Source: Albidovulum denitrificans
GTDB taxonomy: Bacteria > Pseudomonadota > Alphaproteobacteria > Rhodobacterales > Rhodobacteraceae
Length of the DNA stretch: 64,000 nucleotides
NCBI RefSeq assembly: GCF_002973535.1
Contig: NZ_PVEP01000005.1
Location: forward strand, 62,001-126,000
Direction: 5' to 3'
Below are positions 1 to 64,000 of the stretch, in pieces. How positions within the stretch are numbered: position 1 is the stretch's first letter; every line of letters starts with the position of its first letter. A program made the position numbers and the translations under genes. The notes below the pieces were generated by a model, which did no database searches, had not been told where the DNA came from, and was given only the letters and a program-made list of their open reading frames with translations.

Positions 1-639
1 ATCGGGACGGTCGCGGGGCCGCATCCCTATCCGGCGATGGTCCGCGATTTCCAGTCGATCATCGGCAAGGAAGTGCGCTGGCAACTGGCCGAGCAGGAGG
101 GCGAGGGCCGCCTGCCGGATACGGTGATTGCCGCGATCGGCGGCGGGTCGAACGCGATGGGGCTGTTCTTCCCGTTCCTTGATGATCCGTCGGTTCGGAT
201 CATCGGCGTGGAGGCCGGCGGCAAGGGCGTGGATGAGAAGATGGAGCATTGCGCCTCTCTCACCGGCGGGCGTCCGGGTGTGCTGCATGGCAACCGGACC
301 TATCTCTTGCAGGACGATGACGGGCAGATCCTTGAAGGGTTCTCGATCTCGGCGGGGCTCGACTATCCCGGTATCGGCCCGGAACATGCCTGGCTGCATG
401 AGACGGGGCGTGCTGAGTATGTCGCGATCACAGACAAGGAGGCGCTTGGGGCGTTCCAGCTGTCCTGTGCGCTGGAAGGCATCATCCCGGCGCTGGAGCC
501 GTCCCATGCGCTGGCCCATGTGATGAAGATCGCGCCGGAATTGCCGCGCGACCATATCATCGTGATGAACATGTGCGGCCGGGGCGACAAGGATATCTTC
601 GCCGTCGCCAAGCATCTGGGCTTCGATATTCGCACCTGA
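1..639 (+). CDS. trpB: Tryptophan synthase beta chain, 3' part (5' end outside window)
   Basis: C-terminal half of the PLP-dependent beta subunit, which condenses indole with serine to make tryptophan in the cytoplasmic alpha2-beta2 complex. The reading frame is already open at base 1 with the family motif [13 protein letters not shown], so the in-frame ATG at 37 is internal and not a start. The glycine loop GGGSNAMG, which holds the PLP phosphate, and the C-terminal stretch [10 protein letters not shown] followed by CGRGDKD are both present. About 212 residues are visible out of roughly 400 expected. The stop is TGA at 637-639. An upstream partner such as trpF would lie to the left of the window. 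Identification is certain; only completeness is lacking. Confidence 0.97.
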
Positions 640-668
640 CCTCCGCGCGCTGGCGGTGACCGGCCCGA

Positions 669-687
669 TTCGGTGTCTGGCACCGAA
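669..687 (+). terminator. Stem-loop downstream of trpB
   Basis: A perfect 7-bp inverted repeat (TTCGGTG, 5-nt loop, CACCGAA) lies 30 bp after the trpB stop. No T-run follows, so it may be a weak or Rho-assisted terminator, or an mRNA 3'-end stabiliser, and not a classic intrinsic terminator. Confidence 0.4.
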
Positions 688-820
688 AGTTGCCTGCGCA
701 TGGAAAAATGCGTGCGGCGCGGGTGTTGGTGCGGCCGTGAAGTGCCGATGTGTAAACAATCTTGGCGAAAGGTCGGGCTGACGGCCCCATTGGTGCCGCA
801 GCGTCGCCAGTAAGTTGCCT

Positions 821-861
821 CATAAACCCCGGTTTATGGCACTGTTCCTTCGGTTTATGGC
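821..861. promoter_or_regulatory. Palindrome plus direct repeat in the 312-bp trpB-952 gap (candidate operator)
   Basis: An 18-bp palindrome, CATAAACC-CC-GGTTTATG (821-838), is followed one helical step later by a second copy of its right arm, GGTTTATGGC (first 831-840, second 852-861, 21-bp period). Spaced half-sites of this kind suit a cooperative dimeric regulator. It lies about 90 bp before the start of the gene at 952. No regulator is identified, and no other feature apart from the 669-687 stem was seen in this gap. Confidence 0.4.
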
Positions 862-951
862 GCCCGGAAGCGTTTGGATTTCAGCTTGTTAGGCGACGGG
901 GACCACTCCCCCTGTCCAACCGACCGGACACAAGCAACCGAGGACACGACC

Positions 952-1278
952 ATGTTCCATACTGCCAAGGCTTTCGAGACGGGCGCCCCCGCCATCACCG
1001 TCACCGCGACACCGGAGCGGCTGGGTGCCATCGTGCATGAGCAGATGCAGGCCATTTCGGCCGAAGGGTTCTCTGACTTCGACGTGAGGTGGAACGGCTT
1101 CGCCCTGACGATCGAGGCGCGCAACGACGAGAAGATCCTGCGGCGCGATTTCTCTGCCGCCGGGAGCCTGTCGCTTGAGAGGATCACCGAGTCGGGAATC
1201 ACGGTGGAGCGCTTCTTCGGCGCCGACGGGATTGAGCCTTTGCGCGAAAATATCTTCGCGAATTCCGACGATCGTTGA
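952..1278 (+). CDS. Small protein of unknown function (108 aa)
   Basis: Not recognised. The protein of 108 residues begins MFHTAKAFETGAPA and is acidic and soluble-looking, with no signal peptide or membrane segment. The ATG at 952 is preceded by GAGG about 8 nt upstream; an upstream in-frame GTG extension to 874 lacks a better ribosome site. Codon use matches the neighbours, with GC-rich third positions, which supports a real gene. It stands alone between trpB and the 1376 gene, downstream of the repeated GGTTTATGGC motif. The middle (residues about 25-100) alternates short hydrophobic and charged stretches, suggesting a small alpha/beta fold. Function cannot be assigned. Confidence 0.65.
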   Translation: MFHTAKAFETGAPAITVTATPERLGAIVHEQMQAISAEGFSDFDVRWNGFALTIEARNDEKILRRDFSAAGSLSLERITESGITVERFFGADGIEPLRENIFANSDDR

Positions 1279-1375
1279 TGCCAAGGCAACCGGCACGGGC
1301 GGAATCGCGGATATTCTTGTTCGCCCGTGTGAATGTTGCGAAAGTGCGGATTGGGGGCGTGTGTGTTGAGTAGAC

Positions 1376-1810
1376 ATGAACAGACGCGTTTTCATGCTGT
1401 CCTCTGCGGGGTTCATCGCCCTCGGTCAGGACGCCACCGCAGCCCCGGCTGAAGAGCAGGTCGCCCGCGCGATCGCCGGTCAGGGTTTCCGCATTACCAG
1501 CCGCAAGCGCACCTTCCTTGGCCGGGTGAGGTTCACCGCCGTCCGGGGCAATGTCGAACGTGAGGTTGTCGTCGATCCGTCCTCGGGTGAGGTCCTGCGC
1601 GACTATTCCCGCGCCGAGCGTCGCGCCGTCGGCAAGGATACCAGCCGCGGAAGTTCTTCCGGCGGCGGCGAGCCGGGTGGCGAGAGCGGCGGCGAAAGTG
1701 GGGGGGAGAGCGGCGGCGAATCCGGTGGTGAACCGGGCGGCGAGAGCGGCGGTGAGCGTGGTGGGGAACCCGGCGGTGGCGAACCGTCCCGGTCGGAACC
1801 GCCCAGATGA
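1376..1810 (+). CDS. Exported PepSY-like protein with Gly/Glu/Ser repeat tail
   Basis: A 144-residue protein in three parts: an N-terminal signal-like segment (residues 1-22, MNRRVF then a hydrophobic run ending near TAAPA), a PepSY-like region (about 25-85, with a VVVDPSSGEVLRDY strand-turn typical of that fold), and a low-complexity tail (about 95-140) of repeated GGES/GGEP units. The tail is encoded by an approximately 12-bp GC-rich tandem repeat, prone to slippage. PepSY domains are usually secreted and inhibitory or regulatory, but the assignment here is from pattern only. Its stop codon overlaps the start of the next gene (ATGATG/TGA at 1807-1810), so it is translationally coupled to a membrane-anchored regulator. 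The two may form a surface-sensing pair (inference). The start ATG has only a weak upstream ribosome site. Confidence 0.7.
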   Translation: MNRRVFMLSSAGFIALGQDATAAPAEEQVARAIAGQGFRITSRKRTFLGRVRFTAVRGNVEREVVVDPSSGEVLRDYSRAERRAVGKDTSRGSSSGGGEPGGESGGESGGESGGESGGEPGGESGGERGGEPGGGEPSRSEPPR

Positions 1811-2361
1811 TGCGCGATCTCGTCCTCATCTCGCTCTTGCTGCTGATCCAGCTTGTCTGCGCCTTCTTCTTCGTCGGCCAGACTTTGATGACCTATCTCG
1901 ACATCCAGCACAGCCCGATCAGTTGGGAACTGCATGAGGTTCTTGAGGTCGGCGCCGCGCTTGGCCTTGTCTTCGGCGCGGTTCTGGGCGGCATCGTGCT
2001 GCGCCGGAGCATGCGGCGCCAGAAGCGCGCGGAGGAGCAGCTTCGCCAGGTTTCGGGCGCGTTCATGGAGTTGATGCAGGCGCGGTTCGCGGATTGGGGG
2101 CTGACCTCGGCCGAACGGGACGTTGCGCTTTTCGCGATCAAGGGCCTTAGCACGCAAGAGATCGCCAGCTTGCGCGGCACGGCGGGCGGGACGGTGAAGG
2201 CGCAGACCAATGCCATCTATCGCAAGGCGGGCGTGACCGGGCGGTCGCAATTGCTCAGCCTCTTCATCGAGGACCTGATGGATGAGGAGATGCTGCCCGG
2301 TCTTGCCGGAGCCGCCACCGATGACCGCGATGTCGATGCGGTGATGCAGGCGGCGGGCTAA
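1807..2361 (+). CDS. Membrane-anchored LuxR-type HTH transcriptional regulator
   Basis: A 184-residue protein with two predicted membrane helices (about 4-27 and 46-66), a basic/coiled linker (RRSMRRQKRAEEQLRQ), and a C-terminal LuxR-type helix-turn-helix (about 98-155, LTSAERDVALFAIKGLSTQEIA then TVKAQTNAIYRKAG). It lacks any sensor, receiver or autoinducer domain, so the membrane part or the coupled upstream protein probably provides the input. The gene overlaps the upstream PepSY-like gene by 4 bp. A second ATG directly follows the first (1810), so either may be used. Its TAA stop (2359-2361) lies within the first bases of the 95-bp repeat element. Target genes are unknown. Confidence 0.85.
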   Translation: MMRDLVLISLLLLIQLVCAFFFVGQTLMTYLDIQHSPISWELHEVLEVGAALGLVFGAVLGGIVLRRSMRRQKRAEEQLRQVSGAFMELMQARFADWGLTSAERDVALFAIKGLSTQEIASLRGTAGGTVKAQTNAIYRKAGVTGRSQLLSLFIEDLMDEEMLPGLAGAATDDRDVDAVMQAAG

Positions 2362-2452
2362 AGCATTTCGAGTTTGCACTGACTCAGAATTTGAACTTAT
2401 TTCGTTCGAATTCTGATGCTTACCTTCTCAACGAAAACCCGAAACGCTTTAA
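2358..2452. repeat. 95-bp palindromic element, copy 1
   Basis: First of three near-identical 95-bp elements (others at 2852 and 3646). Its ends form an inverted repeat (CTAAAGCATTTCG at the left, CGAAACGCTTTAA at the right), and its centre forms a second inverted repeat (TCAGAATTTGAAC, 7-nt spacer, GTTCGAATTCTGA). It is clearly more AT-rich than its surroundings. It sits between convergent genes: the left end supplies the TAA stop of the membrane regulator (2359-2361), and the right end supplies the TAA stop of the DUF2237 gene (2451-2449). It could act as a bidirectional transcript end. This copy has the most substitutions in the inner arms. Confidence 0.9.
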
Positions 2453-2826
2453 TCCGCCGCCGCGTGACGTTTCAGGATGTCGAGGGGGACGATCCGGCCC
2501 GCGCGTTCATGCGTGGCGGGCAGATGCACTTTCGGGGCGCAGCCTTCGTCGTGGGCCTGCAGGAAACGGGTGGCGCAAAGACACCAGCGGTCGCCGGGCT
2601 TGAGGCCGGGGAAGTGGACCTCGGGCCGGGGCGTGGACAGGTCGTTGCCCACATATTTCGAGAAGGCGAGGAATTCGGCCGTCATCACCGCGCAGACGGT
2701 GTGCCTGCCCGCATCCTCGGCGCAGGTGTTGCAGTGGCCGTCGCGGAAAAAGCCGGTCAGGGGATCGGCGGAGCAGGGTTCAAGCGCGCCGCCAAGGACG
2801 TTGCGGGGTGGATAGGGTGTGACCAT
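2449..2826 (-). CDS. DUF2237 family protein
   Basis: A 125-residue protein matching the DUF2237 family, small cysteine-containing bacterial proteins of unknown function. The family pattern is clear: NVLGGALEPCSADPLTGFFR near the N terminus, then CNTCAEDAGRHTVCAV, NDLSTPRPE and FPGLKPGDRWCLCATR. Seven cysteines, several in conserved positions, hint at metal or redox chemistry, but none is proven. A strong ribosome site (AGGAGGTG) lies 5 nt upstream of the ATG at 2826. The stop codon lies in the end of repeat copy 1, and repeat copy 2 begins 26 bp upstream of the start, so the gene is bracketed by the element. Upstream on the same strand is pth. Confidence 0.88.
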   Translation of the reverse strand: MVTPYPPRNVLGGALEPCSADPLTGFFRDGHCNTCAEDAGRHTVCAVMTAEFLAFSKYVGNDLSTPRPEVHFPGLKPGDRWCLCATRFLQAHDEGCAPKVHLPATHERAGRIVPLDILKRHAAAD

Positions 2827-2851
2827 CGTTGCACCTCCTTCGAAGGCCGCG

Positions 2852-2946
2852 CTATAGCATTTCGGGTTTACACTGAATCAGAATTCGAACTTATTTCGTT
2901 CGAATTCTGATACTTACTTTCTCAACGTAAACCCGAAACGCTTTAG
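2852..2946. repeat. 95-bp palindromic element, copy 2
   Basis: Best-preserved copy. The outer arms CTATAGCATTTCGGGTTTAC and GTAAACCCGAAACGCTTTAG pair almost fully, and the inner arms ATCAGAATTCGAAC (2877-2890) and GTTCGAATTCTGAT (2898-2911) are a perfect 14-bp inverted repeat around TTATTTC. The right end provides the TAA stop codon of pth (2945-2943). It lies between pth and the downstream DUF2237 gene, both on the minus strand. Confidence 0.92.
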
Positions 2947-3617
2947 CGGAAGCGGTCGATCAGTTTCTGAAGCGGGTTGCGCTCGTCTTCCGGCTCAATG
3001 GTCGCGGCAGGCGCGGGTTTTCCGGCAGGCTTCGGGGCGGAGGGACGCGGTGGCGCTGTGCGCAGGCTGACGGCATTCATGAAGCGTGTCGCATCGCCCT
3101 GCGCAAGGGCGGGCGCGCCATCGGAGATCCCGCGCAGCAGATCCTCGATCCAGTCGCCATCCGCCTTGGCGAAGTCCGACAGCACATAGGCGGCGACGCG
3201 GGCCTTGTCGCCGGGATGGCCGATGCCGATGCGGACGCGGTGATAGGCCTCGCCGATATGCTGGTGGATCGAACGCAGGCCGTTATGCCCCGCGTGACCG
3301 CCGCCGGTCTTGACCCGCAACTTGCCGGGCGCAAGGTCAAGTTCGTCGTGGAAGACGGTGACGTCATCAGGCGTCAGCTTGTAAAAGCGCATCGCCTCAC
3401 CCACCGACTGACCGGAGAGGTTCATGAACGTGTGCGGCTTCAGCAGGACGATTTTCCCGGACCCGAGCCTGCCTTCGCTGACCTCGCCCTGAAAGCGCGC
3501 ACGCCAGGGCGCAAAGCCGTGATCCGTGGCGATGCGGTCCACGGCCATGAAGCCGATATTGTGGCGGTTCGCCTCATACTTGCGACCCGGATTGCCCAGC
3601 CCGACGAAAAGTTTCAT
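2943..3617 (-). CDS. pth: Peptidyl-tRNA hydrolase
   Basis: Cytoplasmic enzyme that cleaves peptidyl-tRNA released from stalled ribosomes and recycles the tRNA. The 224-residue protein has the bacterial Pth signature: GLGNPGRKY near the N terminus, RHNIGF with catalytic His19, [10 protein letters not shown] (60-69), and FHDELDL with catalytic Asp91. The core ends near residue 190, and a Pro/Ala-rich linker plus the tail [11 protein letters not shown] extend it beyond the usual ~190-200 residues, as is common in this bacterial group. Repeat copy 3 is just upstream of the start and copy 2 supplies the stop codon. It does not sit beside rplY or ychF here, its frequent partners elsewhere. Confidence 0.96.
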
Positions 3618-3645
3618 TCGGCCCCTCTTCGGTGATGGGCCGAAG

Positions 3646-3740
3646 CTATAGCATTTCGGCTTTACGCTGAATCAGAATTCGAACGTATCTCGTTCGAATT
3701 CTGATACTTGCTTTCTCAACGAAAACCCGAAACGCGTTAA
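3646..3740. repeat. 95-bp palindromic element, copy 3
   Basis: Third copy, in the same orientation and of the same length as the other two. The inner arms ATCAGAATTCGAAC and GTTCGAATTCTGAT are perfect; the loop is GTATCTC. The left terminus is CTATAGCATTTCGGC and the right is CGAAACGCGTTAA. It lies between the DUF302 gene, which ends 32 bp away at 3772, and the pth start. Here no coding sequence uses its end as a stop codon. Confidence 0.92.
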
Positions 3741-3771
3741 GCCGCGCGGGGCCGGGCCGCGACCGCGACGG

Positions 3772-4218
3772 TCATTCCAGCGCGGTCTTCGCGATCTTGT
3801 CGAGAAGCGCCTGAACCTCTTGCATGGGGCCTTGGGGCATGTTGCGGTAGCCGACCGTCACCGCGCCGTCGCGGTCCATCACGAAGACGCTGTAGGGGCA
3901 GAAGCGCAGGTTCATCGGGTCGGCCTCCATCACCTTGCGCGACAGGTTGGCGGAGCAGAAAAGATAGACGTCCGCGCCGTCAAAGATCTTCACGTCGCTG
4001 CCGACATCGGCGCCGGTACGGGCCAGCATCTCGCCCACATGGCTGACATGATCGACGACCAGCCCTTCGGAGATGATGGCGTTTTCCACGGCAAAGGTGG
4101 CGTCCTCGAAGCTGCCTTCGAACGGATAGGTCGTGACGTCGTTTTCTTCGGCAGTCGCGCTGACCGGCGCCGCCACCATCAGGGCGGCGACCAGCGCGGG
4201 AAGGATAGCTGTCTTCAT
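3772..4218 (-). CDS. Periplasmic DUF302 protein, last gene of the sox cluster
   Basis: A 148-residue protein with a clean signal peptide (MKTAILPALVAALMVAAPVSATA, cleavage near residue 23) and a DUF302 fold (about 30-145). DUF302 proteins are small periplasmic proteins with no established reaction. Two cysteines, in LFCSANLS and LRFCPYSVF, fit the conserved positions. It begins 26 bp after soxD on the same strand and probably belongs to the sox transcript, which suggests an accessory role in periplasmic sulfur oxidation (inference from position). The family is sometimes seen next to sox genes, but it is not one of the core Sox proteins. A good ribosome site (GAGAGGAAG) precedes the start. Confidence 0.85.
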   Translation of the reverse strand: MKTAILPALVAALMVAAPVSATAEENDVTTYPFEGSFEDATFAVENAIISEGLVVDHVSHVGEMLARTGADVGSDVKIFDGADVYLFCSANLSRKVMEADPMNLRFCPYSVFVMDRDGAVTVGYRNMPQGPMQEVQALLDKIAKTALE

Positions 4219-4244
4219 CTTCCTCTCCTTGGCGGTGCCGGGGG

Positions 4245-5318
4245 TCAGCCCCCGGCGGATTCGAGATAGGCGATGACCGCGTCGATATCGTCCTTCGACT
4301 TCAGGCCAGCGAAGCTCATCTTGTTGCGTTTGACGAAGCCCTTGGGGTCTGAGAGGTAAGCGTGAAGGTTCTCATCGCTCCAGACAAGCCCGGCTGCGCC
4401 GGCATCGGCCATGGCCTTGGAGTATTTGAAGCCCTCCACGGTACCCGCCGCGCGGCCAAGGATGCCGTTCAGCATCGGCCCCGTCGCGTTCTTCGCGCCC
4501 TCGCCGACCTTATGACAGGCGGCGCATTTCTTGAAGACCTTGGCGCCCGCCTCGACCAGAGCCGGGTCGGGGCCGGCCGCTGCGGTGGTCGTCTCTGCCG
4601 TCGTTTCCGGCGCCGCAGGCTCTGCCACTGCCGCCTCCACGACCGGATCCGGGTTGGGCAGGGTGCCTGCCGGGCGGCCGTCGGGATCGGTCGGGGTGAC
4701 GTTCAGGGTGACCGCGCGCTTGGTGACCTTCACCTCGGCGGCGCAGTCGGTCATGCAGGCTTCGCCCGAGAAGGTCGCATATTCGCTTTCAGCCCGGTCG
4801 TCGGGATAAAAGCCGTCCGCGTTCGGCATCGTGATGCTGGTGAAGTTCTCCTTCGACAGCACGAAGTCATCCTCAACGATCCCGTTGGAATAGAGCAGGA
4901 AGGCGGTGATTGCGTAGGCCTCATCCGGGGTCACGGTTTGGGCCGCGCCAAAGGGCATGGAGCGGTGGATATAATCCCACACGGTCGACAGGTGCGGCCA
5001 GTAGGAGCCGATGGTCTTGACCGGGCGGCGATCCTTCAGCGAGCCTTCGCCCCCGGCGAGAACGGGCCAGTTGTCGATGCCCTCGGCGAAGTCGCCGTGG
5101 CAGGTGGCGCATTTCTCGGCAAAGACCTCGTCACCCGTTGCAACATCGCCTGACCCTTCGGGAAGGCCGGTGCCGTCCGGCAGGACCGCGACGTCCCAGG
5201 CGGCGATTTCCGCAGGCAGCGCGGGGCGGCCGAGGCCGAGTTTTTCGGCGAAGGCAGGCGCGGCCAGGACGGAGAGGCCAAGCGCCGTGCCGAGGAGGAA
5301 TTTAAGCGACTTCGACAT
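4245..5318 (-). CDS. soxD: SoxD, diheme c-type cytochrome subunit of sulfane dehydrogenase
   Basis: Periplasmic electron acceptor of the SoxCD sulfane dehydrogenase, which oxidises the outer sulfur of SoxY-bound thiocysteine with loss of six electrons. The start at 5318 is chosen because a signal peptide (MSKSLKFLLG to APAFA, residues 1-24) follows directly and a GGAGAGG ribosome site precedes it. Two c-type heme sites are visible: CATCH at 70-74 and CAACH at 265-269, joined by an Ala/Pro/Thr-rich linker (about 225-250) between the two cytochrome domains, as expected for the long SoxD type. The start overlaps the soxC stop by 17 bp, indicating coupling. Length is 357 residues. Confidence 0.95.
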   Translation of the reverse strand: MSKSLKFLLGTALGLSVLAAPAFAEKLGLGRPALPAEIAAWDVAVLPDGTGLPEGSGDVATGDEVFAEKCATCHGDFAEGIDNWPVLAGGEGSLKDRRPVKTIGSYWPHLSTVWDYIHRSMPFGAAQTVTPDEAYAITAFLLYSNGIVEDDFVLSKENFTSITMPNADGFYPDDRAESEYATFSGEACMTDCAAEVKVTKRAVTLNVTPTDPDGRPAGTLPNPDPVVEAAVAEPAAPETTAETTTAAAGPDPALVEAGAKVFKKCAACHKVGEGAKNATGPMLNGILGRAAGTVEGFKYSKAMADAGAAGLVWSDENLHAYLSDPKGFVKRNKMSFAGLKSKDDIDAVIAYLESAGG

Positions 5319-6573
5319 TCTCGACCTCTCCGTTTTCATGCACCCACCAGGTCTGGATACCGTTGTTGTGGTAGACGCTGTTCGTCCCCCGGATCGCGCG
5401 GAGCGCGTCCTTCGTGGGCTGGACATAGCCCGTCTCATCCACCGCGCGGGATTGCAGCAGCAGTTCCGAACCGTCCCAGTCGATGTTCAGGCGGAACCGG
5501 GTCAGCGCCTTGGACTGCGCCTCGCCCGTCAGTTCCGCTTCCTGCCAGTTCTTGCCGCCGTCAAGCGAGACGTCCACGCGCGTGACCTTGCCGTGGCCGG
5601 ACCAGGCCAGGCCGGTGATGACCAGCGGCCCCTTCCCGTGATAGATCGGTGCCTGTGGCGAGGGCGAGGTGATGACGGATTTCGCGTCCATCACCCAGGT
5701 CCATTTCCGCGCCCGCCCGTCGGGCATCAGGTCGGTGTATTTCGACGTTTCCTCGCGGCTTTCGACGGCCTGATCGTAAACCCCGATCCGGCGCAGCCAC
5801 TTTACCCACATATTGCCTTCGAACCCCGGCACGACGAGGCGGACGGGGTAACCGTGTTCTTTCCGAAGCGCCTCGCCATTGGCGTAGAAGGCGACAAGGA
5901 CGTCGTCCATCGCCTTTTCAAGCGGCATGGACCGGCCGTTCGAGGACGCATCGGCGCCCTCGGCATAGACCCATTTGCCTTCGGGCTTCACGCCCGCCTC
6001 TTCCAGCAGCAGCCGCAAGGGTACGCCGACATATTCCATGTTGTGGATCATGCCTTGGGTGAACTGGCAGCCCTCAAGCTGCGCGCCGCCCCATTCCATG
6101 CCGCCGTTCGCCGCGCATTCGCAGAAAGCGGTGCGGGTTTCGCGGGGAAAGCGGGTGAGGTCTTCGTAGGTGAAGACCAGCGGCGTTTCGACAAGCCCGT
6201 CGATCATCAGGCGGTAGTCGGGTTTCGACAGCTCGATCGCGCCGGAATGGTGGCGTTCAAAGGCGCAGCCCTGCGGGGTTATCGTGCCTTCAAGCGCGTG
6301 GATCGGCGTGAAGTTGATCGAGGAGACGGGGCTTTCGGTCAGCCATTCGACATTGCGGCGCACGACCTGCGATTCAAAGCGGATCGGCATGCCGTAGGGT
6401 GTCGCATCGACCGGATCGCCGAAGGAGGACGCCCAGTCCTGCACCTCGGTGATCAGCGGGTCGGGTGTGCCTTCGGCCCGCGCCGCACCGGCCACGGCAA
6501 GGCCCGCGCCTGCGGCCAGCCCGCCGCGCAGGACGGCGCGTCGGCTGGTCCCCTTGTTCTCGGTTCCGCTCAT
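5302..6573 (-). CDS. soxC: SoxC, molybdenum-containing sulfane dehydrogenase subunit
   Basis: Catalytic subunit of periplasmic SoxCD, a member of the sulfite-oxidase family carrying a molybdenum cofactor. A twin-arginine signal (SRRAVLRGGLAAGAG, residues 10-24) exports the folded, cofactor-loaded protein. The molybdenum-ligand cysteine is expected in FCECAANGGMEW (about 150-161); the Mo-co dimerisation domain fills the C-terminal third, with VSLDGGKNW recognisable. The start at MSGTEN (6573) is preferred over an ATG 30 bp upstream because AGGAGGG lies 5 nt before it, whereas the upstream ATG is 1 nt after the soxB stop without its own site. Presence of SoxCD means thiosulfate can be oxidised fully to sulfate without sulfur-globule storage. 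Confidence 0.96.
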   Translation of the reverse strand: MSGTENKGTSRRAVLRGGLAAGAGLAVAGAARAEGTPDPLITEVQDWASSFGDPVDATPYGMPIRFESQVVRRNVEWLTESPVSSINFTPIHALEGTITPQGCAFERHHSGAIELSKPDYRLMIDGLVETPLVFTYEDLTRFPRETRTAFCECAANGGMEWGGAQLEGCQFTQGMIHNMEYVGVPLRLLLEEAGVKPEGKWVYAEGADASSNGRSMPLEKAMDDVLVAFYANGEALRKEHGYPVRLVVPGFEGNMWVKWLRRIGVYDQAVESREETSKYTDLMPDGRARKWTWVMDAKSVITSPSPQAPIYHGKGPLVITGLAWSGHGKVTRVDVSLDGGKNWQEAELTGEAQSKALTRFRLNIDWDGSELLLQSRAVDETGYVQPTKDALRAIRGTNSVYHNNGIQTWWVHENGEVENVEVA

Positions 6574-6604
6574 CGAACCCTCCTTCTTCGTGCTGTCGTT
6601 CATC

Positions 6605-8296
6605 TCAGGCCCCCACCACCTGCACCGAGGTGTTGGGATCGACCGTCACGCTGCCCTGTTTCCTGATCCAGCTTTCGACCAGATCCCAGATCGCCGGGCC
6701 TTCGGTGCCTTCGTTCACGCTGGCCCAACCGGCGACGGTGTAGCTTTTGGCCGGGTCCACCTTTTCGCCGGACTTGAGCATCGTCATCTCGGTGATGCGT
6801 TCGCCCTGCGGCCTGGTGATGTCGATCCGGTAGCCCATGCCGCCGACGCGGACCATGTCGCCGCCCTGCTGGTAATAGGGATCTGGATTGAAGAGGTTGT
6901 CGGCGACATCCTCCAGCACGGTATGCAGCATCTCGCCCGTCATCTCGGTCTTGTAGGCGGCGGGGTAGGACATGGCGGTGGCGTTCATCAGGTCTTCGCG
7001 GGTGATGTTTTCGCCCGGCAGAAGCGACGGCCCCCAGCGGAAACCGGGGCTGAGGGCGATGTCGGCCTCATGTTCATCAATCAGCGCGTTGCAGATCAGG
7101 TCGTCCCAGGTGCCGTTGAAATTGCCGCGGCGGTAAAGAAGGCTGTCGGTGGTGCCAAGCACCTCCTCCAGATCGGCCTTGAAGGGCGCGCGCTCGGTCT
7201 CGATCAGGGCTGTGACCTCGGCATCGGGTGCGATCACGTCGGAGAAGATCGGGATCAGCTTGTGGCGGAAGCCCATCATCTGGCCGTTCTGCACGTCCAG
7301 ATCGACGCGGCTTATGAACTTGCCGTTGGAGCCGGAGGCGATCAGGATCGTCTTGCCGACCAGAACCGGCTCTGGCAGCGCGTCATGGGTGTGGCCGGTC
7401 AGGATGACGTCGATCCCTTCGACCTGCGCGGCCATCTTGCGGTCGACGTCGAAGCCGTTATGGGACAGGACGACGACCAGATCGGCCCCGGCGTCGCGGA
7501 CCTCTTGCACGACCTCGGCCATGCGTTCCTCACGCACGCCGAAGGAGAGGTTGGGGAACATCCATTTCGGATTGGCGATCGGAAGGTAGGGGAAGGCCTG
7601 GCCGATCACGGCGACCGTCGCGCCGCCGACTTCGAACATCTTGTAGGGATCGTAGGCGGGTTCGTCCCATTCGGCGTCGAAGATATTGGCGCCAAGGAAG
7701 GGGAAGGGCAGGGTTTCCACGATCTCGGTCACGCGGTCGATGCCCAGCGTGAATTCCCAGTGCGAGGTCATCGCATCGGGTTTCAGCGCGTTCATCACGT
7801 TGACCATGTCCTGCCCGTTGGTCCGATGCGCGGTGAGCGAGCCCTGCCAGGTATCGCCGCCATCCAGCAGCAGCGCGTCGGGGCGTGCGGCGCGGATGGC
7901 GTTGATGACGGTCGCGCAGCGGTCCAGCCCGCCCATGCGGCCATAGGTCTGCGCAAGCGCCACGAAATCCTCATAGGTCAGGGCATAGGCCTCGGGCGTG
8001 CCGGTCGCGATATTGAACATCTTCAGGAAATCCGCCCCGGTCACATGCGGCGGCTGGCCCTTGGCCGCGCCGACGCCCAGGTTGATCTCGGGTTCGCGGA
8101 ACCAGACCGGCTTCAGTTGCGCATGGATGTCGGTGATGTGGATCAGGGTGACGTTGCCGTAATCGTCGAACTCAAGCAGCTTGTCCTGCGTCAGCACCTG
8201 TTGGGCGGCCAGACGGGACCAGTTGCCCACGCCCGACGCGCCCCAAAGTGCGGAGGCCGCCACGGTTGCCTGGAGGAAATCCCGCCTCGAAATCAT
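6605..8296 (-). CDS. soxB: SoxB, thiosulfohydrolase
   Basis: Periplasmic dimanganese hydrolase that releases sulfate from the SoxY-bound sulfonate. The 563-residue protein belongs to the 5'-nucleotidase/metallophosphoesterase family. Metal ligands appear in the expected order: THIxDIHAQ-type motif (LIHITDIHAQL, Asp56 and His58), GGDTWQGS, SHWEF, SHNGFD and GHTHDA. The start at 8296 gives a Tat-like N terminus, MISRRDFLQA; the frame extension to 8344 has no signal. AAGGA lies upstream of this ATG. It is the fifth gene of the soxXYZABCD run and ends 31 bp before soxC starts. Confidence 0.97.
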   Translation of the reverse strand: MISRRDFLQATVAASALWGASGVGNWSRLAAQQVLTQDKLLEFDDYGNVTLIHITDIHAQLKPVWFREPEINLGVGAAKGQPPHVTGADFLKMFNIATGTPEAYALTYEDFVALAQTYGRMGGLDRCATVINAIRAARPDALLLDGGDTWQGSLTAHRTNGQDMVNVMNALKPDAMTSHWEFTLGIDRVTEIVETLPFPFLGANIFDAEWDEPAYDPYKMFEVGGATVAVIGQAFPYLPIANPKWMFPNLSFGVREERMAEVVQEVRDAGADLVVVLSHNGFDVDRKMAAQVEGIDVILTGHTHDALPEPVLVGKTILIASGSNGKFISRVDLDVQNGQMMGFRHKLIPIFSDVIAPDAEVTALIETERAPFKADLEEVLGTTDSLLYRRGNFNGTWDDLICNALIDEHEADIALSPGFRWGPSLLPGENITREDLMNATAMSYPAAYKTEMTGEMLHTVLEDVADNLFNPDPYYQQGGDMVRVGGMGYRIDITRPQGERITEMTMLKSGEKVDPAKSYTVAGWASVNEGTEGPAIWDLVESWIRKQGSVTVDPNTSVQVVGA

Positions 8297-8418
8297 GCTC
8301 TTGGTCCTTCTCTTGGGCAAAACGGGACCGGCGCGCCAAGGCACGTCGGGCCGCTCCCCCGCGTCTTCGTGAAAATCGACAAACGAATGGTCCGGGCGGG
8401 TGGCCGCCCGGACAGGGT

Positions 8419-9276
8419 TCAGTTGCGCACCGACGGTCCTTCGACCGACAGGCCGTTGCCGCGCGAGGCAACGTAAAGCTCAAGCGCGATGAATTCGGCC
8501 GAACCGGGCTTGAAGGTTTCGGCCCGCGTGTCGCGGATGCAGCCCTTGAAGCGGTTGTGGATGGAGTTCAGCGAAGCCGTTTTCAGCCGGTAGGTCGGAA
8601 AGGCGTTGGTCTGCCCCTGGCTGAGGTGATCGGCGCGGATGTGGTTGCCGTAGTTCTGTTCGTGGCAATTCGCGCAAGACAGCTCAAGCTGGCCATAGCG
8701 GGTATAGTACATCTCCTTTCCCTGCTCCCAATAGGGGGCGGCGGGGCCGTCGATGGCCACGTTCACCGGCATCCCGCGCGACACGGAGGAGATCAGCGCC
8801 GTCATGTTGACCATCGCGGCGTCGTCCCAGCCCCAGGCCTCGGCGCCCATGCGTTCGGTGCGGCACTGGTTGATGTACATCTCAAGCGTGTACATCTCTC
8901 CCTTCTCGGTGTTGAACTTCGGCATCACCGGGCGCACACCGGCCATGCTTTCGGGTTCGTTGTGGCAGGAGGCGCAGGATTTCCCCTCGGTCCCGTCCGC
9001 TTCGGCCCAGCTGTCGCGTGCTGCCTCGACCCCCAGCATGCCGGGGTTGTCGAAATCGTCCCGCTCCATGTCGCGGGTGTCGTCCTCGCGGAAATGCCAG
9101 CCGGAATACTGCTCGCTCAGGCCCTCGATATAGTCCGGGGCCTTGGTCGTGTGGGTGACGATGGTGATGTCGCCGTTGATGACCAGTTCATCTTCGGCCG
9201 GGTCCGCCATGGCCGAGAGCCCGACAAGGGCCAAGGCGGTGGCGGCGCAGGTGGTGGCGAGTGTTCTTTTCTTCAT
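8419..9276 (-). CDS. soxA: SoxA, diheme c-type cytochrome subunit
   Basis: SoxA forms with SoxX the periplasmic cytochrome that couples thiosulfate to the SoxY cysteine. The 285-residue precursor has a Sec signal (residues 1-24). Two heme-binding motifs are present, CASCH (101-105) and CANCH (201-205), so this is the diheme type of SoxA. The conserved cysteine that serves as persulfide heme ligand is in FKGCIRDTR (Cys246). The start at 9276 follows a strong GGGAGGAG site, and an upstream frame extension is rejected because it is not signal-like. Between soxZ and soxB on the minus strand. Confidence 0.96.
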   Translation of the reverse strand: MKKRTLATTCAATALALVGLSAMADPAEDELVINGDITIVTHTTKAPDYIEGLSEQYSGWHFREDDTRDMERDDFDNPGMLGVEAARDSWAEADGTEGKSCASCHNEPESMAGVRPVMPKFNTEKGEMYTLEMYINQCRTERMGAEAWGWDDAAMVNMTALISSVSRGMPVNVAIDGPAAPYWEQGKEMYYTRYGQLELSCANCHEQNYGNHIRADHLSQGQTNAFPTYRLKTASLNSIHNRFKGCIRDTRAETFKPGSAEFIALELYVASRGNGLSVEGPSVRN

Positions 9277-9340
9277 GCGTTCTCCTCCCTGAGAGGCGGC
9301 GCCCGTCTGGCCGGGCGCCCCCCCGTCCCCTTTGCCGGCC

Positions 9341-9670
9341 TCAGGCCATTTCGATGGACTTGGCGTCCTCGTAGACGGAGCCGTCGTCGTCGTACCAGGT
9401 GAACTTGAATTCCCCCGCCGCATCGACCTTTGCCTCGAACTCGATATAGGGGTTGGTCGAGATCGCCGGGTCGAGCGTCATGTCGATGACGTTCGCGCCG
9501 TTGAAGTCGCAGGTGAAGCGGTTGATGATCGAGCGCGGGATGACGTTACCGCTCTTGTCCTTGCGCTGACCCGATTCCATCGGGTGAGAGATCAGCGTCT
9601 TGATGGTCACCACATCACCGGCGGAGGCCTTGGAGGGGACTTTGACGCGGGGTTTGACGTTTTCTGCCAT
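9341..9670 (-). CDS. soxZ: SoxZ, partner of the SoxY sulfur carrier
   Basis: A 109-residue SoxZ, an immunoglobulin-like beta-sandwich that dimerises with SoxY to form the carrier to which sulfur intermediates are bound. Family features are clear: PRVKVPSKASAGDVV at the start, KTLISHPMESG, NRFTCDFNG and EFKFTWYDDDG. It has no signal peptide and is expected to be co-exported as a complex with Tat-exported SoxY, as in known systems. It starts 17 bp after soxY. Confidence 0.96.
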   Translation of the reverse strand: MAENVKPRVKVPSKASAGDVVTIKTLISHPMESGQRKDKSGNVIPRSIINRFTCDFNGANVIDMTLDPAISTNPYIEFEAKVDAAGEFKFTWYDDDGSVYEDAKSIEMA

Positions 9671-9687
9671 TTGCTTCGTTCCTTAGC

Positions 9688-10110
9688 TCAGCCGCCGCAG
9701 CCGCCGATGGTGACTTTGATCGTGGCGGAGGCCTGAACGACGCTGCCGTCGGCCATCTTGGCCAGCGCGACGACGTCCTGGGTCTTGGCCAGGCGGATGC
9801 GGGTGGAGACGGATTGCGATCCGGCCGCGGGGCCGAAATTGACGGTGCAGACCGCAGGCGTCGGGTTGCCCGAGGCCAGAAGCATGATCGAGGCCGCGCC
9901 GGGGGCGGAAACGGCGATGGGAACGGTGTTTCCGTTTTCCGCAATCTCGGGCGCGGTCAGGGTGATGCCGCCGGTGCCGATCTCTGCCCCGCCGGTGAAG
10001 GCGTTGGTCAGATCCTCGACCGTGCCTTCCGCCGCCGCGGCGCCGGGAAGGGCCGCCAGGGCGATGCCGCCCAGTCCCAGGGCCAGCGTATCGCGTCGTG
10101 TCAGTTTCAT
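9688..10110 (-). CDS. soxY: SoxY, covalent sulfur carrier
   Basis: A 140-residue precursor of the carrier protein on which thiosulfate is oxidised. The essential swinging-arm cysteine is at position 138 in the C-terminal GGCGG tail. The N terminus has a twin-arginine signal (TRRDTLALGLGG, then AAAAE near residue 28). One further cysteine (Cys88) lies in the body. It is the second gene after soxX and is followed by soxZ. The core reaction cycle is SoxAX loading, SoxB hydrolysis and SoxCD oxidation on this cysteine. Confidence 0.97.
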   Translation of the reverse strand: MKLTRRDTLALGLGGIALAALPGAAAAEGTVEDLTNAFTGGAEIGTGGITLTAPEIAENGNTVPIAVSAPGAASIMLLASGNPTPAVCTVNFGPAAGSQSVSTRIRLAKTQDVVALAKMADGSVVQASATIKVTIGGCGG

Positions 10111-10153
10111 TGAATACTCCTTTGCCGTTCCGGCGCGGAAACCGCGGGCCGGA

Positions 10154-10627
10154 TCATTCCTTCAGGGTCAAGAGGTAGGCGACGACATCCTCGATCTGCT
10201 GCGCGCCAAGGATGGGCGTGATGGCGGCCGGGTCGATCGCCTTCCCGGTATAGCCGTCGCCGGGCCGGATGAAGCCGGACGTCTTGTAGAAGGACGGCAT
10301 GACCGTGCCTTCAAAGGTCATTTTCGCGTTCGAGACGATGCCGCGCAGCTGCGCCTCTTCCCAGCGATCGCCGGCGCCGTCCAGCGTCGGTCCGACATTG
10401 CCCTGGAAGGCGACGTCGGGCATGGCCGACACGGTGTGGCAGGCGACGCAATTGCCGAGCGCGCGGCTCGACATGACCTTGGCACCCTCGGCGGCATCCC
10501 CCGGCTGGCCGGTCAGGGACTGCGCCACGGCGCCTTCCTGATAGCTGACGTCGCCGGGCGCCGTTTCGGCGAAAGACATCCCTGCGGCGAGGGACATCAG
10601 CAGTCCCGCGGCGATTTGGCGCTTCAT
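10154..10627 (-). CDS. soxX: SoxX, monoheme c-type cytochrome subunit
   Basis: Electron-accepting partner of SoxA. The 157-residue precursor has a signal peptide (residues 1-20, ending SFA), a single heme motif CVACH (60-64) and a likely distal methionine ligand in GTVMPSFY (Met110). GGCxH-free spacing and the C-terminal EDVVAYLLTL helix are typical. It is first in the soxXYZABCD transcription unit, with the candidate SoxR operator at 10695-10710 upstream. Electrons pass on to a soluble cytochrome c or cytochrome c551, which is not encoded here. Confidence 0.95.
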   Translation of the reverse strand: MKRQIAAGLLMSLAAGMSFAETAPGDVSYQEGAVAQSLTGQPGDAAEGAKVMSSRALGNCVACHTVSAMPDVAFQGNVGPTLDGAGDRWEEAQLRGIVSNAKMTFEGTVMPSFYKTSGFIRPGDGYTGKAIDPAAITPILGAQQIEDVVAYLLTLKE

Positions 10628-10694
10628 CGAAGACCTCCCTGTTTTCCTCCGACTCGGAGCCTAACTGAGACAACCTGTCGCACGCAACCGAAAA

Positions 10695-10710
10695 ATTCAC
10701 GAGCGTGAAT
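10695..10710. promoter_or_regulatory. Candidate SoxR operator in the soxW-soxX interval
   Basis: A perfect 16-bp palindrome, ATTCACG-AG-CGTGAAT, lies 68 bp upstream of the soxX start, in the 107-bp gap after soxW. The form ATTCA-N6-TGAAT matches the usual operator shape of ArsR-family repressors, and soxR in this window encodes such a repressor. In Paracoccus, SoxR is known to bind the corresponding intergenic region. Binding here is inferred. Confidence 0.65.
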
Positions 10711-10734
10711 ATGAGAATGTGTCTTGCCGCTGCG

Positions 10735-11310
10735 TCAGTTCTGCGGCCCGCCGGTCACGCGGGCGGCGACGTATTTCTGGAAGTTCTCGCCGTTTTCGTA
10801 TTCGTGATCCTTCACCCAGGTCAGCAGCGCGGCGGTCGTCCCCTTGCCGAAGGCGCCCGGCATCTTGGCGACGGCAGCCTCGGCGACGGTCTGCCCGTCT
10901 GGCACGTCCTCGGGCAGGAAGATCATCGTGGGCGTGAACATCACGCCCCATTTCATCGCCATGTCCTTTTCGGGCAGCGTTTCGCCGTCGAGGTCGGTGA
11001 CCTCCACGTCGCCGAAGAGGTTCATCTGCACCACGAAGTAATTGTCGCGGATCAGCGCGTCGATTTCAGGCTGGGGAAAGACCTCTTCATACATCTTGGT
11101 GCAGTAGATGCAGCCGCGCTGTTCGAAGATGATCATCAGGCGCTTGCCCTCTGCATTCGCCTCGGCAAGGTCCTCGCGCATGTCTTTGAACGTGTCGCGC
11201 AGCCAGGTGGGTTTGTGCAGCCCGTCATCGCCCAGGGGCGCGACATCGGCGGCATGGACGGGCAGCGCCAGCAAAAGCGCGGTGGCGGCGGCGGTGAAGA
11301 AACGGGTCAT
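10735..11310 (-). CDS. soxW: SoxW, periplasmic thioredoxin-like protein
   Basis: A 191-residue thioredoxin-fold protein with a signal peptide (residues 1-20) and the redox-active CIYC motif at 67-70 (within EQRGCIYCTKM). The conserved cis-proline is in FTPTMIFL. In known sox systems SoxW is kept reduced by the membrane protein SoxV and passes reducing power to periplasmic Sox partners. It follows soxV directly and is separated from soxX by the putative SoxR operator, so soxVW may be transcribed apart from soxXYZABCD. Confidence 0.94.
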   Translation of the reverse strand: MTRFFTAAATALLLALPVHAADVAPLGDDGLHKPTWLRDTFKDMREDLAEANAEGKRLMIIFEQRGCIYCTKMYEEVFPQPEIDALIRDNYFVVQMNLFGDVEVTDLDGETLPEKDMAMKWGVMFTPTMIFLPEDVPDGQTVAEAAVAKMPGAFGKGTTAALLTWVKDHEYENGENFQKYVAARVTGGPQN

Positions 11311-11329
11311 TCTTTCCTCCCTTGGAAGT

Positions 11330-12064
11330 TCAGATGAATTTCGTGGTCCAGGGCATGTGGCGGATCATGAAATCCGCGATGGCATTGACCGATCCGGTCG
11401 CGATCAGCACCGCGAAGAGGATCAGCATCACGCCCATGATCTTTTCGACGTAGCGCAGGTATTTCCGGTTGCGGTTCATCCAGCCGAGGAACGGCTTGGC
11501 GAAGGCGGCGGCCAGGATGAAGGGGGCGGTCATGCCAAGTCCGTAGACGAAAAGAAGTGCTGCCCCCCGGCCAATGGAGTCCATGCTGGAGGCCACCATC
11601 AGGATCGCCGCCAGCGCCGGGCCGACGCAGGGTGTCCAGCCGAAGCCGAAGGCAAGGCCCATGACATAGGCGCCGACGAAGGTCGTCGGTTCCACCTTCG
11701 CCTCGATTCGTGCCTCGCGGTAGAGGAACGGGATGCGCAGGATGCCAAGGAAGTGCAGGCCGAAGACGAACAGCACCCCCGCCGCGACATAGGACAGCGG
11801 GCGCAGCCATTCGCGGAAGACCTGCCCCAGCGCCGTCGCCCCCATTCCCAGCGCCATGAAGATCGTTGTCACCCCCAGCGCGAAGGCGATGGCCGACACG
11901 ATAAGGCGCTTCTGCGCACCCGGCGCGATGGTCTGGTCCGACCGCAATTCGGACATGGAAATCCCGGCCATGTAGCACAGGTAGAAGGGGACCATGGGCA
12001 GGATGCAGGGTGACAGAAAGGACAGGATGCCCGCCAAAAGGGCGCCGCCGAATGATGCGTCCAT
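11330..12064 (-). CDS. soxV: SoxV, CcdA-type transmembrane thiol-disulfide carrier
   Basis: A 244-residue inner-membrane protein of the CcdA/DsbD-beta family, with about six helices, that moves electrons from cytoplasmic thioredoxin to periplasmic SoxW. The two redox cysteines are in SPCILPMVP (first helix) and GWTPCVGP (fourth helix), the expected pair. The start at 12064 (MDASFGG) follows GGGAGGA; a frame extension to 12103 would run into the promoter and is rejected. It is divergent from soxS, with a 75-bp AT-rich interval between them. Confidence 0.95.
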   Translation of the reverse strand: MDASFGGALLAGILSFLSPCILPMVPFYLCYMAGISMSELRSDQTIAPGAQKRLIVSAIAFALGVTTIFMALGMGATALGQVFREWLRPLSYVAAGVLFVFGLHFLGILRIPFLYREARIEAKVEPTTFVGAYVMGLAFGFGWTPCVGPALAAILMVASSMDSIGRGAALLFVYGLGMTAPFILAAAFAKPFLGWMNRNRKYLRYVEKIMGVMLILFAVLIATGSVNAIADFMIRHMPWTTKFI

Positions 12065-12139
12065 GAGTCCTCCCCGCCTCGCTTGCCGCGAACATAAAAA
12101 CACATTAGGATTTTTATATGTAATGGTCGAGGCGTCAAC
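12065..12139. promoter_or_regulatory. Divergent soxV/soxS promoter region
   Basis: This 75-bp interval between divergent soxV and soxS is the most AT-rich part of the cluster. It holds an imperfect inverted repeat, ACATAAAAA (12092-12100) and TTTTTATATGT (12111-12121), around 10 bases. In Paracoccus the equivalent region binds SoxR. The sequence does not closely resemble the ATTCA-N6-TGAAT site near soxX, so the exact operator here is unclear. Confidence 0.5.
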
Positions 12140-12517
12140 ATGCTGCTTTCGCTGCGTCGGATCGGAATGGCACTCGCGCTGGTCGCGGCCACGCCTGCGG
12201 CGGCGGAACTGAACCTTGTCATGGTCTGGCGCGAGGGCTGCGTCTATTGCGCCGCCTGGGACAAGGCGATCGCGCCGACCTACCCGAAAACGCCCGAGGG
12301 GGCAGCGGCGCCCCTGGTGCGCGTGAACATTCGCGAGACGGCGACGTCGGGCTTTGCCTTTGCCACGCCGGTCGTGCTGACGCCGACCTTCGTCCTGATG
12401 GAGGACGGGGCCGAGGCCGGGCGGATCGAGGGCTATCCGGGCGAGGATTTCTTTTGGGGGCTGCTTGATCAGATGATCGGCAAGGTGCAGGGGGACGGCC
12501 CCGCGCCGTCAGAATGA
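12140..12517 (+). CDS. soxS: SoxS, periplasmic thiol-disulfide protein
   Basis: A 125-residue protein with a signal peptide (residues 1-22) and a thioredoxin-like CVYC motif at 34-37 in WREGCVYCAAWD. SoxS in Paracoccus is a periplasmic thiol-disulfide oxidoreductase that reactivates the SoxYZ carrier; the same role is inferred here from family and position. A conserved proline loop (VLTPTFVL) is present. It is first of a short plus-strand run with soxR and soxT, divergent from soxV. Confidence 0.9.
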   Translation: MLLSLRRIGMALALVAATPAAAELNLVMVWREGCVYCAAWDKAIAPTYPKTPEGAAAPLVRVNIRETATSGFAFATPVVLTPTFVLMEDGAEAGRIEGYPGEDFFWGLLDQMIGKVQGDGPAPSE

Positions 12518-12521
12518 AGGC

Positions 12522-12938
12522 ATGGTCAGGCCGGACACGGAAGGGAAAGGGAACGTGCCGCACGAGGGTGACACCACGGATTGGGAAAGCCGGATGGAGG
12601 CTTGCCTCGCCTCGGTCGACCCCGAGCGCTTCGCGCCCGAAGCGGACGCGGCGGCCAACTTCCTCAAGGCGCTGGCCCATGACGGCCGCCTGATGATCCT
12701 GTGCAACCTTGCCAATGGCGAACGTTCGGTCACCGAGCTTGAAACCCTTCTCCTGTCACGGCAAGCTGCGGTCAGTCAGCAACTGGCACGTTTGCGGATG
12801 GAACGGATCGTCAAGACCCGGCGCGAGGGCAAGACGATCTACTATTCGCTCAGCGATCCCCGGATCGCGCGTATGCTGGGGCTTATCTACGACTGTTTCT
12901 GCCGGCAAGAGGGCAGCCCCCCGCCGTCCGAAGGTTAG
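12522..12938 (+). CDS. soxR: SoxR, ArsR-family repressor of sox genes
   Basis: A 138-residue winged-helix protein of the ArsR family, named SoxR in thiosulfate oxidisers (not the redox regulator SoxR of enterobacteria). The DNA-binding region is ALAHDGRLMILCNLANGE followed by LLLSRQAAVSQQLARLR. Cysteines at 61 (in MILCNL), 125 and 127 (YDCFC) are good candidates for sensing persulfide or sulfane sulfur, as proposed for this regulator group. The start at 12522 is 4 nt after the soxS stop with GAAGG upstream; a later internal methionine (25) is less likely. Expected targets are the soxW-soxX and soxV-soxS intervals. Confidence 0.92.
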   Translation: MVRPDTEGKGNVPHEGDTTDWESRMEACLASVDPERFAPEADAAANFLKALAHDGRLMILCNLANGERSVTELETLLLSRQAAVSQQLARLRMERIVKTRREGKTIYYSLSDPRIARMLGLIYDCFCRQEGSPPPSEG

Positions 12939-12962
12939 GGCGAGGGGCGCGGGGAGAAGGCG

Positions 12963-14009
12963 ATGTGGGAACTGTCACCCGGTGTCCTCGCGGCACTTGT
13001 CGGTCTCGGCGGCGGGATCGTCCTGGGTCTGGCGGCGCGGCTGGGCGAATTCTGCACCCTCGGGGCGCTGGAGGCCGCGACCTATGGCAATGACCAGCGG
13101 CGGCTGAGGCTTTGGGGCGTGGTTCTTGGTGTCGCGATCCTTGGCACCTTCATCGCCGAGGCGCTGGGCCTCTCCGCGCCAAGCCAGACCTTCTACCACA
13201 CCATTGCCTGGAACCCCGTCGCCTCGGTCGTGGGCGGGCTTGTTTTTGGCTATGGCATGGCACTGGCCGGGAACTGCGGCTTTGGCGCGCTGGTGCGGTT
13301 CGGCGGGGGCGATCTGCGCTCGCTGGTGATCGTGGTGGTGATCGGCATTTTCGCCTTCGTCACCATGTCGGGCCTTCTCGCACCTTTGCGAACCGCGCTT
13401 TTCCCGCAGATCCCGGCGGAGGGGACGCAAGGCATCGCCCATTGGCTGTCCGAACGGACCGGCCTGCCGCCCCTGACCTTCGCCGCCCCCGTCGGTGCGG
13501 CGGCGCTGTTCTGGGCGTTGTCCTATGCGCCCCTGCGGCGGCGGCCGAAGCAGATCGGCTGGGGCATCGCGGCGGGGCTGGCGGTTGTCTGGTGCTTTGC
13601 CGGGACGACCTGGGTGTCCGACGTCAGTTTCGGAGAGGTCGGCGTCGAGGGGCCATCCTTCACCGCGCCTCTGGGGCGGACGATCATCTTCTTCATGACC
13701 TCGACCGCTGGCGGCATCACCTTTTCGGTCGGGATGGTCGCGGGCGTCCTTGCGGGCGCCTTCGCAGGGTCCACCATCCGCGGCCTCTTCCGCTGGGAGG
13801 CGTGCGAGGACCCGCGTGAGCTGGGCCGTCAGGTGTCCGGCGCCGCGCTGATGGGGGTCGGCGGCAGCCTCGCGCTGGGCTGTTCGGTGGGGCAGGGCGT
13901 CACCGCCATGTCGACGCTGGCGGTGTCGGCGCCGGTCACGCTGGCCGCGATTGCCGTCGGCGGGCTGGTGGGGCTGCGCCAGTTGATCGGCGGCTTCCAC
14001 CACGGCTGA
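12963..14009 (+). CDS. soxT: SoxT-like YeeE/YedE family sulfur-compound transporter
   Basis: A 348-residue inner-membrane protein with about nine hydrophobic helices. It contains the paired cysteine-bearing signatures of the YeeE/YedE (DUF395) family: GEFCTLGALEAAT, then ALAGNCGFGALVRFGGGD in the N-terminal half, and LALGCSVGQGVTAMSTLA near the end. Related proteins import thiosulfate or other sulfur compounds. Its place directly after soxSR, with a 24-bp gap, supports a link to sulfur oxidation or to supplying the SoxR signal (inference). It converges on the minus-strand gene ending at 14017. Confidence 0.88.
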   Translation: MWELSPGVLAALVGLGGGIVLGLAARLGEFCTLGALEAATYGNDQRRLRLWGVVLGVAILGTFIAEALGLSAPSQTFYHTIAWNPVASVVGGLVFGYGMALAGNCGFGALVRFGGGDLRSLVIVVVIGIFAFVTMSGLLAPLRTALFPQIPAEGTQGIAHWLSERTGLPPLTFAAPVGAAALFWALSYAPLRRRPKQIGWGIAAGLAVVWCFAGTTWVSDVSFGEVGVEGPSFTAPLGRTIIFFMTSTAGGITFSVGMVAGVLAGAFAGSTIRGLFRWEACEDPRELGRQVSGAALMGVGGSLALGCSVGQGVTAMSTLAVSAPVTLAAIAVGGLVGLRQLIGGFHHG

Positions 14010-14016
14010 CCGGGTG

Positions 14017-14439
14017 TCAGCCCATCAGCATCAGGTCGTCCGCGTCAAGGATCAGGGCGAAGTTCCAGAAGCCTGCCAGTTCCGCTTCTTCCCCGGCGCG
14101 CCCGGCCTCTGTCAGGCGTTCGACACGAAAGCCGAAGCGTTCGAAGCCGCTTTGATCGAGGGTGGTCAGGATCACCGGAAAGATGCCGCGTTCCAGCGCC
14201 GTCGCGGCAAGGCGCCGCGCAAGCGAGGTGACATCGGGCAGCGGCGTCGTCACCCGGATGCCGAGACAGGCCCAGTCTTCGGCATGGGACCAGAGCGCGG
14301 GGGAGAGCGCGATCGGGTCCACTGTCACAAGGGTGGCGCCTTGTGTCGCCGCGCCGGGCGCGTCCAGCATCCGGTCCAGATCGACCGGGGCCGCGTCCTG
14401 AAGCCGCGCGAGGATGTCCATCGCCAGTTCCGCCGTCAT
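14017..14439 (-). CDS. Hypothetical protein coupled to the glycosyltransferase operon
   Basis: Not recognised. The 140-residue protein has no signal peptide, membrane helix or cysteine cluster (only one Cys). It starts MTAELAMDILARLQDA and reads as a soluble alpha/beta protein, with hydrophobic strands such as GATLVTVDPIAL and WACLGIRVTT. Its ATG overlaps the stop of the 682-residue glycosyltransferase by 4 bp (ATGA), so it is translationally coupled and last in a four-gene run. A role in the same glycan pathway is likely but unspecified. Confidence 0.7.
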   Translation of the reverse strand: MTAELAMDILARLQDAAPVDLDRMLDAPGAATQGATLVTVDPIALSPALWSHAEDWACLGIRVTTPLPDVTSLARRLAATALERGIFPVILTTLDQSGFERFGFRVERLTEAGRAGEEAELAGFWNFALILDADDLMLMG

Positions 14440-16484
14440 GTCCAGACCTCCGCCGCGATCAGACCGGCGGCGCGGGCGTTCCCCCGTGCGGGCAGGTCTG
14501 CTGCTGCAAGGGCCGCGCGAAGCTCTGCCCCCTTGCCGTCGTCCAGAATGGCCGTCACCTCGCGTTCCAGACGCAGCATTTCCCCGGCCCCGACCGCCAC
14601 GGCCAAGCCGCGGTCGGCCGCCGCCTGCGCCCGGCGGTCCTGATCGTCCATGAAGCCCGCCATCTGCGGGATGAAGATGGCGGGCAGGCCGTGATAAAGG
14701 ACCTCGTGAAAGCTGTTATAGCCTGCCGCCGTCACGACCAGATCGGCCGCCGCCGCGATGGCCGCAGCATTGCGGGTCTGACAGACGGTGGTGTTCTTCC
14801 AGCCGTAAAGCGCGGGCGGCACGACCGAGCCGGGCCAGATCAGGATCAGGTGCAGGCAATCCGGCCGACGCTCCATCAGCGCGGCCAGCATCTGCATCTG
14901 CGCCGTGCGATCCGCCGCAACGCCGCCGCCCAGCATGGTCACGACAAGCGTGGAGAAGTCGCGCCCGAGGCCCTTGGCGAGGGCGGCCCGCGTCGCCTCA
15001 ACCGGGCGTTCAGGCCGGTCGCCGACGATGGGGCCGACCTTGTGGATATGGCTGCCGAAGGTCATGTCGGCGTTCAATTCGCCGAACGCCTCCTCTGGCA
15101 CGATCACGCGGCGGAAGACGCCTTCGCGGTGCAGCGCCGAGGGCGTGATCTGCCCCGCCTGCCACAGCCCGCGCCGGATCCATGCGGCGTCGAGACCCTT
15201 TTCCAGAATGGTGCGGTAGATCGAATCGAAGACGTAGCCGCCGTCGAAGACCAGCCGGTCGCCGGACTGAAGCGCGCGGCGCAGGCGCATGTAATTCACA
15301 AGGTCATTGGCGTGGCCGGTGTCATGCGCGGCGCTTTTCGAGACGAGCGGCAGGCAGTCATGCCCCTCGGCCCGGATCATCGGCAGGCAGCTTGGGAAGG
15401 CGGCGAAACCGATTTTCGCCCCCTCCATCTCGCGCGCGATCAGGGCGCAGCGCCTCGCGTGGCCAAGGCCGTTGCCATTCGTCGGCAGGAACAGGGTGCG
15501 GGGTGGGCGCGGGGCGGTGTCACAGGCAGGCGGCGTCAGCCCGATCAGCCGTTCAAGCGTCTCGATCCGCTGGGTGCCGGTCCAGGGCGCGCCCGTGACC
15601 TGCGCGGCGATGGCGGGACGGTTCGGCAGGACGGTCTGGCGCAGATAGTCCGACAGCGCGGGAAGCAGGGGTGGCCCGCGCAGGATCGGCGCGGCGCTCC
15701 CGGCGAGCGTGCCTTCCGGGGTGCAATCGACGACGATCCCGCCCGAGGCCATCATCTCTGTCGCCATCACCGCGATCCGGTCGCCTTGCATGTCGGCGGC
15801 GAAGATTGCGGCCATGTCGGCCAGCCGGGCCAAGGTTGTGGGGGAAAGTTCGTACATCCCGAAAAGCCGCGCGGGCGTGAAGCGCAGTGTCTTCAGATGG
15901 TCCCGCGCCCGGCGCGGCAGGACGAGGTGCAGCCGCAGACCCGGCTGATGCTCCATCGCCATCAGGGCAGGCAGGGTTGAGGGGTCCTCAAGCGCGGCTT
16001 CCGGCAGGATGACGAAAAGGTTCGCCTCGCCCCCGGTCGCGGGCCGCGTGGCGCCCAGACCGGCCGCCGGACCGGCAAGATCGGGGGCCAGCGGGTGCGG
16101 CTGGGCGTCGGTCAGGTCGATCAGATCCGGCTCCCGCCCCAGCACATAGGCCAGCTTCGACCGGGCGGAGATTTGCGCCTGACGGGTTTCGAACCGCCCG
16201 ACCAGCGTCGCAGGGATGTCGCCCGGCAGGCCGATCTGCCGAAGCCGGATCAGAACCTCGTCGGCAAGCGTTTCGGCCCCGATCACGATCAGGCGGGTGA
16301 CCCGTGCTGCGTCCAACGCGCGCAGGTAGGGCGCCGCGTCATAGCGCAGGCTGCGGTCCAGATCCTCGGGCAGCCAGGCATCGTCAAGCGTCACGGCATG
16401 GCCGCGCCCGTCAAGCTGCGCCGCGAACAGGACCTTTGCCTCAAAACCGCGCGGGCTGCGGTCACCGGATTCGATCAGGATCAT
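14436..16484 (-). CDS. Large two-part glycosyltransferase (MurG/GT28-like C-terminal half)
   Basis: A 682-residue cytoplasmic protein. The C-terminal half (about 330-680) looks like a GT-B glycosyltransferase of the MurG/GT28 type: LFLPTNGNGLGHARRCALIA gives the glycine-rich N-lobe loop, and TAAGYNSFHEVLYHGLPAI followed by FIPQ is the nucleotide-sugar binding C-lobe motif. The N-terminal half (1-310) has a further Rossmann-like region with LIVIGAETLADEV and a segment similar in style to the neighbouring 352-residue enzyme, so the protein may be a fusion or a double transferase. It overlaps the genes on both sides by ATGA. Substrate and glycan cannot be read from sequence. Confidence 0.8.
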   Translation of the reverse strand: MILIESGDRSPRGFEAKVLFAAQLDGRGHAVTLDDAWLPEDLDRSLRYDAAPYLRALDAARVTRLIVIGAETLADEVLIRLRQIGLPGDIPATLVGRFETRQAQISARSKLAYVLGREPDLIDLTDAQPHPLAPDLAGPAAGLGATRPATGGEANLFVILPEAALEDPSTLPALMAMEHQPGLRLHLVLPRRARDHLKTLRFTPARLFGMYELSPTTLARLADMAAIFAADMQGDRIAVMATEMMASGGIVVDCTPEGTLAGSAAPILRGPPLLPALSDYLRQTVLPNRPAIAAQVTGAPWTGTQRIETLERLIGLTPPACDTAPRPPRTLFLPTNGNGLGHARRCALIAREMEGAKIGFAAFPSCLPMIRAEGHDCLPLVSKSAAHDTGHANDLVNYMRLRRALQSGDRLVFDGGYVFDSIYRTILEKGLDAAWIRRGLWQAGQITPSALHREGVFRRVIVPEEAFGELNADMTFGSHIHKVGPIVGDRPERPVEATRAALAKGLGRDFSTLVVTMLGGGVAADRTAQMQMLAALMERRPDCLHLILIWPGSVVPPALYGWKNTTVCQTRNAAAIAAAADLVVTAAGYNSFHEVLYHGLPAIFIPQMAGFMDDQDRRAQAAADRGLAVAVGAGEMLRLEREVTAILDDGKGAELRAALAAADLPARGNARAAGLIAAEVWT

Positions 16485-17539
16485 GCCGCCGCCCTCCGTT
16501 CCAGCCGGTCGGCGAGGCCCATAAACATGTCGGCGAAGGCGTCGGCGGACTGGCGGGCGATGGCCTCTTGTCCCTTGCGCACCTGCCGGGCGAAGCGGGC
16601 CGGGTCGTTCAGATGCGCGGCGATGGCGGCGTCGACCTCATCTGGGCGGACGCCGATCACGCCGCCGTCGAAGCTTGCCGCCGTGTCGGGGTCAGAGAGG
16701 GCAAGCTTGCCCGCCGCCAGCGCCTCGGCCAGCACACGGCCGAAGCTTTCGCGCCAGGTGGCGGCGGTGAAATAGACCATGATGTCGATCATCCCGAAAT
16801 ACTGCGCGACCTCGATCCCGCGAAAGGGAAGGAGGGTCCAGTGCGGCCTGACCACACCTTCCGCGATCAGCGCGTCGGCGCCGAGGATCGTGTTGGCGGC
16901 GGCATAGGGCGGGAAGCAGAGGTCGAGGACGGCGGGCGCGGGGAATTTCTCGAAACCCGGACGGGAATGGCGGCCGCGCCGGTCCTGCGGGCGGTCTGGC
17001 GGGGCGGCCATCTCAAACGCGCAGATGTTGAACCATGTCTCGGGCAGGACCTGCCAGCCGAAGGGCAGCGGATGCGTCCTGCGCCAGCCCTCGACCGTGG
17101 TCCGGTTGGCGGCGGAGATCGGCGCGACATATTTGCCAAGTGCCAGCGTCGCCCGGTCGATCCGGGACAGGCAGGCGGCGACGTCAAAGCCCTCAACCCC
17201 GCCGGGACGCAGGAAATTTTCATGCGTCACGACGATCATGTCACGGCAGATGATCTTTGCGTTCAGATTGTCCTGAAATTTCAGGAATGACGGATTGTGC
17301 AGGATGACAAGGTCCGCAGCGATCACCGGCGCGTTCCAGATCAGGTCGATATTCAGCGCCGAAAGCGTCGCCTCAAGCTGCGGCGCGACGGCGCGGCCGT
17401 GGAACATCCCGCTTTCGATGGCGTGAACCGTGACCGGGCCGAAGCGGGCGATCGCTTCCAGCTCTGCCGCTACCGCCGCCGATGTGCCGCCGGAAAAGCG
17501 CGGTTCGATCACATAGGCGATGCGGCGGGATGCGTTCAT
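16481..17539 (-). CDS. GT-B type glycosyltransferase (GT4-like)
   Basis: A 352-residue cytoplasmic glycosyltransferase candidate. The N-lobe starts RRIAYVIEPRFSGGTSAAVAAEL, the usual first strand and glycine loop of GT4-like enzymes, and the C-lobe has VYFTAATWRESFGRVLAEALAAGK, matching the E-x7-E region that binds the nucleotide sugar. The start at 17539 is chosen because the protein then begins with the first beta-strand; the ribosome site is weak. It follows a small exported protein by 19 bp and overlaps the next glycosyltransferase by ATGA. The two enzymes probably act in sequence on one surface glycan, but no polymerase, flippase or export gene is near. Confidence 0.82.
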   Translation of the reverse strand: MNASRRIAYVIEPRFSGGTSAAVAAELEAIARFGPVTVHAIESGMFHGRAVAPQLEATLSALNIDLIWNAPVIAADLVILHNPSFLKFQDNLNAKIICRDMIVVTHENFLRPGGVEGFDVAACLSRIDRATLALGKYVAPISAANRTTVEGWRRTHPLPFGWQVLPETWFNICAFEMAAPPDRPQDRRGRHSRPGFEKFPAPAVLDLCFPPYAAANTILGADALIAEGVVRPHWTLLPFRGIEVAQYFGMIDIMVYFTAATWRESFGRVLAEALAAGKLALSDPDTAASFDGGVIGVRPDEVDAAIAAHLNDPARFARQVRKGQEAIARQSADAFADMFMGLADRLERRAAA

Positions 17540-17558
17540 CGGGGTGATCCCGCGCCGC

Positions 17559-17885
17559 TCAGTAGATGTCCGGGCTGGACTTGCGCCCACCGAAGGGGGC
17601 CGCCACTTCCGGCTCGGCCGGAAGGGTGGCGGTCGGCGCGTTGAACCACAGGAAGGGCTGGCGCAGGTTGTTTTCCATGAAGGAGCGCAGCTCTTTCGCC
17701 AGTGGGTCGTTCCCGGTCATCAGCTCGGGGTTGCTGCGCAGCAAAGTCTCCAGCGCGGCGCTGTTCTTCGACATCACGTAGCGCTCGATCTCCTGAAGTT
17801 GTTCAAGCGAATATTCCGCGCGGGCCATCTGGCCCTGAAGCAGGATGAGCGCGGTGATGATCGTGAGGAGTCTGGGGGCGGGCAT
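17559..17885 (-). CDS. Small exported protein of unknown function
   Basis: Not recognised. About 108 residues with an N-terminal signal-like segment (MPAPRLLTIITALILLQGQMARA) followed by a mainly helical region rich in charged residues (YSLEQLQEIERYVMSKNSAALETLL) and a Pro/Ala tail ending GGRKSSPDIY. An in-frame GTG 9 bp upstream (17894) is an alternative start; neither has a strong ribosome site. It precedes the glycosyltransferase genes with a 19-bp gap, so it is probably first in that operon or shared with the upstream 17946 gene. Confidence 0.7.
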   Translation of the reverse strand: MPAPRLLTIITALILLQGQMARAEYSLEQLQEIERYVMSKNSAALETLLRSNPELMTGNDPLAKELRSFMENNLRQPFLWFNAPTATLPAEPEVAAPFGGRKSSPDIY

Positions 17886-17945
17886 CGGGATCACTCTACT
17901 CTGGAACGGGTTACCGGGGGCGTGGCGGGGAAGACCATGGTCATG

Positions 17946-19355
17946 TCAGTTCAGCGCCCCCGTCCGCAATTGCTGAATCAGGCGGTTCTTCAGGATCTGC
18001 GCTTGCGAGGGCTGCGGCTGGCGGCGGACCTTCCTGGTGGCGGCGGGGCGCGCGACCGCCTTCGGGGGGGTATTCCCCTTGCCCGCCAGCCAAAGTTCGA
18101 TCGTCCCGTCAGGGGGGCTGGGCGAATATCCGGTGAAGTCGCGCAGCCGCGCGCCGAGCGCGCCCGCAAGGTCTTCGGCCGCGGCGCGATCCGCCGGGTG
18201 GAAGTAGCGGATGTTGGTTTCGCTGATGGTGAAGTCCACGGGCTTTGGCGTGATCGTCTCCACCCCGACTTCGGACAGCGCTACGGCGACCTCTTCGATG
18301 TCGGTGTCCGACAGCGTTGCCGGGGCGTGGACCGAAAGGGTGAAATCCGCCGTCGGCGGGGCGACGGGCGGCGGCAGGTCCTGCGGCGCAAGGGGCAGGT
18401 CGGTGCTACTGCCCGGCGTGACCGCCTCGGGTACGGCCAGCGCGACGGGAAGGGGGGTGGTCTCGGGGAGGGCGGGCGCGGGGGCGGTCAGGGCGGCGTC
18501 AGCGGGCATGGCCGCGCGGGGGATCGCGATGCTGACCGGCAGCGGGGCGGGCAGGCCGGAAAAGGCGATCTCCGCCCCCGTAGCGGTCAGGGCCGGTGCC
18601 TTGGCGCGTTCAGGCATGAGGGCGGGGGAAAGCGTCAGGACCGGCGTGGCGCCCGAGGGTTCACCCGCATCCTGGGTCAGGGAGCGTGGCCCCATGGTGG
18701 TGGCAGGGTCCACCAGCCCGCCGCCCGCGATGGCGGGCAGGGTGGCCGAGACGGAGGTCACATGCGACAGCTCGGGCAGGCCCGTCGCGGTCGGCGCGTG
18801 GTCCTGTCCCGGCAGCGCAGTCCAGACCGCGTCCTGCCCGCCGCCGTCGGTCGTCCCCGCCAGAGTGGGGGCGCCAGCCGTAATCGCCACGTCCGGGGCA
18901 GCGGGCGGCAAGGCAGAGCGCGCCGCCCAATAGCCGACGCCGACGCCAAGCGTGATGCCCGCCGCCAATCCGCCCGCCAGAAAGGCCAACCGGCGGGGCC
19001 AGCGGGCGGTTTCGGCAACCGGGGCGGCTGCGCTTTCCGTCGGGGCGGGGTCTGCCTTGGGCGCGACGGGCAGGGGAACGGGCGCTGCGATTTCGCTGCG
19101 CGCTTTGGCGGGCAAGGGCGCCGGGCGGCCGGTCTTGCGCGGCTCACCCCGCAGGTATTCGGGCCGCTCCCACGGCTTGGGGCCAGAGAGGAACTGTTCC
19201 GCGTTGTCGTTATGGGTGGCCAACACTTCTTCGCGCGCTGCCCGCGCCGAGGCGAGGCGCTTGTGGAACGCTCCGGTCTTCAACAGGTCGTCAATGCTTG
19301 GCGCATCCGCACCAGCAGCCCGTGACGACGTCACGGACGTCGCACCTTTCGTCAT
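17946..19355 (-). CDS. Single-pass membrane protein with Pro/Ala-rich periplasmic region
   Basis: Not assigned to a named family. With the start at 19355 (AAGGTGGGGG upstream) the protein has 469 residues: a cytoplasmic N-terminal part with a basic helical region (KRLASARAAREEVLATH), one membrane helix (about 125-150, RLAFLAGGLAAGITLGVGVGYWAA split around its glycine core), a long Ala/Pro/Thr-rich linker, and a small C-terminal domain including ETNIRYFHPADRAAAEDLA. That last motif resembles the LytR C-terminal or SPOR-like folds seen in envelope proteins (tentative). A TTG start 117 bp further up is possible. An envelope role near the glycosyltransferases is inferred. Confidence 0.7.
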   Translation of the reverse strand: MTKGATSVTSSRAAGADAPSIDDLLKTGAFHKRLASARAAREEVLATHNDNAEQFLSGPKPWERPEYLRGEPRKTGRPAPLPAKARSEIAAPVPLPVAPKADPAPTESAAAPVAETARWPRRLAFLAGGLAAGITLGVGVGYWAARSALPPAAPDVAITAGAPTLAGTTDGGGQDAVWTALPGQDHAPTATGLPELSHVTSVSATLPAIAGGGLVDPATTMGPRSLTQDAGEPSGATPVLTLSPALMPERAKAPALTATGAEIAFSGLPAPLPVSIAIPRAAMPADAALTAPAPALPETTPLPVALAVPEAVTPGSSTDLPLAPQDLPPPVAPPTADFTLSVHAPATLSDTDIEEVAVALSEVGVETITPKPVDFTISETNIRYFHPADRAAAEDLAGALGARLRDFTGYSPSPPDGTIELWLAGKGNTPPKAVARPAATRKVRRQPQPSQAQILKNRLIQQLRTGALN

Positions 19356-19657
19356 TCCCCCACCTTTGACAGCAGCGCCGGGCGCAGAGGCCCGGGCAAC
19401 ATCGAAGTACCACCCCATTTGGCGGGCAGACCCACCGGGGGAAATATTAACGATGTTGTCGGGGGCATTCAAATCATCCCGGCGCTACTGGCGGGATTCC
19501 ATACCCTGCTGCGGCAAGCCCCCGCCGATTCCGCCGGATTTCGCGTGCAAGGGGCGGATGTGAACCGCCCCCCGGCGCCCCTTGGGGGCCGCATGAGCGG
19601 TGGGGGCGCGCGAATCGCCGCGCCCTCTCCCTCAGGTCCGACCCCGTCGACGGGTGC

Positions 19658-19885
19658 CTAGACGTAGGCGTAGCGGCGGACGATCCGGTGCAGCTCGGCG
19701 TTGCGGTCAAGGCCCCGTTCGGCCAGTTCCTCATCGCTGATCTCATTCAGCTTGCGCAGCGAAGTCATCAGGGGATGCGTCTCGCCCATGCGGACAAGGG
19801 CGGTGCCGATGGCGGCGGCCATCTGGCCAAGACGATGGGTGAGGGCCGCAAGAGGGCCGCGGGATTGAAGTGCAAGGACAGACAT
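19658..19885 (-). CDS. DUF1127 family small protein
   Basis: A 75-residue protein with the DUF1127 motif in the C-terminal half: LRKLNEISDEELAERGLDR followed by a basic end, RIVRRYAYV. DUF1127 proteins are short, arginine-rich and common in alphaproteobacteria; some have been shown to bind RNA and to affect phosphate, carbon or stress metabolism. The role of this one is unknown. A GGGAGCTG ribosome site precedes the ATG at 19885. It stands alone, about 300 bp from the nearest upstream minus-strand gene start. Confidence 0.85.
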   Translation of the reverse strand: MSVLALQSRGPLAALTHRLGQMAAAIGTALVRMGETHPLMTSLRKLNEISDEELAERGLDRNAELHRIVRRYAYV

Positions 19886-20011
19886 GTGTCAGCTCCCAGG
19901 CTGGATCTGACCTCCCTGCCGCCTATCCTGACCGATGGGCGCGGGTCGAGCAACGCCGCCCACGGCAATGCCGCGTTGCAACGTAAGCAATGCTGACCAA
20001 TTTTTCGGCGA

Positions 20012-20227
20012 TCAGGCGGGCTGGGCGAGCTTGTCGGCGGCCTTGCGCACCAGATCGGGCATCTCGCAGGCCGGATCGGCGGCCATGGCCAGGAATTGCT
20101 CGCGCATCCGGGGTTCCCAGAAATCGCGGATATGCTGGGCCACCTTGTCGGCCTGGTCGGTGCCGGGCTGGCTGGCGAAGAAGGTGGCGATCTGCTTGGC
20201 CATGTAGAGGAGTTTGTCAGGCGACAT
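20012..20227 (-). CDS. fdsD: Formate dehydrogenase delta subunit
   Basis: A 71-residue protein matching the FdsD family, the small subunit found with soluble NAD-dependent molybdenum formate dehydrogenases. Features are MSPDKLLYMAKQIATFF at the start and VAQHIRDFWEPRMREQ in the centre. Its exact function is not settled; it is needed for full activity in related systems. The start at 20227 (GGAGAA upstream) overlaps the end of fdhD by 11 bp, making it the last gene of the fds operon. Confidence 0.92.
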   Translation of the reverse strand: MSPDKLLYMAKQIATFFASQPGTDQADKVAQHIRDFWEPRMREQFLAMAADPACEMPDLVRKAADKLAQPA

Positions 20228-21035
20228 GGGTCTGTTCTCCGCGCTCGATACGCTCGGGATGGGTGAAAATCTCGAAACCGTCACCACGGGCGACGGCGAC
20301 AAGGGTGATGCCCGCCGCCTCGGCAAGGCGCAGGGCATGGGCGGTGGGGACCGAGATGGCGATCATCACGGGAACGCCCGCCATGGCGCATTTCTGCACC
20401 ATCTCGATCGACACTCGGCTGGTGATGACGACGGCGCCGGTGCCGCGTTCGATGCCGCCGCGCGCCATCGCGCCCGACAGCTTGTCGAGCGCGTTGTGAC
20501 GCCCGACATCCTCGCGCGCCAGGACGATGCCCTGACCGGGCAGGAAAAGGCCCGCCGCGTGAACCGCGCGGGTGCGCGCGTTCAGGAGCTGGGCCGAGGT
20601 CAGCTCGGTCACCGCCCGGTCGACATCGGCGATGGTCAGCGTGTTGCCCGCACCGACGGTCGGCAGCGGGCGCAGCGCTTCGGCCAGACTTTCGATGCCG
20701 CACAGGCCGCAGCCCACCGGACCGGCCATGGCCCGCCGCCGCGCCGCGATGGCCTCGGCCGGGTCGTCGGCCAGCCAAAGCCGCGCCTCGATCCCGTCGG
20801 GCTGTTCGACGATCTCAAGCGTTTCGATCCCGCCGGTATCCGCGACGATGCCTTCGCTGAGCGCGAAGCCCACGGCGAAATCCTCAAGGTCCGCCGGGGT
20901 CGCCATCATCACCGCCTGGGTGGAGCCGTTCAGCACGATGGCGACGGCGGTCTCTTCGGGCAGCGCGCGCGTTGCCGCGTGCGCGGAGGTCCCGCGCACG
21001 ACCGTCGTCTTCACCGATGTGACCGGCTTGGCCAA
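20217..21035 (-). CDS. fdhD: FdhD/FdsC sulfurtransferase for formate dehydrogenase
   Basis: A 272-residue accessory protein that transfers sulfur from a cysteine desulfurase to the bis-MGD molybdenum cofactor before insertion in FdsA. The catalytic cysteine loop is GPVGCGLCG (about 106-114). The conserved ILAREDVGRHNALDK-type sequence and ITSRVSIEMVQK follow. The start is a TTG at 21035 with GGAG about 8 nt upstream, 4 bp after the fdsA stop; no in-frame ATG fits the conserved N terminus. In Rhodobacter and Ralstonia the same gene is called fdsC. Confidence 0.93.
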   Translation of the reverse strand: MAKPVTSVKTTVVRGTSAHAATRALPEETAVAIVLNGSTQAVMMATPADLEDFAVGFALSEGIVADTGGIETLEIVEQPDGIEARLWLADDPAEAIAARRRAMAGPVGCGLCGIESLAEALRPLPTVGAGNTLTIADVDRAVTELTSAQLLNARTRAVHAAGLFLPGQGIVLAREDVGRHNALDKLSGAMARGGIERGTGAVVITSRVSIEMVQKCAMAGVPVMIAISVPTAHALRLAEAAGITLVAVARGDGFEIFTHPERIERGEQTHVA

Positions 21036-21039
21036 GGGG

Positions 21040-23928
21040 TCACTCCGCCGCCGGCAGGATGCGCCGGGCGCGCTCGCTCAGCTCGGCATAGTCCTCCTGC
21101 CACTCGCTCGGCCCGTTCGACAGCGCGACCTGAACCGCCGTCACCTTGTATTCCGGGCAGTTGGTGGCCCAGTCCGAGAAATCGGTGGTGATGACGTTGG
21201 CCTGCGTGTTCGGGTGGTGGAAGGTGGTGTAGACCACGCCCGGGCTGACCCTGTCGGTGATCTTCGCCTTCAGCGTCGTGTCGCCAGAGCGTGAGGCGAG
21301 GCGGACGAAGTCGCCATCCTTCACTCCGCGCACCTCGGCGTCGTGGGGGTGGATCTCAAGCACGTCCTGATCGTGCCAGACCACGTTCGCCGTCCGCCGC
21401 GTCTGTGCGCCGACGTTATACTGCGACAGGATGCGCCCCGTCGTCAGCAGAAGCGGGAAGCGCGGGCCGGACTTTTCGTCGGTCGCCACATATTCGGTGA
21501 CGATAAAACGCCCCTTGCCGCGCACGAAGCCGTCGACATGCATCAGCGGCGTGCCGTCCGGCGCGTTGTCGTTGCAGGGCCACTGGACCGAGCCCATGGT
21601 CTCGATCTTTTCATAGGTGACGTTGGCGAAGGACGGGGTCGTGGCCGCGACTTCGGCCATGATCTGGCTCGGATGGGTGTAGGTCCATTCCGCGCCCATG
21701 GCATTGGCCAGCATCTGCGTGACTTCCCAGTCGGCATAGCCGTTCTTCGGCGCCATGACCTTGCGCACCATGTTGATGCGGCGCTCGGCGTTGGTGAAGG
21801 TGCCGTCCTTTTCCAGGAAGGAGGAGCCGGGCAGGAAGACATGGGCGTAGTTCGCCGTCTCGTTCAGGAACAGGTCGTGGACGATGACGCATTCCATCGC
21901 CGCAAGGCCGGCCGCGACGTGATGGGTGTCGGGGTCGGATTGCAGGATGTCCTCACCCTGGCAGTAGAGGCCCTTGAAGGACCCGTCCACCGCGGCGTCG
22001 AGCATGTTGGTGATGCGCAGGCCCGGCTCGGGGTCGATCTCGACGCCCCACATCTTCTCGAAGATCTCGCGGACATCGCCGTTCTTGACGTGGCGATAGC
22101 CCGGAAGCTCATGCGGGAAGGAACCCATGTCGCAGGAGCCTTGCACGTTGTTCTGACCGCGCAGCGGGTTCACGCCCACGCCCCTGCGGCCGATATTGCC
22201 GGTCATCATGGCAAGGTTGGCGATGCCGATGACGGTGGTGGAGCCTTGCGAATGCTCCGTCACGCCAAGGCCGTAATAGATCGCGCCATTGCCGCCGGTG
22301 GCGAAAAGACGCGCGGCCTTGCGCAGTTCCTCGGCCGGGACGCCGGTCAGGCTTTCGGTCGCCTCGGGGCTGTGGCGCGGATCGCTGATGAACTCTGCAT
22401 ATTCGCGGAACTCATCCCAGTCGCAGCGTTCCTTGATGAAGCTCTCGTTCGCCAGCCCTTCGGTCACGATCACATGGGCCAGCGCCGAAACCACCGCGAC
22501 GTTCGTCCCCGGCCGCAGCGGCAGGTGATGCGACGCCTTGATATGCGCGGATTTCACAAGGTCGATCCGGCGCGGGTCGATGACGATCAGCTTCGCGCCC
22601 TGGCGCAGCCGCTTTTTCATCCGGCTGGCGAAGACGGGGTGGGCGTCGGTCGGGTTGGCGCCGATGACGATCATCACGTCGGTGTCTTCGACCGAGTCGA
22701 AATCCTGCGTCCCGGCCGAGGTGCCGAAAGTCTGGCCAAGGCCGTAGCCGGTCGGCGAATGGCAGACGCGGGCGCAGGTGTCGGTGTTGTTGTTCATGAA
22801 GACCGCACGGGCGAGCTTCTGGACCAGAAAGGTCTCTTCGTTCGTGCAGCGCGATGAGGTGATGACGCCGATCGAGCGGCGGCCATATTTCTCCTGTAGG
22901 CCGCGCAGGCGGGTGGAGGCAAAGGTCAGCGCCTCATCCCAGGATACTTCGCGCCAGGGGTCGTTGATCGTCTCGCGGATCATCGGGTTGAGGATGCGTT
23001 CCTTGTGGTTCGCGTAGCCATAGGCAAAGCGGCCCTTCACGCAGGAATGGCCCCGGTTCGCCTTGCCGTGCTTGTAAGGCACCATGCGCACCAGTTTGTC
23101 GCCCTGCATTTCGGCCTTGAAGGAACAGCCGACGCCGCAATAGGCGCAGGTGGTGACGACAGAGCGGTCCGGCGTCCCCATCTCGATCACCGATTTTTCC
23201 TGAAGCGTCGCGGTCGGGCAGGCCTGCACGCAGGCGCCGCAGGACACGCAGTCCGAGGACAGGAAATCGTCAGACGCGGCGCCCGCCGACACCCGGCTGT
23301 CCCAGCCGCGCCCCTCGATGGTCAGCGCGAAGGTGCCCTGCACCTCTTCGCAGGCCCGCACGCAGCGCGAGCAGACGATGCATTTGGACGGGTCGTAGCT
23401 GAAATAGGGGTTGCTGTCGTCCTTGGGCAGCCATTGCGGATTGGCCTCGCCCGACGTGTTACGGGCGGCGAAGTGGTTTTCGCCCGCCTCATAGCGCACG
23501 TCGCGCAGGCCGACCGCCCCGGCCATGTCCTGCAACTCGCAGTCGCCATTCGCCGAGCAGGTCAGGCAGTCAAGCGGGTGGTCGGAGATGTAAAGCTCCA
23601 TCACCCCGCGCCGCAGTTTCTTGATCTTGGAGGTCTGGGTATGGACGACCATCCCCTCCGCCACCGGCGTGGTGCAGGAGGCGGGGGTGCCGCGACGGCC
23701 CTCGATCTCCACCACGCAGAGGCGGCAGGACCCGAAGGCATCCATGTTGTCTGAGGCGCAGAGCTTGGGGATGCTGATCCCGGCTTCCGCGCTTGCCCGC
23801 ATCACGCTCGTGCCTTCCGGCACCGTCACTTCGAACCCGTCGACGGTCAGCGTGACGGTCTTGTCCGAGCGCGCCGCAGGCGTACCCATGTCGCGATCGT
23901 CGGCCCAGGGGATGATGAAATCCTTCAT
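21040..23928 (-). CDS. fdsA: NAD-dependent formate dehydrogenase alpha subunit (Mo/Fe-S)
   Basis: A 962-residue catalytic subunit that oxidises formate to CO2 and passes electrons through Fe-S centres to FdsB. The N-terminal 2Fe-2S domain has Cys57, 68, 71 and 85; next come a His/Cys cluster (DHPLDCLTCSANGDCELQ), two 4Fe-4S sets (CIVCSRCVRACEE and CVSCGACVQACP) and the CAYCGVGC cluster of the molybdopterin domain. The likely molybdenum-ligand cysteine is in CARVCHSPTGYGLG. It uses Cys, not selenocysteine: no in-frame TGA occurs there. The start at 23928 overlaps the fdsB stop by ATGA. Confidence 0.96.
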   Translation of the reverse strand: MKDFIIPWADDRDMGTPAARSDKTVTLTVDGFEVTVPEGTSVMRASAEAGISIPKLCASDNMDAFGSCRLCVVEIEGRRGTPASCTTPVAEGMVVHTQTSKIKKLRRGVMELYISDHPLDCLTCSANGDCELQDMAGAVGLRDVRYEAGENHFAARNTSGEANPQWLPKDDSNPYFSYDPSKCIVCSRCVRACEEVQGTFALTIEGRGWDSRVSAGAASDDFLSSDCVSCGACVQACPTATLQEKSVIEMGTPDRSVVTTCAYCGVGCSFKAEMQGDKLVRMVPYKHGKANRGHSCVKGRFAYGYANHKERILNPMIRETINDPWREVSWDEALTFASTRLRGLQEKYGRRSIGVITSSRCTNEETFLVQKLARAVFMNNNTDTCARVCHSPTGYGLGQTFGTSAGTQDFDSVEDTDVMIVIGANPTDAHPVFASRMKKRLRQGAKLIVIDPRRIDLVKSAHIKASHHLPLRPGTNVAVVSALAHVIVTEGLANESFIKERCDWDEFREYAEFISDPRHSPEATESLTGVPAEELRKAARLFATGGNGAIYYGLGVTEHSQGSTTVIGIANLAMMTGNIGRRGVGVNPLRGQNNVQGSCDMGSFPHELPGYRHVKNGDVREIFEKMWGVEIDPEPGLRITNMLDAAVDGSFKGLYCQGEDILQSDPDTHHVAAGLAAMECVIVHDLFLNETANYAHVFLPGSSFLEKDGTFTNAERRINMVRKVMAPKNGYADWEVTQMLANAMGAEWTYTHPSQIMAEVAATTPSFANVTYEKIETMGSVQWPCNDNAPDGTPLMHVDGFVRGKGRFIVTEYVATDEKSGPRFPLLLTTGRILSQYNVGAQTRRTANVVWHDQDVLEIHPHDAEVRGVKDGDFVRLASRSGDTTLKAKITDRVSPGVVYTTFHHPNTQANVITTDFSDWATNCPEYKVTAVQVALSNGPSEWQEDYAELSERARRILPAAE

Positions 23929-25448
23929 TCCGCAGCCTCCTTGGCATTGGCGGTGAAATCGTCGGGGAAATGCTTCAGCGCGGACATGACCGGGAAGGGC
24001 GTGAACCCCCCCAGCGCGCAGAGAGAGCCGTCCTTCATCGTCTCGCAGAGGTCTTTCAGCAACGGGATGGCCGAGGCATCGCCACGCCCGATCCGGTCGA
24101 TGGTTTCCACCCCGCGCACCGCGCCGATGCGGCAGGGGGTGCATTTGCCGCAACTTTCGACGGCGCAGAACTCCATCGCGAAGCGCGCCATCTTGCGCAT
24201 GTCGGCGGTGTCGTCGAAGACCACCAGACCCGCATGGCCGATCAGCCCGCCCCTGGCGTCGAATTCCTCATATCCGAAGGGCGTGTCGAACTGCGGCACG
24301 GCGAAATAGGCGCCGAGCGGGCCACCCACCTGAACCGCCTTCACCGGACGGCCCGATGCCGTGCCGCCGCCGATCCCCTCGACGATCTCGCCCAGCGTGG
24401 TGCCGAATGCGGTCTCATAAAGCCCGCCATATTTGACGTTCCCGGCGATTTGCAGCGGGATCGTGCCGCGCGACCGGCCAAGGCCGAAATCCTTGTAGAA
24501 GGCCGCGCCCTTCGCCATCACCACCGGGACGGAAGCCAGCGAAATCACGTTGTTCACGACCGTCGGCTTGCCGAACAGCCCCTCAAGTGCGGGGAGCGGC
24601 GGTTTCGCCCGCACCACGCCGCGCTTGCCTTCCAGCGAATTGAGAAGCGAAGTTTCCTCGCCGCAGACATAGGCGCCCGCGCCGACGCGCACCTCGATGT
24701 CGAAGGGCTTGGCGGAGTTCAGGACCGTTGCGCCCAGAACGCCTGCCTCGCGCGCAATCCGGCAGGCTTCGGTCATCACCTCGATGGCGTCGGGATATTC
24801 CGAACGCAGGTAGACATAGCCCTTGCTGGCGCCGACGGCGATCCCGGCGATGGTCATGCCTTCGATCAGGCAGAAGGGATCGCCCTCCATCAGCATCCGG
24901 TCGGCGAAGGTGCCGCTGTCGCCCTCATCGGCGTTGCAGACGATGTATTTCTGCGCACCCTCGGCCTTGCGGACGGTTTCCCACTTGATCCCGGTCGGAA
25001 AGCCCGCGCCGCCGCGCCCGCGCAAGCCGCTGTCGGTGACTTCCTTGACGATGGCCTCGCCGGACATCGCCAGCGCCTTCTTCAGCCCGGCAAGCCCGCC
25101 ATGCGATTCGTAATCGGACAGCGAGAGCGGATCGGTCAGCCCGACACGGGCGAAGGTCAGGCGGGTCTGGCCCTTGAAGAAGGGCAGGTCTTCGACCGGA
25201 CCCAGCGCCTTGTCAGAGGACCCGTCAAGGATCGCCGCCACGTCCGACGGCCCGACCGGGCCAAAGCCGGTGCGCCCGGCGTCGGTTTCGACCTCGACCA
25301 GCGGTTCAAGCCAGATCATGCCGCGGGTGCCGTTGCGGACCAGCGTCACGTTCAGACCGCGCGCCTTTGCTTCACTCAGGACGGCCTTTGCCACCTCGTC
25401 CGCACCAAGGGCGCGGGCAGCGGCATCACGGGGAACATAGACCTTCAT
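23925..25448 (-). CDS. fdsB: NAD-dependent formate dehydrogenase beta subunit (FMN, NAD)
   Basis: A 507-residue NuoF-like subunit carrying FMN, the NAD site and one 4Fe-4S cluster. The N-terminal part (1-110) is a thioredoxin-fold extension; GLRGRGGAGFPTGIKW binds FMN, ADEGDSGTF and GAYVCGEETSLLNSLEG follow, and the cluster is bound by ESCGKCTPCRIG with a later Cys in SLCALGG. It reduces NAD+ with electrons from FdsA. The start at 25448 overlaps fdsG by ATGA. FdsG and FdsB resemble the electron-input module of complex I. Confidence 0.96.
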   Translation of the reverse strand: MKVYVPRDAAARALGADEVAKAVLSEAKARGLNVTLVRNGTRGMIWLEPLVEVETDAGRTGFGPVGPSDVAAILDGSSDKALGPVEDLPFFKGQTRLTFARVGLTDPLSLSDYESHGGLAGLKKALAMSGEAIVKEVTDSGLRGRGGAGFPTGIKWETVRKAEGAQKYIVCNADEGDSGTFADRMLMEGDPFCLIEGMTIAGIAVGASKGYVYLRSEYPDAIEVMTEACRIAREAGVLGATVLNSAKPFDIEVRVGAGAYVCGEETSLLNSLEGKRGVVRAKPPLPALEGLFGKPTVVNNVISLASVPVVMAKGAAFYKDFGLGRSRGTIPLQIAGNVKYGGLYETAFGTTLGEIVEGIGGGTASGRPVKAVQVGGPLGAYFAVPQFDTPFGYEEFDARGGLIGHAGLVVFDDTADMRKMARFAMEFCAVESCGKCTPCRIGAVRGVETIDRIGRGDASAIPLLKDLCETMKDGSLCALGGFTPFPVMSALKHFPDDFTANAKEAAE

Positions 25449-25927
25449 GCGCGGATCTCCTCGATGATCTTGTGAAGACGCGCTTCGTCCACGCGGCCCA
25501 CCACCTTTCCATCGACCATGGCCGAGGGTCCGCAGGCGCAAAGACCCAGACAGTATACAGGTTCAAGCGTCACTTTTCCATCCGCCGTGGTGCCGTGCAT
25601 CCCGATCCCCAGCGCCTTTTCGGCCGCTTCGGTCAGATGATCGCTGCCCATCGACTGACAGGCTTCGGCCCGGCAGATCTTCACCACATGCGTGCCTGCG
25701 GGCTTGCTGCGGAAATCGTGGTAGAAGCTCATCACCCCATGCACTTCCGCCTTGGTCAGGTTCAGCCGGTCGGCGATCCGGGGCAGGGCGGCGGCGGGGA
25801 CGTGACCCCATTCCTCCTGCAAGGCGTGCAGGATCGGCAAAAGCGGCCCTTCGAGGCCGATCAAGCCGGTGATGATCTCATCCGTGCGCGCGGCAATCGC
25901 GGCATCTGTCGTGGCGGCTTTCGTCAT
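25445..25927 (-). CDS. fdsG: NAD-dependent formate dehydrogenase gamma subunit (2Fe-2S)
   Basis: A 160-residue NuoE-like subunit with a thioredoxin fold. The four cysteines that bind a 2Fe-2S cluster are in CRAEACQSMG and YCLGLCACGPS. The ATG at 25927 (MTKAAT) is preferred over an in-frame TTG at 25957 because a GAGG site lies upstream and the first domain starts soon after. It is the first gene of fdsGBA-fdhD-fdsD, so the promoter and the LysR-type palindrome at 26003 control the operon. Confidence 0.94.
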   Translation of the reverse strand: MTKAATTDAAIAARTDEIITGLIGLEGPLLPILHALQEEWGHVPAAALPRIADRLNLTKAEVHGVMSFYHDFRSKPAGTHVVKICRAEACQSMGSDHLTEAAEKALGIGMHGTTADGKVTLEPVYCLGLCACGPSAMVDGKVVGRVDEARLHKIIEEIRA

Positions 25928-26002
25928 CGGGGCCTCACATTGTTGTTCCGTCTGCAATCGGCGCTATTCATTCGCCATTCAATACCAAACTTCCGTTATT
26001 TC

Positions 26003-26017
26003 ATAGGCAGAGCCTAT
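26003..26017. promoter_or_regulatory. LysR-type operator candidate upstream of the fds operon
   Basis: The perfect palindrome ATAGGC-AGA-GCCTAT (26003-26017) contains the T-N11-A core of LysR-family binding sites (T26004, A26016). It is 76 bp upstream of fdsG and 107 bp upstream of the divergent ade gene. Formate dehydrogenase operons of this kind are often controlled by a LysR-family protein (FdsR), but no such gene is adjacent here. Confidence 0.55.
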
Positions 26018-26123
26018 CAAACTTGCGTGCGCAAATGCGCCGTCGAAGCGGCCGGAAGCGTCATGCGCTGGACCTTTGGGGCGCTTTGGTTTCTGCTGCG
26101 GGAAGGCAAGGAAAGGCAGTCGA

Positions 26124-27818
26124 ATGGCAGATCTCGAGACGCGGATCGCGCAGGGGCGCGGGGATGAACCGGCCGATCTGGTCCTGCGCGGGGGGCGGGT
26201 GCTTTGCGTCGTGACCGGCGCGCTGATCGAGGGCGATGTCGCGATCTGTGGCGACACCATTGTCGGCCTTGGCGCGGGGTATGAAGGGCGCGAGGTAATC
26301 GACGTCTCCGGCCTGACGCTGGTGCCGGGTTTCATCGACACGCATCTGCATATCGAAAGCTCTCTCGTCACGCCGTTCGAGTTCGACCGCTGCGTCGGCC
26401 CCCGTGGCGTGACCACGGCCATCTGCGATCCGCATGAGATCGCCAATGTCATCGGCCTGCCGGGTATTCGCTATTTTCAGGAGGCGTCGGACCACACGCT
26501 GATGGACATCCGCGTGCAGTTGTCTTCCTGCGTGCCTTCCACCCATATGGAAACCGCCGGTGCGACGCTGGATGCGGGCGATCTGGCGCAGGTGATGGGC
26601 CATCCGTCCGGTATCGGGTTGGCCGAATTCATGAACTATCCCGGCGTGATCCACCGCGACCCCGGCTGCATGGAAAAGCTGCGGCTGTTCGCGGGCGGCC
26701 ATATCGACGGCCATTGCCCACAACTTTCGGGCCGTGATCTGAACGCCTATATCGCCGCCGGCATCCGCACGGAGCATGAGGCGACGACGGCGGAAGAGGC
26801 GGTCGAGAAGCTGCAAAAAGGGATGCGGGTCCTGATCCGCGAAGGCTCTGTCTCGAAGGATCTTGAGGCGCTGGCCCCGGTCCTGAGCGATGTCACCTCG
26901 GCCTATATGTGCCTGTGTACCGACGACAGGAATCCTTTGGACATCGGGGAACATGGCCATCTCGACTACATGATCCGCCGCCTGATCGAACGCGGTTGCC
27001 GGCCCTTGGCGGTCTACCGCGCGGCCTCGCTGTCCGCTGCCGAGGCGTTCGGGTTGAAGGATCGCGGCCAGATCGCGCCGGGCAAGCGGGCGGACATCGT
27101 CGCGGTGGATTCGCTTGCGGGGTGTCATGCGCAACTGGTCCTTTGCGCCGGGCGCCGCCTGACGGACGCCGCCTTCGCCGCCCGCCAGACGATCCCGCCC
27201 GTCGGCCGCCAGTCGGTCAAGGCCCCCCGCGTCCGGGCCGAGGACTTCCGCGCCCGCGCCAACCGGGTGGAAACCGACGTCATCGGCATCATCGAAGGCA
27301 AGATCATCACCGAACATCTGCGTGAGGAGATTGCGATCGAAGACGGCGACAAACGCCCCGACCCGGCCCGTGACCTGATCCGCATCGCGGTGGTGGAACG
27401 GCACGGGAAGAACGGCAACATCGCCACCGGCTTCGTGAAGGGCTTTGGCCTGACAGCCGGTGCCATTGCCTCGACAGTTTGCCACGATCATCACAACATC
27501 GCCGTTGTCGGCGCCGATTATGCCGACATGGCGCTGGCCGCGAACCGGCTGTCAGAGATCGAGGGCGGCTTTGTCGTCGCACTGGGCGGCAGGGTGCTGG
27601 CCGAACTGGCGCTGCCGGTCGCCGGGTTGATGAGCCTTCGGCCGTTCGAGGAGGTCCGCGAAGCCCTCGTCGCCCTTCGCGCCGCCGCACGGTCGCTTGG
27701 CGTCACGCTTGAGGAACCGTTCCTGCAACTCGCCTTCCTTGCCCTGCCGGTCATCCCAGCGCTGAAGATCACCGATCGCGGCATGGTCGATGTGACCAAG
27801 TTCGAGATCATCGCATAG
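26124..27818 (+). CDS. ade: Adenine deaminase
   Basis: A 564-residue amidohydrolase that converts adenine to hypoxanthine and ammonia, for purine salvage and nitrogen use. Recognisable parts: the metal-binding [12 protein letters not shown] near residue 70, [22 protein letters not shown], and in the C-terminal half [13 protein letters not shown] (here [13 protein letters not shown]), which is typical of the Ade family and not of adenosine deaminases. The start at 26124 is the first ATG and has AAGGA upstream; an in-frame TTG at 26076 is rejected. It is divergent from the fds operon, and the two share a 196-bp control region. Confidence 0.93.
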
Positions 27819-27853
27819 GTCCGGCGAAACTTAGCCGATCGTCGAAGTTTTTC

Positions 27854-27880
27854 TTGAGCGACTCGGCGTGCGGGTATACT
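27854..27880 (+). promoter_or_regulatory. Sigma-70-like promoter for the ArsR operon, possibly leaderless
   Basis: A near-consensus -10 box, TATACT (27875-27880), preceded by TTGAGC (27854-27859) at a short 15-bp spacing; TTCTTG three bases earlier would give 18 bp. The ATG of the arsR-type gene is at 27888, seven bases after the -10 box, where transcription should start. There is no Shine-Dalgarno sequence before that ATG. Confidence 0.55.
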
Positions 27881-27887
27881 TAGTGAC

Positions 27888-28229
27888 ATGGCTAAGCATG
27901 ATCCCGACCTCTCCGCCCTGTTCCACGCGCTTTCTGATCCGACCCGGCGGGCGATCCTGTCGCGGCTGGCCGAAGGGCCGGCGGCGGTCACGGAACTTGC
28001 CGAACCGACCGGCCTTCGGCTGCCCACGGTGATGCGGCACCTTTCGGTGCTGGAAGAGGCGGGGCTGATCGCCACGACCAAGGAAGGGCGCGTCCGTTCC
28101 TGCGCGATGGTGCCAGAGGCGCTGGCCCCGATGCGAACATGGCTCGATGAACAGCGGGCCATCTGGGAGGCGCGGCTTGACCGGCTGGACGACTATGTCA
28201 CGAACCTAATGAAGGAACGCGCGAAATGA
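27888..28229 (+). CDS. ArsR-family transcriptional regulator
   Basis: A 113-residue winged-helix regulator of the ArsR type that lacks metal-binding cysteines: HALSDPTRRAILSRLAEGPA, then LRLPTVMRHLSVLEEAGLI as recognition helix and KEGRVRSCAM as wing. This subgroup typically sits in front of AHSA1-domain (SRPBCC) genes, and here the stop overlaps the next gene by ATGA. It probably represses its own operon. The signal is unknown. A leaderless mRNA is likely because the -10 box ends 7 bp before the ATG. Confidence 0.9.
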   Translation: MAKHDPDLSALFHALSDPTRRAILSRLAEGPAAVTELAEPTGLRLPTVMRHLSVLEEAGLIATTKEGRVRSCAMVPEALAPMRTWLDEQRAIWEARLDRLDDYVTNLMKERAK

Positions 28230-28702
28230 CCCTCGATCTCGATCCCGAAACCGACCTCAGCTTCACCCGCACGCTTGCCGTACCCCGGCAGCTTGTCTGG
28301 GAATGCTGGACCGAGCCGAAGCACATCCCGCATTTCTTCATCCCCGCGCCGCACAAGGTGACCTCGGTGGATATCGACCTGCGCGTCGGCGGGCGGTTCA
28401 ACACCACCTTCGACGTCGAGGGCAACAGCATGGACAACAAGGGTGTCTATCTTGAGGTCGTGCCGGGCGAAAAGCTGGTCTTCACCGACACCTATACCGA
28501 AGGCTGGAAACCGGCGGCAGAGCCGTTCATGACGGCGATCCTGATCCTGTCGGACACGGCCGATGGTGGCACGTCCTACACCGCGATCGCGCGGCACCGC
28601 TCGCCCGAGGCACGCAAGACGCATGAGGAGATGGGCTTCTTCGACGGCTGGGGGACGGTCGTGACGCAGCTTGAGGGTTATGCGAAGGGCCTGATGCCAT
28701 GA
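28226..28702 (+). CDS. AHSA1/SRPBCC-domain protein
   Basis: A 158-residue protein made of one AHSA1-type SRPBCC domain, a helix-grip fold with a deep hydrophobic cavity that binds small lipophilic ligands. Typical sequences are FTRTLAVPRQLVWECWTEP at the start, the VDIDLRVGGRFNTTFDVEG strand pair, and HRSPEARKTHEEMGFFDGW near the end. It is coupled to the ArsR gene upstream and the double-domain gene downstream by 4-bp overlaps. No enzymatic activity can be assigned; ligand binding or stress response is the usual suggestion. Confidence 0.87.
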   Translation: MTLDLDPETDLSFTRTLAVPRQLVWECWTEPKHIPHFFIPAPHKVTSVDIDLRVGGRFNTTFDVEGNSMDNKGVYLEVVPGEKLVFTDTYTEGWKPAAEPFMTAILILSDTADGGTSYTAIARHRSPEARKTHEEMGFFDGWGTVVTQLEGYAKGLMP

Positions 28703-29574
28703 CCGGCCGCTTCGCGACGCTTGCCTTTGAACGGCGGGTGGAGGCGCCTCTGGCGACCTTGTGGCAGGCCTGGACGGCGCCCGCCGCCCGCGCGATCTGG
28801 TCCGCGCCCGATCCCTCGGTGACGGTTGAGGTGATCGAGGCCAGGCCGGGCGCGGGCGGGCGCGAGGTGTCGCTGTGCAAGGTCGCGGGCAAGCCCGACC
28901 TGCGCTGTGAGGTCGGATGGCTTGCCCTGCAACCTTCGGCGTGCAGCGTGAATTCCGAGCTGGTCATGATCGACGGGCTGGCGCAATCCGCCGCGCTGGT
29001 GACGGCAGAGTTCCTTGGCGCGCCGGAAGGCAGCAGCCTGACGGTGACGGTGCAGCTTTCCTCCCTCGCTGCGGATATGGAGGCCGGCTACCGCGAAGGG
29101 TTCGCCGCCGGCCTCGACAATCTTGCCGGGGTCGCGGCGCGGACGATGGTTCTGGAACGGGTCATCGCGGCCCCGCGGCAGGTGGTCTGGGACGCCTGGA
29201 TGAACACGGAAACCCTGCCGCTTTGGTGGGGGCCTGACGGGTTTTCCTGCCGCACCAGCCGGATCGACCTTCGGTCGGGAGGTGAGTGGGTCTTTGACAT
29301 GATCGCGCCCGATGGCACGGTCTTTCCCAACCATCACCGCTATGGCGCGCTGCGCCCCGGTGAGGGCTTCGCCTATGCGCTTCTCTGGGGGGAGAACGGC
29401 CCGAAACATGCCGATGCCTGGGCGGCGTTCGAGGATCAGGACGGGGCGACGAAGGTCACGCTGGGGATGGTATTCAGTACGGCCGCCGAGTTTCAGGAGG
29501 CGCGCGGTTTCGGTGCCGAGGAGCTGGGCCAGCAGACGCTGGGCAAGCTCGCGCGCTTTGTCGGGGCCGATTAG
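28699..29574 (+). CDS. Tandem AHSA1/SRPBCC-domain protein
   Basis: A 291-residue protein with two AHSA1-type domains in tandem. The first (about 1-145) is divergent: FERRVEAPLATLWQAWTAP is clear, but the middle is weak. The second (about 148-290) is well conserved: LERVIAAPRQVVWDAWMN, LPLWWGPDGFSC, LRSGGEWVFDMIAPDG and HHRYGAL. Tandem AHSA1 fusions are less common than single-domain forms and may create a pseudo-dimer with two pockets. It is the last gene of the ArsR-controlled trio and converges with hutC, whose stop is 10 bp away. Confidence 0.85.
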   Translation: MTGRFATLAFERRVEAPLATLWQAWTAPAARAIWSAPDPSVTVEVIEARPGAGGREVSLCKVAGKPDLRCEVGWLALQPSACSVNSELVMIDGLAQSAALVTAEFLGAPEGSSLTVTVQLSSLAADMEAGYREGFAAGLDNLAGVAARTMVLERVIAAPRQVVWDAWMNTETLPLWWGPDGFSCRTSRIDLRSGGEWVFDMIAPDGTVFPNHHRYGALRPGEGFAYALLWGENGPKHADAWAAFEDQDGATKVTLGMVFSTAAEFQEARGFGAEELGQQTLGKLARFVGAD

Positions 29575-29583
29575 GCCGGGCCG

Positions 29584-30321
29584 CTACAGGTTGGCGGAGC
29601 CGTCCTGCGGTGAAAAGCGTGCGGCCAACTGATGCTTGCTGCCGGGATAGGTCAGGCAGGCGAAGGTGATCGGGCGACCCTCGAACTCTGTCCTCCGGGT
29701 GATCTCAAGGCAGGGGGTCGCCGGGGCGATCCCCAGAAGGCGCGCGACGGCGGACGGCGCGACGACCGCACGGATCAGGTGTTCGGCGGAACTCCACGGG
29801 ACTTGCCGCAACAGCCATGTCCCTGCCGGTTCCTCGGCAAAATCCGCCTCTTCGGCCAGAGGGACCGAGGTCAGGTTGATGATGCGGCGTTCGTGGCAGA
29901 AGGGGTCGCTGTCGGCGTGGTGGACATAGTCCAGCGCGATGATCCGCTGACCGGCCTCGATGCCCGGAAGCAGGGCCAGATCGTCGGGTCCGGCGGCGCG
30001 GATGGTGCGGTTGAGAAGTGTGAAGCTGTAGGCCCCGCCCCTTTCGCGCACCTCTTCGCCGATATTCGCAATCGTCATCACGGCGGACTGGCCGCGCGGT
30101 CGGGCGACGAAGGTTCCGCCCTTGCGGCGGCGTTCAAGATAGCCTTCGCGCGTCAGCTGCGTCAGCGCCTTGTTCACCGTCATGCGCGAGACGCCGTAAT
30201 CCGCCGCCATGTCGGTTTCGAACGGGATACGGTGGCCGGGGGGCCAGGTGCCGCCAAGGATATTGTCGCGCACGTCCGACAGGATGCGTTCATGCAGCGT
30301 CGCGGGTCTGGCCTCGGTCAT
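29584..30321 (-). CDS. hutC: Histidine utilization repressor (GntR family)
   Basis: A 245-residue GntR/HutC regulator: N-terminal winged helix (about 8-75, with IPFETDMAADYGVSRMTV and NKALTQLTREGYLERR) and a C-terminal UTRA ligand-binding domain (about 95-235). HutC proteins repress hut genes until urocanate binds. It is the last gene of hutIHGUDC and so probably autoregulated. A GGAAGGG site precedes the ATG. The GTATATAC palindrome in the hutI-hutF gap is the likely operator. Confidence 0.93.
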   Translation of the reverse strand: MTEARPATLHERILSDVRDNILGGTWPPGHRIPFETDMAADYGVSRMTVNKALTQLTREGYLERRRKGGTFVARPRGQSAVMTIANIGEEVRERGGAYSFTLLNRTIRAAGPDDLALLPGIEAGQRIIALDYVHHADSDPFCHERRIINLTSVPLAEEADFAEEPAGTWLLRQVPWSSAEHLIRAVVAPSAVARLLGIAPATPCLEITRRTEFEGRPITFACLTYPGSKHQLAARFSPQDGSANL

Positions 30322-30361
30322 CTTTCCCTTCCGCGCGCGGCGCGGCCCTTTTCACGGATCG

Positions 30362-30919
30362 TCAGGGCCGGGCTTCGAGAAGGACGAAAGCGGCATTCCT
30401 GTCCGGTGTCACCCCGATCCTGTCTTGCGTCACGATCAGGTCGCCCGCCGTCATAGCGGCCCTGACGGCCCCTGTCACGCCGACCGGATCAAGGGCGAGA
30501 AGGGCGGTGACGGCGCCCGCCTCTCCGACCTCAACCTCCGAACCCGCCCCGGCCTCGATCCAGCGCATCGCGGGCCGGTAGGCGCCGCGCCGGGTCATCA
30601 GGTTCAGATCGCGCGCGATGCCGGGGCCGTTCAGGGTGCAGGAGGTTTTCGCCTCGCCCCGGAACGGCAGCGGGGTCAGGGGCGACAGCGGATGGGCGAT
30701 GCCGTCGATGGTCAGCACCATCGGCGGCCCGTCCAGTTGCGCGATGATCCGATCGGTGCCGGGGAATTCCGAAAACGGCTGCGCGCCGGTGATTTCGGCG
30801 ATGCTGATGCGGACCAGAACGCCCCCGGCGTCGCGCAGCGCCCAAAGCTCCCGCGTGGTACCCGCGCCGTTCTTCCACGGCACGGGCGGGCAGTCGGCAT
30901 GGCGGATCAGGCGCGCCAC
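30362..30919 (-). CDS. hutD: HutD family protein
   Basis: A 185-residue cupin-like protein of the HutD/Ves family, found in hut operons and thought to limit or balance histidine breakdown; its exact function is unresolved. Family features: PPVPWKNGAGTTRELW near residue 11, ISIAEITGAQPFSEFPGTDR, and FVLLEA at the end. The start is uncertain: GTG at 30919 gives the usual N terminus just before the WKNG motif and is used here, with TTG at 30931 the alternative; both overlap or abut the hutU stop. It lies between hutU and hutC. Confidence 0.83.
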   Translation of the reverse strand: MARLIRHADCPPVPWKNGAGTTRELWALRDAGGVLVRISIAEITGAQPFSEFPGTDRIIAQLDGPPMVLTIDGIAHPLSPLTPLPFRGEAKTSCTLNGPGIARDLNLMTRRGAYRPAMRWIEAGAGSEVEVGEAGAVTALLALDPVGVTGAVRAAMTAGDLIVTQDRIGVTPDRNAAFVLLEARP

Positions 30920-30920
30920 G

Positions 30921-32618
30921 TCAGTTGCCAAGGATCGAGGGCAGGCGCAGCCCATGGTCCCGCGCGCAATCGACGGCGATGTCATAGCCCGCATCGGCAT
31001 GGCGCCAGACGCCCGAGGCCGGATCGTTCCACAACACCCGCTCAAGCCGCTTTGCGGCCTCGGGCGTGCCATCGGCGACGATCACCACGCCCGCATGCTG
31101 GGAAAAGCCCATGCCGACCCCGCCGCCGTGATGCAGCGATACCCAGGTCGCGCCGCTTGCGGTGTTCACCAGCGCGTTCAGCAGCGGCCAGTCCGACACG
31201 GCGTCCGAGCCGTCCTTCATCGCCTCCGTCTCACGGTTCGGGCTTGCCACCGATCCGCTGTCGAGGTGATCGCGGCCGATGACGACGGGGGCCTTCAACT
31301 CCCCCCGCGCGACCATCTCGTTGAACATCAGCCCGGCCCGGTGCCGGTCGCCCAGGCCGATCCAGCAAATCCGCGCGGGTAGCCCCTGAAACGCGATCCG
31401 GTCCCGCGCCATGTCCAGCCAGCGGTGAAGATGCGCATTCTCGGGGAAAAGCTTCTTCATCGCTTCGTCGGTCTTGTAGATATCCTCCGGGTCGCCGGAA
31501 AGCGCGCACCAGCGGAAGGGGCCGATCCCCTTGCAGAAAAGCGGACGGATATAGGCCGGAACGAAGCCGGGGAAGGCGAAGGCATCTTCCAGCCCCTCAT
31601 CCTTGGCGACCTGACGGATGTTGTTGCCGTAATCGAGCGTCGGGACGCCCGCGTTCCAGAACTCGACCATCGCCGCGACGTGTTGCTTCATGCTGGCGCG
31701 GGCGGCCTTTTCGACGCCCTTGGGGTCGCTTTCCTGCTTGGCGCGCCATTCCGCGACCGTCCAGCCGATCGGCAGGTAGCCATGGATCGGATCGTGGGCC
31801 GATGTCTGGTCGGTGACGATGTCGGGGCGCATGCCGCCGTCCTTCATGCGGGCGCAAATTTCCGGGAAGACCTCGGCGGCGTTGCCGATCAGGGCCACCG
31901 ATTTCGCTTCCCCCGCCTTGGTCCACTGCGCGATCAGCGCCAGCGCCTCGTCCAGCGAATGCGTCTTGGCATCGCAGTAGCGGGTACGGATACGGAAATC
32001 GGCGCGCGTCTCGTCGCATTCGACGGCGAGGCAGCAGGCGCCCGCCATCACGGCGGCCAAGGGCTGCGCGCCGCCCATGCCGCCAAGGCCTCCGGTCAGG
32101 ATCCATTTGCCCTTCAGGTCGCCGCCGTAATGCTGGCGACCCGCCTCGGCGAAGGTTTCATAGGTCCCCTGAACGATGCCCTGCGTGCCGATATAGATCC
32201 AGGACCCGGCGGTCATCTGGCCGTACATCATCAGGCCCTTCTTATCCAACTCGTTGAAATGGTCCCAGTTGGCCCAATGCGGCACGAGGTTGGAATTGGC
32301 GATCAGCACGCGCGGGGCATCGGCGTGGGTGCGCACCACGGCGACCGGGCGGCCGGACTGCACCACAAGCGTTTCATCCGCTTCAAGCGTCTTCAGCGTG
32401 GTGACGATGCGGTCGAAATCCTCCCACGTCCGGGCGGCGCGGCCGATGCCGCCATAGACGACCAACTCATGCGGGTTTTCCGCCACATCGGGGTGGAGGT
32501 TGTTCATCAACATCCGCATCGGTGCTTCGGTCAGCCAGCTTTTCGCGGTGATCTCGGTCCCGGTGGGGGGGAAGACGTCGCGGGTGTTGTGACGGGCGTT
32601 CGGGGTGTGATCGGTCAT
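30921..32618 (-). CDS. hutU: Urocanate hydratase
   Basis: A 565-residue urocanase, the second enzyme of histidine degradation, which adds water to urocanate to form imidazolone propionate using tightly bound NAD+. Hallmarks: [18 protein letters not shown], the Rossmann-like [13 protein letters not shown], and the catalytic-site region [14 protein letters not shown]. Length fits the family (about 550-560). The start at 32618 has AAGGT upstream and is 4 bp after the hutG stop; a frame extension into hutG is rejected. Cytoplasmic, within the hutIHGUDC operon. Confidence 0.97.
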
Positions 32619-32622
32619 CGGG

Positions 32623-33429
32623 TTACCTTTTTTCGGCAAGGGTTGGGGCAAGGGCCGCAAGGCGCGACAGCATGGCGGCAAGGGCCGGGCGCAGCGCCGC
32701 CGCCTTGGCGGGGGAAAGATCGAAGGGCGGGGTCTCGGTCGCCAGATGGCTTGCCTGCGCAAGCTCCATCTGGATCGCATGAAAACCCTCGGCCGGGCGG
32801 CCATACCGGCGCGTCGTCCAGCCGCCCTTGAAACGGCCATTCAGCACGTTGGTGCGGCCCGACGCGCGGGCCGCCTCGACCGTCGCGGCCTCGATCCGGG
32901 GATCGCAGGTCGCGCCGCCATTGGTGCCGATGTTGAAATCCGGCAGGGTGCCGTCGAAAAGCCAGGGGATGACCGACCGGATCGAATGGCAATCCCACAG
33001 GATCGCCACGCCGTGCCGGGCCTTGACGCGGTCCAGTTCCGCCGCAAGCGCGGCGTGGTAGGGGGCGTGATAGGCGGCCAGCCGCGCGGCGGTGTCCTCG
33101 GCACCCGGTTCCGCGCCCTCGCGCCAGATCGGCGTGCCGTCGAAGGTGGTCAGCGGCACGAGGTCGGTGGTGGAGGCGCCGGGATACAGGCTTTGGCCCG
33201 AGGGATCGCGGTTGGCGTCGATCACATAGCGGTGGAAGTTTGCCCGCACCACCGTCAGGCCGGGGATCAGCCCGGCGTAAAGCCGGTCCACATGCCAGTC
33301 GGTGTCGCGCAGGATGCGGCCTTCGTCGTTCAGCCGGTCGCGAATGTCTTGCGGAACATCGGTCCCGACATGGGGCATGCCAAGGACGATCGGGCCATCG
33401 CCCCGCGTGACGGTGAAAAGCGCGCTCAT
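32623..33429 (-). CDS. hutG: N-formylglutamate deformylase
   Basis: A 268-residue N-formylglutamate amidohydrolase, last step of the five-step histidine pathway, giving glutamate and formate. Metal-binding and family motifs: [32 protein letters not shown] and [10 protein letters not shown]. Because it is paired with HutF (formimidoylglutamate deiminase), formimidoylglutamate is broken down through N-formylglutamate and not by a formiminoglutamase. The formate released could be used by the Fds enzyme encoded in this window (inference). The start overlaps the hutH stop by ATGA. Confidence 0.94.
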
Positions 33430-34961
33430 GCCGATACCCCCGGCAGAAGGTCGCCGCCCACCGCGTCGATCAGCGCGCCCGAGGCGATCAGGTCGCCCGC
33501 CGCCGCCATGTCGCCCGCCATATAGCGATCCTCGGCCATCGGTGCGATCCGGTTGCGGATCGCGGCCTTCGCCGCCAGCAGCTGCGGCGAGGTCTGGTGC
33601 GGCGCGCGCAGTTCCACGCCCTGCGCGCCCATCATCGCCTCGACACCCAGAATCCAGAACAGGTTCTGCGTCATCGGCAAAAGCCGCCGCGCGCCGTGGC
33701 AGGCCATGGAGACGTGATCCTCCTGATTGGCGGAGGTCGGGGTGGAATCGACTGATGCCGGGTGGGCCATCTGCTTGTTTTCGCTCATCAGGGCGGCGGT
33801 GGTGACCTCGGCGATCATCATGCCGGAATTCAGGCCGGGCCGCGTGGTCAGGAAGCCGGGCAACCCATAGCTGAGCGCCGGATCGACCAGCATGGCGACG
33901 CGGCGCTGGGCTATGGCGCCGATCTCGGCCACGGCAAGGGCGATCATGTCGGCGGCAAGGGCGACCGGCTCGGCATGGAAGTTGCCGCCCGACACGACCT
34001 CGCCCGAGGACAGGACCAAGGGGTTGTCGGTCGCCGCGTTCGCCTCGATCTCAAGCGTGCGGGCGGCCTGGCGCAGCACGTCGAGGCAGGCACCGCCGAC
34101 TTGCGGCTGGCAGCGCAGGCAATAGGGGTCCTGCACCCGTTCGTCATTGTCCTGATGGGCGGCGCGGATGCCTGAACCGTCCATCAACGCGCGCAGCGCC
34201 GCCGCGACCTCGATCTGGCCCGCATGGCCGCGCAGGGTGTGAATCTCTTCTGCGAAGGGCGCGGTGGAGCCCATGGCGGCATCGGTCGATAGCGCGCCGG
34301 TGACGATGGCCGAGCGCAGCGCCCGCTTGGCACGGAAGAGGCCCGCCAGCGCCAGCGCGGTCGACACCTGCGTACCGTTGATGAGCGCCAGCCCCTCTTT
34401 CGCCTCAAGCACCACCGGGGTCAGCCCGGCGCGGGCAAGGGCCGTGTCCCCCGCCATCCGCTCACCCTTCAGCATGGCCTCGCCATGGCCCATCATCACC
34501 GCCGCCATATGGGCAAGCGGCGCAAGATCGCCCGAGGCGCCGACCGATCCCTTTTCCGGGATCACCGGCAGCACGCCCTGGGCCAGCATGCCTTCGATCA
34601 ACGCGACCAGTGCGGGCCGCACGCCCGAGGCGCCGCGACCCAGCGACAAAAGCTTCAGCGTCAGGATCAGCCGCACGATGCTGCCCTCCAGCGGATCGCC
34701 GACGCCGCAGCAATGCGACAGGATCAGGTTGCGCTGAAGCGTCGTCACATCGCCCCGGTCGATGCGGATCGAGGCGAGCTTGCCGAAGCCGGTGTTGACG
34801 CCATAGACCGGATCGTTCCCGGCGACGACGCGGGCGATGCAGTCGGCGGCGCGGGCGATCCCGGCATGGGCCGAGGGGTCGAGGGCAATGGCGGCGCCGT
34901 TCCAGTAGATGTCCTCAAGATCGGAGAGCGTGGCCTTGCCGGGGGTCAGGGTGCGGGTCAT
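33426..34961 (-). CDS. hutH: Histidine ammonia-lyase
   Basis: A 511-residue histidase that removes ammonia from histidine to give urocanate. The autocatalytic MIO prosthetic group forms from Ala142-Ser143-Gly144 in [14 protein letters not shown]. Further signatures are the [10 protein letters not shown] loop with the catalytic tyrosine and [17 protein letters not shown]. The start at 34961 is 1 nt after the hutI stop, and the frame extension upstream is only hutI antiframe sequence. Homotetrameric in the family. Confidence 0.97.
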
Positions 34962-34962
34962 G

Positions 34963-36171
34963 TCAGACGGTCCGTCCTTTGAAATAGCGGGTGTGGAGCG
35001 GGTTGAAGCCCATCGGGTTGACGAGTTCGGCCGGGTCTGCCGCGTTCCAGATGGCAAGGTCGGCCGACAGCCCCGGCGCGATGCGCCCGGTTTCGGCCCC
35101 CAGACCCAGCGCCTGCGCCGCCGCGCCCGTGGTGCCGTGCAGGCATTCGCCCACCGTCAGGCCGAACAGCACCGCGCCCATGTTCATCGCCAGCAGCAGC
35201 GACATCAGGGGCGAGGTGCCGGGGTTGGCGTCGGTCGCAAGCGCAATCGTGCAGCCATGATCGCGCAGCGCCTGCACCGGCGGCTGTTGCGTTTCGCGCA
35301 GCATGTAGAAGGCGCCGGGCAAGAGGACGGCCACGGTCCCGGCCGCCGCCATGGCCTTCGCGTCCGCCTCGGTCATGTATTCCAGGTGATCGGCCGACAG
35401 CCCGCCGCGCGCCGCCGTCAGCGCCGCGCCGCCCTGCCACGAAAGCTGTTCGGCGTGCAGCTTGACCGGCAGGCCCAGCGTCGCGGCCTTGTCGAAGACC
35501 TGTGCGATTTCCTCTGCCGTGAAGGCCAGATGTTCGCAGAACCCGTCCACGGCATCGGCCAGCCCCTCGGCCTTGGCGGCCTCCATCCCCGGCAGCACGA
35601 CGCTGTCGATATAGCCGCGCCGGTCGTCCCTGAATTCCGGCGGCAGGGCGTGGGCGGCAAGCCAGGTGGTGCGGATGCGGACCGGGCGCATGGTCTGAAG
35701 CCGCCGCGCCGCGCGCAGCATGTTCAGTTCCGCCTCAACCGAAAGGCCATAGCCCGACTTGATCTCTACCGTCGCGACGCCTTCGGCCAGAAGGCTGTCG
35801 AGGCGGGGCAGGGCGGTTTCGACAAGCTCATCGACACTCGCCCCCCGCGTCGCCTTCATGGTGGACACGATGCCGCCGCCCGCTGCCGCGATCTCGGCGT
35901 AGCTGGCGCCTTCCAGACGCATCTGGAATTCGCGCGCGCGATTGCCGCCGTAGACGAGATGGGTGTGGCAGTCGATCAGCGCGGGCGTCACAAGGCGTCC
36001 GCCGCAGTCGGTTAGCGCGCAGCCCTTCGGCTGCGTCACCGTCTTGCCGGTGGCCGCGATTCGGCCATCCCGGATCAGGATCTCGCCCTCGAACGGTTCT
36101 GCTTTCGTCGAGTCCCCGGTGAAAATCCGTGCGTTCACAAGCACGTGGCAATTTTCGGACGGTATCGGCAT
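34963..36171 (-). CDS. hutI: Imidazolonepropionase
   Basis: A 402-residue amidohydrolase, the third enzyme of the pathway, which opens the imidazolone ring to formimidoylglutamate. Zinc ligands are in [14 protein letters not shown], with later motifs [25 protein letters not shown] and [10 protein letters not shown]. It is the first gene of the minus-strand hut operon; the ATG at 36171 has an AGAAGAG-like site. It is divergent from hutF across an 85-bp gap that contains the predicted HutC operator. Confidence 0.96.
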
Positions 36172-36200
36172 GGCGGTCTCTTCTGCTTGCGTTTTTATAA

Positions 36201-36208
36201 GTATATAC
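36201..36208. promoter_or_regulatory. Candidate HutC operator between hutI and hutF
   Basis: The palindrome GTATATAC lies in an AT-rich tract (36193-36215) in the 85-bp interval between divergent hutI and hutF. HutC operators in other proteobacteria have a similar GTATATAC-like core. One site here could control both transcription units. Binding is inferred. Confidence 0.55.
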
Positions 36209-36256
36209 ATAAAATCATGCTTGGATAGCCCAAATCTCGGGAAGGGAGCCCTGCCG

Positions 36257-37606
36257 ATGGAGACGATGCTGTTTGCCGAACAGGCGCTTTTGCCAAAGGG
36301 CTGGGCGCGGGATGTGCGTCTGGGGCTGGCGGGTGGTGTCATTGCGGCGGTCGAGGCGGGGGCGGCCCGTCAGGCCGGCGATATCGCGGTCGGCGCGGTG
36401 ATCCCCGGCATCGCGAACCTGCACAGCCACGCCTTTCAGCGCGCGATGGCGGGCCTGACCGAACGGCGCGGGCCGACGGCCGACAGTTTCTGGACCTGGC
36501 GCGATCTGATGTATCGCTTCGCCCTGGACCTTGACCCCGATCAGATGCAGGCCGTGGCCGAGATGGCCTATGTGGAGATGCTTGAGGCCGGGTTCACCCG
36601 CGTGGGGGAGTTCCACTACCTTCACCACGACCGCGACGGGCGGCCCTATGCGGACCCGGCGGAGATGTCGCTGCGCATCCTCGCCGCGGCCGAGGGGGCC
36701 GGGATCGCGCTGACCCATCTGCCGGTCTTCTATGCGCATTCCGACTTTGGCGGTGCCGCGCCGGGCGACGGGCAGCGGCGGTTTATCCATGACCTCGACG
36801 CCTTCCTGCGCCTGACCGAACGGCTTTGCGCCGCCATGACGCGGCCCCTTGACCGGCTGGGCATCGCGCCCCATTCGCTGCGTGCCGCGACGGAAGAGGA
36901 GGTGCGCGCCCTCGTCGCCGCCCATCCCGGTTGTCCGGTCCATATCCACGTCGCCGAACAGATGCGCGAGGTCGAGGACAGCGTCGCGCATTCCGGCCTT
37001 CGCCCGGTCGAGGTGCTGCTGAACCGGATCGGCATCGACGCGCGCTGGTGTCTGATCCACGCGACCCACCTGACGGATGCGGAGCGCCGGGGGATCGCCG
37101 CCTCCGGCGCCGTCGCGGGGCTTTGCCCGGTGACAGAGGCCAATCTGGGCGATGGCCTGTTCCCCGCGCGCGATTTCCTGACCGATGGCGGGTGCTTCGG
37201 CGTTGGCAGTGACAGCAATGTGGAGATTTCGCTGCGCGAGGAGTTGAAGATCCTCGAATACGGCCAGCGCCTGTTCTCTCGCGGGCGCAATGTGCTGGCC
37301 GAGGGGTCAGGTTCCACGGGCGGTGCGTTGCTGCGGGGGGCGCTGTCCGGGGGGGCGCAGGCCCTTGGCGCGCCCGCGCCGGAGCTGGCGGCGGGGGCGT
37401 CGGCCGATCTGGTGGTCCTGCGCGACACTGTCGGCCTGCGGGCCGGGGGCGACCGTATCCTCGATCGCTGGATCTTTGGCGCTGACGTCGCGGTCGATCA
37501 GGTCTGGGTCGGCGGTGCGCGGGTTGTCAGCGGCGGGCGTCACCGCGACCGCGACCGGATTGCGGGGGCCTATGCGAAGGTGCTGGCAGGGTTGGTGGAC
37601 GGGTAG
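36257..37606 (+). CDS. hutF: Formimidoylglutamate deiminase
   Basis: A 449-residue amidohydrolase that deaminates formimidoylglutamate to N-formylglutamate. Metal ligands: [13 protein letters not shown] (HxH), the HHDRDGRPY-like [20 protein letters not shown], and [12 protein letters not shown] near the end. The start at 36257 (METMLF) has GAAGGGAG upstream, while the longer open frame runs antisense through hutI and is rejected. Divergent from hutIHGUDC, likely under shared HutC control. Confidence 0.95.
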
Positions 37607-37745
37607 GGCGCGCGTTCACGGATTCTTAAGAGAATCACCCTATGGTTGCATTTTGGTCGCGTGGAAGCGATTTTTTCCAGATCGGCAACGATCCGCCCAA
37701 TCCACCCCCGTATCGTCAATTTCAACCATGGGTTGTCTTAAATTT

Positions 37746-37787
37746 GGCGCATTTGTGGCGGATTTCTGAACCAAATGCGCCTTTTTT
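37746..37787 (+). terminator. Strong intrinsic terminator, about 140 bp after hutF
   Basis: A perfect 10-bp stem, GGCGCATTTG (37746-37755) and CAAATGCGCC (37772-37781), with a 16-nt loop, followed by six T. It ends either the hutF transcript or a separate short RNA that starts in the 140-bp gap after hutF (see findings). Confidence 0.85.
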
Positions 37788-37874
37788 CGGACAATTCTGA
37801 GGGGGAAACTGGTCTCAGGTAGCGAGTGTGGCCGTAATTCCGACATCTTTCACCCCAACCGGAGGCCCCGAAAC

Positions 37875-38048
37875 ATGACCGATCTCGTCGAAAAAGCCCG
37901 CATTGGCCGTACCAACGCCCTGAACCACATCTCGTCCGGGAACCGCAATATCTTCCAGCCGTCCCGTCCCGCCGCCACCCGCCGCGCGCTGCCTTGCGCG
38001 TTTGTGTCAAGCCGCGCGCGGCTTGGCGGTCAGGCGACGCTGGTCTGA
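37875..38048 (+). CDS. Small basic protein (57 aa) between two terminators
   Basis: Not recognised. The ORF encodes 57 residues, starting MTDLVEKARIGRTNALNHI and ending RARLGGQATLV, with ten arginines or lysines, one cysteine, and no signal peptide or membrane helix. Evidence that it is real: a GGAGG ribosome site 9 nt before the ATG, an intrinsic terminator 88 bp upstream that isolates it from hutF, and a second hairpin with a T-rich tail 34 bp after its stop. It is therefore a single-gene transcription unit. Function unknown; nucleic-acid binding is conceivable from the charge only. Confidence 0.6.
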   Translation: MTDLVEKARIGRTNALNHISSGNRNIFQPSRPAATRRALPCAFVSSRARLGGQATLV

Positions 38049-38082
38049 GCCAGGCGCAAACCGGCGCCAGCCGGAAACCATG

Positions 38083-38119
38083 AAGGGCGCGGGCCGGGGG
38101 CACGCGCCCTTTCCCTTTT
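38083..38119 (+). terminator. Intrinsic terminator after the 57-aa gene
   Basis: The inverted repeat AAGGGCGCG (38083-38091) and CGCGCCCTT (38103-38111) around an 11-nt G-rich loop is followed by a T-rich tail (TTTCCCTTTT). It lies 34 bp after the stop of the 57-residue ORF. Confidence 0.75.
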
Positions 38120-38126
38120 GCCGGGG

Positions 38127-38234
38127 TCAGATCGCGGCCCAGTCGTCGAACACCCAGTCGCGGCTTGGCGGAACCGGCCGCAGGGGGCGCTTTTTCTCTT
38201 GCGGATCGGGTGTTTGCGGCGGCGGGCGTGTCAT
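38127..38234 (-). CDS. Very small Pro-rich protein (35 aa)
   Basis: Not recognised. A 35-residue ORF, MTRPPPQTPDPQEKKRPL and then a tail ending DWVFDDWAAI, preceded by a strong AAGGAGA ribosome site 6 nt before the ATG. The Pro/Lys-rich first half and the acidic-aromatic tail would be unusual for a random frame. It is convergent with the 57-aa gene, and the 38083-38119 hairpin lies between them. Too short for a firm call. Confidence 0.45.
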   Translation of the reverse strand: MTRPPPQTPDPQEKKRPLRPVPPSRDWVFDDWAAI

Positions 38235-38612
38235 GGCGTTCTCCTTCGCGTCAGGCAAGAGATAGGGGCCATGCACCTCCATGCCATCGGTGTTTCAGGC
38301 CGCTGTCGGGGCTGTGAGATGTCGTGTAACGGGCGGGGACGATGCTTTGAAATACGGCCCCGCCCGGTTTCCCTTCGGACCCTTCGAAATGCCTTGCATC
38401 AATGGGTCCAGATTACCCCAGTGCGGCGCCGGACGCAGGTCGGGAATACCGCCAGTCCGCACCGCGCCACCCGTCACAAGGTCGCGATAAACGTCGCAAT
38501 GTCGCGATCCTGCGCCAGAGCGGGTGCCGTTCGTGATAGGCTGCCCCCGTCACGGCACCGTCGCGCCCAAGGGTGCGGGCGTCCCGTGACCGTCATGGAA
38601 GGGAGGAAACCC
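38235..38612. other. 378-bp region without a convincing gene
   Basis: No ORF with a ribosome site was found. It holds a GC-rich inverted repeat, GGGCGGGG (38331-38338) with CCCCGCCC (38358-38365), which could fold over a 19-nt loop, and a cluster of three GTCGC repeats (38481-38505, twice as GTCGCGAT), which could be a protein-binding site for the GFA-family gene downstream. Otherwise nothing is visible. Confidence 0.5.
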
Positions 38613-39050
38613 ATGTCCGATTATCAGGGCGGTTGCGCCCATGTTCATACCCGCGCGGCCGCGGAACCGATCGACAACCATGTCTGCCACTGCAATGTCT
38701 GCAAGGCGGTGACCGGCCAGCAGACCACGCATGTGGCCTTCTTCAACTGGGGTGACCTCAAGGTCGATCACCCCGAGAAACTCGCGCGCCAGCCCTTCAA
38801 CGCCAACAACCCCGACGGGCCGCTTGAGCTTTGCACCTGCACCGATTGCGGGGCGGCGATCCTGCTGGACGACAAGCAAAAGCGCATCCGCGTCGCGGTG
38901 CCGAACATCATGGGCTATGACGACGCGCATTTTCCGCAGGCCAGCTACCACGCCTTCTACGACGACACGAAGGGTTATCCGAAACCCAGCGACGGGCGCC
39001 CGGTCTATGAAGGGCTGCGGCCCGAATTCGTCTGGCCGAAAGGCGCCTGA
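38613..39050 (+). CDS. GFA-family (glutathione-dependent formaldehyde-activating enzyme-like) protein
   Basis: A 145-residue protein of the GFA/CENP-V fold, which binds zinc through conserved cysteines: CHCNVCKAVTG (about 25-35) and CTCTDCGAAI (about 69-78) are seen. The founding member, Gfa of Paracoccus, was reported to promote S-hydroxymethylglutathione formation, but most family members have no proven activity, so no gene symbol is given. The start at 38613 (GGGAGG upstream) is preferred over the longer open frame to 38118. No glutathione-dependent formaldehyde dehydrogenase gene is near. Confidence 0.85.
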   Translation: MSDYQGGCAHVHTRAAAEPIDNHVCHCNVCKAVTGQQTTHVAFFNWGDLKVDHPEKLARQPFNANNPDGPLELCTCTDCGAAILLDDKQKRIRVAVPNIMGYDDAHFPQASYHAFYDDTKGYPKPSDGRPVYEGLRPEFVWPKGA

Positions 39051-39059
39051 CGGGATCAG

Positions 39060-39101
39060 CCTTGCATCCGGCGTAGGATCATCCATGCGCCGGGTGCAAG
39101 G
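39060..39101 (+). terminator. Long stem-loop after the GFA gene
   Basis: A 14-bp stem with a single G-U pair (CCTTGCATCCGGCG and CGCCGGGTGCAAGG, 14-nt loop) begins 10 bp after the GFA stop. No T-run follows, so it may stabilise the mRNA end or aid Rho-dependent termination. Confidence 0.45.
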
Positions 39102-39185
39102 CGGGGCTGTCGAAACGTGGGTGGTCACGATGAGGTGAGGGGCATATCTCCTCGGGCAAACGAAACCATGCCTGAGGGATGAAAA

Positions 39186-39335
39186 ATGCTTGCAGCACAG
39201 CGTCGTAACGGCCTGCTCAGCGAATTCGTCCGCGCAGTCTTCAGCATCGGCCGCGTCTTTTCGTCGGCCCTTCCTGGCGAACCGGCCCCGTACTGGACCG
39301 ATTACCTGCGCGAGACGGATCACAAGAAGGACTGA
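39186..39335 (+). CDS. Small protein (49 aa)
   Basis: Not recognised. The 49-residue ORF, MLAAQRRNGLLSEFVRAVFS and onward, ends TDYLRETDHKKD. A GAGGG ribosome site lies just upstream, and an intrinsic terminator (39363-39393) closes it 27 bp after the stop, so it looks like a short independent unit. A central amphipathic helix (LLSEFVRAVFSIGRVFSSAL) suggests membrane-surface association. It lies directly upstream of rplO. Confidence 0.55.
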   Translation: MLAAQRRNGLLSEFVRAVFSIGRVFSSALPGEPAPYWTDYLRETDHKKD

Positions 39336-39362
39336 GATATCGGGTGACATGACCCGTTGAGG

Positions 39363-39393
39363 GGGCCGCAGCCGCAGGGTTGCGGCCCTTCTG
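39363..39393 (+). terminator. Intrinsic terminator before rplO
   Basis: A perfect 8-bp stem, GGGCCGCA (39363-39370) and TGCGGCCC (39381-39388), followed by TTCTGTTT. It separates the 49-aa gene from rplO, so the ribosomal run needs its own promoter in 39394-39550. Confidence 0.75.
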
Positions 39394-39550
39394 TTTCCGG
39401 CGTAGCCACGCCCTGCCATCGGGCTTGATCGCCAAGGGCAATGCGACTATACGCCCCCGGTGGCCCCAAGGGGCCCGAGTCTGAAAATCAAGAAATGCCG
39501 TGTGGTCCCATCCGTCGCTGGCGGGGCTTTTCCGGCCAGGAGAGAGCGAC

Positions 39551-40024
39551 ATGAAACTGAATGAACTCCGGGACAATCCCGGTGCCGCCAAGAAATCCAA
39601 GCGCGTTGCGCGCGGTCCGGGTTCGGGCAAGGGCAAGACCGCGGGCCGCGGTATCAAGGGCCAGAAATCCCGTTCGGGCGTGGCCATCGGCGGTTACGAA
39701 GGCGGCCAGATGCCGCTTTACCGGCGCCTGCCGAAGCGCGGCTTCAACAAGCCGAACGCCAAGAAATTCGCCGTCGTGAACCTGGGTCAGCTTCAGGCTT
39801 TCGTCGACGCGGGCAAGCTGGACGCCAAGGCCGAGATCACCGAAGACCTGCTGGTCGCGTCCGGCGTCGTGCGCCGCAAGCTTGACGGTGTGCGCGTTCT
39901 GGCGAAGGGTGAGATCAAAGCGAAGCTGAAGCTTTCCGTCACCGGCGCTTCCAAGGCGGCGGTCGCTGCGGTGGAAAAAGCGGGCGGCGCGCTGACTGTC
40001 ACGACTGCGTCGGCGGCTGAATAA
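39551..40024 (+). CDS. rplO: 50S ribosomal protein L15
   Basis: A 157-residue large-subunit protein, late in ribosome assembly. Family features: [19 protein letters not shown], the [20 protein letters not shown] glycine/basic region, and the YRRLPKRGF core. The start at 39551 has GGAGAG upstream. In most bacteria rplO follows rpmD in the spc operon; here it follows a terminator and a small unrelated gene, so the operon is split. Confidence 0.98.
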
Positions 40025-40126
40025 GGTGTTGTGGGCGGTGATCGCGCCGCTTACATAGACCCAGAGTTTTCCAACGCCGCCGACCGGAAAACGGTTCGGC
40101 GGCGTTGCCCATGAAAGAGACTTGGA

Positions 40127-41488
<1,362 letters not shown>

Positions 41489-41515
41489 TCCGGCCACCAG
41501 ACAGGGGGACAGTCG

Positions 41516-42160
41516 ATGGTCAATCTTATTCTGCTTGGCCCGCCGGGGGCGGGGAAGGGGACGCAGGCGCGTATTCTGGTCGAGGGACGTGGCCTGGTGC
41601 AGCTTTCGACCGGCGACATGCTGCGCGCGGCGATGGCGTCCGGTACCGAGATGGGCAAGAAGGTTTCTGCCGTCATGGCGGCGGGGCAGCTTGTCACGGA
41701 TGAGATCGTGATCGGCCTGATCGAGGAAAAGCTGGCCGGGGGCGGTTCGGGCTTTATCTTCGACGGCTTTCCGCGGACGCTGGCGCAGGCCGATGCGCTG
41801 GGCGACCTGCTGGCCCGCATGGGGCAAAGCCTTGATGCCGTGATCGAGATGCGGGTGGACGACGCGGCGCTGGTCGCGCGTATCACCGCGCGGTCGACCT
41901 GCGGGACTTGCGGTGAGGTCTATAACGATGTGACCAAGCCGATCCCGGCCGACGGCAAATGTACGGTCTGCGGCGGGACGGAGTTCACGCGCCGCTCCGA
42001 CGACAATGAGGACAGCCTGAAACAGCGGCTGATGGAATATTACAAGAAGACTTCGCCGCTGATCGGGTATTATTACCACGCGGGCAAGCTGACGGCGGTC
42101 GATGGCCTTGGCGAAATCGGTGACGTCGCGAAATCCATTGCCGGGGTGCTGGATCGCTGA
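41516..42160 (+). CDS. adk: Adenylate kinase
   Basis: A 214-residue kinase catalysing ATP + AMP to 2 ADP. The P-loop is GPPGAGKGT near the N terminus; DGFPRT follows. The LID region carries four cysteines ([10 protein letters not shown], then CTVCGG), so this is the long, zinc-binding form. It sits in its common place after secY. Confidence 0.97.
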
Positions 42161-42266
42161 GGGGTGTCTTGACCTTGTTGGGGAAACCCACTAGGTCACG
42201 GCGTCTCGCAAGAGAATCGTCTTGATTTGCCGATCATTTCCCAAAGCGAATCAGAGCGGACAAGCC

Positions 42267-42329
42267 GGCCCGAAGGTCTACGACCCCTCGGGCCACAGTT
42301 GTGAAAAAAGGTTCCGGCGCTACGGAACC
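42267..42329 (+). promoter_or_regulatory. Two-hairpin leader of rpsM
   Basis: The 189-bp gap between adk and rpsM contains two perfect stem-loops: GGCCCGA (42267-42273) with TCGGGCC (42288-42294), and GGTTCCG (42310-42316) with CGGAACC (42323-42329). The second ends 6 bp before the AAAGGA ribosome site of the GTG start. In Escherichia coli, ribosomal protein S4 represses the alpha operon through the rpsM leader; a comparable role here is an inference. Confidence 0.5.
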
Positions 42330-42349
42330 GCAACGAAAGGACAGAACGC

Positions 42350-42718
42350 GTGGCACGTATTGCTGGCGTCAACATTCCGACGGGGAAACGCGTCCCCATC
42401 GCCCTTCAGTACATCCACGGCATCGGGAACGACATCGCCCACAAGATCTGTGAAGCGGTCAACATCGAACCGACCCGCCGGGTGAACGAACTTTCCGACG
42501 CCGAAGTGCTCGCCATCCGCGAACACATCGACGCGAACTATACGGTTGAAGGCGACCTTCGCCGTGAAGTGCAGATGAACATCAAGCGCCTGATGGACCT
42601 TGGTTGCTACCGTGGCCTGCGCCACCGCCGCAACCTGCCGGTTCGCGGTCAGCGCACCCACACCAACGCCCGCACCCGCAAGGGCCCGGCGAAAGCCATC
42701 GCTGGCAAGAAGAAGTAA
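42350..42718 (+). CDS. rpsM: 30S ribosomal protein S13
   Basis: A 122-residue small-subunit head protein that contacts tRNA and 50S. Start is GTG at 42350, with AAAGGA 8 nt upstream; the protein begins (M)[34 protein letters not shown] and a basic end are the family mark. The two-hairpin leader lies directly upstream. Confidence 0.97.
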
Positions 42719-42733
42719 GGGGAGCGCAGGACA

Positions 42734-43123
42734 ATGGCACGCGATAAGGTTCGCATGAAGCGCAAGGAACGGAAGAACATCGCCGCGGGTGTGGCGCATG
42801 TGAATTCCTCCTTCAACAACACCAAGATCCTGATCTCCGACGTTCAGGGCAACGCCATCGCCTGGTCTTCGGCCGGCACGATGGGCTTCAAGGGCTCGCG
42901 CAAGTCGACGCCCTATGCCGCCCAGATGGCTGCCGAGGATGTCGCGCGCAAGGCGCAGGAACACGGCGTGAAGACGCTGGAAGTCGAAGTGCAAGGCCCC
43001 GGTTCGGGCCGTGAATCGGCGCTGCGCGGCCTTGCTGCCGCGGGCTTCAACATCACGTCGATCCGCGACGTGACGCCGATCGCGCATAACGGTTGCCGGC
43101 CGCCGAAGCGCCGCCGCGTCTGA
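42734..43123 (+). CDS. rpsK: 30S ribosomal protein S11
   Basis: A 129-residue platform protein of the small subunit: [27 protein letters not shown] and the final [11 protein letters not shown] are typical. It is 15 bp after rpsM and has its own GGGGAG site. A strong terminator-like hairpin follows its stop. Confidence 0.98.
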
Positions 43124-43133
43124 TTATATGACC

Positions 43134-43182
43134 GCAGTCCGGGCCGTGCGCGTTGCGCGGCCCGGACTGCTTTCGCTTTTTT
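43134..43182 (+). terminator. Strong hairpin with T-rich tail between rpsK and rpoA
   Basis: A perfect 13-bp stem, GCAGTCCGGGCCG (43134-43146) and CGGCCCGGACTGC (43158-43170), with an 11-nt loop, followed by TTTCGCTTTTTT. It has all marks of an intrinsic terminator, yet stands inside the rpsM-rpsK-rpoA-rplQ unit, so rpoA probably depends on read-through or a promoter in the remaining 57 bp. Confidence 0.85.
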
Positions 43183-43239
43183 CCTCGGGCGTTCCCGGAA
43201 ACTGGACATGGGCCGGGAACAGGTATGGAGGCAGATCGC

Positions 43240-44256
43240 ATGATCCACAAGAATTGGGCAGAGCTCATCAAGCCGCAGCAACTTGACGTGAAGCCGGGCA
43301 ACGACCCGCAGCGTCAGGCCACGCTGATCGCCGAACCGCTTGAGCGCGGCTTTGGTCTGACCCTCGGCAACGCGCTGCGCCGTGTGCTGATGTCCTCGCT
43401 TCAGGGTGCGGCCATCACAAGCGTGCAGATCGACAACGTCCTGCACGAGTTTTCCTCGGTCGCCGGTGTGCGCGAGGATGTCACCGACATCGTCCTGAAC
43501 CTCAAGGGCGTGCGGCTGAAGATGGATGTCGAAGGGCCGAAGCGCCTGTCGATCTCGTCCAAGGGGCCGGGCGTCGTTACCGCTGGCGACATCTCGGAAT
43601 CCAACGGGATCGAGATCCTGAACAAGGACCACGTCATCTGTCACCTTGACGATGGCGCGGACCTCTTCATGGAACTGACCGTCGAGAACGGCAAGGGCTA
43701 TGTCGCGGCCGACAAGAACCGCCCCGAGGATGCGCCCATCGGCCTGATCCCGATCGACGCGATCTATTCGCCGGTCAAGCGCGTCAGCTACGAAGTCCAG
43801 CCCACCCGTGAGGGGCAGGTCCTCGACTACGACAAGCTGACGATGAAGATCGAGACCGACGGCTCGCTCAGCCCGGAAGACGCGGTGGCCTATGCCGCCC
43901 GCATCCTTCAGGACCAGCTTGGCATCTTCGTGAACTTCGAAGAGCCGGAATCGGCCACCAAGGGCGCCGAGGACGAGGGTCTGGAATTCAACCCGCTGCT
44001 GCTGAAGAAGGTCGACGAGCTGGAGCTTTCGGTGCGGTCTGCCAACTGCCTGAAGAACGACAACATCGTCTATATCGGCGACCTGATCCAGAAGACCGAA
44101 GCCGAGATGCTGCGCACCCCGAACTTCGGCCGCAAGTCGCTGAACGAGATCAAGGAAGTGCTGTCCGGCATGGGCCTGCACCTTGGCATGGATGTCGAGG
44201 ACTGGCCGCCGGAGAACATCGAGGATCTGGCGAAGCGCTTCGAAGACCAGTTCTGA
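43240..44256 (+). CDS. rpoA: RNA polymerase alpha subunit
   Basis: A 338-residue alpha subunit. The N-terminal domain (1-230) assembles core polymerase ([20 protein letters not shown]), and the C-terminal domain (about 255-325, [29 protein letters not shown]) contacts UP elements and activators. The start at 43240 follows GGAGG; the upstream open frame would read through the hairpin and is rejected. Confidence 0.98.
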
Positions 44257-44262
44257 TGCCTT

Positions 44263-44290
44263 GTAGGATGGGCACTATTGCCCATCCTAC
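44263..44290. repeat. REP-like inverted repeat between rpoA and rplQ
   Basis: A perfect 11-bp inverted repeat, GTAGGATGGGC and GCCCATCCTAC, with a 6-nt loop, begins 6 bp after the rpoA stop. No T-run follows. The GTAGG-ATGGGC pattern resembles short dispersed palindromes in many proteobacterial genomes, so it may be one copy of a genome repeat and may protect the 3' end of rpoA mRNA. Confidence 0.6.
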
Positions 44291-44395
44291 GCAAAATGCC
44301 CGCGCAGGCGGGGACACCCTGGGCAATTCCGCCCCAACGACGCGGCACGCAACGCACGGGCCGCAACACAAAGCAAAACGCGATAGGAGATCAAA

Positions 44396-44815
44396 ATGCG
44401 TCACGCTCGCGGCTACCGCCGTCTGAACCGTACACATGAGCACCGCAAGGCGCTCTGGGCCAACATGGCCGGTTCGCTCATCGAACATGAACAGATCAAG
44501 ACGACCCTTCCGAAGGCGAAGGAACTGCGTCCGATCGTCGAAAAGCTCATCACGCTGGCCAAGCGCGGTGACCTGCATGCCCGCCGCCAGGCCGCGGCGC
44601 AGCTGAAGCAGGACAAGCATGTCGCCAAGCTGATGGATGTGCTGGGCGCGCGCTACAAGGACCGTCAGGGCGGCTATGTCCGCATTCTGAAAGCCGGTTT
44701 CCGCTATGGCGACATGGCGCCGATGGCGATCATCGAACTGGTGGACCGCGATCCGGCCGCGAAGGGTGCTGCCGACATCGCGCGGCTTGAGGCCGAAGAG
44801 GCCGCCGAGTCCTGA
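44396..44815 (+). CDS. rplQ: 50S ribosomal protein L17
   Basis: A 139-residue large-subunit protein: [20 protein letters not shown] and [19 protein letters not shown] are diagnostic. It ends with an Ala/Glu-rich tail. An AGGAG site precedes the start. It closes the alpha-operon tail; a clear terminator follows 28 bp after its stop. Confidence 0.98.
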
Positions 44816-44843
44816 TTTGACCTAAGTCAGATACCCGAAATGG

Positions 44844-44873
44844 AAACCCCGCCAGAATGATGGCGGGGTTTTT
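44844..44873 (+). terminator. Intrinsic terminator of the ribosomal operon
   Basis: A perfect 10-bp stem, AAACCCCGCC (44844-44853) and GGCGGGGTTT (44862-44871), with an 8-nt loop, ends in a run of five T. It separates rplQ from the quorum-sensing locus. Confidence 0.92.
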
Positions 44874-44915
44874 CCATATTGCTACCCCGGACAGGGGGCA
44901 GGAAGAGAGAAGATA

Positions 44916-45098
44916 TTAACTCGCTTCGGCGCGAAACTGGGCGCGCTCGCGCGTCAGACGTTCGGTCACGCTGTCGATCACAGCGGAAAGCTGGGCGTCG
45001 CCGATGGGCGTCGCGCCGAGAAATTCAAGCAAGTCCGTCCGTGCGGCTTCGGGAAGCCGCATGAGCCGGGCAAACAGGCCGGGATTGATGGTACGCAA
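44916..45098 (-). CDS. Small protein (60 aa) divergent from the luxR gene
   Basis: Not recognised. The ORF starts with TTG at 45098 (AGAGGT about 8 nt upstream) and encodes 60 residues, MRTINPGLFARLMRLPEAAR and onward, mainly helical with balanced charge and no cysteine. It ends 43 bp after the rplQ terminator. Its position, divergent from luxR across a 75-bp gap with an inverted repeat, suggests it is controlled by, or modulates, the quorum-sensing pair (inference). Coding status is moderately sure. Confidence 0.5.
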   Translation of the reverse strand: MRTINPGLFARLMRLPEAARTDLLEFLGATPIGDAQLSAVIDSVTERLTRERAQFRAEAS

Positions 45099-45122
45099 AG
45101 CACAGACCTCTTATCGAAACTT

Positions 45123-45153
45123 CCGGGTTCAATTTAAAGTTGACGATACCCGG
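45123..45153. promoter_or_regulatory. Nested inverted repeats upstream of luxR
   Basis: CCGGGT (45123-45128) and ACCCGG (45148-45153) flank an imperfect palindrome, CAATTTAAAGTTG (45130-45142), in the 75-bp gap between the divergent small ORF and luxR. This AT-rich core stands out against GC-rich sequence. A regulator site is likely; it does not match the usual lux-box consensus well. Confidence 0.45.
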
Positions 45154-45173
45154 CGCAACTTGTCTAAAAAGCC

Positions 45174-45785
45174 ATGTCCAATCAGATAGGCATAGATCGC
45201 AGACTGCATGAGCTCGGCGCAATCGCTCCGCGTGGGTACTTTGTTGGGTTGCATATCCGGTTTACGTCGCCCTTGCTGACGTTTCAGACCTATGACCAGA
45301 AGTGGATCGACCACTACACGAACAACGGCTATGTGCTGCGCGACCCCATGACGGCTTGGGGCTTCAGCCAGACCGGGTCGATCCGGTGGAGTGATCCGAA
45401 ACTTCCCGACCCCTTCGGACTTTTCATCGAATGTGCGGAATACGGCCTTAAATACGGGATGACTGTGTCCTATGGCCCCATCAGTTCCCGCACCATTGCG
45501 AGTGCCGCGCGTGAGGATAGAGAATTCACGGACGACGAAATCGCCAAGGCGACCGAGATCGTGCATAACCTGCACGATGTCACCCAGCCCCCTGATGAGT
45601 TGACCGTTGCGCAGATCGAAGCGCTGAAATGTATCGCGGGCGGCGACCGGCACGCGGCTGCGGCCGCTAAACTGGGGATATCGGAGAGCGCACTCAAAGC
45701 CAGACTGAATTCTGCACGTCAGAGACTGATGGCCCGTACGACTGCCGAAGCTATCCAGAGGGCAAAGGACTACAGATTGCTCTGA
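45174..45785 (+). CDS. LuxR-family autoinducer-binding regulator
   Basis: A 203-residue regulator, slightly short for LuxR-type proteins (usually about 235-250). The N-terminal autoinducer-binding region keeps key positions: Trp44, Tyr48, Asp57-Pro58 (DQKWIDHYTNNGYVLRDPM) and Trp72. The C-terminal helix-turn-helix (about 143-200) reads LTVAQIEALKCIAGG and LGISESALKARLNSAR. Conserved cavity residues and the neighbouring luxI-type gene make an acyl-homoserine-lactone ligand likely. No strong ribosome site precedes the ATG. Confidence 0.9.
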   Translation: MSNQIGIDRRLHELGAIAPRGYFVGLHIRFTSPLLTFQTYDQKWIDHYTNNGYVLRDPMTAWGFSQTGSIRWSDPKLPDPFGLFIECAEYGLKYGMTVSYGPISSRTIASAAREDREFTDDEIAKATEIVHNLHDVTQPPDELTVAQIEALKCIAGGDRHAAAAAKLGISESALKARLNSARQRLMARTTAEAIQRAKDYRLL

Positions 45786-45837
45786 CGGGCCGCCTCCGCT
45801 GGGGAATTACCTACCGACCAACCTGCAGGAGGCTGTA

Positions 45838-46428
45838 ATGCAGACAACGACCCTATCTTTCGAGAATCTCCACAACCATGGGGAGCTTTTCGCGAATATG
45901 CTGCGCGCTCGGAGAGAGCTTTTCATCGTCCACAACAAGTGGGACCTGCCCGAAGCGCTGGGCATGGAATATGACCAGTACGACACGCCGGCGAGCCGTT
46001 GGGTGGTTGTGCATGACGAATTCGGCCAGGTCCTTGCCGGCAATCGGCTGACGCCGACGACCGCGCGGTGCGGCGTCTATTCCTACATGATTCGCGATGC
46101 CCAGCGGGGGCTTCTGGATACCATCCCGTCGGACCTGCTTTACGAACAGGCGCCGGTCTCGGATCAGGTCTGGGAAAGCTCGCGCCTCTTCGTTGCGCAT
46201 AACGTTCCGGCCGGGATCCGCCGCAGGGTTCATGCCACGCTGATCGCCGAGATTGGCCGGGCGTCGCGGGCGCTGGGCGCGACCAGTTGCCTGACCCTGC
46301 TGGCCGCGAACTGGCCGCGCTGGGCCAAGCGGGTGAATGTCGACATGAAGGCGATGGGGCCGGTCATGCTGATCGACGGGATCGAGAACCAGGTGGTCTC
46401 GATGAACTTCGCGTCCAACCTTCACTAG
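45838..46428 (+). CDS. LuxI-family acyl-homoserine-lactone synthase
   Basis: A 196-residue enzyme of the LuxI family, which makes acyl-homoserine lactones from S-adenosylmethionine and an acyl carrier. Catalytic and fold positions are kept: Arg25/26, Phe29, Trp35, Asp46, Arg70 (in AGNRLTPT), Glu113 and Arg116 (VWESSRLFV). The chain length of the signal cannot be read from sequence. A strong AGGAGG site precedes the ATG. It is 52 bp after luxR on the same strand; the pair forms a complete local quorum-sensing circuit. Confidence 0.92.
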   Translation: MQTTTLSFENLHNHGELFANMLRARRELFIVHNKWDLPEALGMEYDQYDTPASRWVVVHDEFGQVLAGNRLTPTTARCGVYSYMIRDAQRGLLDTIPSDLLYEQAPVSDQVWESSRLFVAHNVPAGIRRRVHATLIAEIGRASRALGATSCLTLLAANWPRWAKRVNVDMKAMGPVMLIDGIENQVVSMNFASNLH

Positions 46429-46498
46429 GCGCGGGTGAAACGCGTGGCACGGATACGCCACCTTCCTGTTCGGCTCCGGCAAATGTAAGGTCGGGGGC

Positions 46499-47815
46499 AT
46501 GTCTGATCTGTTCGATCTTGCCCCCGGCGCACCCGAGACACGAAACAGCGGCCACCGGCCGCTGGCCGACCGGCTGCGCCCGGCCGCGCTTTCGGATGTG
46601 ATCGGCCAGGACAAGGTGCTGTCGGCCGAGGGTCCGCTCGGCGCGATGGTTGCGTCGGGAAGCCTGTCGTCGCTGATCCTCTGGGGGCCGCCCGGTGTGG
46701 GCAAGACCACCATCGCGCGGCTTCTGGCCGATGCGACCGACCTTGCCTTCGTCCAGATCAGCGCCATCTTCACCGGCGTCCCGGAGCTTCGGAAAGTGTT
46801 CGAAGCGGCGAAGCTGCGCCACCGGCAGGGCCGCGGCACGCTGCTGTTCGTGGATGAGATCCACCGCTTCAACAAGGCGCAGCAGGACGGCTTCCTGCCT
46901 CATATGGAGGACGGGACGATCCTTCTGGTCGGTGCCACGACCGAAAACCCGTCCTTCGAACTCAACGCGGCGCTTCTCAGCCGGTCGCAGGTCATCGTGT
47001 TGGAACGCTTGTCGCTTGCTGATCTGGAGCGGCTGGCGCAGCGGGCGGAAAAGGAACTCGGCGCCGCGCTGCCGTTGAAAGGACCGGCGCGCGAGGCGCT
47101 CCTGGAGATGGCCGATGGCGACGGCCGCGCGCTTCTCAACCTTATCGAGCAGGTGACGGCCTGGAAGCTGAAAGAACCGATTGAGGCGGAGGTGCTGGCC
47201 AAACGCCTGATGCGGCGGGCGGCGAAATACGACAAGTCGGGTGAGGAGCATTACAACCTCATCTCCGCGTTGCACAAATCGGTGCGGGGGTCGGACCCGG
47301 ATGCGGCGCTTTACTGGTATGCACGGATGCTTGAAGGCGGTGAGGACCCGCGCTTCCTTGCCCGCCGCCTGACCCGGATGGCGGTGGAGGATATCGGCCT
47401 TGCCGATCCGCAGGCGCAGACCCTCTGCCTGCATGCCTGGGAAACCTATGAACGCCTCGGCAGCCCGGAAGGGGAACTGGCGCTGGCGCAGGCGGTCGCC
47501 TACCTCGCCCTCGCGCCCAAATCGAACGCGGGCTATGTCGCCTACAAGGCCGCCCGCGATCTTGCCCGCAAGACCGGGTCAGAGCCGCCGCCAAAGCATA
47601 TCCTCAACGCGCCGACGCGGATGATGAAGGATCAGGGCTATGGCGCGGGCTATGCCTATGACCACGATGCCGAGGACGGCTTTTCCGGCCAGAACTATTT
47701 CCCCGACAGCGTGAAGCGCCCGGTTCTCTACCAGCCGGTCGAGCGTGGCTATGAGCGCGAGCTGAAAAAGCGCGTCGACTGGTTCGCCAAACTCCGCGCG
47801 GAGCGGAACCGCTGA
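46499..47815 (+). CDS. rarA: Replication-associated recombination protein A (AAA+ ATPase)
   Basis: A 438-residue clamp-loader-like ATPase (RarA/MgsA, related to eukaryotic WRNIP1) that acts at stalled replication forks. Walker A is GPPGVGKTTIA (near 62-72), Walker B is LLFVDEIHRFNKAQQD, and GATTENPSFELN is the family signature. It is followed by the tetramerisation region with DPDAALYWYARMLEGGEDP. It stands 70 bp after luxI, and its promoter is probably in that gap. Confidence 0.95.
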   Translation: MSDLFDLAPGAPETRNSGHRPLADRLRPAALSDVIGQDKVLSAEGPLGAMVASGSLSSLILWGPPGVGKTTIARLLADATDLAFVQISAIFTGVPELRKVFEAAKLRHRQGRGTLLFVDEIHRFNKAQQDGFLPHMEDGTILLVGATTENPSFELNAALLSRSQVIVLERLSLADLERLAQRAEKELGAALPLKGPAREALLEMADGDGRALLNLIEQVTAWKLKEPIEAEVLAKRLMRRAAKYDKSGEEHYNLISALHKSVRGSDPDAALYWYARMLEGGEDPRFLARRLTRMAVEDIGLADPQAQTLCLHAWETYERLGSPEGELALAQAVAYLALAPKSNAGYVAYKAARDLARKTGSEPPPKHILNAPTRMMKDQGYGAGYAYDHDAEDGFSGQNYFPDSVKRPVLYQPVERGYERELKKRVDWFAKLRAERNR

Positions 47816-47929
47816 TCCTTTCATCTTGCCGGAAATACCTTCGGGGGTGGACGGCCCGCAATGGTCGGAGGGGGCGGACAGCCCCCTTGCCCGGTTGACT
47901 TCCCGCGCGCCGCGTCAGAGGAAGGCGCA

Positions 47930-48310
47930 ATGATCCAGACGCTTTTCCAGGTCGCCCTCGGCGGCGCGCTCGGCGCCTCGGCCCGCTATCTTGCCGGGGT
48001 CGCGGTCATGCGCCAGTTCGGCAGCCCCGTCTTCCCGCTGGGCGTCATCACCGTGAACATCGTCGGGTCTTTCGTGATGGGCGCGCTGGTCGTGTTCCTG
48101 GGCCAGAAGGGGCTGACCCACTGGAACGCCTTCCTTGCGACCGGCATCCTTGGCGGGTTCACCACCTTTTCCTCCTTCTCGCTCGAAACCTGGCGGCTGA
48201 TGACAGAGGGGCGCTATGACCTTGCCGGGCTTTATGTCGGTCTTTCGGTTCTGGTGTCGATCCTCGCGCTGATTGCAGGCGTCGCGCTGATGCGGGCGGT
48301 CCTGGCATGA
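47930..48310 (+). CDS. crcB: Fluoride channel FluC/CrcB
   Basis: A 126-residue, four-helix membrane protein that exports fluoride as a dual-topology dimer. Signatures: GGALGASARYLAG near the start, GTxxVNxxGSF as GVITVNIVGSFVMG, and LGGFTTFSSFSLETW. The start at 47930 has GAAGG upstream. No fluoride riboswitch was recognised in the 114-bp gap before it. The stop overlaps the next gene by ATGA. Confidence 0.94.
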   Translation: MIQTLFQVALGGALGASARYLAGVAVMRQFGSPVFPLGVITVNIVGSFVMGALVVFLGQKGLTHWNAFLATGILGGFTTFSSFSLETWRLMTEGRYDLAGLYVGLSVLVSILALIAGVALMRAVLA

Positions 48311-49356
48311 GCGGCGTGCGTACCCTGACCGTGGCCGAGGCCGAGGGCGAAAGCCGTCTCGACCGCTGGCTGAAGAAGCGCTTTCCCCAGATCACCCAGG
48401 GCGCGATCGAAAAGATGTGCCGCACCGGGCAGATCCGCGTCGATGGCGGGCGGGTCAAGGCCTCTACCCGGATCGGGCCGGGGGCGCAGGTCCGGGTGCC
48501 GCCCCTGCCGAAATCCGACGCCCCCGCGACGAAGCGCGAGGTGAGTATCGCGGATGATGACGCGCGGATGATCCAGGCGGCGGTGCTGTGGAAGGACGAC
48601 CATATCATCGCGCTGAACAAGCCGCCGGGCCTGCCGTCACAGGGCGGGTCAGGGCAGGGCAACCGGCATGTGGACGGCCTGACCGGGGCGCTGCTGTTCG
48701 GCTACAAGGACCGGCCGAAGCTGGTCCACCGGCTTGACAAGGACACTTCGGGCGTTCTGCTGCTGGCCCGCACCGACCGCATCGCACGGGCGCTGTCCGA
48801 GGCGTTCCGCGCCCGCACCACGCGCAAGATCTACTGGGCCGCCGTCGCCGGTCTGCCCAATCCGAAGATGGGCACGATCCGCTTCGGCCTTGTGAAGGCG
48901 CCGGGCCACGGGCGTGGGGGGGAGGGCGAGAAGATGATCGCCATCCATCCGTCCAAGGTGAATGAGACCGAGGGCGCGAAACGGGCGACGACCGATTACG
49001 CCGTCATCGACGCGCTCGGCACCCGTGCCGCCTGGGTGGCGCTGGTGCCGGTCACGGGGCGGACCCATCAGCTGCGCGCCCATATGGCCGAAATCGGCCA
49101 CCCGATCGTGGGCGACGGCAAATATGGCGGTTCCGGTCAGGAAAACCTTGGCGACGGCTGGGGGGCGCAATTGGGCGGGGAGATCAGCCGCAAGCTGCAC
49201 CTCCACGCCCGCTCCATCGCCTTCGATCACCCGATCACCGGCAAGCGCATCACGCTGACCGCGCCCTTGCCCGACCACATGCTGCGGACCTGGAAGACCG
49301 TCGGCTGGTCCGAGGGCGAGGCGACGGCCGACCCGTTCGACGAGACGTCGGAATGA
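48307..49356 (+). CDS. rluC: RluA-family pseudouridine synthase (RluC/D-like)
   Basis: A 349-residue enzyme that isomerises specific uridines in 23S rRNA. It has an N-terminal S4 RNA-binding domain (about 15-75, SRLDRWLKKRFPQITQGAIE) and the catalytic domain with HRLDKDTSGVLLLAR holding the essential aspartate. The C-terminal part includes GRTHQLRAHMAEIGHPI. RluC-type substrate is likely but not proven by sequence. Coupled by ATGA overlap to crcB upstream and the HAD gene downstream. Confidence 0.9.
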   Translation: MSGVRTLTVAEAEGESRLDRWLKKRFPQITQGAIEKMCRTGQIRVDGGRVKASTRIGPGAQVRVPPLPKSDAPATKREVSIADDDARMIQAAVLWKDDHIIALNKPPGLPSQGGSGQGNRHVDGLTGALLFGYKDRPKLVHRLDKDTSGVLLLARTDRIARALSEAFRARTTRKIYWAAVAGLPNPKMGTIRFGLVKAPGHGRGGEGEKMIAIHPSKVNETEGAKRATTDYAVIDALGTRAAWVALVPVTGRTHQLRAHMAEIGHPIVGDGKYGGSGQENLGDGWGAQLGGEISRKLHLHARSIAFDHPITGKRITLTAPLPDHMLRTWKTVGWSEGEATADPFDETSE

Positions 49357-50024
49357 GCGGGTTGAAGCTCGCCGTCTTCGACGTGGACGGGACGCTTTGC
49401 GACAGTCAAGGGCATATCCTGTCCGCGATGGCGGCGGCTTTCGGGGCCGAGGGGGTGATGGTGCCACCGCGTGAAACTGTGCTGTCCATCGTCGGGCTGT
49501 CCTTGCCGGTCGCGGTCGCGCGGCTGGTTCCCGATCTCGACAGGGGCGTTCAGGACCGGCTGGTCGCGGCCTACAAATCCGCCTACACCGCCGCGCGTAT
49601 CGCCGAACTGGCGCCACTTTACGACGGCATCCCCGCGCTGATCGACGGGCTGGCGGGGCGCGGGGACGTGATCCTTGGCATTGCGACGGGCAAGTCGCGC
49701 CGGGGGCTTGATCACCTTCTCGCCGGGCATGGCATCGCCGGGCATTTCCTCACCCGGCAGGTGGCCGACGATCACCCGTCCAAGCCGCATCCCGCTATGC
49801 TTCTGGCCGCGATAGCCGAGGCCGGGGCGGCGCCGGAGGCGACGGTGATGATCGGCGACACGACCTATGACATGGACATGGGCCGGGCCGCGGGGGTGCG
49901 GACGCTGGCCGTGACATGGGGCTATCACGGGGCAGGGGCGTTGGCCGCCACCGGCCCCGACCGGACCGCGACGCGGGTGGCAGAGATCGCGCCGCTTCTG
50001 GACGACCTGTGGGGGGCGATATGA
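49353..50024 (+). CDS. HAD-superfamily hydrolase (phosphoglycolate-phosphatase-like)
   Basis: A 223-residue haloacid-dehalogenase phosphatase with the four motifs: AVFDVDGTLCDS (nucleophile Asp), a Thr/Ser motif in LGIATGKSRRG, the conserved lysine near HHPSKPHP (DHPSKPHPAM), and VMIGDTTYDMDMGRAAG. The helical cap between motif I and II makes it type C1. Substrate is not known. It is flanked by ATGA/ATGA-like overlaps with the RluC and ATP12 genes, a conserved alphaproteobacterial trio. Confidence 0.9.
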   Translation: MSGLKLAVFDVDGTLCDSQGHILSAMAAAFGAEGVMVPPRETVLSIVGLSLPVAVARLVPDLDRGVQDRLVAAYKSAYTAARIAELAPLYDGIPALIDGLAGRGDVILGIATGKSRRGLDHLLAGHGIAGHFLTRQVADDHPSKPHPAMLLAAIAEAGAAPEATVMIGDTTYDMDMGRAAGVRTLAVTWGYHGAGALAATGPDRTATRVAEIAPLLDDLWGAI

Positions 50025-50740
50025 CCGGATGGGCGGCGCGGCGGTTCTGGAAAGAGGTCTCGGTTGAGGCGGCGGAGGGCGGCCACCGCGTGCGCCTTGA
50101 CGCGCGGCCGCTGATGACGCCCGCCAAGCGGCCGCTGATTCTGCCGACGGTGGCGGTGGCGAAAGCGGTGGCGGACGAATGGCGCGCGGTGGGCGAAAAG
50201 GTCGATCCGCGCCAGATGCCGGTCACGCGATCGGCCAATGCGGCGATCGACAAGGTCGCGACGCAATTCGCCGAGGTGGCCGGGCTGATTTCCGATTATG
50301 GCGGAACCGACCTGATCTGCTACCGGGCCGAGACGCCCGAAGAACTGACCGCCCGGCAGGCGGCGGCCTGGGACCCGCTGGTCGACTGGGCCGTGCGGCG
50401 GTTCGGGGCGCGGCTGACCGTGACGCGCGGCATCGTGCCGGTCGTCCAGCCGGCCGAGAGCGTTGCAGCCCTGTCGCGCGCCGTGACGGCGCTGTCGCCC
50501 TTCGAGCTGACGGCGCTGCATGACCTTGTGGCGCTGTCGGGGTCGCTGGTGATCGGGCTGAACGCGACGGAGCCGGGGAGCGACCCCGAGGCGCTTTGGT
50601 CCCTGTCGCGGGTCGATGAGGACTGGCAGGCGGAGCTGTGGGGCGTTGATGAGGAAGCTGCGGCCCTGGCGTCGGTGAAGAAGCGCGATTTCCTTCATGC
50701 GCATCGATTCTGGACCTTGCTGCACGATCAGAGCGCTTGA
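50021..50740 (+). CDS. ATP12 family F1-ATPase assembly chaperone
   Basis: A 239-residue chaperone of the ATP12 family, which in mitochondria binds the F1 alpha subunit during ATP-synthase assembly. Features: RRFWKEVSVEAAEGGHRVRL, DARPLMTPAKRPLILPT, DLICYRAETPEEL and the conserved FELTALHDLVALSGSLVIGL. The start at 50021 overlaps the upstream stop by ATGA; the longer frame to 49916 is rejected. Confidence 0.9.
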   Translation: MTGWAARRFWKEVSVEAAEGGHRVRLDARPLMTPAKRPLILPTVAVAKAVADEWRAVGEKVDPRQMPVTRSANAAIDKVATQFAEVAGLISDYGGTDLICYRAETPEELTARQAAAWDPLVDWAVRRFGARLTVTRGIVPVVQPAESVAALSRAVTALSPFELTALHDLVALSGSLVIGLNATEPGSDPEALWSLSRVDEDWQAELWGVDEEAAALASVKKRDFLHAHRFWTLLHDQSA

Positions 50741-50943
50741 CGTTACGTCCATGCGCCGCCCCGGCACGGACGGACCGCCGTTGGTGCCAGAATCCGGGGC
50801 GGACCGGGCAAAGGTCCCTTGACGTGTGGAGTGGGACGGTCCTTACTGGCCGCCACTGGGGATAACCCTAACATCTGCGTCAGGACCACCTGACCGATCT
50901 CATCTGCCCCGAAAGAGGGGCGGCAACTCAGGAAGAGGTAAGC

Positions 50944-51960
50944 ATGAAGAAATCCGTATTTCTCGGGACGCTTGCGGCCACGGCCCTTCTCGCGGGCTAT
51001 GCATCGGCTGCGACGCTCGACGACGTCAAGGCGCGCGGGGAACTGAACTGTGGCGTGAACACCGGCCTTGTGGGCTTTGCCGCGCCGGATGCGAACGGCA
51101 ACTGGCAGGGCTTTGACGTCGCGATCTGCAAGGCGGTCGCTGCCGCCGTGCTGGGCGACGCCACGAAGATCAAGTATGTCCCGACCACCAGCGAAACCCG
51201 CTTTACCGCGCTCGCCTCGGGCGAGATCGACGTGCTGGCCCGGAACACCACCTGGACCTTCTCGCGCGATACCGACCTTGCCTTCACCTTCACCGGCGTG
51301 AACTACTACGACGGTCAGGGCTTCATGGTGAAGAAGGACCTCGGCGTGACCTCGGCGAAGGAGCTCGATGGCGCCACGGTCTGCATCCAGACCGGCACCA
51401 CGACCGAGCTGAACCTGGCCGACTTCTTCAAGGTCAACAACATGAGCTATCAGCCGGTGGCCATCCAGACCAACGCGGAAGGCGAACAGCAATTCCTCGC
51501 CGGGGCCTGCGACGCCTATACGACCGACGCTTCGGGCCTTGCCGCGACGCGCGCGGCCTTTGCCAGCCCGGACGACTACATCATCCTGCCCGAGATCATC
51601 TCGAAAGAGCCGCTTGGGCCGCTGGTGCGTCAGGGTGACGATCAATGGGCCGACATCAACCGCTGGGTGCTGAACGCGCTGGTTGCGGCGGAAGAATACG
51701 GCGTGACCTCGGCCAATGTCGAAGAGCTGTCGAAAGGCACCGACAACCCGGAAATCAACCGGATGCTTGGCAATGAGGGCGACCTCGGCGCGATGATCGG
51801 TCTCGACAAGGACTGGGCCAAGCGCGCGGTTTCCGCGTCGGGCAACTATGGCGAGATCTTCGCCGCGACCATCGGTGAATCGACGCCGATCGGCCTCGCC
51901 CGCGGCCTGAACGCGCAGTGGACGCAGGGCGGCCTGCTCTACTCGCCGCCGTTCCGCTAA
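50944..51960 (+). CDS. aapJ: General L-amino-acid ABC transporter, periplasmic binding protein
   Basis: A 338-residue periplasmic binding protein (AapJ in rhizobia, BztA in Rhodobacter) that captures a range of polar amino acids such as glutamate, glutamine and aspartate. A signal peptide (residues 1-22) is followed by TLDDVKARGELNCGVNTGL, GFDVAICKAVAAAVLGD, NTTWTFSRDTDLAFTFTGVN and KEPLGPLVRQGDD, all typical. A strong ribosome site (AGGAAGAGG) precedes the ATG. First gene of aapJQMP. Confidence 0.96.
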   Translation: MKKSVFLGTLAATALLAGYASAATLDDVKARGELNCGVNTGLVGFAAPDANGNWQGFDVAICKAVAAAVLGDATKIKYVPTTSETRFTALASGEIDVLARNTTWTFSRDTDLAFTFTGVNYYDGQGFMVKKDLGVTSAKELDGATVCIQTGTTTELNLADFFKVNNMSYQPVAIQTNAEGEQQFLAGACDAYTTDASGLAATRAAFASPDDYIILPEIISKEPLGPLVRQGDDQWADINRWVLNALVAAEEYGVTSANVEELSKGTDNPEINRMLGNEGDLGAMIGLDKDWAKRAVSASGNYGEIFAATIGESTPIGLARGLNAQWTQGGLLYSPPFR

Positions 51961-51968
51961 GACGACCG

Positions 51969-52000
51969 GGGGCGCGTCGGGGACAGGCCCGGCGCGCCCC
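51969..52000 (+). terminator. Attenuating hairpin between aapJ and aapQ
   Basis: A 13-bp stem with one G-T pair, GGGGCGCGTCGGG (51969-51981) and CCCGGCGCGCCCC (51988-52000), starts 8 bp after the aapJ stop and is followed by TTCTCCT. It is likely to lower read-through into the permease genes, giving more binding protein than channel. Confidence 0.65.
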
Positions 52001-52088
52001 TTCTCCTATCAGGACATCCAGAAGCCGACGGGGCAGCAAGACCCCAGCGACGTGATCGCAGACAGGCTTTGGGCAACGGGGATACAGA

Positions 52089-53366
52089 ATGGCAACTTTC
52101 GCGGATACGCCGAAGGCTAACTTTCGGCTGGGGATGCTGATTTACGATACGCGGTATCGGTCGGTCACCATCCAGATCGTCGTACTTTTCCTGTTCATGG
52201 CGGGGGCCGCCTGGCTTCTGAACAACCTGTTCACGAACCTCGCGGAACGTGGCAAGGACCTGAGCTTTTCCTTCCTCTGGTACCGTGCCGGCTATGACAT
52301 CAACCAGACGCTGATACCCTATACGAACGACGACACGCATTTCCGCGCGATGCTCGTCGGGCTGGTGAACACGCTTCTGGTGGCTTTCCTTGGCTGCGTG
52401 GCGGCGACGATCATCGGCGTCGTGGTCGGGGTTCTGCGGCTGTCGTCGAACTGGCTGGTGGCGCGGCTGATGACGATCTATGTCGAGATTTTCCGCAACG
52501 TCCCCGTCCTTCTGTGGATCCTCGTCACCTTCGCGATCTTCACCGAGGTGACGCCGCAGCCGCGCGATTTCAAGGTTACCGACCAGATGATCGCCGAGGG
52601 GCAGGAACCGGCCGCCTCGATGCTGCTGTTCGACAGCGTCGCCATCACCAATCGCGGAACCTTCATTCCCAAGATCGTCTATTCCCGGTCGCTGGGTGAG
52701 ATTCACCTCGGTTTCCTGCCGATCAGCATCGACACGCTTCTGGTGCTGGCCTCGATCGTCTTCGGCGTTCTTGTCTTCCGCGCCATCGGGAATAACGCGA
52801 CAAAGGTGCAGGAGGCGACCGGCGTCCGGCCCGTCACCTGGTGGAAGCGGTTGCTGGCGCTCTTCGGGCCGCTTCTGATCGTCCTTGTCGCGCTTGGCTT
52901 TTCGTTGCAGCGGCCGACGCTGGGCGGGTTCAACTTCACCGGCGGGGTGCTGGTCCTGAACTCCTTCATGGCGCTCTGGATCGGGCTGACGCTTTATACC
53001 GCCGCCTTTATCGCCGAGATCGTGCGGGCCGGTATCCTCGCCATTTCAAAGGGGCAGACCGAGGCCGCCTATGCGCTGGGCCTGCGGCCGGGGCGGACGA
53101 TGAACCTTGTGATCCTGCCACAGGCGCTGCGCGTCATCATCCCGCCACTGATCTCACAATACCTGAACCTGACGAAGAACTCCTCTCTCGCCATCGCGGT
53201 CAGCTACATGGACCTGCGCGGTACGCTGGGCGGCATCACGCTGAACCAGACGGGACGGGAGCTGGAGTGCATGCTCCTCATGATGCTGATCTACCTCGTC
53301 CTCAGCCTGCTGATTTCCTCGGGGATGAACGTCTACAACAACGCCGTCCGGCTGAAGGAGCGTTGA
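52089..53366 (+). CDS. aapQ: General L-amino-acid ABC transporter, permease 1
   Basis: A 425-residue inner-membrane permease (AapQ/BztB). The N-terminal half has a large periplasmic loop between helices; the ABC-permease EAA region lies near residues 325-345 (SKGQTEAAYALGLRPGRTM). LNNLFTNLAERGKDLSFSFL and NTLLVAFLGCVAATIIG are also characteristic. It pairs with AapM to form the channel. Confidence 0.95.
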   Translation: MATFADTPKANFRLGMLIYDTRYRSVTIQIVVLFLFMAGAAWLLNNLFTNLAERGKDLSFSFLWYRAGYDINQTLIPYTNDDTHFRAMLVGLVNTLLVAFLGCVAATIIGVVVGVLRLSSNWLVARLMTIYVEIFRNVPVLLWILVTFAIFTEVTPQPRDFKVTDQMIAEGQEPAASMLLFDSVAITNRGTFIPKIVYSRSLGEIHLGFLPISIDTLLVLASIVFGVLVFRAIGNNATKVQEATGVRPVTWWKRLLALFGPLLIVLVALGFSLQRPTLGGFNFTGGVLVLNSFMALWIGLTLYTAAFIAEIVRAGILAISKGQTEAAYALGLRPGRTMNLVILPQALRVIIPPLISQYLNLTKNSSLAIAVSYMDLRGTLGGITLNQTGRELECMLLMMLIYLVLSLLISSGMNVYNNAVRLKER

Positions 53367-53367
53367 G

Positions 53368-54843
53368 ATGAGCGATCTTCATTCCGAAAGCGTTGCCTTC
53401 GTCCGCGACACCATGCTGACACCGCAGTCGCCGCCCGCGTCGCAGGCAGGGGCGATCAAGTGGCTGCGGGAAAACCTGTTCTCCGGCCCGATGAACACGA
53501 TCCTGACCATTCTTGGTGTGGGCATCGTCGTCTACCTCGTGAACCTCGGGCTGCCGTGGTTCCTGCACTCGGTCTGGAACGCCAATTCGCTGGCCGAGTG
53601 CCGATCCGCGATCACCGCGACCTGGGGGCCGGACGCGCATGGTGCCTGCTGGGCCATGATCCGCGAGAGGTGGAGCCAGTTCATGTTCGGCTTCTACCCG
53701 AACGTCTTCTACTGGCGTCCGATCCTGGCGCTGCTGCTGCTCTTCGTGGCCCTGGCGCCAATCCTGTTCGCCGAGTTTTCCAACCGCCTGACGATCGCGG
53801 GCGGGGTGGTGGCCGCGTTGGTGGTCTGGCTGGCGGCCTCCTACGGCGAATGGCTGCCGGTCGGCATCCTTGCGGTCGTCGCCGCGATTGCGGGGCTTCT
53901 GGCGGTGCAGGGAACGAAATGGCCGCATAACCTGATCTGGTTCCCGATCGTCTATGCGGGGATTGCCTTCTGGCTGCTTTGGGGCGGGTCGATCTTTACC
54001 CCCATCGCGGCGCTGGCCGGGATCGTCGTCGGCTGGCTTGCCTTCCGCATCCTCGCCCCCATCGCGGGCAACATCGTCGCGGTGACGGCGGCGGTCGTGG
54101 CGCCGGTTCTGTGGTGGTATTTCGGCAGCGAGCCCGTGATCGACCTGCTGAGCCGGGCGCTTCCCCGCGTCGAACCCTTCTGGCTGCCGCCGGTGGACAG
54201 CGACCAGTTCGGTGGCTTCGTCCTGGCCTTCGTCATCGGCCTGACCGGCATCGCCTTCTCCCTTCCCATGGGGATCGTGCTGGCGCTGGGGCGGCGGTCG
54301 GACATGCTGCTGGTCAAGGCGCTTTGCGTGGGCTTCATCGAGTTCATCCGGGGCGTGCCGCTGATCACGCTTCTTTTCACCGCATCGCTGCTTCTGAACT
54401 ACTTCCTGCCACCGGGAACCAATTTCGACATCATCCTGCGCGTCATCATCATGGTTACGCTGTTTTCGGCCGCCTATATCGCCGAGGTGATCCGGGGTGG
54501 TCTCGCCGCCCTGCCGCGCGGGCAGTATGAGGCGGCCGATGCGCTTGGCCTCGACTACTGGAAGGCGCAGCGGCTTATCATCATGCCGCAGGCGCTGAAG
54601 ATCTCGATCCCCGGTATCGTCTCCTCCTTCATCGGGCTGTTCAAGGACACCACGCTGGTCGTCTTCGTGGCGCTTCTCGATCCGCTGAAGGGCATCACCG
54701 ACGCCGTGCGCGCCTCGATCGAATGGAAGGGCATCTACTGGGAGCCTTACATCTTCGTCGGCGCCATCTTCTTCCTCGTTTGCTTCAGCATGTCGCGGTA
54801 CTCCATGTACCTCGAAAACCGGCTGAAGCGTGAACATCGTTAA
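53368..54843 (+). CDS. aapM: General L-amino-acid ABC transporter, permease 2 (long form)
   Basis: A 491-residue inner-membrane permease (AapM/BztC). The C-terminal transport domain has [33 protein letters not shown] and the EAA loop [19 protein letters not shown]. The central part (about residues 112-255) contains several additional hydrophobic segments, making it longer than the roughly 380-430 residues I associate with AapM/BztC relatives. One nucleotide separates it from aapQ, and AAGGAG precedes the ATG. Confidence 0.93.
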
Positions 54844-54854
54844 GGAGTGCCATC

Positions 54855-55649
54855 ATGGCTGATCCCCACGCCGTAACCCGCGAAATCAATCGCAGCCAGA
54901 TGCAGGTCAGCGAGGAAATCGCGATCGAGATCGTCAAGATGAACAAGTGGTACGGGGCCTTCCACGTCCTGCGCGACATCGACCTGACCGTGAACCGGGG
55001 CGAACGCATCGTCATTGCCGGGCCGTCAGGGTCGGGCAAGTCCACGCTGATCCGCTGTATCAACCGGCTTGAGGAGCATCAGTCGGGCAAGATCGTCGTC
55101 GACGGGATCGAATTGACGAGCGATCTGAAGAACATCGACAAGGTGCGATCCGAGGTCGGGATGGTGTTCCAGCACTTCAACCTCTTCCCGCATCTGACGA
55201 TCCTGGAAAACTGTACCCTTGCCCCGATCTGGGTCCGCAAGGTGCCGAAGAAGGAAGCCGAAGCGACGGCGATGCACTTCCTTGAAAAGGTGAAGATCCC
55301 CGAGCAGGCAAACAAGTATCCCGGCCAGTTGTCGGGTGGCCAGCAGCAGCGGGTGGCCATCGCGCGGTCCTTGTGCATGAAGCCACGGATCATGCTTTTT
55401 GACGAACCGACCTCGGCCCTCGACCCGGAGATGATCAAGGAAGTGCTGGACACGATGATCGAGCTGGCCGAGGAAGGCATGACGATGCTGTGCGTGACGC
55501 ATGAAATGGGCTTTGCCCAGGCCGTCGCGAACCGGGTCATCTTCATGGACCAGGGCCAGATCGTCGAACAGAACGAACCGACGGAGTTCTTCAACAACCC
55601 GCAGTCCGAACGCACGAAGCTGTTCCTGAGCCAGATCCTCGGCCACTGA
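54855..55649 (+). CDS. aapP: General L-amino-acid ABC transporter, ATP-binding protein
   Basis: A 264-residue ATPase (AapP/BztD) that drives the transporter. Walker A is GPSGSGKST, the Q-loop is [15 protein letters not shown], the ABC signature is [15 protein letters not shown], and Walker B with catalytic Glu is [15 protein letters not shown] 30-residue N-terminal extension precedes the core. AAGGAG lies upstream of the start. Last gene of aapJQMP; a bidirectional terminator follows 2 bp after the stop. Confidence 0.97.
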
Positions 55650-55651
55650 CG

Positions 55652-55685
55652 CCCTCCGGGCGCGGTGTCAGCCGCGCCCGGAGGG
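55652..55685. terminator. Bidirectional terminator between aapP and the SixA-like gene
   Basis: A perfect 14-bp stem, CCCTCCGGGCGCGG (55652-55665) and CCGCGCCCGGAGGG (55672-55685), with a 6-nt loop. The loop contains the stop codon (55668-55670) of the convergent minus-strand gene, so both transcripts end in one hairpin. T-runs are lacking on both sides. Confidence 0.75.
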
Positions 55686-56183
55686 GACGAAGAAGTCCAG
55701 CACGCTGGCGCGGCCGAAAGCGGCATCGCGCCAGTCCGCGATCTCGAAATCCACCACAAGGGTCGCCGCGGTCGGAAAGCGGCGGAAATCGGGGTCGAGC
55801 GGCGGCTGCGCGGGCAGCATCGCGGCCAGCTCGCCGATGCCGGGGTTATGCCCGATCATCATCACGCAGTCCCCGGTGGCCTTTTGCAGCGCCGCCAGCA
55901 TGACGTCAGGCGTGGCGTGATAGAGGCTGTCGACATAGGACACACGCGGCGTCACCTCAAGCGGTGCGGCAAGGGCGCGCGCCCAGGTCTCCCGCGTGCG
56001 CTCGGCGGTGGAACACAGCACCTCGTCCGGCTCATACCCGCGCGAATGCAGCCATTCCCCCAGTTCCAGCGCGGCCCGGCGGCCACGGGCGTTCAGCGGG
56101 CGGCCGTGGTCGTCCTGATCGGGATCGTCCCATGAGGATTTCGCGTGGCGGGTCAGGATCAGGCGGCGGTGGCCAAGCGTCAT
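55668..56183 (-). CDS. SixA-type histidine phosphatase
   Basis: A 171-residue histidine phosphatase with the catalytic RHG-like motif LILTRHAKSSWDDP (Arg-His at about 11-12) and the second histidine in MMIGHNPGIGEL. Short proteins of this kind include SixA, which removes phosphate from phosphohistidine on signalling proteins; the substrate here is not known. The start at 56183 overlaps the upstream ferredoxin-like gene by ATGA, and the longer frame is rejected. Its stop lies in the loop of the terminator shared with aapP. Confidence 0.87.
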   Translation of the reverse strand: MTLGHRRLILTRHAKSSWDDPDQDDHGRPLNARGRRAALELGEWLHSRGYEPDEVLCSTAERTRETWARALAAPLEVTPRVSYVDSLYHATPDVMLAALQKATGDCVMMIGHNPGIGELAAMLPAQPPLDPDFRRFPTAATLVVDFEIADWRDAAFGRASVLDFFVPSGRG

Positions 56184-56836
56184 TTGTGGAACAACCTCAT
56201 GTGATAGGCGGATTGTTCCGGCAGCCTGCCATAGCCTTGCGACACCGGGCAAGCGCGACGAGTGACGCAGCCCGAAGAAATGCAATCGCCGTCCGGCATC
56301 GTGTCGAGATAGGCGTGGCAAGCGGGGACGTCATAGCCCTGATTTCCAAGGGCGCCCGCCGGGCAGGCCGTCAGGCAGGGTCGGTCCGTGCAGCTTGCGC
56401 AAGGGGATTGCGTGGGCGGGGCGGGCAGGTCGATCCGGTCGGTCAGGGCGATGGCCCCGCGATAGGACACCATCAGCCCGGCGGTGTCATGGACCAGAAG
56501 CGCGACGGGGGAGGGCCAGGCGCGGCCCGACCGCAGCGCCCAGGCGTAGAACGGGTGATAGGGCGGCCCGCCGAAGGGGAAGAAGGCCCGCCCCCCGAAC
56601 CGATCCGCAAGCCCGGTCAGGACACGCGCCGACCAGCGGTCGACGGGATCGGGCGTGCCATCCTGCCATTCCGGTTCGGCGGTCAGATGCGGCCAGAAGC
56701 CGGGTTCATCGGGGCCGAACAGAAGCAGGGTGCCGGTGCCGTCGGGCAGGCTGTCGCCGGGTTCGGCATGGAACGCCCCGAACACCGCGAGGCGATGCGC
56801 GGCGGCGGCGGAGGCAATCGCTCTCAGCGCCGTCAC
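56180..56836 (-). CDS. Ferredoxin-like 4Fe-4S protein (QueG-related C-terminal cluster motif)
   Basis: A 218-residue protein with no clear catalytic N-terminal domain but a C-terminal cysteine-rich region: [18 protein letters not shown] and, further on, [15 protein letters not shown]. The first part has the spacing of a 4Fe-4S ferredoxin site. It starts with GTG at 56836, overlapping the argB stop (GTGA), and runs into the SixA-like gene by ATGA. Its electron-transfer partner is unknown. It is much shorter than a true QueG. Confidence 0.75.
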
Positions 56837-57726
56837 CGGATGCGCGGCTTGACGCGCGGTTCGGTGGTGCGGATCTGGCTGCCGGTGCCGTGGTCGGTGA
56901 ACAGCTCAAGCAGCACCGCGTTCGGCACCCGCCCGTCCACGATCGTCACCGCGCGGACCCCGTCGGCGATTGCCTTCAGCGCGGTTTCGGTCTTGGGGAT
57001 CATGCCACCAGCGATGGTGCCGTCCTCGACCATCGCGCGGACATCCTCGGGCGTCAGCTGGGTCAGGACCTCGCCGTCCTTGTTCTTCACCCCGGCAACG
57101 TCGGTCAAAAGCAGCAGCCGGTCGGCCTGCAACGCGCCCGCGATGGCCCCGGCGGCGGTGTCGCCGTTCACGTTGAAGGTTTCGTTATCGGCCATGCCGG
57201 TCGCGACCGGGGCGATGACGGGGATGATCCCGGCGGTGTAAAGATCGCGGATCACCTGCACGTTCATCTCGACCGGGCGGCCCACGAAGCCAAGTTCGGG
57301 GTCGTCGGCCTCACACACCATCAGGTCGTCATCCTTGCCGGAGATCCCCACGGCGCGGCCGCCCTGATCGTTGATCGCCTGCACGATCCGCTTGTTGACG
57401 AGGCCCGAGAGGATCATCTCAACCACCTCGACCGTGGCCTTGTCGGTCACGCGCTTGCCGCGCACCCACTGGCTTTCGATGCCGAGCTTGCCAAGCATCT
57501 CGTTGATCATCGGCCCGCCGCCATGGACGACGACCGGGTTCACGCCGACCTGCCGCATCAGCACGATGTCACGGGCAAACTCTGCCATCGCGTCATCGTC
57601 GCCCATCGCGTTGCCGCCGAATTTCACGACGACGACGGCGCCCGAGTAGCGTTGCAGATAGGGTAATGCTTCCGAAAGCGTCCGGGCGGCGGCGATCCAG
57701 TCCTGGTCCATCTTCTGTTTTCTCAT
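56833..57726 (-). CDS. argB: Acetylglutamate kinase
   Basis: A 297-residue amino-acid kinase that phosphorylates N-acetylglutamate, the second step of arginine synthesis, usually feedback-inhibited by arginine in the hexameric form. Signatures: [40 protein letters not shown] and [13 protein letters not shown]. The N-terminal helix extension (about 25 residues) fits the hexameric, arginine-sensitive type. GAGGAAA precedes the ATG. Confidence 0.96.
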
Positions 57727-57786
57727 TGGCGTTTCCTCGGGGCAGGCAAAGTGTTACCGCGCCTGCCGGGGACTGCCAAGGGCCGC

Positions 57787-58437
57787 TCAGCCGATCCCGG
57801 CGACGATCGCGCGCAGGGTTTCGATCCCGTCGCCCTTCTCGGAAGAGGTCAGGACGATCTCAGGGTAGGCGGCGGGGTGCTTTTGCAGCGCGGCGCGAAC
57901 CTGGGCCAGAACCTTCTCGCGGTCGGCGGCCTTCACCTTGTCTGCCTTGGTCATCACGACCTGAAAGGTGACGGCAGAGCGGTCGAGAAGGGTCAGGATC
58001 TCTTCATCCACCGCCTTGATGCCATGGCGCGTGTCGATCAGGACGAAAGCGCGGCGAAGGGTCTGGCGCCCCGCCAGATAGGCCTTCAAAAGCCGCTGCC
58101 ATTTCGCGACGACGGCCACCGGCGCCTCGGCAAAGCCATAGCCGGGCAGGTCGACAAGATAGTGGTCGTCACCGAGGGTGAAATAGTTGATCTCTTGCGT
58201 CCGTCCCGGCGTGTTTGAGGCGCGGGCGATGTTCTTTCGCCCCGTCAGCGCATTGATAAGACTGGATTTCCCGACGTTGGAGCGACCCGCAAAACAAACC
58301 TCGGCCCGGTCGGGGGGCGGCAGGCCCTCCATCGCGACGACGCCCTTGACGAAATCGACCGGCCCGGCAAAAAGCAGTCGGCCCTTTTCCCGCGTGGCAT
58401 CGTCGGGCGGTTCCACCAGCGGGAAGGGGATGGTCAC
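57787..58437 (-). CDS. engB: Ribosome-biogenesis GTPase EngB/YihA
   Basis: A 216-residue GTPase needed for 50S assembly. G1 is FAGRSNVGKSSLINAL, the following NTPGRTQEINYF holds the switch I threonine, DLPGYGFA is G3, and TKADK is G4. The start is GTG at 58437, overlapping the MOSC stop as GTGA. It is followed by argB after 60 bp. Confidence 0.95.
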   Translation of the reverse strand: MTIPFPLVEPPDDATREKGRLLFAGPVDFVKGVVAMEGLPPPDRAEVCFAGRSNVGKSSLINALTGRKNIARASNTPGRTQEINYFTLGDDHYLVDLPGYGFAEAPVAVVAKWQRLLKAYLAGRQTLRRAFVLIDTRHGIKAVDEEILTLLDRSAVTFQVVMTKADKVKAADREKVLAQVRAALQKHPAAYPEIVLTSSEKGDGIETLRAIVAGIG

Positions 58438-59189
58438 GGCAGGACCTCGACAGTATCGCCGGTCCTGATCGCGCCGCCCTCGATCACGCGCGCATAAACG
58501 CCGAATTCCGCCGCGCCGTGCAGGGTCTTCAGCGCGCCGAGCGTGTCGGCATCGCGTTCGCCGGTGGCCGGGTTTGCGGTCGTGGCAAGGCAGCGGACGA
58601 TATTTTCCTCGACACGCAGCAGGGTGTCGCCGATCCGCACCTCACGCCCGATCCAGCCGCGTTCGGCCCAGGGGCCGGTCCCCTCGATCCAGAGATTGCC
58701 GCGCCAGCGAAGGGGCGACAGGTCCTGACCCATCCGTGCGCAGAGATCGGCATTGGAGGCAAGCGAAAGAAGCGAGACGGATTGATAGTCCGTATCGGTC
58801 ATCGCGACGTCGGGCGCCGAAAAGATCCGCGCCGGTTGCGCGCGGTCGGGCGGGCAAAGCGGGCGCACCCAGTCGATGAAGCGGGCGGCATCGTCGGGGT
58901 CGTCGGGTGCGAAGGTGATGGGGGCCTGATCCGGGTGGGTCAGCGTCAACTGCGCCGCCCCCTCATCCAGCTTTGCCGAGATCGCCGTCAGCCGCGCCGC
59001 CTTCGATCCGCGCGAAAAGTTCTGGCACGGCGCCCAGGCGCCCTCGGTCAGCCGCGCGGCGTCATGCGCGACCGCCCAGTGCCGGTCCCAGGGCAGCGCG
59101 CAGCCCGGCGTCAGCCGGACCCCCTCAAGCGTTTCGCGCCCATGCGATTTCAGCGGATGGCGCTGGATCGAGGCGAGCCGCGCGGTCAT
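58434..59189 (-). CDS. MOSC-domain protein
   Basis: A 251-residue protein with an N-terminal beta-barrel region (QRHPLKSHGRETLEGV) and a C-terminal MOSC domain, as in molybdenum-cofactor sulfurases and the amidoxime-reducing proteins. A conserved cysteine is in ENIVRCLATTANPATG, consistent with a sulfur or molybdenum-cofactor carrier function. No ferredoxin domain is fused. It overlaps yidC by ATGA and engB by GTGA. Confidence 0.87.
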   Translation of the reverse strand: MTARLASIQRHPLKSHGRETLEGVRLTPGCALPWDRHWAVAHDAARLTEGAWAPCQNFSRGSKAARLTAISAKLDEGAAQLTLTHPDQAPITFAPDDPDDAARFIDWVRPLCPPDRAQPARIFSAPDVAMTDTDYQSVSLLSLASNADLCARMGQDLSPLRWRGNLWIEGTGPWAERGWIGREVRIGDTLLRVEENIVRCLATTANPATGERDADTLGALKTLHGAAEFGVYARVIEGGAIRTGDTVEVLP

Positions 59190-61075
59190 TTCTCGGCCGG
59201 TTTGTTACGCTTGAAGCCCGACTTGATATTGCCGAACAGGTCCGGGCGTTTCCCGTGCATCGACATGATGGTGTACTGCTGGATGAAGGTGATCGTGTTG
59301 TTGGTGATCCAGTACAGCACCAGGCCCGAGGCAAAGCTGCCCAGCATGAACATGAAGATCCACGGCATCCAGGCAAAGATCATCTGCTGGGTCGGATCGG
59401 TCGGCGCAGGGTTCAGCTTTTGCTGGAACCACATCGAAATACCCAGAAGGATGGGCAGGATGCCGAGCGAGAAGATGAAGAAGATGCTGCCCGGTTCCGG
59501 CGTCGCCCAGGGCAGAAGACCGAAGAGGTTCAGGATCGACGAGGGATCGGGCGCCGACAGGTCACGAATCCAGCCGATCCATTCGGCATGGTAAAGCTCG
59601 ATCGTGACGTAGATGACCTTATAGAGCGAGAAGAAGATCGGGATCTGGATCAGGATCGGCAGGCAGCCCGAGGCCGGGTTGACCTTGTTCTTCTTGTAAA
59701 GCTCCATCATGCCCTGCTGAAGCTTCTGCCGGTCCTCGCCCGCGCTTTCCTTCAGCTTCTCCATCTCGGGCTGCAATTCCTTCATCTTCGCCATCGAGAC
59801 GTAGGATTTGCGCGCCAGCGGGAAGACGAGAAGCTTGATGAGGAAGGTCAGCGCGATGATCGCGAAGCCCATGTTCCCGATCGCACCATGCAGCCAGTGC
59901 AGGACGCGGAACATCGGCTTGGTCAGGATGAAGAACCAGCCCCAGTCGATCGATTCGATGAAGTTCTTCACCTGCGGGCGGTTCGGATCGACCTTCTTGC
60001 CGAACAGGCTGTCGATCCAGTCGGGGTCGTTCTGGTAATACTTGATCGCGTCCCATTCCTTCGCACCCGCGAAAAGCATCGTGGGAACGTCAACGCGGGC
60101 GCCGGGGGCGACGTCCTGCACCGGCAGGCGCGTTTCGGCCTGATAGATGTCGCCGCTTTCGACGTATTTCACGACCGAGGTGAAGGGCGCGCCGGGCTGC
60201 GGCACCAGCGTCGTCATCCAGTAGGCATCGGTAAAGCCGATCCAGCCGTCATGGGCGATGGATTTGGTTTCCGCCTGGCCTTCGCCCGGAAGGGTGTCGA
60301 TCTTCGGGATGGCAGAGTATTTCAGGTCGCCAAGCTCGCCATCGGTTTCGCGGATCAGGCCCTCATGGCGGACATAGGCGCGGGTTGCCTCGGGGATGCC
60401 GTGGCGCACGACCATGCCGTAGGGGGCGAGGCGGACCGCCGCGCCGGTCTGGTTTTCGACCGATTGCAGCAGGGTGAACATGTAGTTTTCGTCGACCGAG
60501 ATCGTGCGGTGGAAGATCAGGCCGTTGCCATTGTCCCAGCGCAGCTTGACCGGCTTGCCGGGCGAAAGGGTCGCGCCTTCCTCAAGCGTCCAGAGCGTGC
60601 GGGCGCCGGGAACCGCGTCGGACGGGAGGCCACCGGCGGGTTGCCAGCCGTAGACGGTGTAATAGGGCAGGGCGGCATTCTCGACCGCGCCGCCGACCGG
60701 CGACAGAAGCCGGACATCGGGGGAATTCGCGTCGAGCGAGACCTTGTAATCCTTCAGGCTGAGGTCATCGAGACGCCCGCCGAGCAGAGAGATGGAGCCG
60801 GTCAGCCGGGGGGTGTCGATCTGCACCCGCGGGGCGGCGGCGATTTCGGCCGTGACGCTGTCGGCGGCGGCAAGTTCCGGCGCGGTCGCCGTGCCGGACG
60901 CGGTCGCCGCGGCGGGCGGCGCCGTGGCGTCGGTGGCGGGGCTGGCCGCCTGTTCGGTCGCCGTCTGGTCCTGCGGGGTTTCGGGCTGCTGCGGCGGGAA
61001 GAGTGTGACCCAGCCGAGGATCACGAGGAAGGAAAGCACCGTCGCGAGAATGAGGTTCTTGTTCTGATCGTCCAT
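59186..61075 (-). CDS. yidC: Membrane protein insertase YidC
   Basis: A 629-residue insertase (Oxa1 family) for inner-membrane proteins. An N-terminal helix (QNKNLILATVLSFLVILGWV) leads into an Ala/Pro/Thr-rich linker and a large periplasmic beta-domain (about 90-350), followed by the five-helix core with KLLVFPLARKSYVSMAKMK and GWFFILTKPMFRVLHWLH. The start at 61075 (MDDQNK) removes a non-membrane extension. The downstream MOSC, engB and argB genes are coupled. Confidence 0.96.
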   Translation of the reverse strand: MDDQNKNLILATVLSFLVILGWVTLFPPQQPETPQDQTATEQAASPATDATAPPAAATASGTATAPELAAADSVTAEIAAAPRVQIDTPRLTGSISLLGGRLDDLSLKDYKVSLDANSPDVRLLSPVGGAVENAALPYYTVYGWQPAGGLPSDAVPGARTLWTLEEGATLSPGKPVKLRWDNGNGLIFHRTISVDENYMFTLLQSVENQTGAAVRLAPYGMVVRHGIPEATRAYVRHEGLIRETDGELGDLKYSAIPKIDTLPGEGQAETKSIAHDGWIGFTDAYWMTTLVPQPGAPFTSVVKYVESGDIYQAETRLPVQDVAPGARVDVPTMLFAGAKEWDAIKYYQNDPDWIDSLFGKKVDPNRPQVKNFIESIDWGWFFILTKPMFRVLHWLHGAIGNMGFAIIALTFLIKLLVFPLARKSYVSMAKMKELQPEMEKLKESAGEDRQKLQQGMMELYKKNKVNPASGCLPILIQIPIFFSLYKVIYVTIELYHAEWIGWIRDLSAPDPSSILNLFGLLPWATPEPGSIFFIFSLGILPILLGISMWFQQKLNPAPTDPTQQMIFAWMPWIFMFMLGSFASGLVLYWITNNTITFIQQYTIMSMHGKRPDLFGNIKSGFKRNKPAEK

Positions 61076-61276
61076 CTGGACCCACCGCCCGCCTGTTCGA
61101 GGTTTGGGCAGGTTCAACAGAACGGGGGGGCAAAGGTCAAGCGGTTTTCCGGTTCAGAGACCGGCCCGGACCGTGGCCGCAGGGCCGACGCGGGCCGTCT
61201 TGCGCCCGCGCGGCCCGCGCGCCCCGGACAAGCCGCTGAATTCGCGGGGTCCCGGCCGCCCGGCCGGGGGGCGGCG

Positions 61277-62794
61277 TCACGATGCGGCGCGGCCCGACAG
61301 GCCGGGTGTCCGCTCAAGCTTGGCCCTGTGGCTGGCCAGCCAGCCATGCGTGGATTGCAGCGGCATCGGCCGGGCGATGGCGAATCCCTGCACATGGGTG
61401 CAGCCGAGTTGCGCCAGAAGCGCGTGTTCGGAAAGGGATTCGACCCCCTCCGCCAGCGTCTCGACGCCCAGCTGTTCGGCCAGCGACAAGATCGCGGTGA
61501 TGATCTTCTGCTGTTCGGGGTCGGTATCCGCCCCGGCGACGAAGGACCGGTCGATCTTGATGCGCGAGACGGAAAACCGCCGGATCGAGGCGATAGCCGC
61601 GTGGCCGGTGCCGAAATCGTCAAGGTCGATGCCGCAGCCAAGCTTCGACAGCGCGGTCAGGTTGCGCACGATCATGTCATCGTCGGTTTCCGCGACGACG
61701 GATTCCAGCACCTCGATGCTGAGCCGCTGGGGCGGCAGGTCGAAGCGGTCGAGATCCCATTTCAGCCGCGCGACGAGGTTGGGATCGCGCAACTCCTCGG
61801 ACGAGAAGTTGACCGCGACCGATCCGACCTCAAGCCCCGCGCGATCCCAGGCGCGCAGGGCGGAAAGGGCCTGGGTCAGGATCGTTTCGTTCAGCCGCCC
61901 GCCCAGCCCCGAGGCCGCGATGGCAGGCATGAATTCGGCCGGTGGCAGGATGCCGCGGGTGGGGTGCATCCAGCGCGCCAGCGCCTCGAACCCCGTCACC
62001 TCGCCGGTGTCGGTGGAAAGCTGCGGCTGGAAGAAGGCGACGATTTCGCCGGTGTCCAGCGCCCGCTCGATTTCCTCTGTCAGGTCGTCGGTCCGGCGCT
62101 GGCGGTGGCGCATGTCGGGGGTGTAGGCACGGATCGCGCCGGGGCCGTTCGACCACGCCTCATCCAGCGCGCCTTCGGCGGCGGCGAGGATCGCCGCCCC
62201 ACTGCGTTCGGGCGCGCGCGACGGCAGGCAGAAGCCGACGGAGACCGAACCGTAGACGGTGGTCCCGTCCAGGCTGACCGGCTCACAAAGCCGTTTTTGC
62301 AGACGCGCGGCGATCTGGATCGCGGATTCGAGGTCGATGCGCCGGTGCGCCGTGACCGCGACGGCAAAGCGGCCGCCGTCGAACTGGCGCAGCACGTCGC
62401 CATTGCGCAGCGCGCCGCGGATACGGTCCTCGAACGCGGCCATGATGCGGTCATAGCCGCTGCGCCCGAACTGGGTCAGGATCAGGTGCGGATCGTCCAT
62501 GCAGATGGCGAAGCAGGCCATCCGGTCATGCGTCGCCGCGCCGTTGCGGAAGGCGGTATCGAGGGCGGCGGTAATCACCTCACGCGGGGCGGTGCCAGAG
62601 GGCGGCGGCGCAGCGCCGCGCCCGGCCCTGCCGCGTGTCGCGCCGAGAATGGCCAAGGGTATCCCCAGCGCCCCGGCGACGGCGGCGCCTTCGGGGCCGA
62701 AGAACCAGCCTCCGGCGGCGACACCCGGACCCAGCGCCAGAACATCCGGCCGGATCAGCCAATGCAACTTTTGCGAAAAGTCTCTCGATGTCAT
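61277..62794 (-). CDS. EAL-domain cyclic-di-GMP phosphodiesterase candidate with degenerate GGDEF domain
   Basis: A 505-residue signalling protein. The start at 62794 (GAGGG upstream) gives a short hydrophobic segment (about 20-55, with LGPGVAAGGWFFGPEGAA), then a GGDEF-like domain (about 70-230) whose signature is QFDGGRFAVA in place of GGDEF/GGEEF, so cyclase activity is unlikely. The EAL domain (about 245-490) keeps its main residues: FEALARWMHP, NFSSEEL, IEVLES, DDFGTGHAAI, KIDRSFV, AEGVES and QGFAIARPM. It probably hydrolyses cyclic di-GMP. Confidence 0.9.
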   Translation of the reverse strand: MTSRDFSQKLHWLIRPDVLALGPGVAAGGWFFGPEGAAVAGALGIPLAILGATRGRAGRGAAPPPSGTAPREVITAALDTAFRNGAATHDRMACFAICMDDPHLILTQFGRSGYDRIMAAFEDRIRGALRNGDVLRQFDGGRFAVAVTAHRRIDLESAIQIAARLQKRLCEPVSLDGTTVYGSVSVGFCLPSRAPERSGAAILAAAEGALDEAWSNGPGAIRAYTPDMRHRQRRTDDLTEEIERALDTGEIVAFFQPQLSTDTGEVTGFEALARWMHPTRGILPPAEFMPAIAASGLGGRLNETILTQALSALRAWDRAGLEVGSVAVNFSSEELRDPNLVARLKWDLDRFDLPPQRLSIEVLESVVAETDDDMIVRNLTALSKLGCGIDLDDFGTGHAAIASIRRFSVSRIKIDRSFVAGADTDPEQQKIITAILSLAEQLGVETLAEGVESLSEHALLAQLGCTHVQGFAIARPMPLQSTHGWLASHRAKLERTPGLSGRAAS

Positions 62795-62866
62795 GGTCGC
62801 CCTCGTCCCTGCGGCAGGATGATCTGCCTGCGGGACCGACATTAGGACGAGGGTCTGACCGCGAGG

Positions 62867-63733
62867 TTAACGCAGATCAGGAATGTTCCCGTCCCGTTCC
62901 TTTTCCGGCTGGCGCGCGAGTCCTGCGAAATCGAAGAGCTTCGGGTCGAGAAGATGGGAGGGCCGCGCGTTCATCAGCGCCCGGAACATCACCTGTCTGC
63001 GGCCGGGGCTGCGCGCCTCCCACCCGTCGAGGATCTGCTTGACCTGCTGGCGCTGAAGCCCGTCCTGGCTGCCGCAGAGGTCACAGGGGATAATCGGATA
63101 GGCCATGGCCCTGGCGAACTTCTCGCAATCCGCCTCGGCCACGAAGGCCAGCGGGCGGTAGACGAACAGGTCGCCATCCTCGTTCAGAAGCTTCGGTGGC
63201 ATCGTCGCCAGTCGCCCGCCGTGGAAGAGGTTCATGAAGAACGTCTCAAGAATATCGTCGCGGTGATGGCCGAGGACGACGGCGGAACACCCCTCTTCCC
63301 GCGCGATGCGGTAAAGGTTGCCGCGCCTGAGGCGGGAGCAGAGCGAACACATCGTGCCGCCGGGCGCGATCTTGTCGGTGACGATGGAATAGGTGTCGGC
63401 ATATTCGATGCGATGCTCGACGCCCATCTTGGTCAGGAAGGCGGGCAGCACCGTCGCCGGAAAGCCCGGCTGGCCCTGATCGAGGTTGCAGGCCAGAAGA
63501 TCGACCGGCAAGAGACCGCGCCATTTCAGCTCATGCAGCACGGCCAGCAGGGTGTAGCTGTCCTTGCCGCCCGACAGGCAGACGAGCCAGCGGGCGCCGC
63601 GTTCGATCATGCCATAGGCCTCGATCGCCTCGCGCACTTCGCGCACGATCCGCTTGCGAAGCTTCTTGAACTCTGTCGTCGCAGGCGCGCCGTGAAACAG
63701 CGGGTGGATGTCGTCGGTATCGTCGTCAAGCAT
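62867..63733 (-). CDS. ttcA: tRNA 2-thiocytidine biosynthesis protein TtcA
   Basis: A 288-residue enzyme that thiolates cytidine 32 of tRNAs, using ATP and a 4Fe-4S cluster. The PP-loop is [11 protein letters not shown], and cysteine pairs for the cluster are in [10 protein letters not shown] and [10 protein letters not shown]. The start at 63733 (ATG, GGAGAG upstream) is preferred over an in-frame TTG at 63793. It lies between yidD and the EAL gene. Confidence 0.95.
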
Positions 63734-63802
63734 CGGGCGGCTCTCCGGGGCCGGGTGGGCCTTGGCATAGGCAAGGCGCCGTGTCGTCGTCAAGGCGCGG
63801 GG

Positions 63803-64000
63803 TCAGTCCTTCGGCCCGTGGTCGTGTCCGTCCGCCCCCGGCACCGGATCATAGCCCGATCCGCCCCAGGGATGACAGCGCCCGATCCGGCGGGCCGCCA
63901 GCCAGCTTCCCTTGATCGCGCCATGCTTTTCCAGCGCGTCAAGCGCATAGGCCGAACAGGTCGGCTGATAGCGGCAGGAATGGCCGATCCACGGGCTGAG
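63803..64000 (-). CDS. yidD: Membrane protein insertion efficiency factor YidD, partial
   Basis: The C-terminal 65 residues of YidD, with the 5' end beyond the window. [35 protein letters not shown] and GGSGYDPVP are the family motifs. YidD works with YidC in membrane-protein insertion, and rnpA and rpmH would be expected just outside the window. Stop is TGA at 63805-63803. Confidence 0.93.

Follow-up and report, generated by a model that had tools for sequence, protein, structure and literature searches.

Overall, our analysis indicates that the three 95-bp repeats near the start of the window, the 64,000-nucleotide stretch of Albidovulum denitrificans DNA that was analysed, are very probably copies of a miniature transposable element (MITE). 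An IS630-family transposase acting in trans would insert the element's gene-less 89-bp body into the target YTAR, the central TA of which is duplicated. The sequence-only reading had offered two explanations, a non-autonomous miniature element and a domesticated transcription-end module; the former is borne out by more than 100 copies, the TA duplication, empty sites and full IS630 transposons with matching ends in relatives. The family has the marks of an IS630-type MITE, being short, repeated and devoid of a transposase gene, with IS630-like TIRs and a TA duplication. An autonomous partner was not found in the same genome; a MITE usually has one but does not require it.

The three copies in the window and the family in the genome

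Direct-repeat analysis confirmed the three 95-bp copies, all in one orientation; copies 2 and 3 are in register with copy 1 and show 91% and 84% identity to it, respectively. The length reported earlier as exactly 95 bp counts target bases, namely Y, TA, the 89-bp body, TA and R. Both repeat analysis and folding recovered the proposed outer inverted repeats, the outer arms pairing in all three copies. The inner stem, previously given as 14 bp with a 7-nt loop, is exact in copy 2 but varies in the others, copy 3 having 15 bp around a 5-nt loop and copy 1 having 13 pairs. The copies and their parts are as follows.

2358..2452, plus strand: copy 1 of the MITE, whole (repeat analysis, folding, covariance model)
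2358 (Y), 2359-2360 (TA), 2450-2451 (TA), 2452 (R): target of copy 1
2361-2449, plus strand: body of copy 1
2384-2396/2404-2416: inner stem of copy 1, 13 pairs
2381-2385: GACTC (GANTC) of copy 1
2852..2946, plus strand: copy 2, within the pth stop codon (TA 2853-2854, body 2855-2943, TA 2944-2945)
2877-2890/2898-2911: inner stem of copy 2, 14 bp, 7-nt loop
2875-2879: GAATC of copy 2
3646..3740, plus strand: copy 3, 28 nt upstream of the pth start (TA 3647-3648, body 3649-3737, TA 3738-3739)
3671-3685/3691-3705: inner stem of copy 3, 15 bp, 5-nt loop
3669-3673: GAATC of copy 3

RNA folding of the three copies on both strands gave z-scores from -6.0 to -13.5, and in each case none of 200 shuffles folded as well. 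The clustering of the three copies was considered as a special feature and rejected; when 109 copies were placed randomly, a triple within 2 kb arose in 14% of trials (P 0.14). The window also holds, at 1376-1810, a small protein with a long repeat tail of the GGESGGE type.

The family was located by BLAST and a covariance model built from 31 rows. Among 1,055 candidates, 150 places were scored, giving 109 forward matches across the 4.1-Mb genome, the other 41 being reverse readings; the search for further copies suggested earlier was thus answered positively. Ninety-eight of the 109 copies are 95 bp long, seven are 94, two are 96, one is 86 and one is 78. Counts that depend on flanks refer below to the 106 copies read with flanks, and counts per position to the 96 copies of 95 bp. 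Two further 51-bp derivatives (L361, 5984-6034, and L362, 4029-4079, on contigs C1 and C3) lack the inner hairpin; they are joined at a TCA that is found on both sides of the lost part, and their ends are still YTA..TAR-like. A full transposon between two solitary arms was considered and rejected, the arms being these derivatives.

The mean identity of the copies to their consensus is 92.5%, and no two of the 96 are identical, the closest pair differing at 1 of 95 positions. Because no DDE_3 transposase was matched in the genome and no two copies are identical, the family looks inactive in this genome. None of the 106 copies lies inside a called gene, the gene calls being derived from a home-made codon score, and the ends extend into stop codons. 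The earlier statement that the elements sit only between genes accordingly holds up to the neighbouring stop codons, which the elements overlap. Rfam gave no match at the gathering level; at the lax level there were four chance-like matches and one tRNA-Sec match below the gathering score (selenocysteine tRNA model, L101 652-735 of genome G308, E 1e-4, near an element copy). Searched against plasmids and phages, the element gave no match except a weak one in one E. coli phage, and no description of the 95-bp family was found in the open-access literature searched.

Target site, IS630 partner and distribution

The ends of the copies record the target. Of the 96 copies, 94 begin with Y at position 1 and 85 have R at position 95, and the inner TA is kept at both ends (T in 86 and A in 90 on the left, T in 90 and A in 90 on the right). 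These YTA..TAR ends, together with uninterrupted CTAG in relatives, identify the target-site duplication as TA.

Empty sites were found at the places of copies 2 and 3, at the level of the target letters. In relative G118, pth ends in CGC-TAG-G, which contains an uninterrupted CTAG, and a DUF2237 gene follows downstream with no element between; the spacer after pth is longer than in our genome, so that the empty site is not letter-for-letter. For copy 3, 10 of 20 relatives have an uninterrupted CTAG 28-32 nt ahead of the pth start, the equivalent distance in our genome being 32 nt. Two other relatives have CTAG at 37 and 49 nt before pth, but 8 of 20 have none within 50 nt. This letter-level reading covers 20 relatives, G117 with its partial pth being excluded. 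Model R1 found no element at the pth loci of 21 relatives (about 1.5 kb of flanks), and several relatives that lack the element there carry copies elsewhere in their genomes. The CTAG kept upstream of pth by 10 of 20 relatives (window 3610-3645) is perhaps part of the pth promoter.

The transposase gene with matching ends that had been called for was found in relatives, but our genome has no DDE_3 match, although 3 of 14 named genomes match in the control. Genome G204 carries a 1,053-bp IS (L379) with the ends TA-AAGCGTTTCGGCTTGAACCTGAATC and TA-AAGCGTTTCGACATTAACCTGAGAC. Its two ORFs match IS630 transposase, the second with NF033545 at E 1e-31 and DDE_3 at E 2e-28. G204 also carries 117-bp relatives of the MITE, the arms of which differ from those of its IS, and is the only genome observed with both such an IS and related MITEs. 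By tblastn, relatives of the G204 transposase occur in 952 plasmid records; nine IS630 loci were read, and seven of them, each 1,049-1,054 bp long, have the same type of end. These seven come from Roseovarius, Paracoccus (two), Sulfitobacter, Pseudosulfitobacter, Roseivivax and Dinoroseobacter, the last with the weakest end match (GAGCRTGTCG). An Azospirillum locus is more distant, and no such ends were found at a Rhizobium K1/93 locus. A Y precedes the TA at all 14 ends of the seven plasmid IS630s and at both G204 ends.

IS630s and MITEs share not only their outer ends but also the same subterminal asymmetry, the left side carrying ACCTGAATC and the right side ACCTGAGAC, or close variants of these. 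Among the eight IS630s of this clade that were read (G204 included), the left subterminal motif is CTGAATC or near forms, with GAATC in six and GANTC in seven, and seven have CTGAGAC, CTGAGGC or near forms on the right. The corresponding letters of our MITE are CTGAATC and TTGAGA. We therefore propose that the outer 25-28 bp on each side of the element would be the ends of an IS630 clade, recognizable by an outer TA-AAGCRTTTC and by this subterminal pair, and that the middle would be an unrelated hairpin. An IS630-family transposase, a partner that we infer from the relatives, would have moved the copies in trans. Simple deletion of an IS does not appear to explain the arms: at body positions 10-16 the agreement between arms is 0.81-0.87 in MITEs vs 0.50 in the eight IS630s, and over the outer nine positions it is 0.74-0.84 vs 0.92.

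Two other kinds of mobile DNA were compared. PF13340-type transposons were rejected as the mobiliser: those in several Rhodobacterales (L366-L384) occupy YTAR-like sites, but their ends differ, the inverted ends found at 10 of 19 loci beginning with TA-GG rather than TA-AAGC. We take IS711 to belong to this PF13340 group. IS711 duplicates TA in YTAR (PMC2266754), the same target as that of the 95-bp element. The other comparison is with REP-type palindromes, which depend on a RAYT (Y1 transposase) for their movement; we give such an origin next to no credence. The element resembles REPs as a high-copy intergenic palindrome, but REPs associated with RAYTs are described as 20-40 bp long with a GTAG or CGTC tag (PMC3733652), whereas the element has 95 bp, ends reading YTA-WAGC that match IS630, and a TA duplication.

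The family is patchily distributed. Within the genus, 10 of 22 genomes (our own included) have matches and 12 have none; in Rhodobacteraceae, 17 of 394 genomes, representing 16 of 393 sampled genera (our genus included), match at E 1e-4. Outside the genus these are mostly 104-117-bp relatives with the same ends and different inner letters, that of G141 being 95 bp. Across the class, the wider family model R2 matches 7 of 385 genomes, three of them outside Rhodobacteraceae (ten matches in G744, two weak matches each in G697 and G555), and on 80 pth loci of Rhodobacteraceae it gave no match at E 0.001. Against plasmids, the other-genus elements L101, L100, L350 and L342 gave no match, and L106 matched 23 records, two of them covering at least 80% of the query. 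In a comparison that covers the 95-bp copies fetched, the nearest relative of a copy lies within the same genome for 96 of 96 of our copies, 32 of 32 in G111 and 22 of 24 in G118. This grouping by genome indicates that each species amplified its own set of copies.

Stop codons and the placement of copies

The stops of the membrane regulator, the DUF2237 gene and pth had been assigned to the element ends, and the coordinates agree with this assignment.

2359..2361, plus strand: TAA stop of the LuxR-type membrane regulator (1807-2361), formed by the left TA and the first body base of copy 1 (element positions 2-4)
2449..2451, minus strand: TAA stop of the DUF2237 gene (2449-2826, minus), formed by the right TA and the last body base of copy 1 (positions 94-92)
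2943..2945, minus strand: TAA stop of pth (2943-3617, minus), formed by the right TA and the last body base of copy 2 (positions 94-92)

The same arrangement recurs throughout the genome. Among the 106 copies, a stop lies at the right end (positions 94-92) in 69, at the left end (2-4 or 23-25) in 18 and at both in 15; the flanking genes are convergent at 61 copies and divergent at 5. A weight-matrix scan of 36, 30 and 19 loci in same-genus relatives supplied 73 elements, two of which fall within a called gene.

Part of this pattern probably follows from the target itself. YTAR is scarce within the genes of our GC-rich genome and TAR is a stop, so many of the tolerable targets are stops. Outside the elements, the window holds 31 YTAR sites, 10 at stops, 15 intergenic and 6 in genes; 315 kb of flanks of our copies hold 31 at stops, 97 intergenic and 58 in genes. 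However, copies with an end at a stop number 72 of 106 compared with a stop share of 31 of 128 among non-coding YTAR sites (binomial 3e-21), and target preference alone is therefore insufficient. A likely source of the stop excess would be the loss of insertions that disrupt promoters. The earlier proposal that the element inserts at gene ends is right in that many stops are used, but the placement is better described as insertion at YTAR, of which stops make up a large non-coding share, with survival there.

Selection is also suggested by the letters of the ends. A gene meeting an end that reads TAA (or TAG or TGA) would keep its protein unchanged, and a TAT end would add seven residues. An end that supplies an immediate TAA or TAG contains the facing gene's stop in 70 of 100 cases in our genome, in 22 of 44 in same-genus relatives and in 18 of 41 from other genera and families, compared with 17 of 112, 12 of 96 and 4 of 27 of the other ends (Fisher 2e-16, 4e-6 and 0.017, respectively, on rows that are not independent). 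These counts follow the in-phase stop, and ends with an immediate TGA, counted among the others, account for 7 of the 17 hits in our genome and 7 of the 12 in the same genus. The other genera contributed 34 rows, several from one genome; L112 (contig edge), L344, L345, L349 and L350 (weak or with two hairpins), and L353, L359 and L360 were excluded. In these 34 rows, 22 left ends read TAA or TAG and the side bias is absent (10 left, 12 right); the six rows with a right end of TAT have the stop at the left in three and at the right in none, in a small sample (p 0.18). As judged from these sequences, the side bias tracks the end letters, which shift between genera, and would result from selection on whether the end restores a stop at once. 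We infer that selection, not targeting, would give the excess at stops and between convergent genes.

The hairpin, GANTC and known repeat families

The excess between convergent genes also bears on the other explanation in the sequence-only reading, that the element is a domesticated 3′-end module, retained because its hairpin terminates or protects transcripts, above all where genes converge. We consider this improbable. The hairpins are strong on both strands, the arm symmetry at body positions 10-16 exceeds that of the IS630s, and in copies 2 and 3 the plus strand reads ACTTRCTTTC after the inner stem, an arrangement scored as terminator-like by a simple scan, in which these copies are 2 of 3 sites in the region and shuffles give 1.5. 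However, the T-rich stretch after the inner stem, present on one strand in our genome, is not conserved in other genera when the alignment is read by eye, so that the hairpin with a conserved U-run that defines an intrinsic terminator was not found. Orientation was rejected as a sign of an RNA function, since copies in tandem contexts are oriented 34:6 in our genome but 21:15 in same-genus relatives. Restricted to tandem contexts without stop overlap, the ratio is 18:4 in our genome, which would favour the module, but 13:12 in the relatives.

Strand-specific selection on an RNA was likewise rejected. G-U pairs in our genome number 365 on the minus strand vs 117 on the plus strand, but the excess vanishes (117:117) without three fixed pairs; in relatives the counts without these pairs are 48:32, 73:61 and 17:16, which amounts to no more than a slight minus excess among related copies. 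Across genera, 92 cells of the arms changed on both sides and 16 on one side, with 22 G-U among about 657 paired. The 92 cells that changed on both sides and are still paired compare with 36 in shuffles and 12-33 in slid controls, in an alignment of 22 rows from 16 genera (seven rows from our genus) for which finding by a structure model favours paired rows. Since the changes in the arms are mostly Watson-Crick swaps, they point to DNA rather than RNA, and suggest that the arms become or stay complementary as DNA, for example when one arm is copied onto the other. Taken together, these comparisons of sequences give the module little support and favour the MITE, although some of its copies between convergent genes may act as insulators.

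In 88 of 106 copies, and in 17 of the 22 aligned rows of the family, the junction of the two stems carries GANTC, the CcrM methylation site. A further explanation would be a regulatory DNA site around GANTC, spread by duplication and kept for cell-cycle control; a GANTC-based regulatory role has been proposed in print for CIR repeats. In its favour, 95 of 96 copies keep G24, 93 keep T27 and 94 keep C28, but the methylated A (position 25) is kept in 85, fewer than its neighbours, and GANTC also lies in the left end of seven of the eight IS630s of this clade that were read, which accounts for it as a component of the transposon end. We regard a regulatory origin as very unlikely.

The CIR repeats were reportedly described by Chen and Shapiro in 2003. 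According to a later review, they occur in Caulobacter and other alphaproteobacteria, are about 110 bp long and intergenic, have TA termini and an internal GANTC, and consist of two separate arms joined by a linker, with no TIR and with GANTC at the terminal loop (PMC2229807). By that description, the 95-bp element resembles them in size, TA termini, intergenic location and the presence of GANTC, although the methylated A of this site is among the more variable positions there. It differs in that its outer arms pair and its two stems are nested, with GANTC where they meet. In genome G697, from another family, L345 and L350 have similar outer letters and two separate hairpins with a linker, as described for CIR. 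That GANTC belongs to the IS630 left end in the 95-bp family suggests a possible common origin with CIR.

The closest known system is RUP of pneumococcus with IS630-Spn1. RUP is described as about 107 bp long with 108-110 copies, IS630-like TIRs, a TA target and TIRs that pair when folded (PMC2229807, PMC3049150). By this description our element is alike in size, copy number, TIR type, target and pairing; it differs in being from another bacterium, with no IS630 match in the host genome. By analogy, the 95-bp family may work like RUP, which is not to claim that it is RUP. Two other repeat families may be compared: Bru-RS1/2 of Brucella are given as 103-105 bp repeats (PMC2267715), and RIME of Rhizobiaceae are described as repeated, intergenic, of conserved structure and alphaproteobacterial (PMC2573895), like our element. 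A search of 50 kb of S. meliloti pSymB with model R2 gave no significant match, and this stretch may hold no RIME.

A wider conjecture, which taken as a whole we hold to be rather unlikely, is that scattered palindromic intergenic repeats of alphaproteobacteria, CIR included, are MITEs of one IS630 clade. GANTC would then belong to ACCTGAATC, the subterminal motif bound by the transposase, so that methylation by CcrM could restrict transposition to one stage of the cell cycle, and the arms of the MITEs, unlike those of IS630s, would be kept palindromic by arm-to-arm copying through the hairpin, in line with Watson-Crick swaps and few G-U steps.

With the MITE reading, a repeat family present in 16 of 393 sampled genera gains a probable mechanism and a transposon that can be named as its partner. 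It also shows that a transposon with a YTAR target would be able to supply the stop codons of host genes without harm. If the CIR repeats are of the same kind, their unexplained methylation site would become a testable transposon feature.
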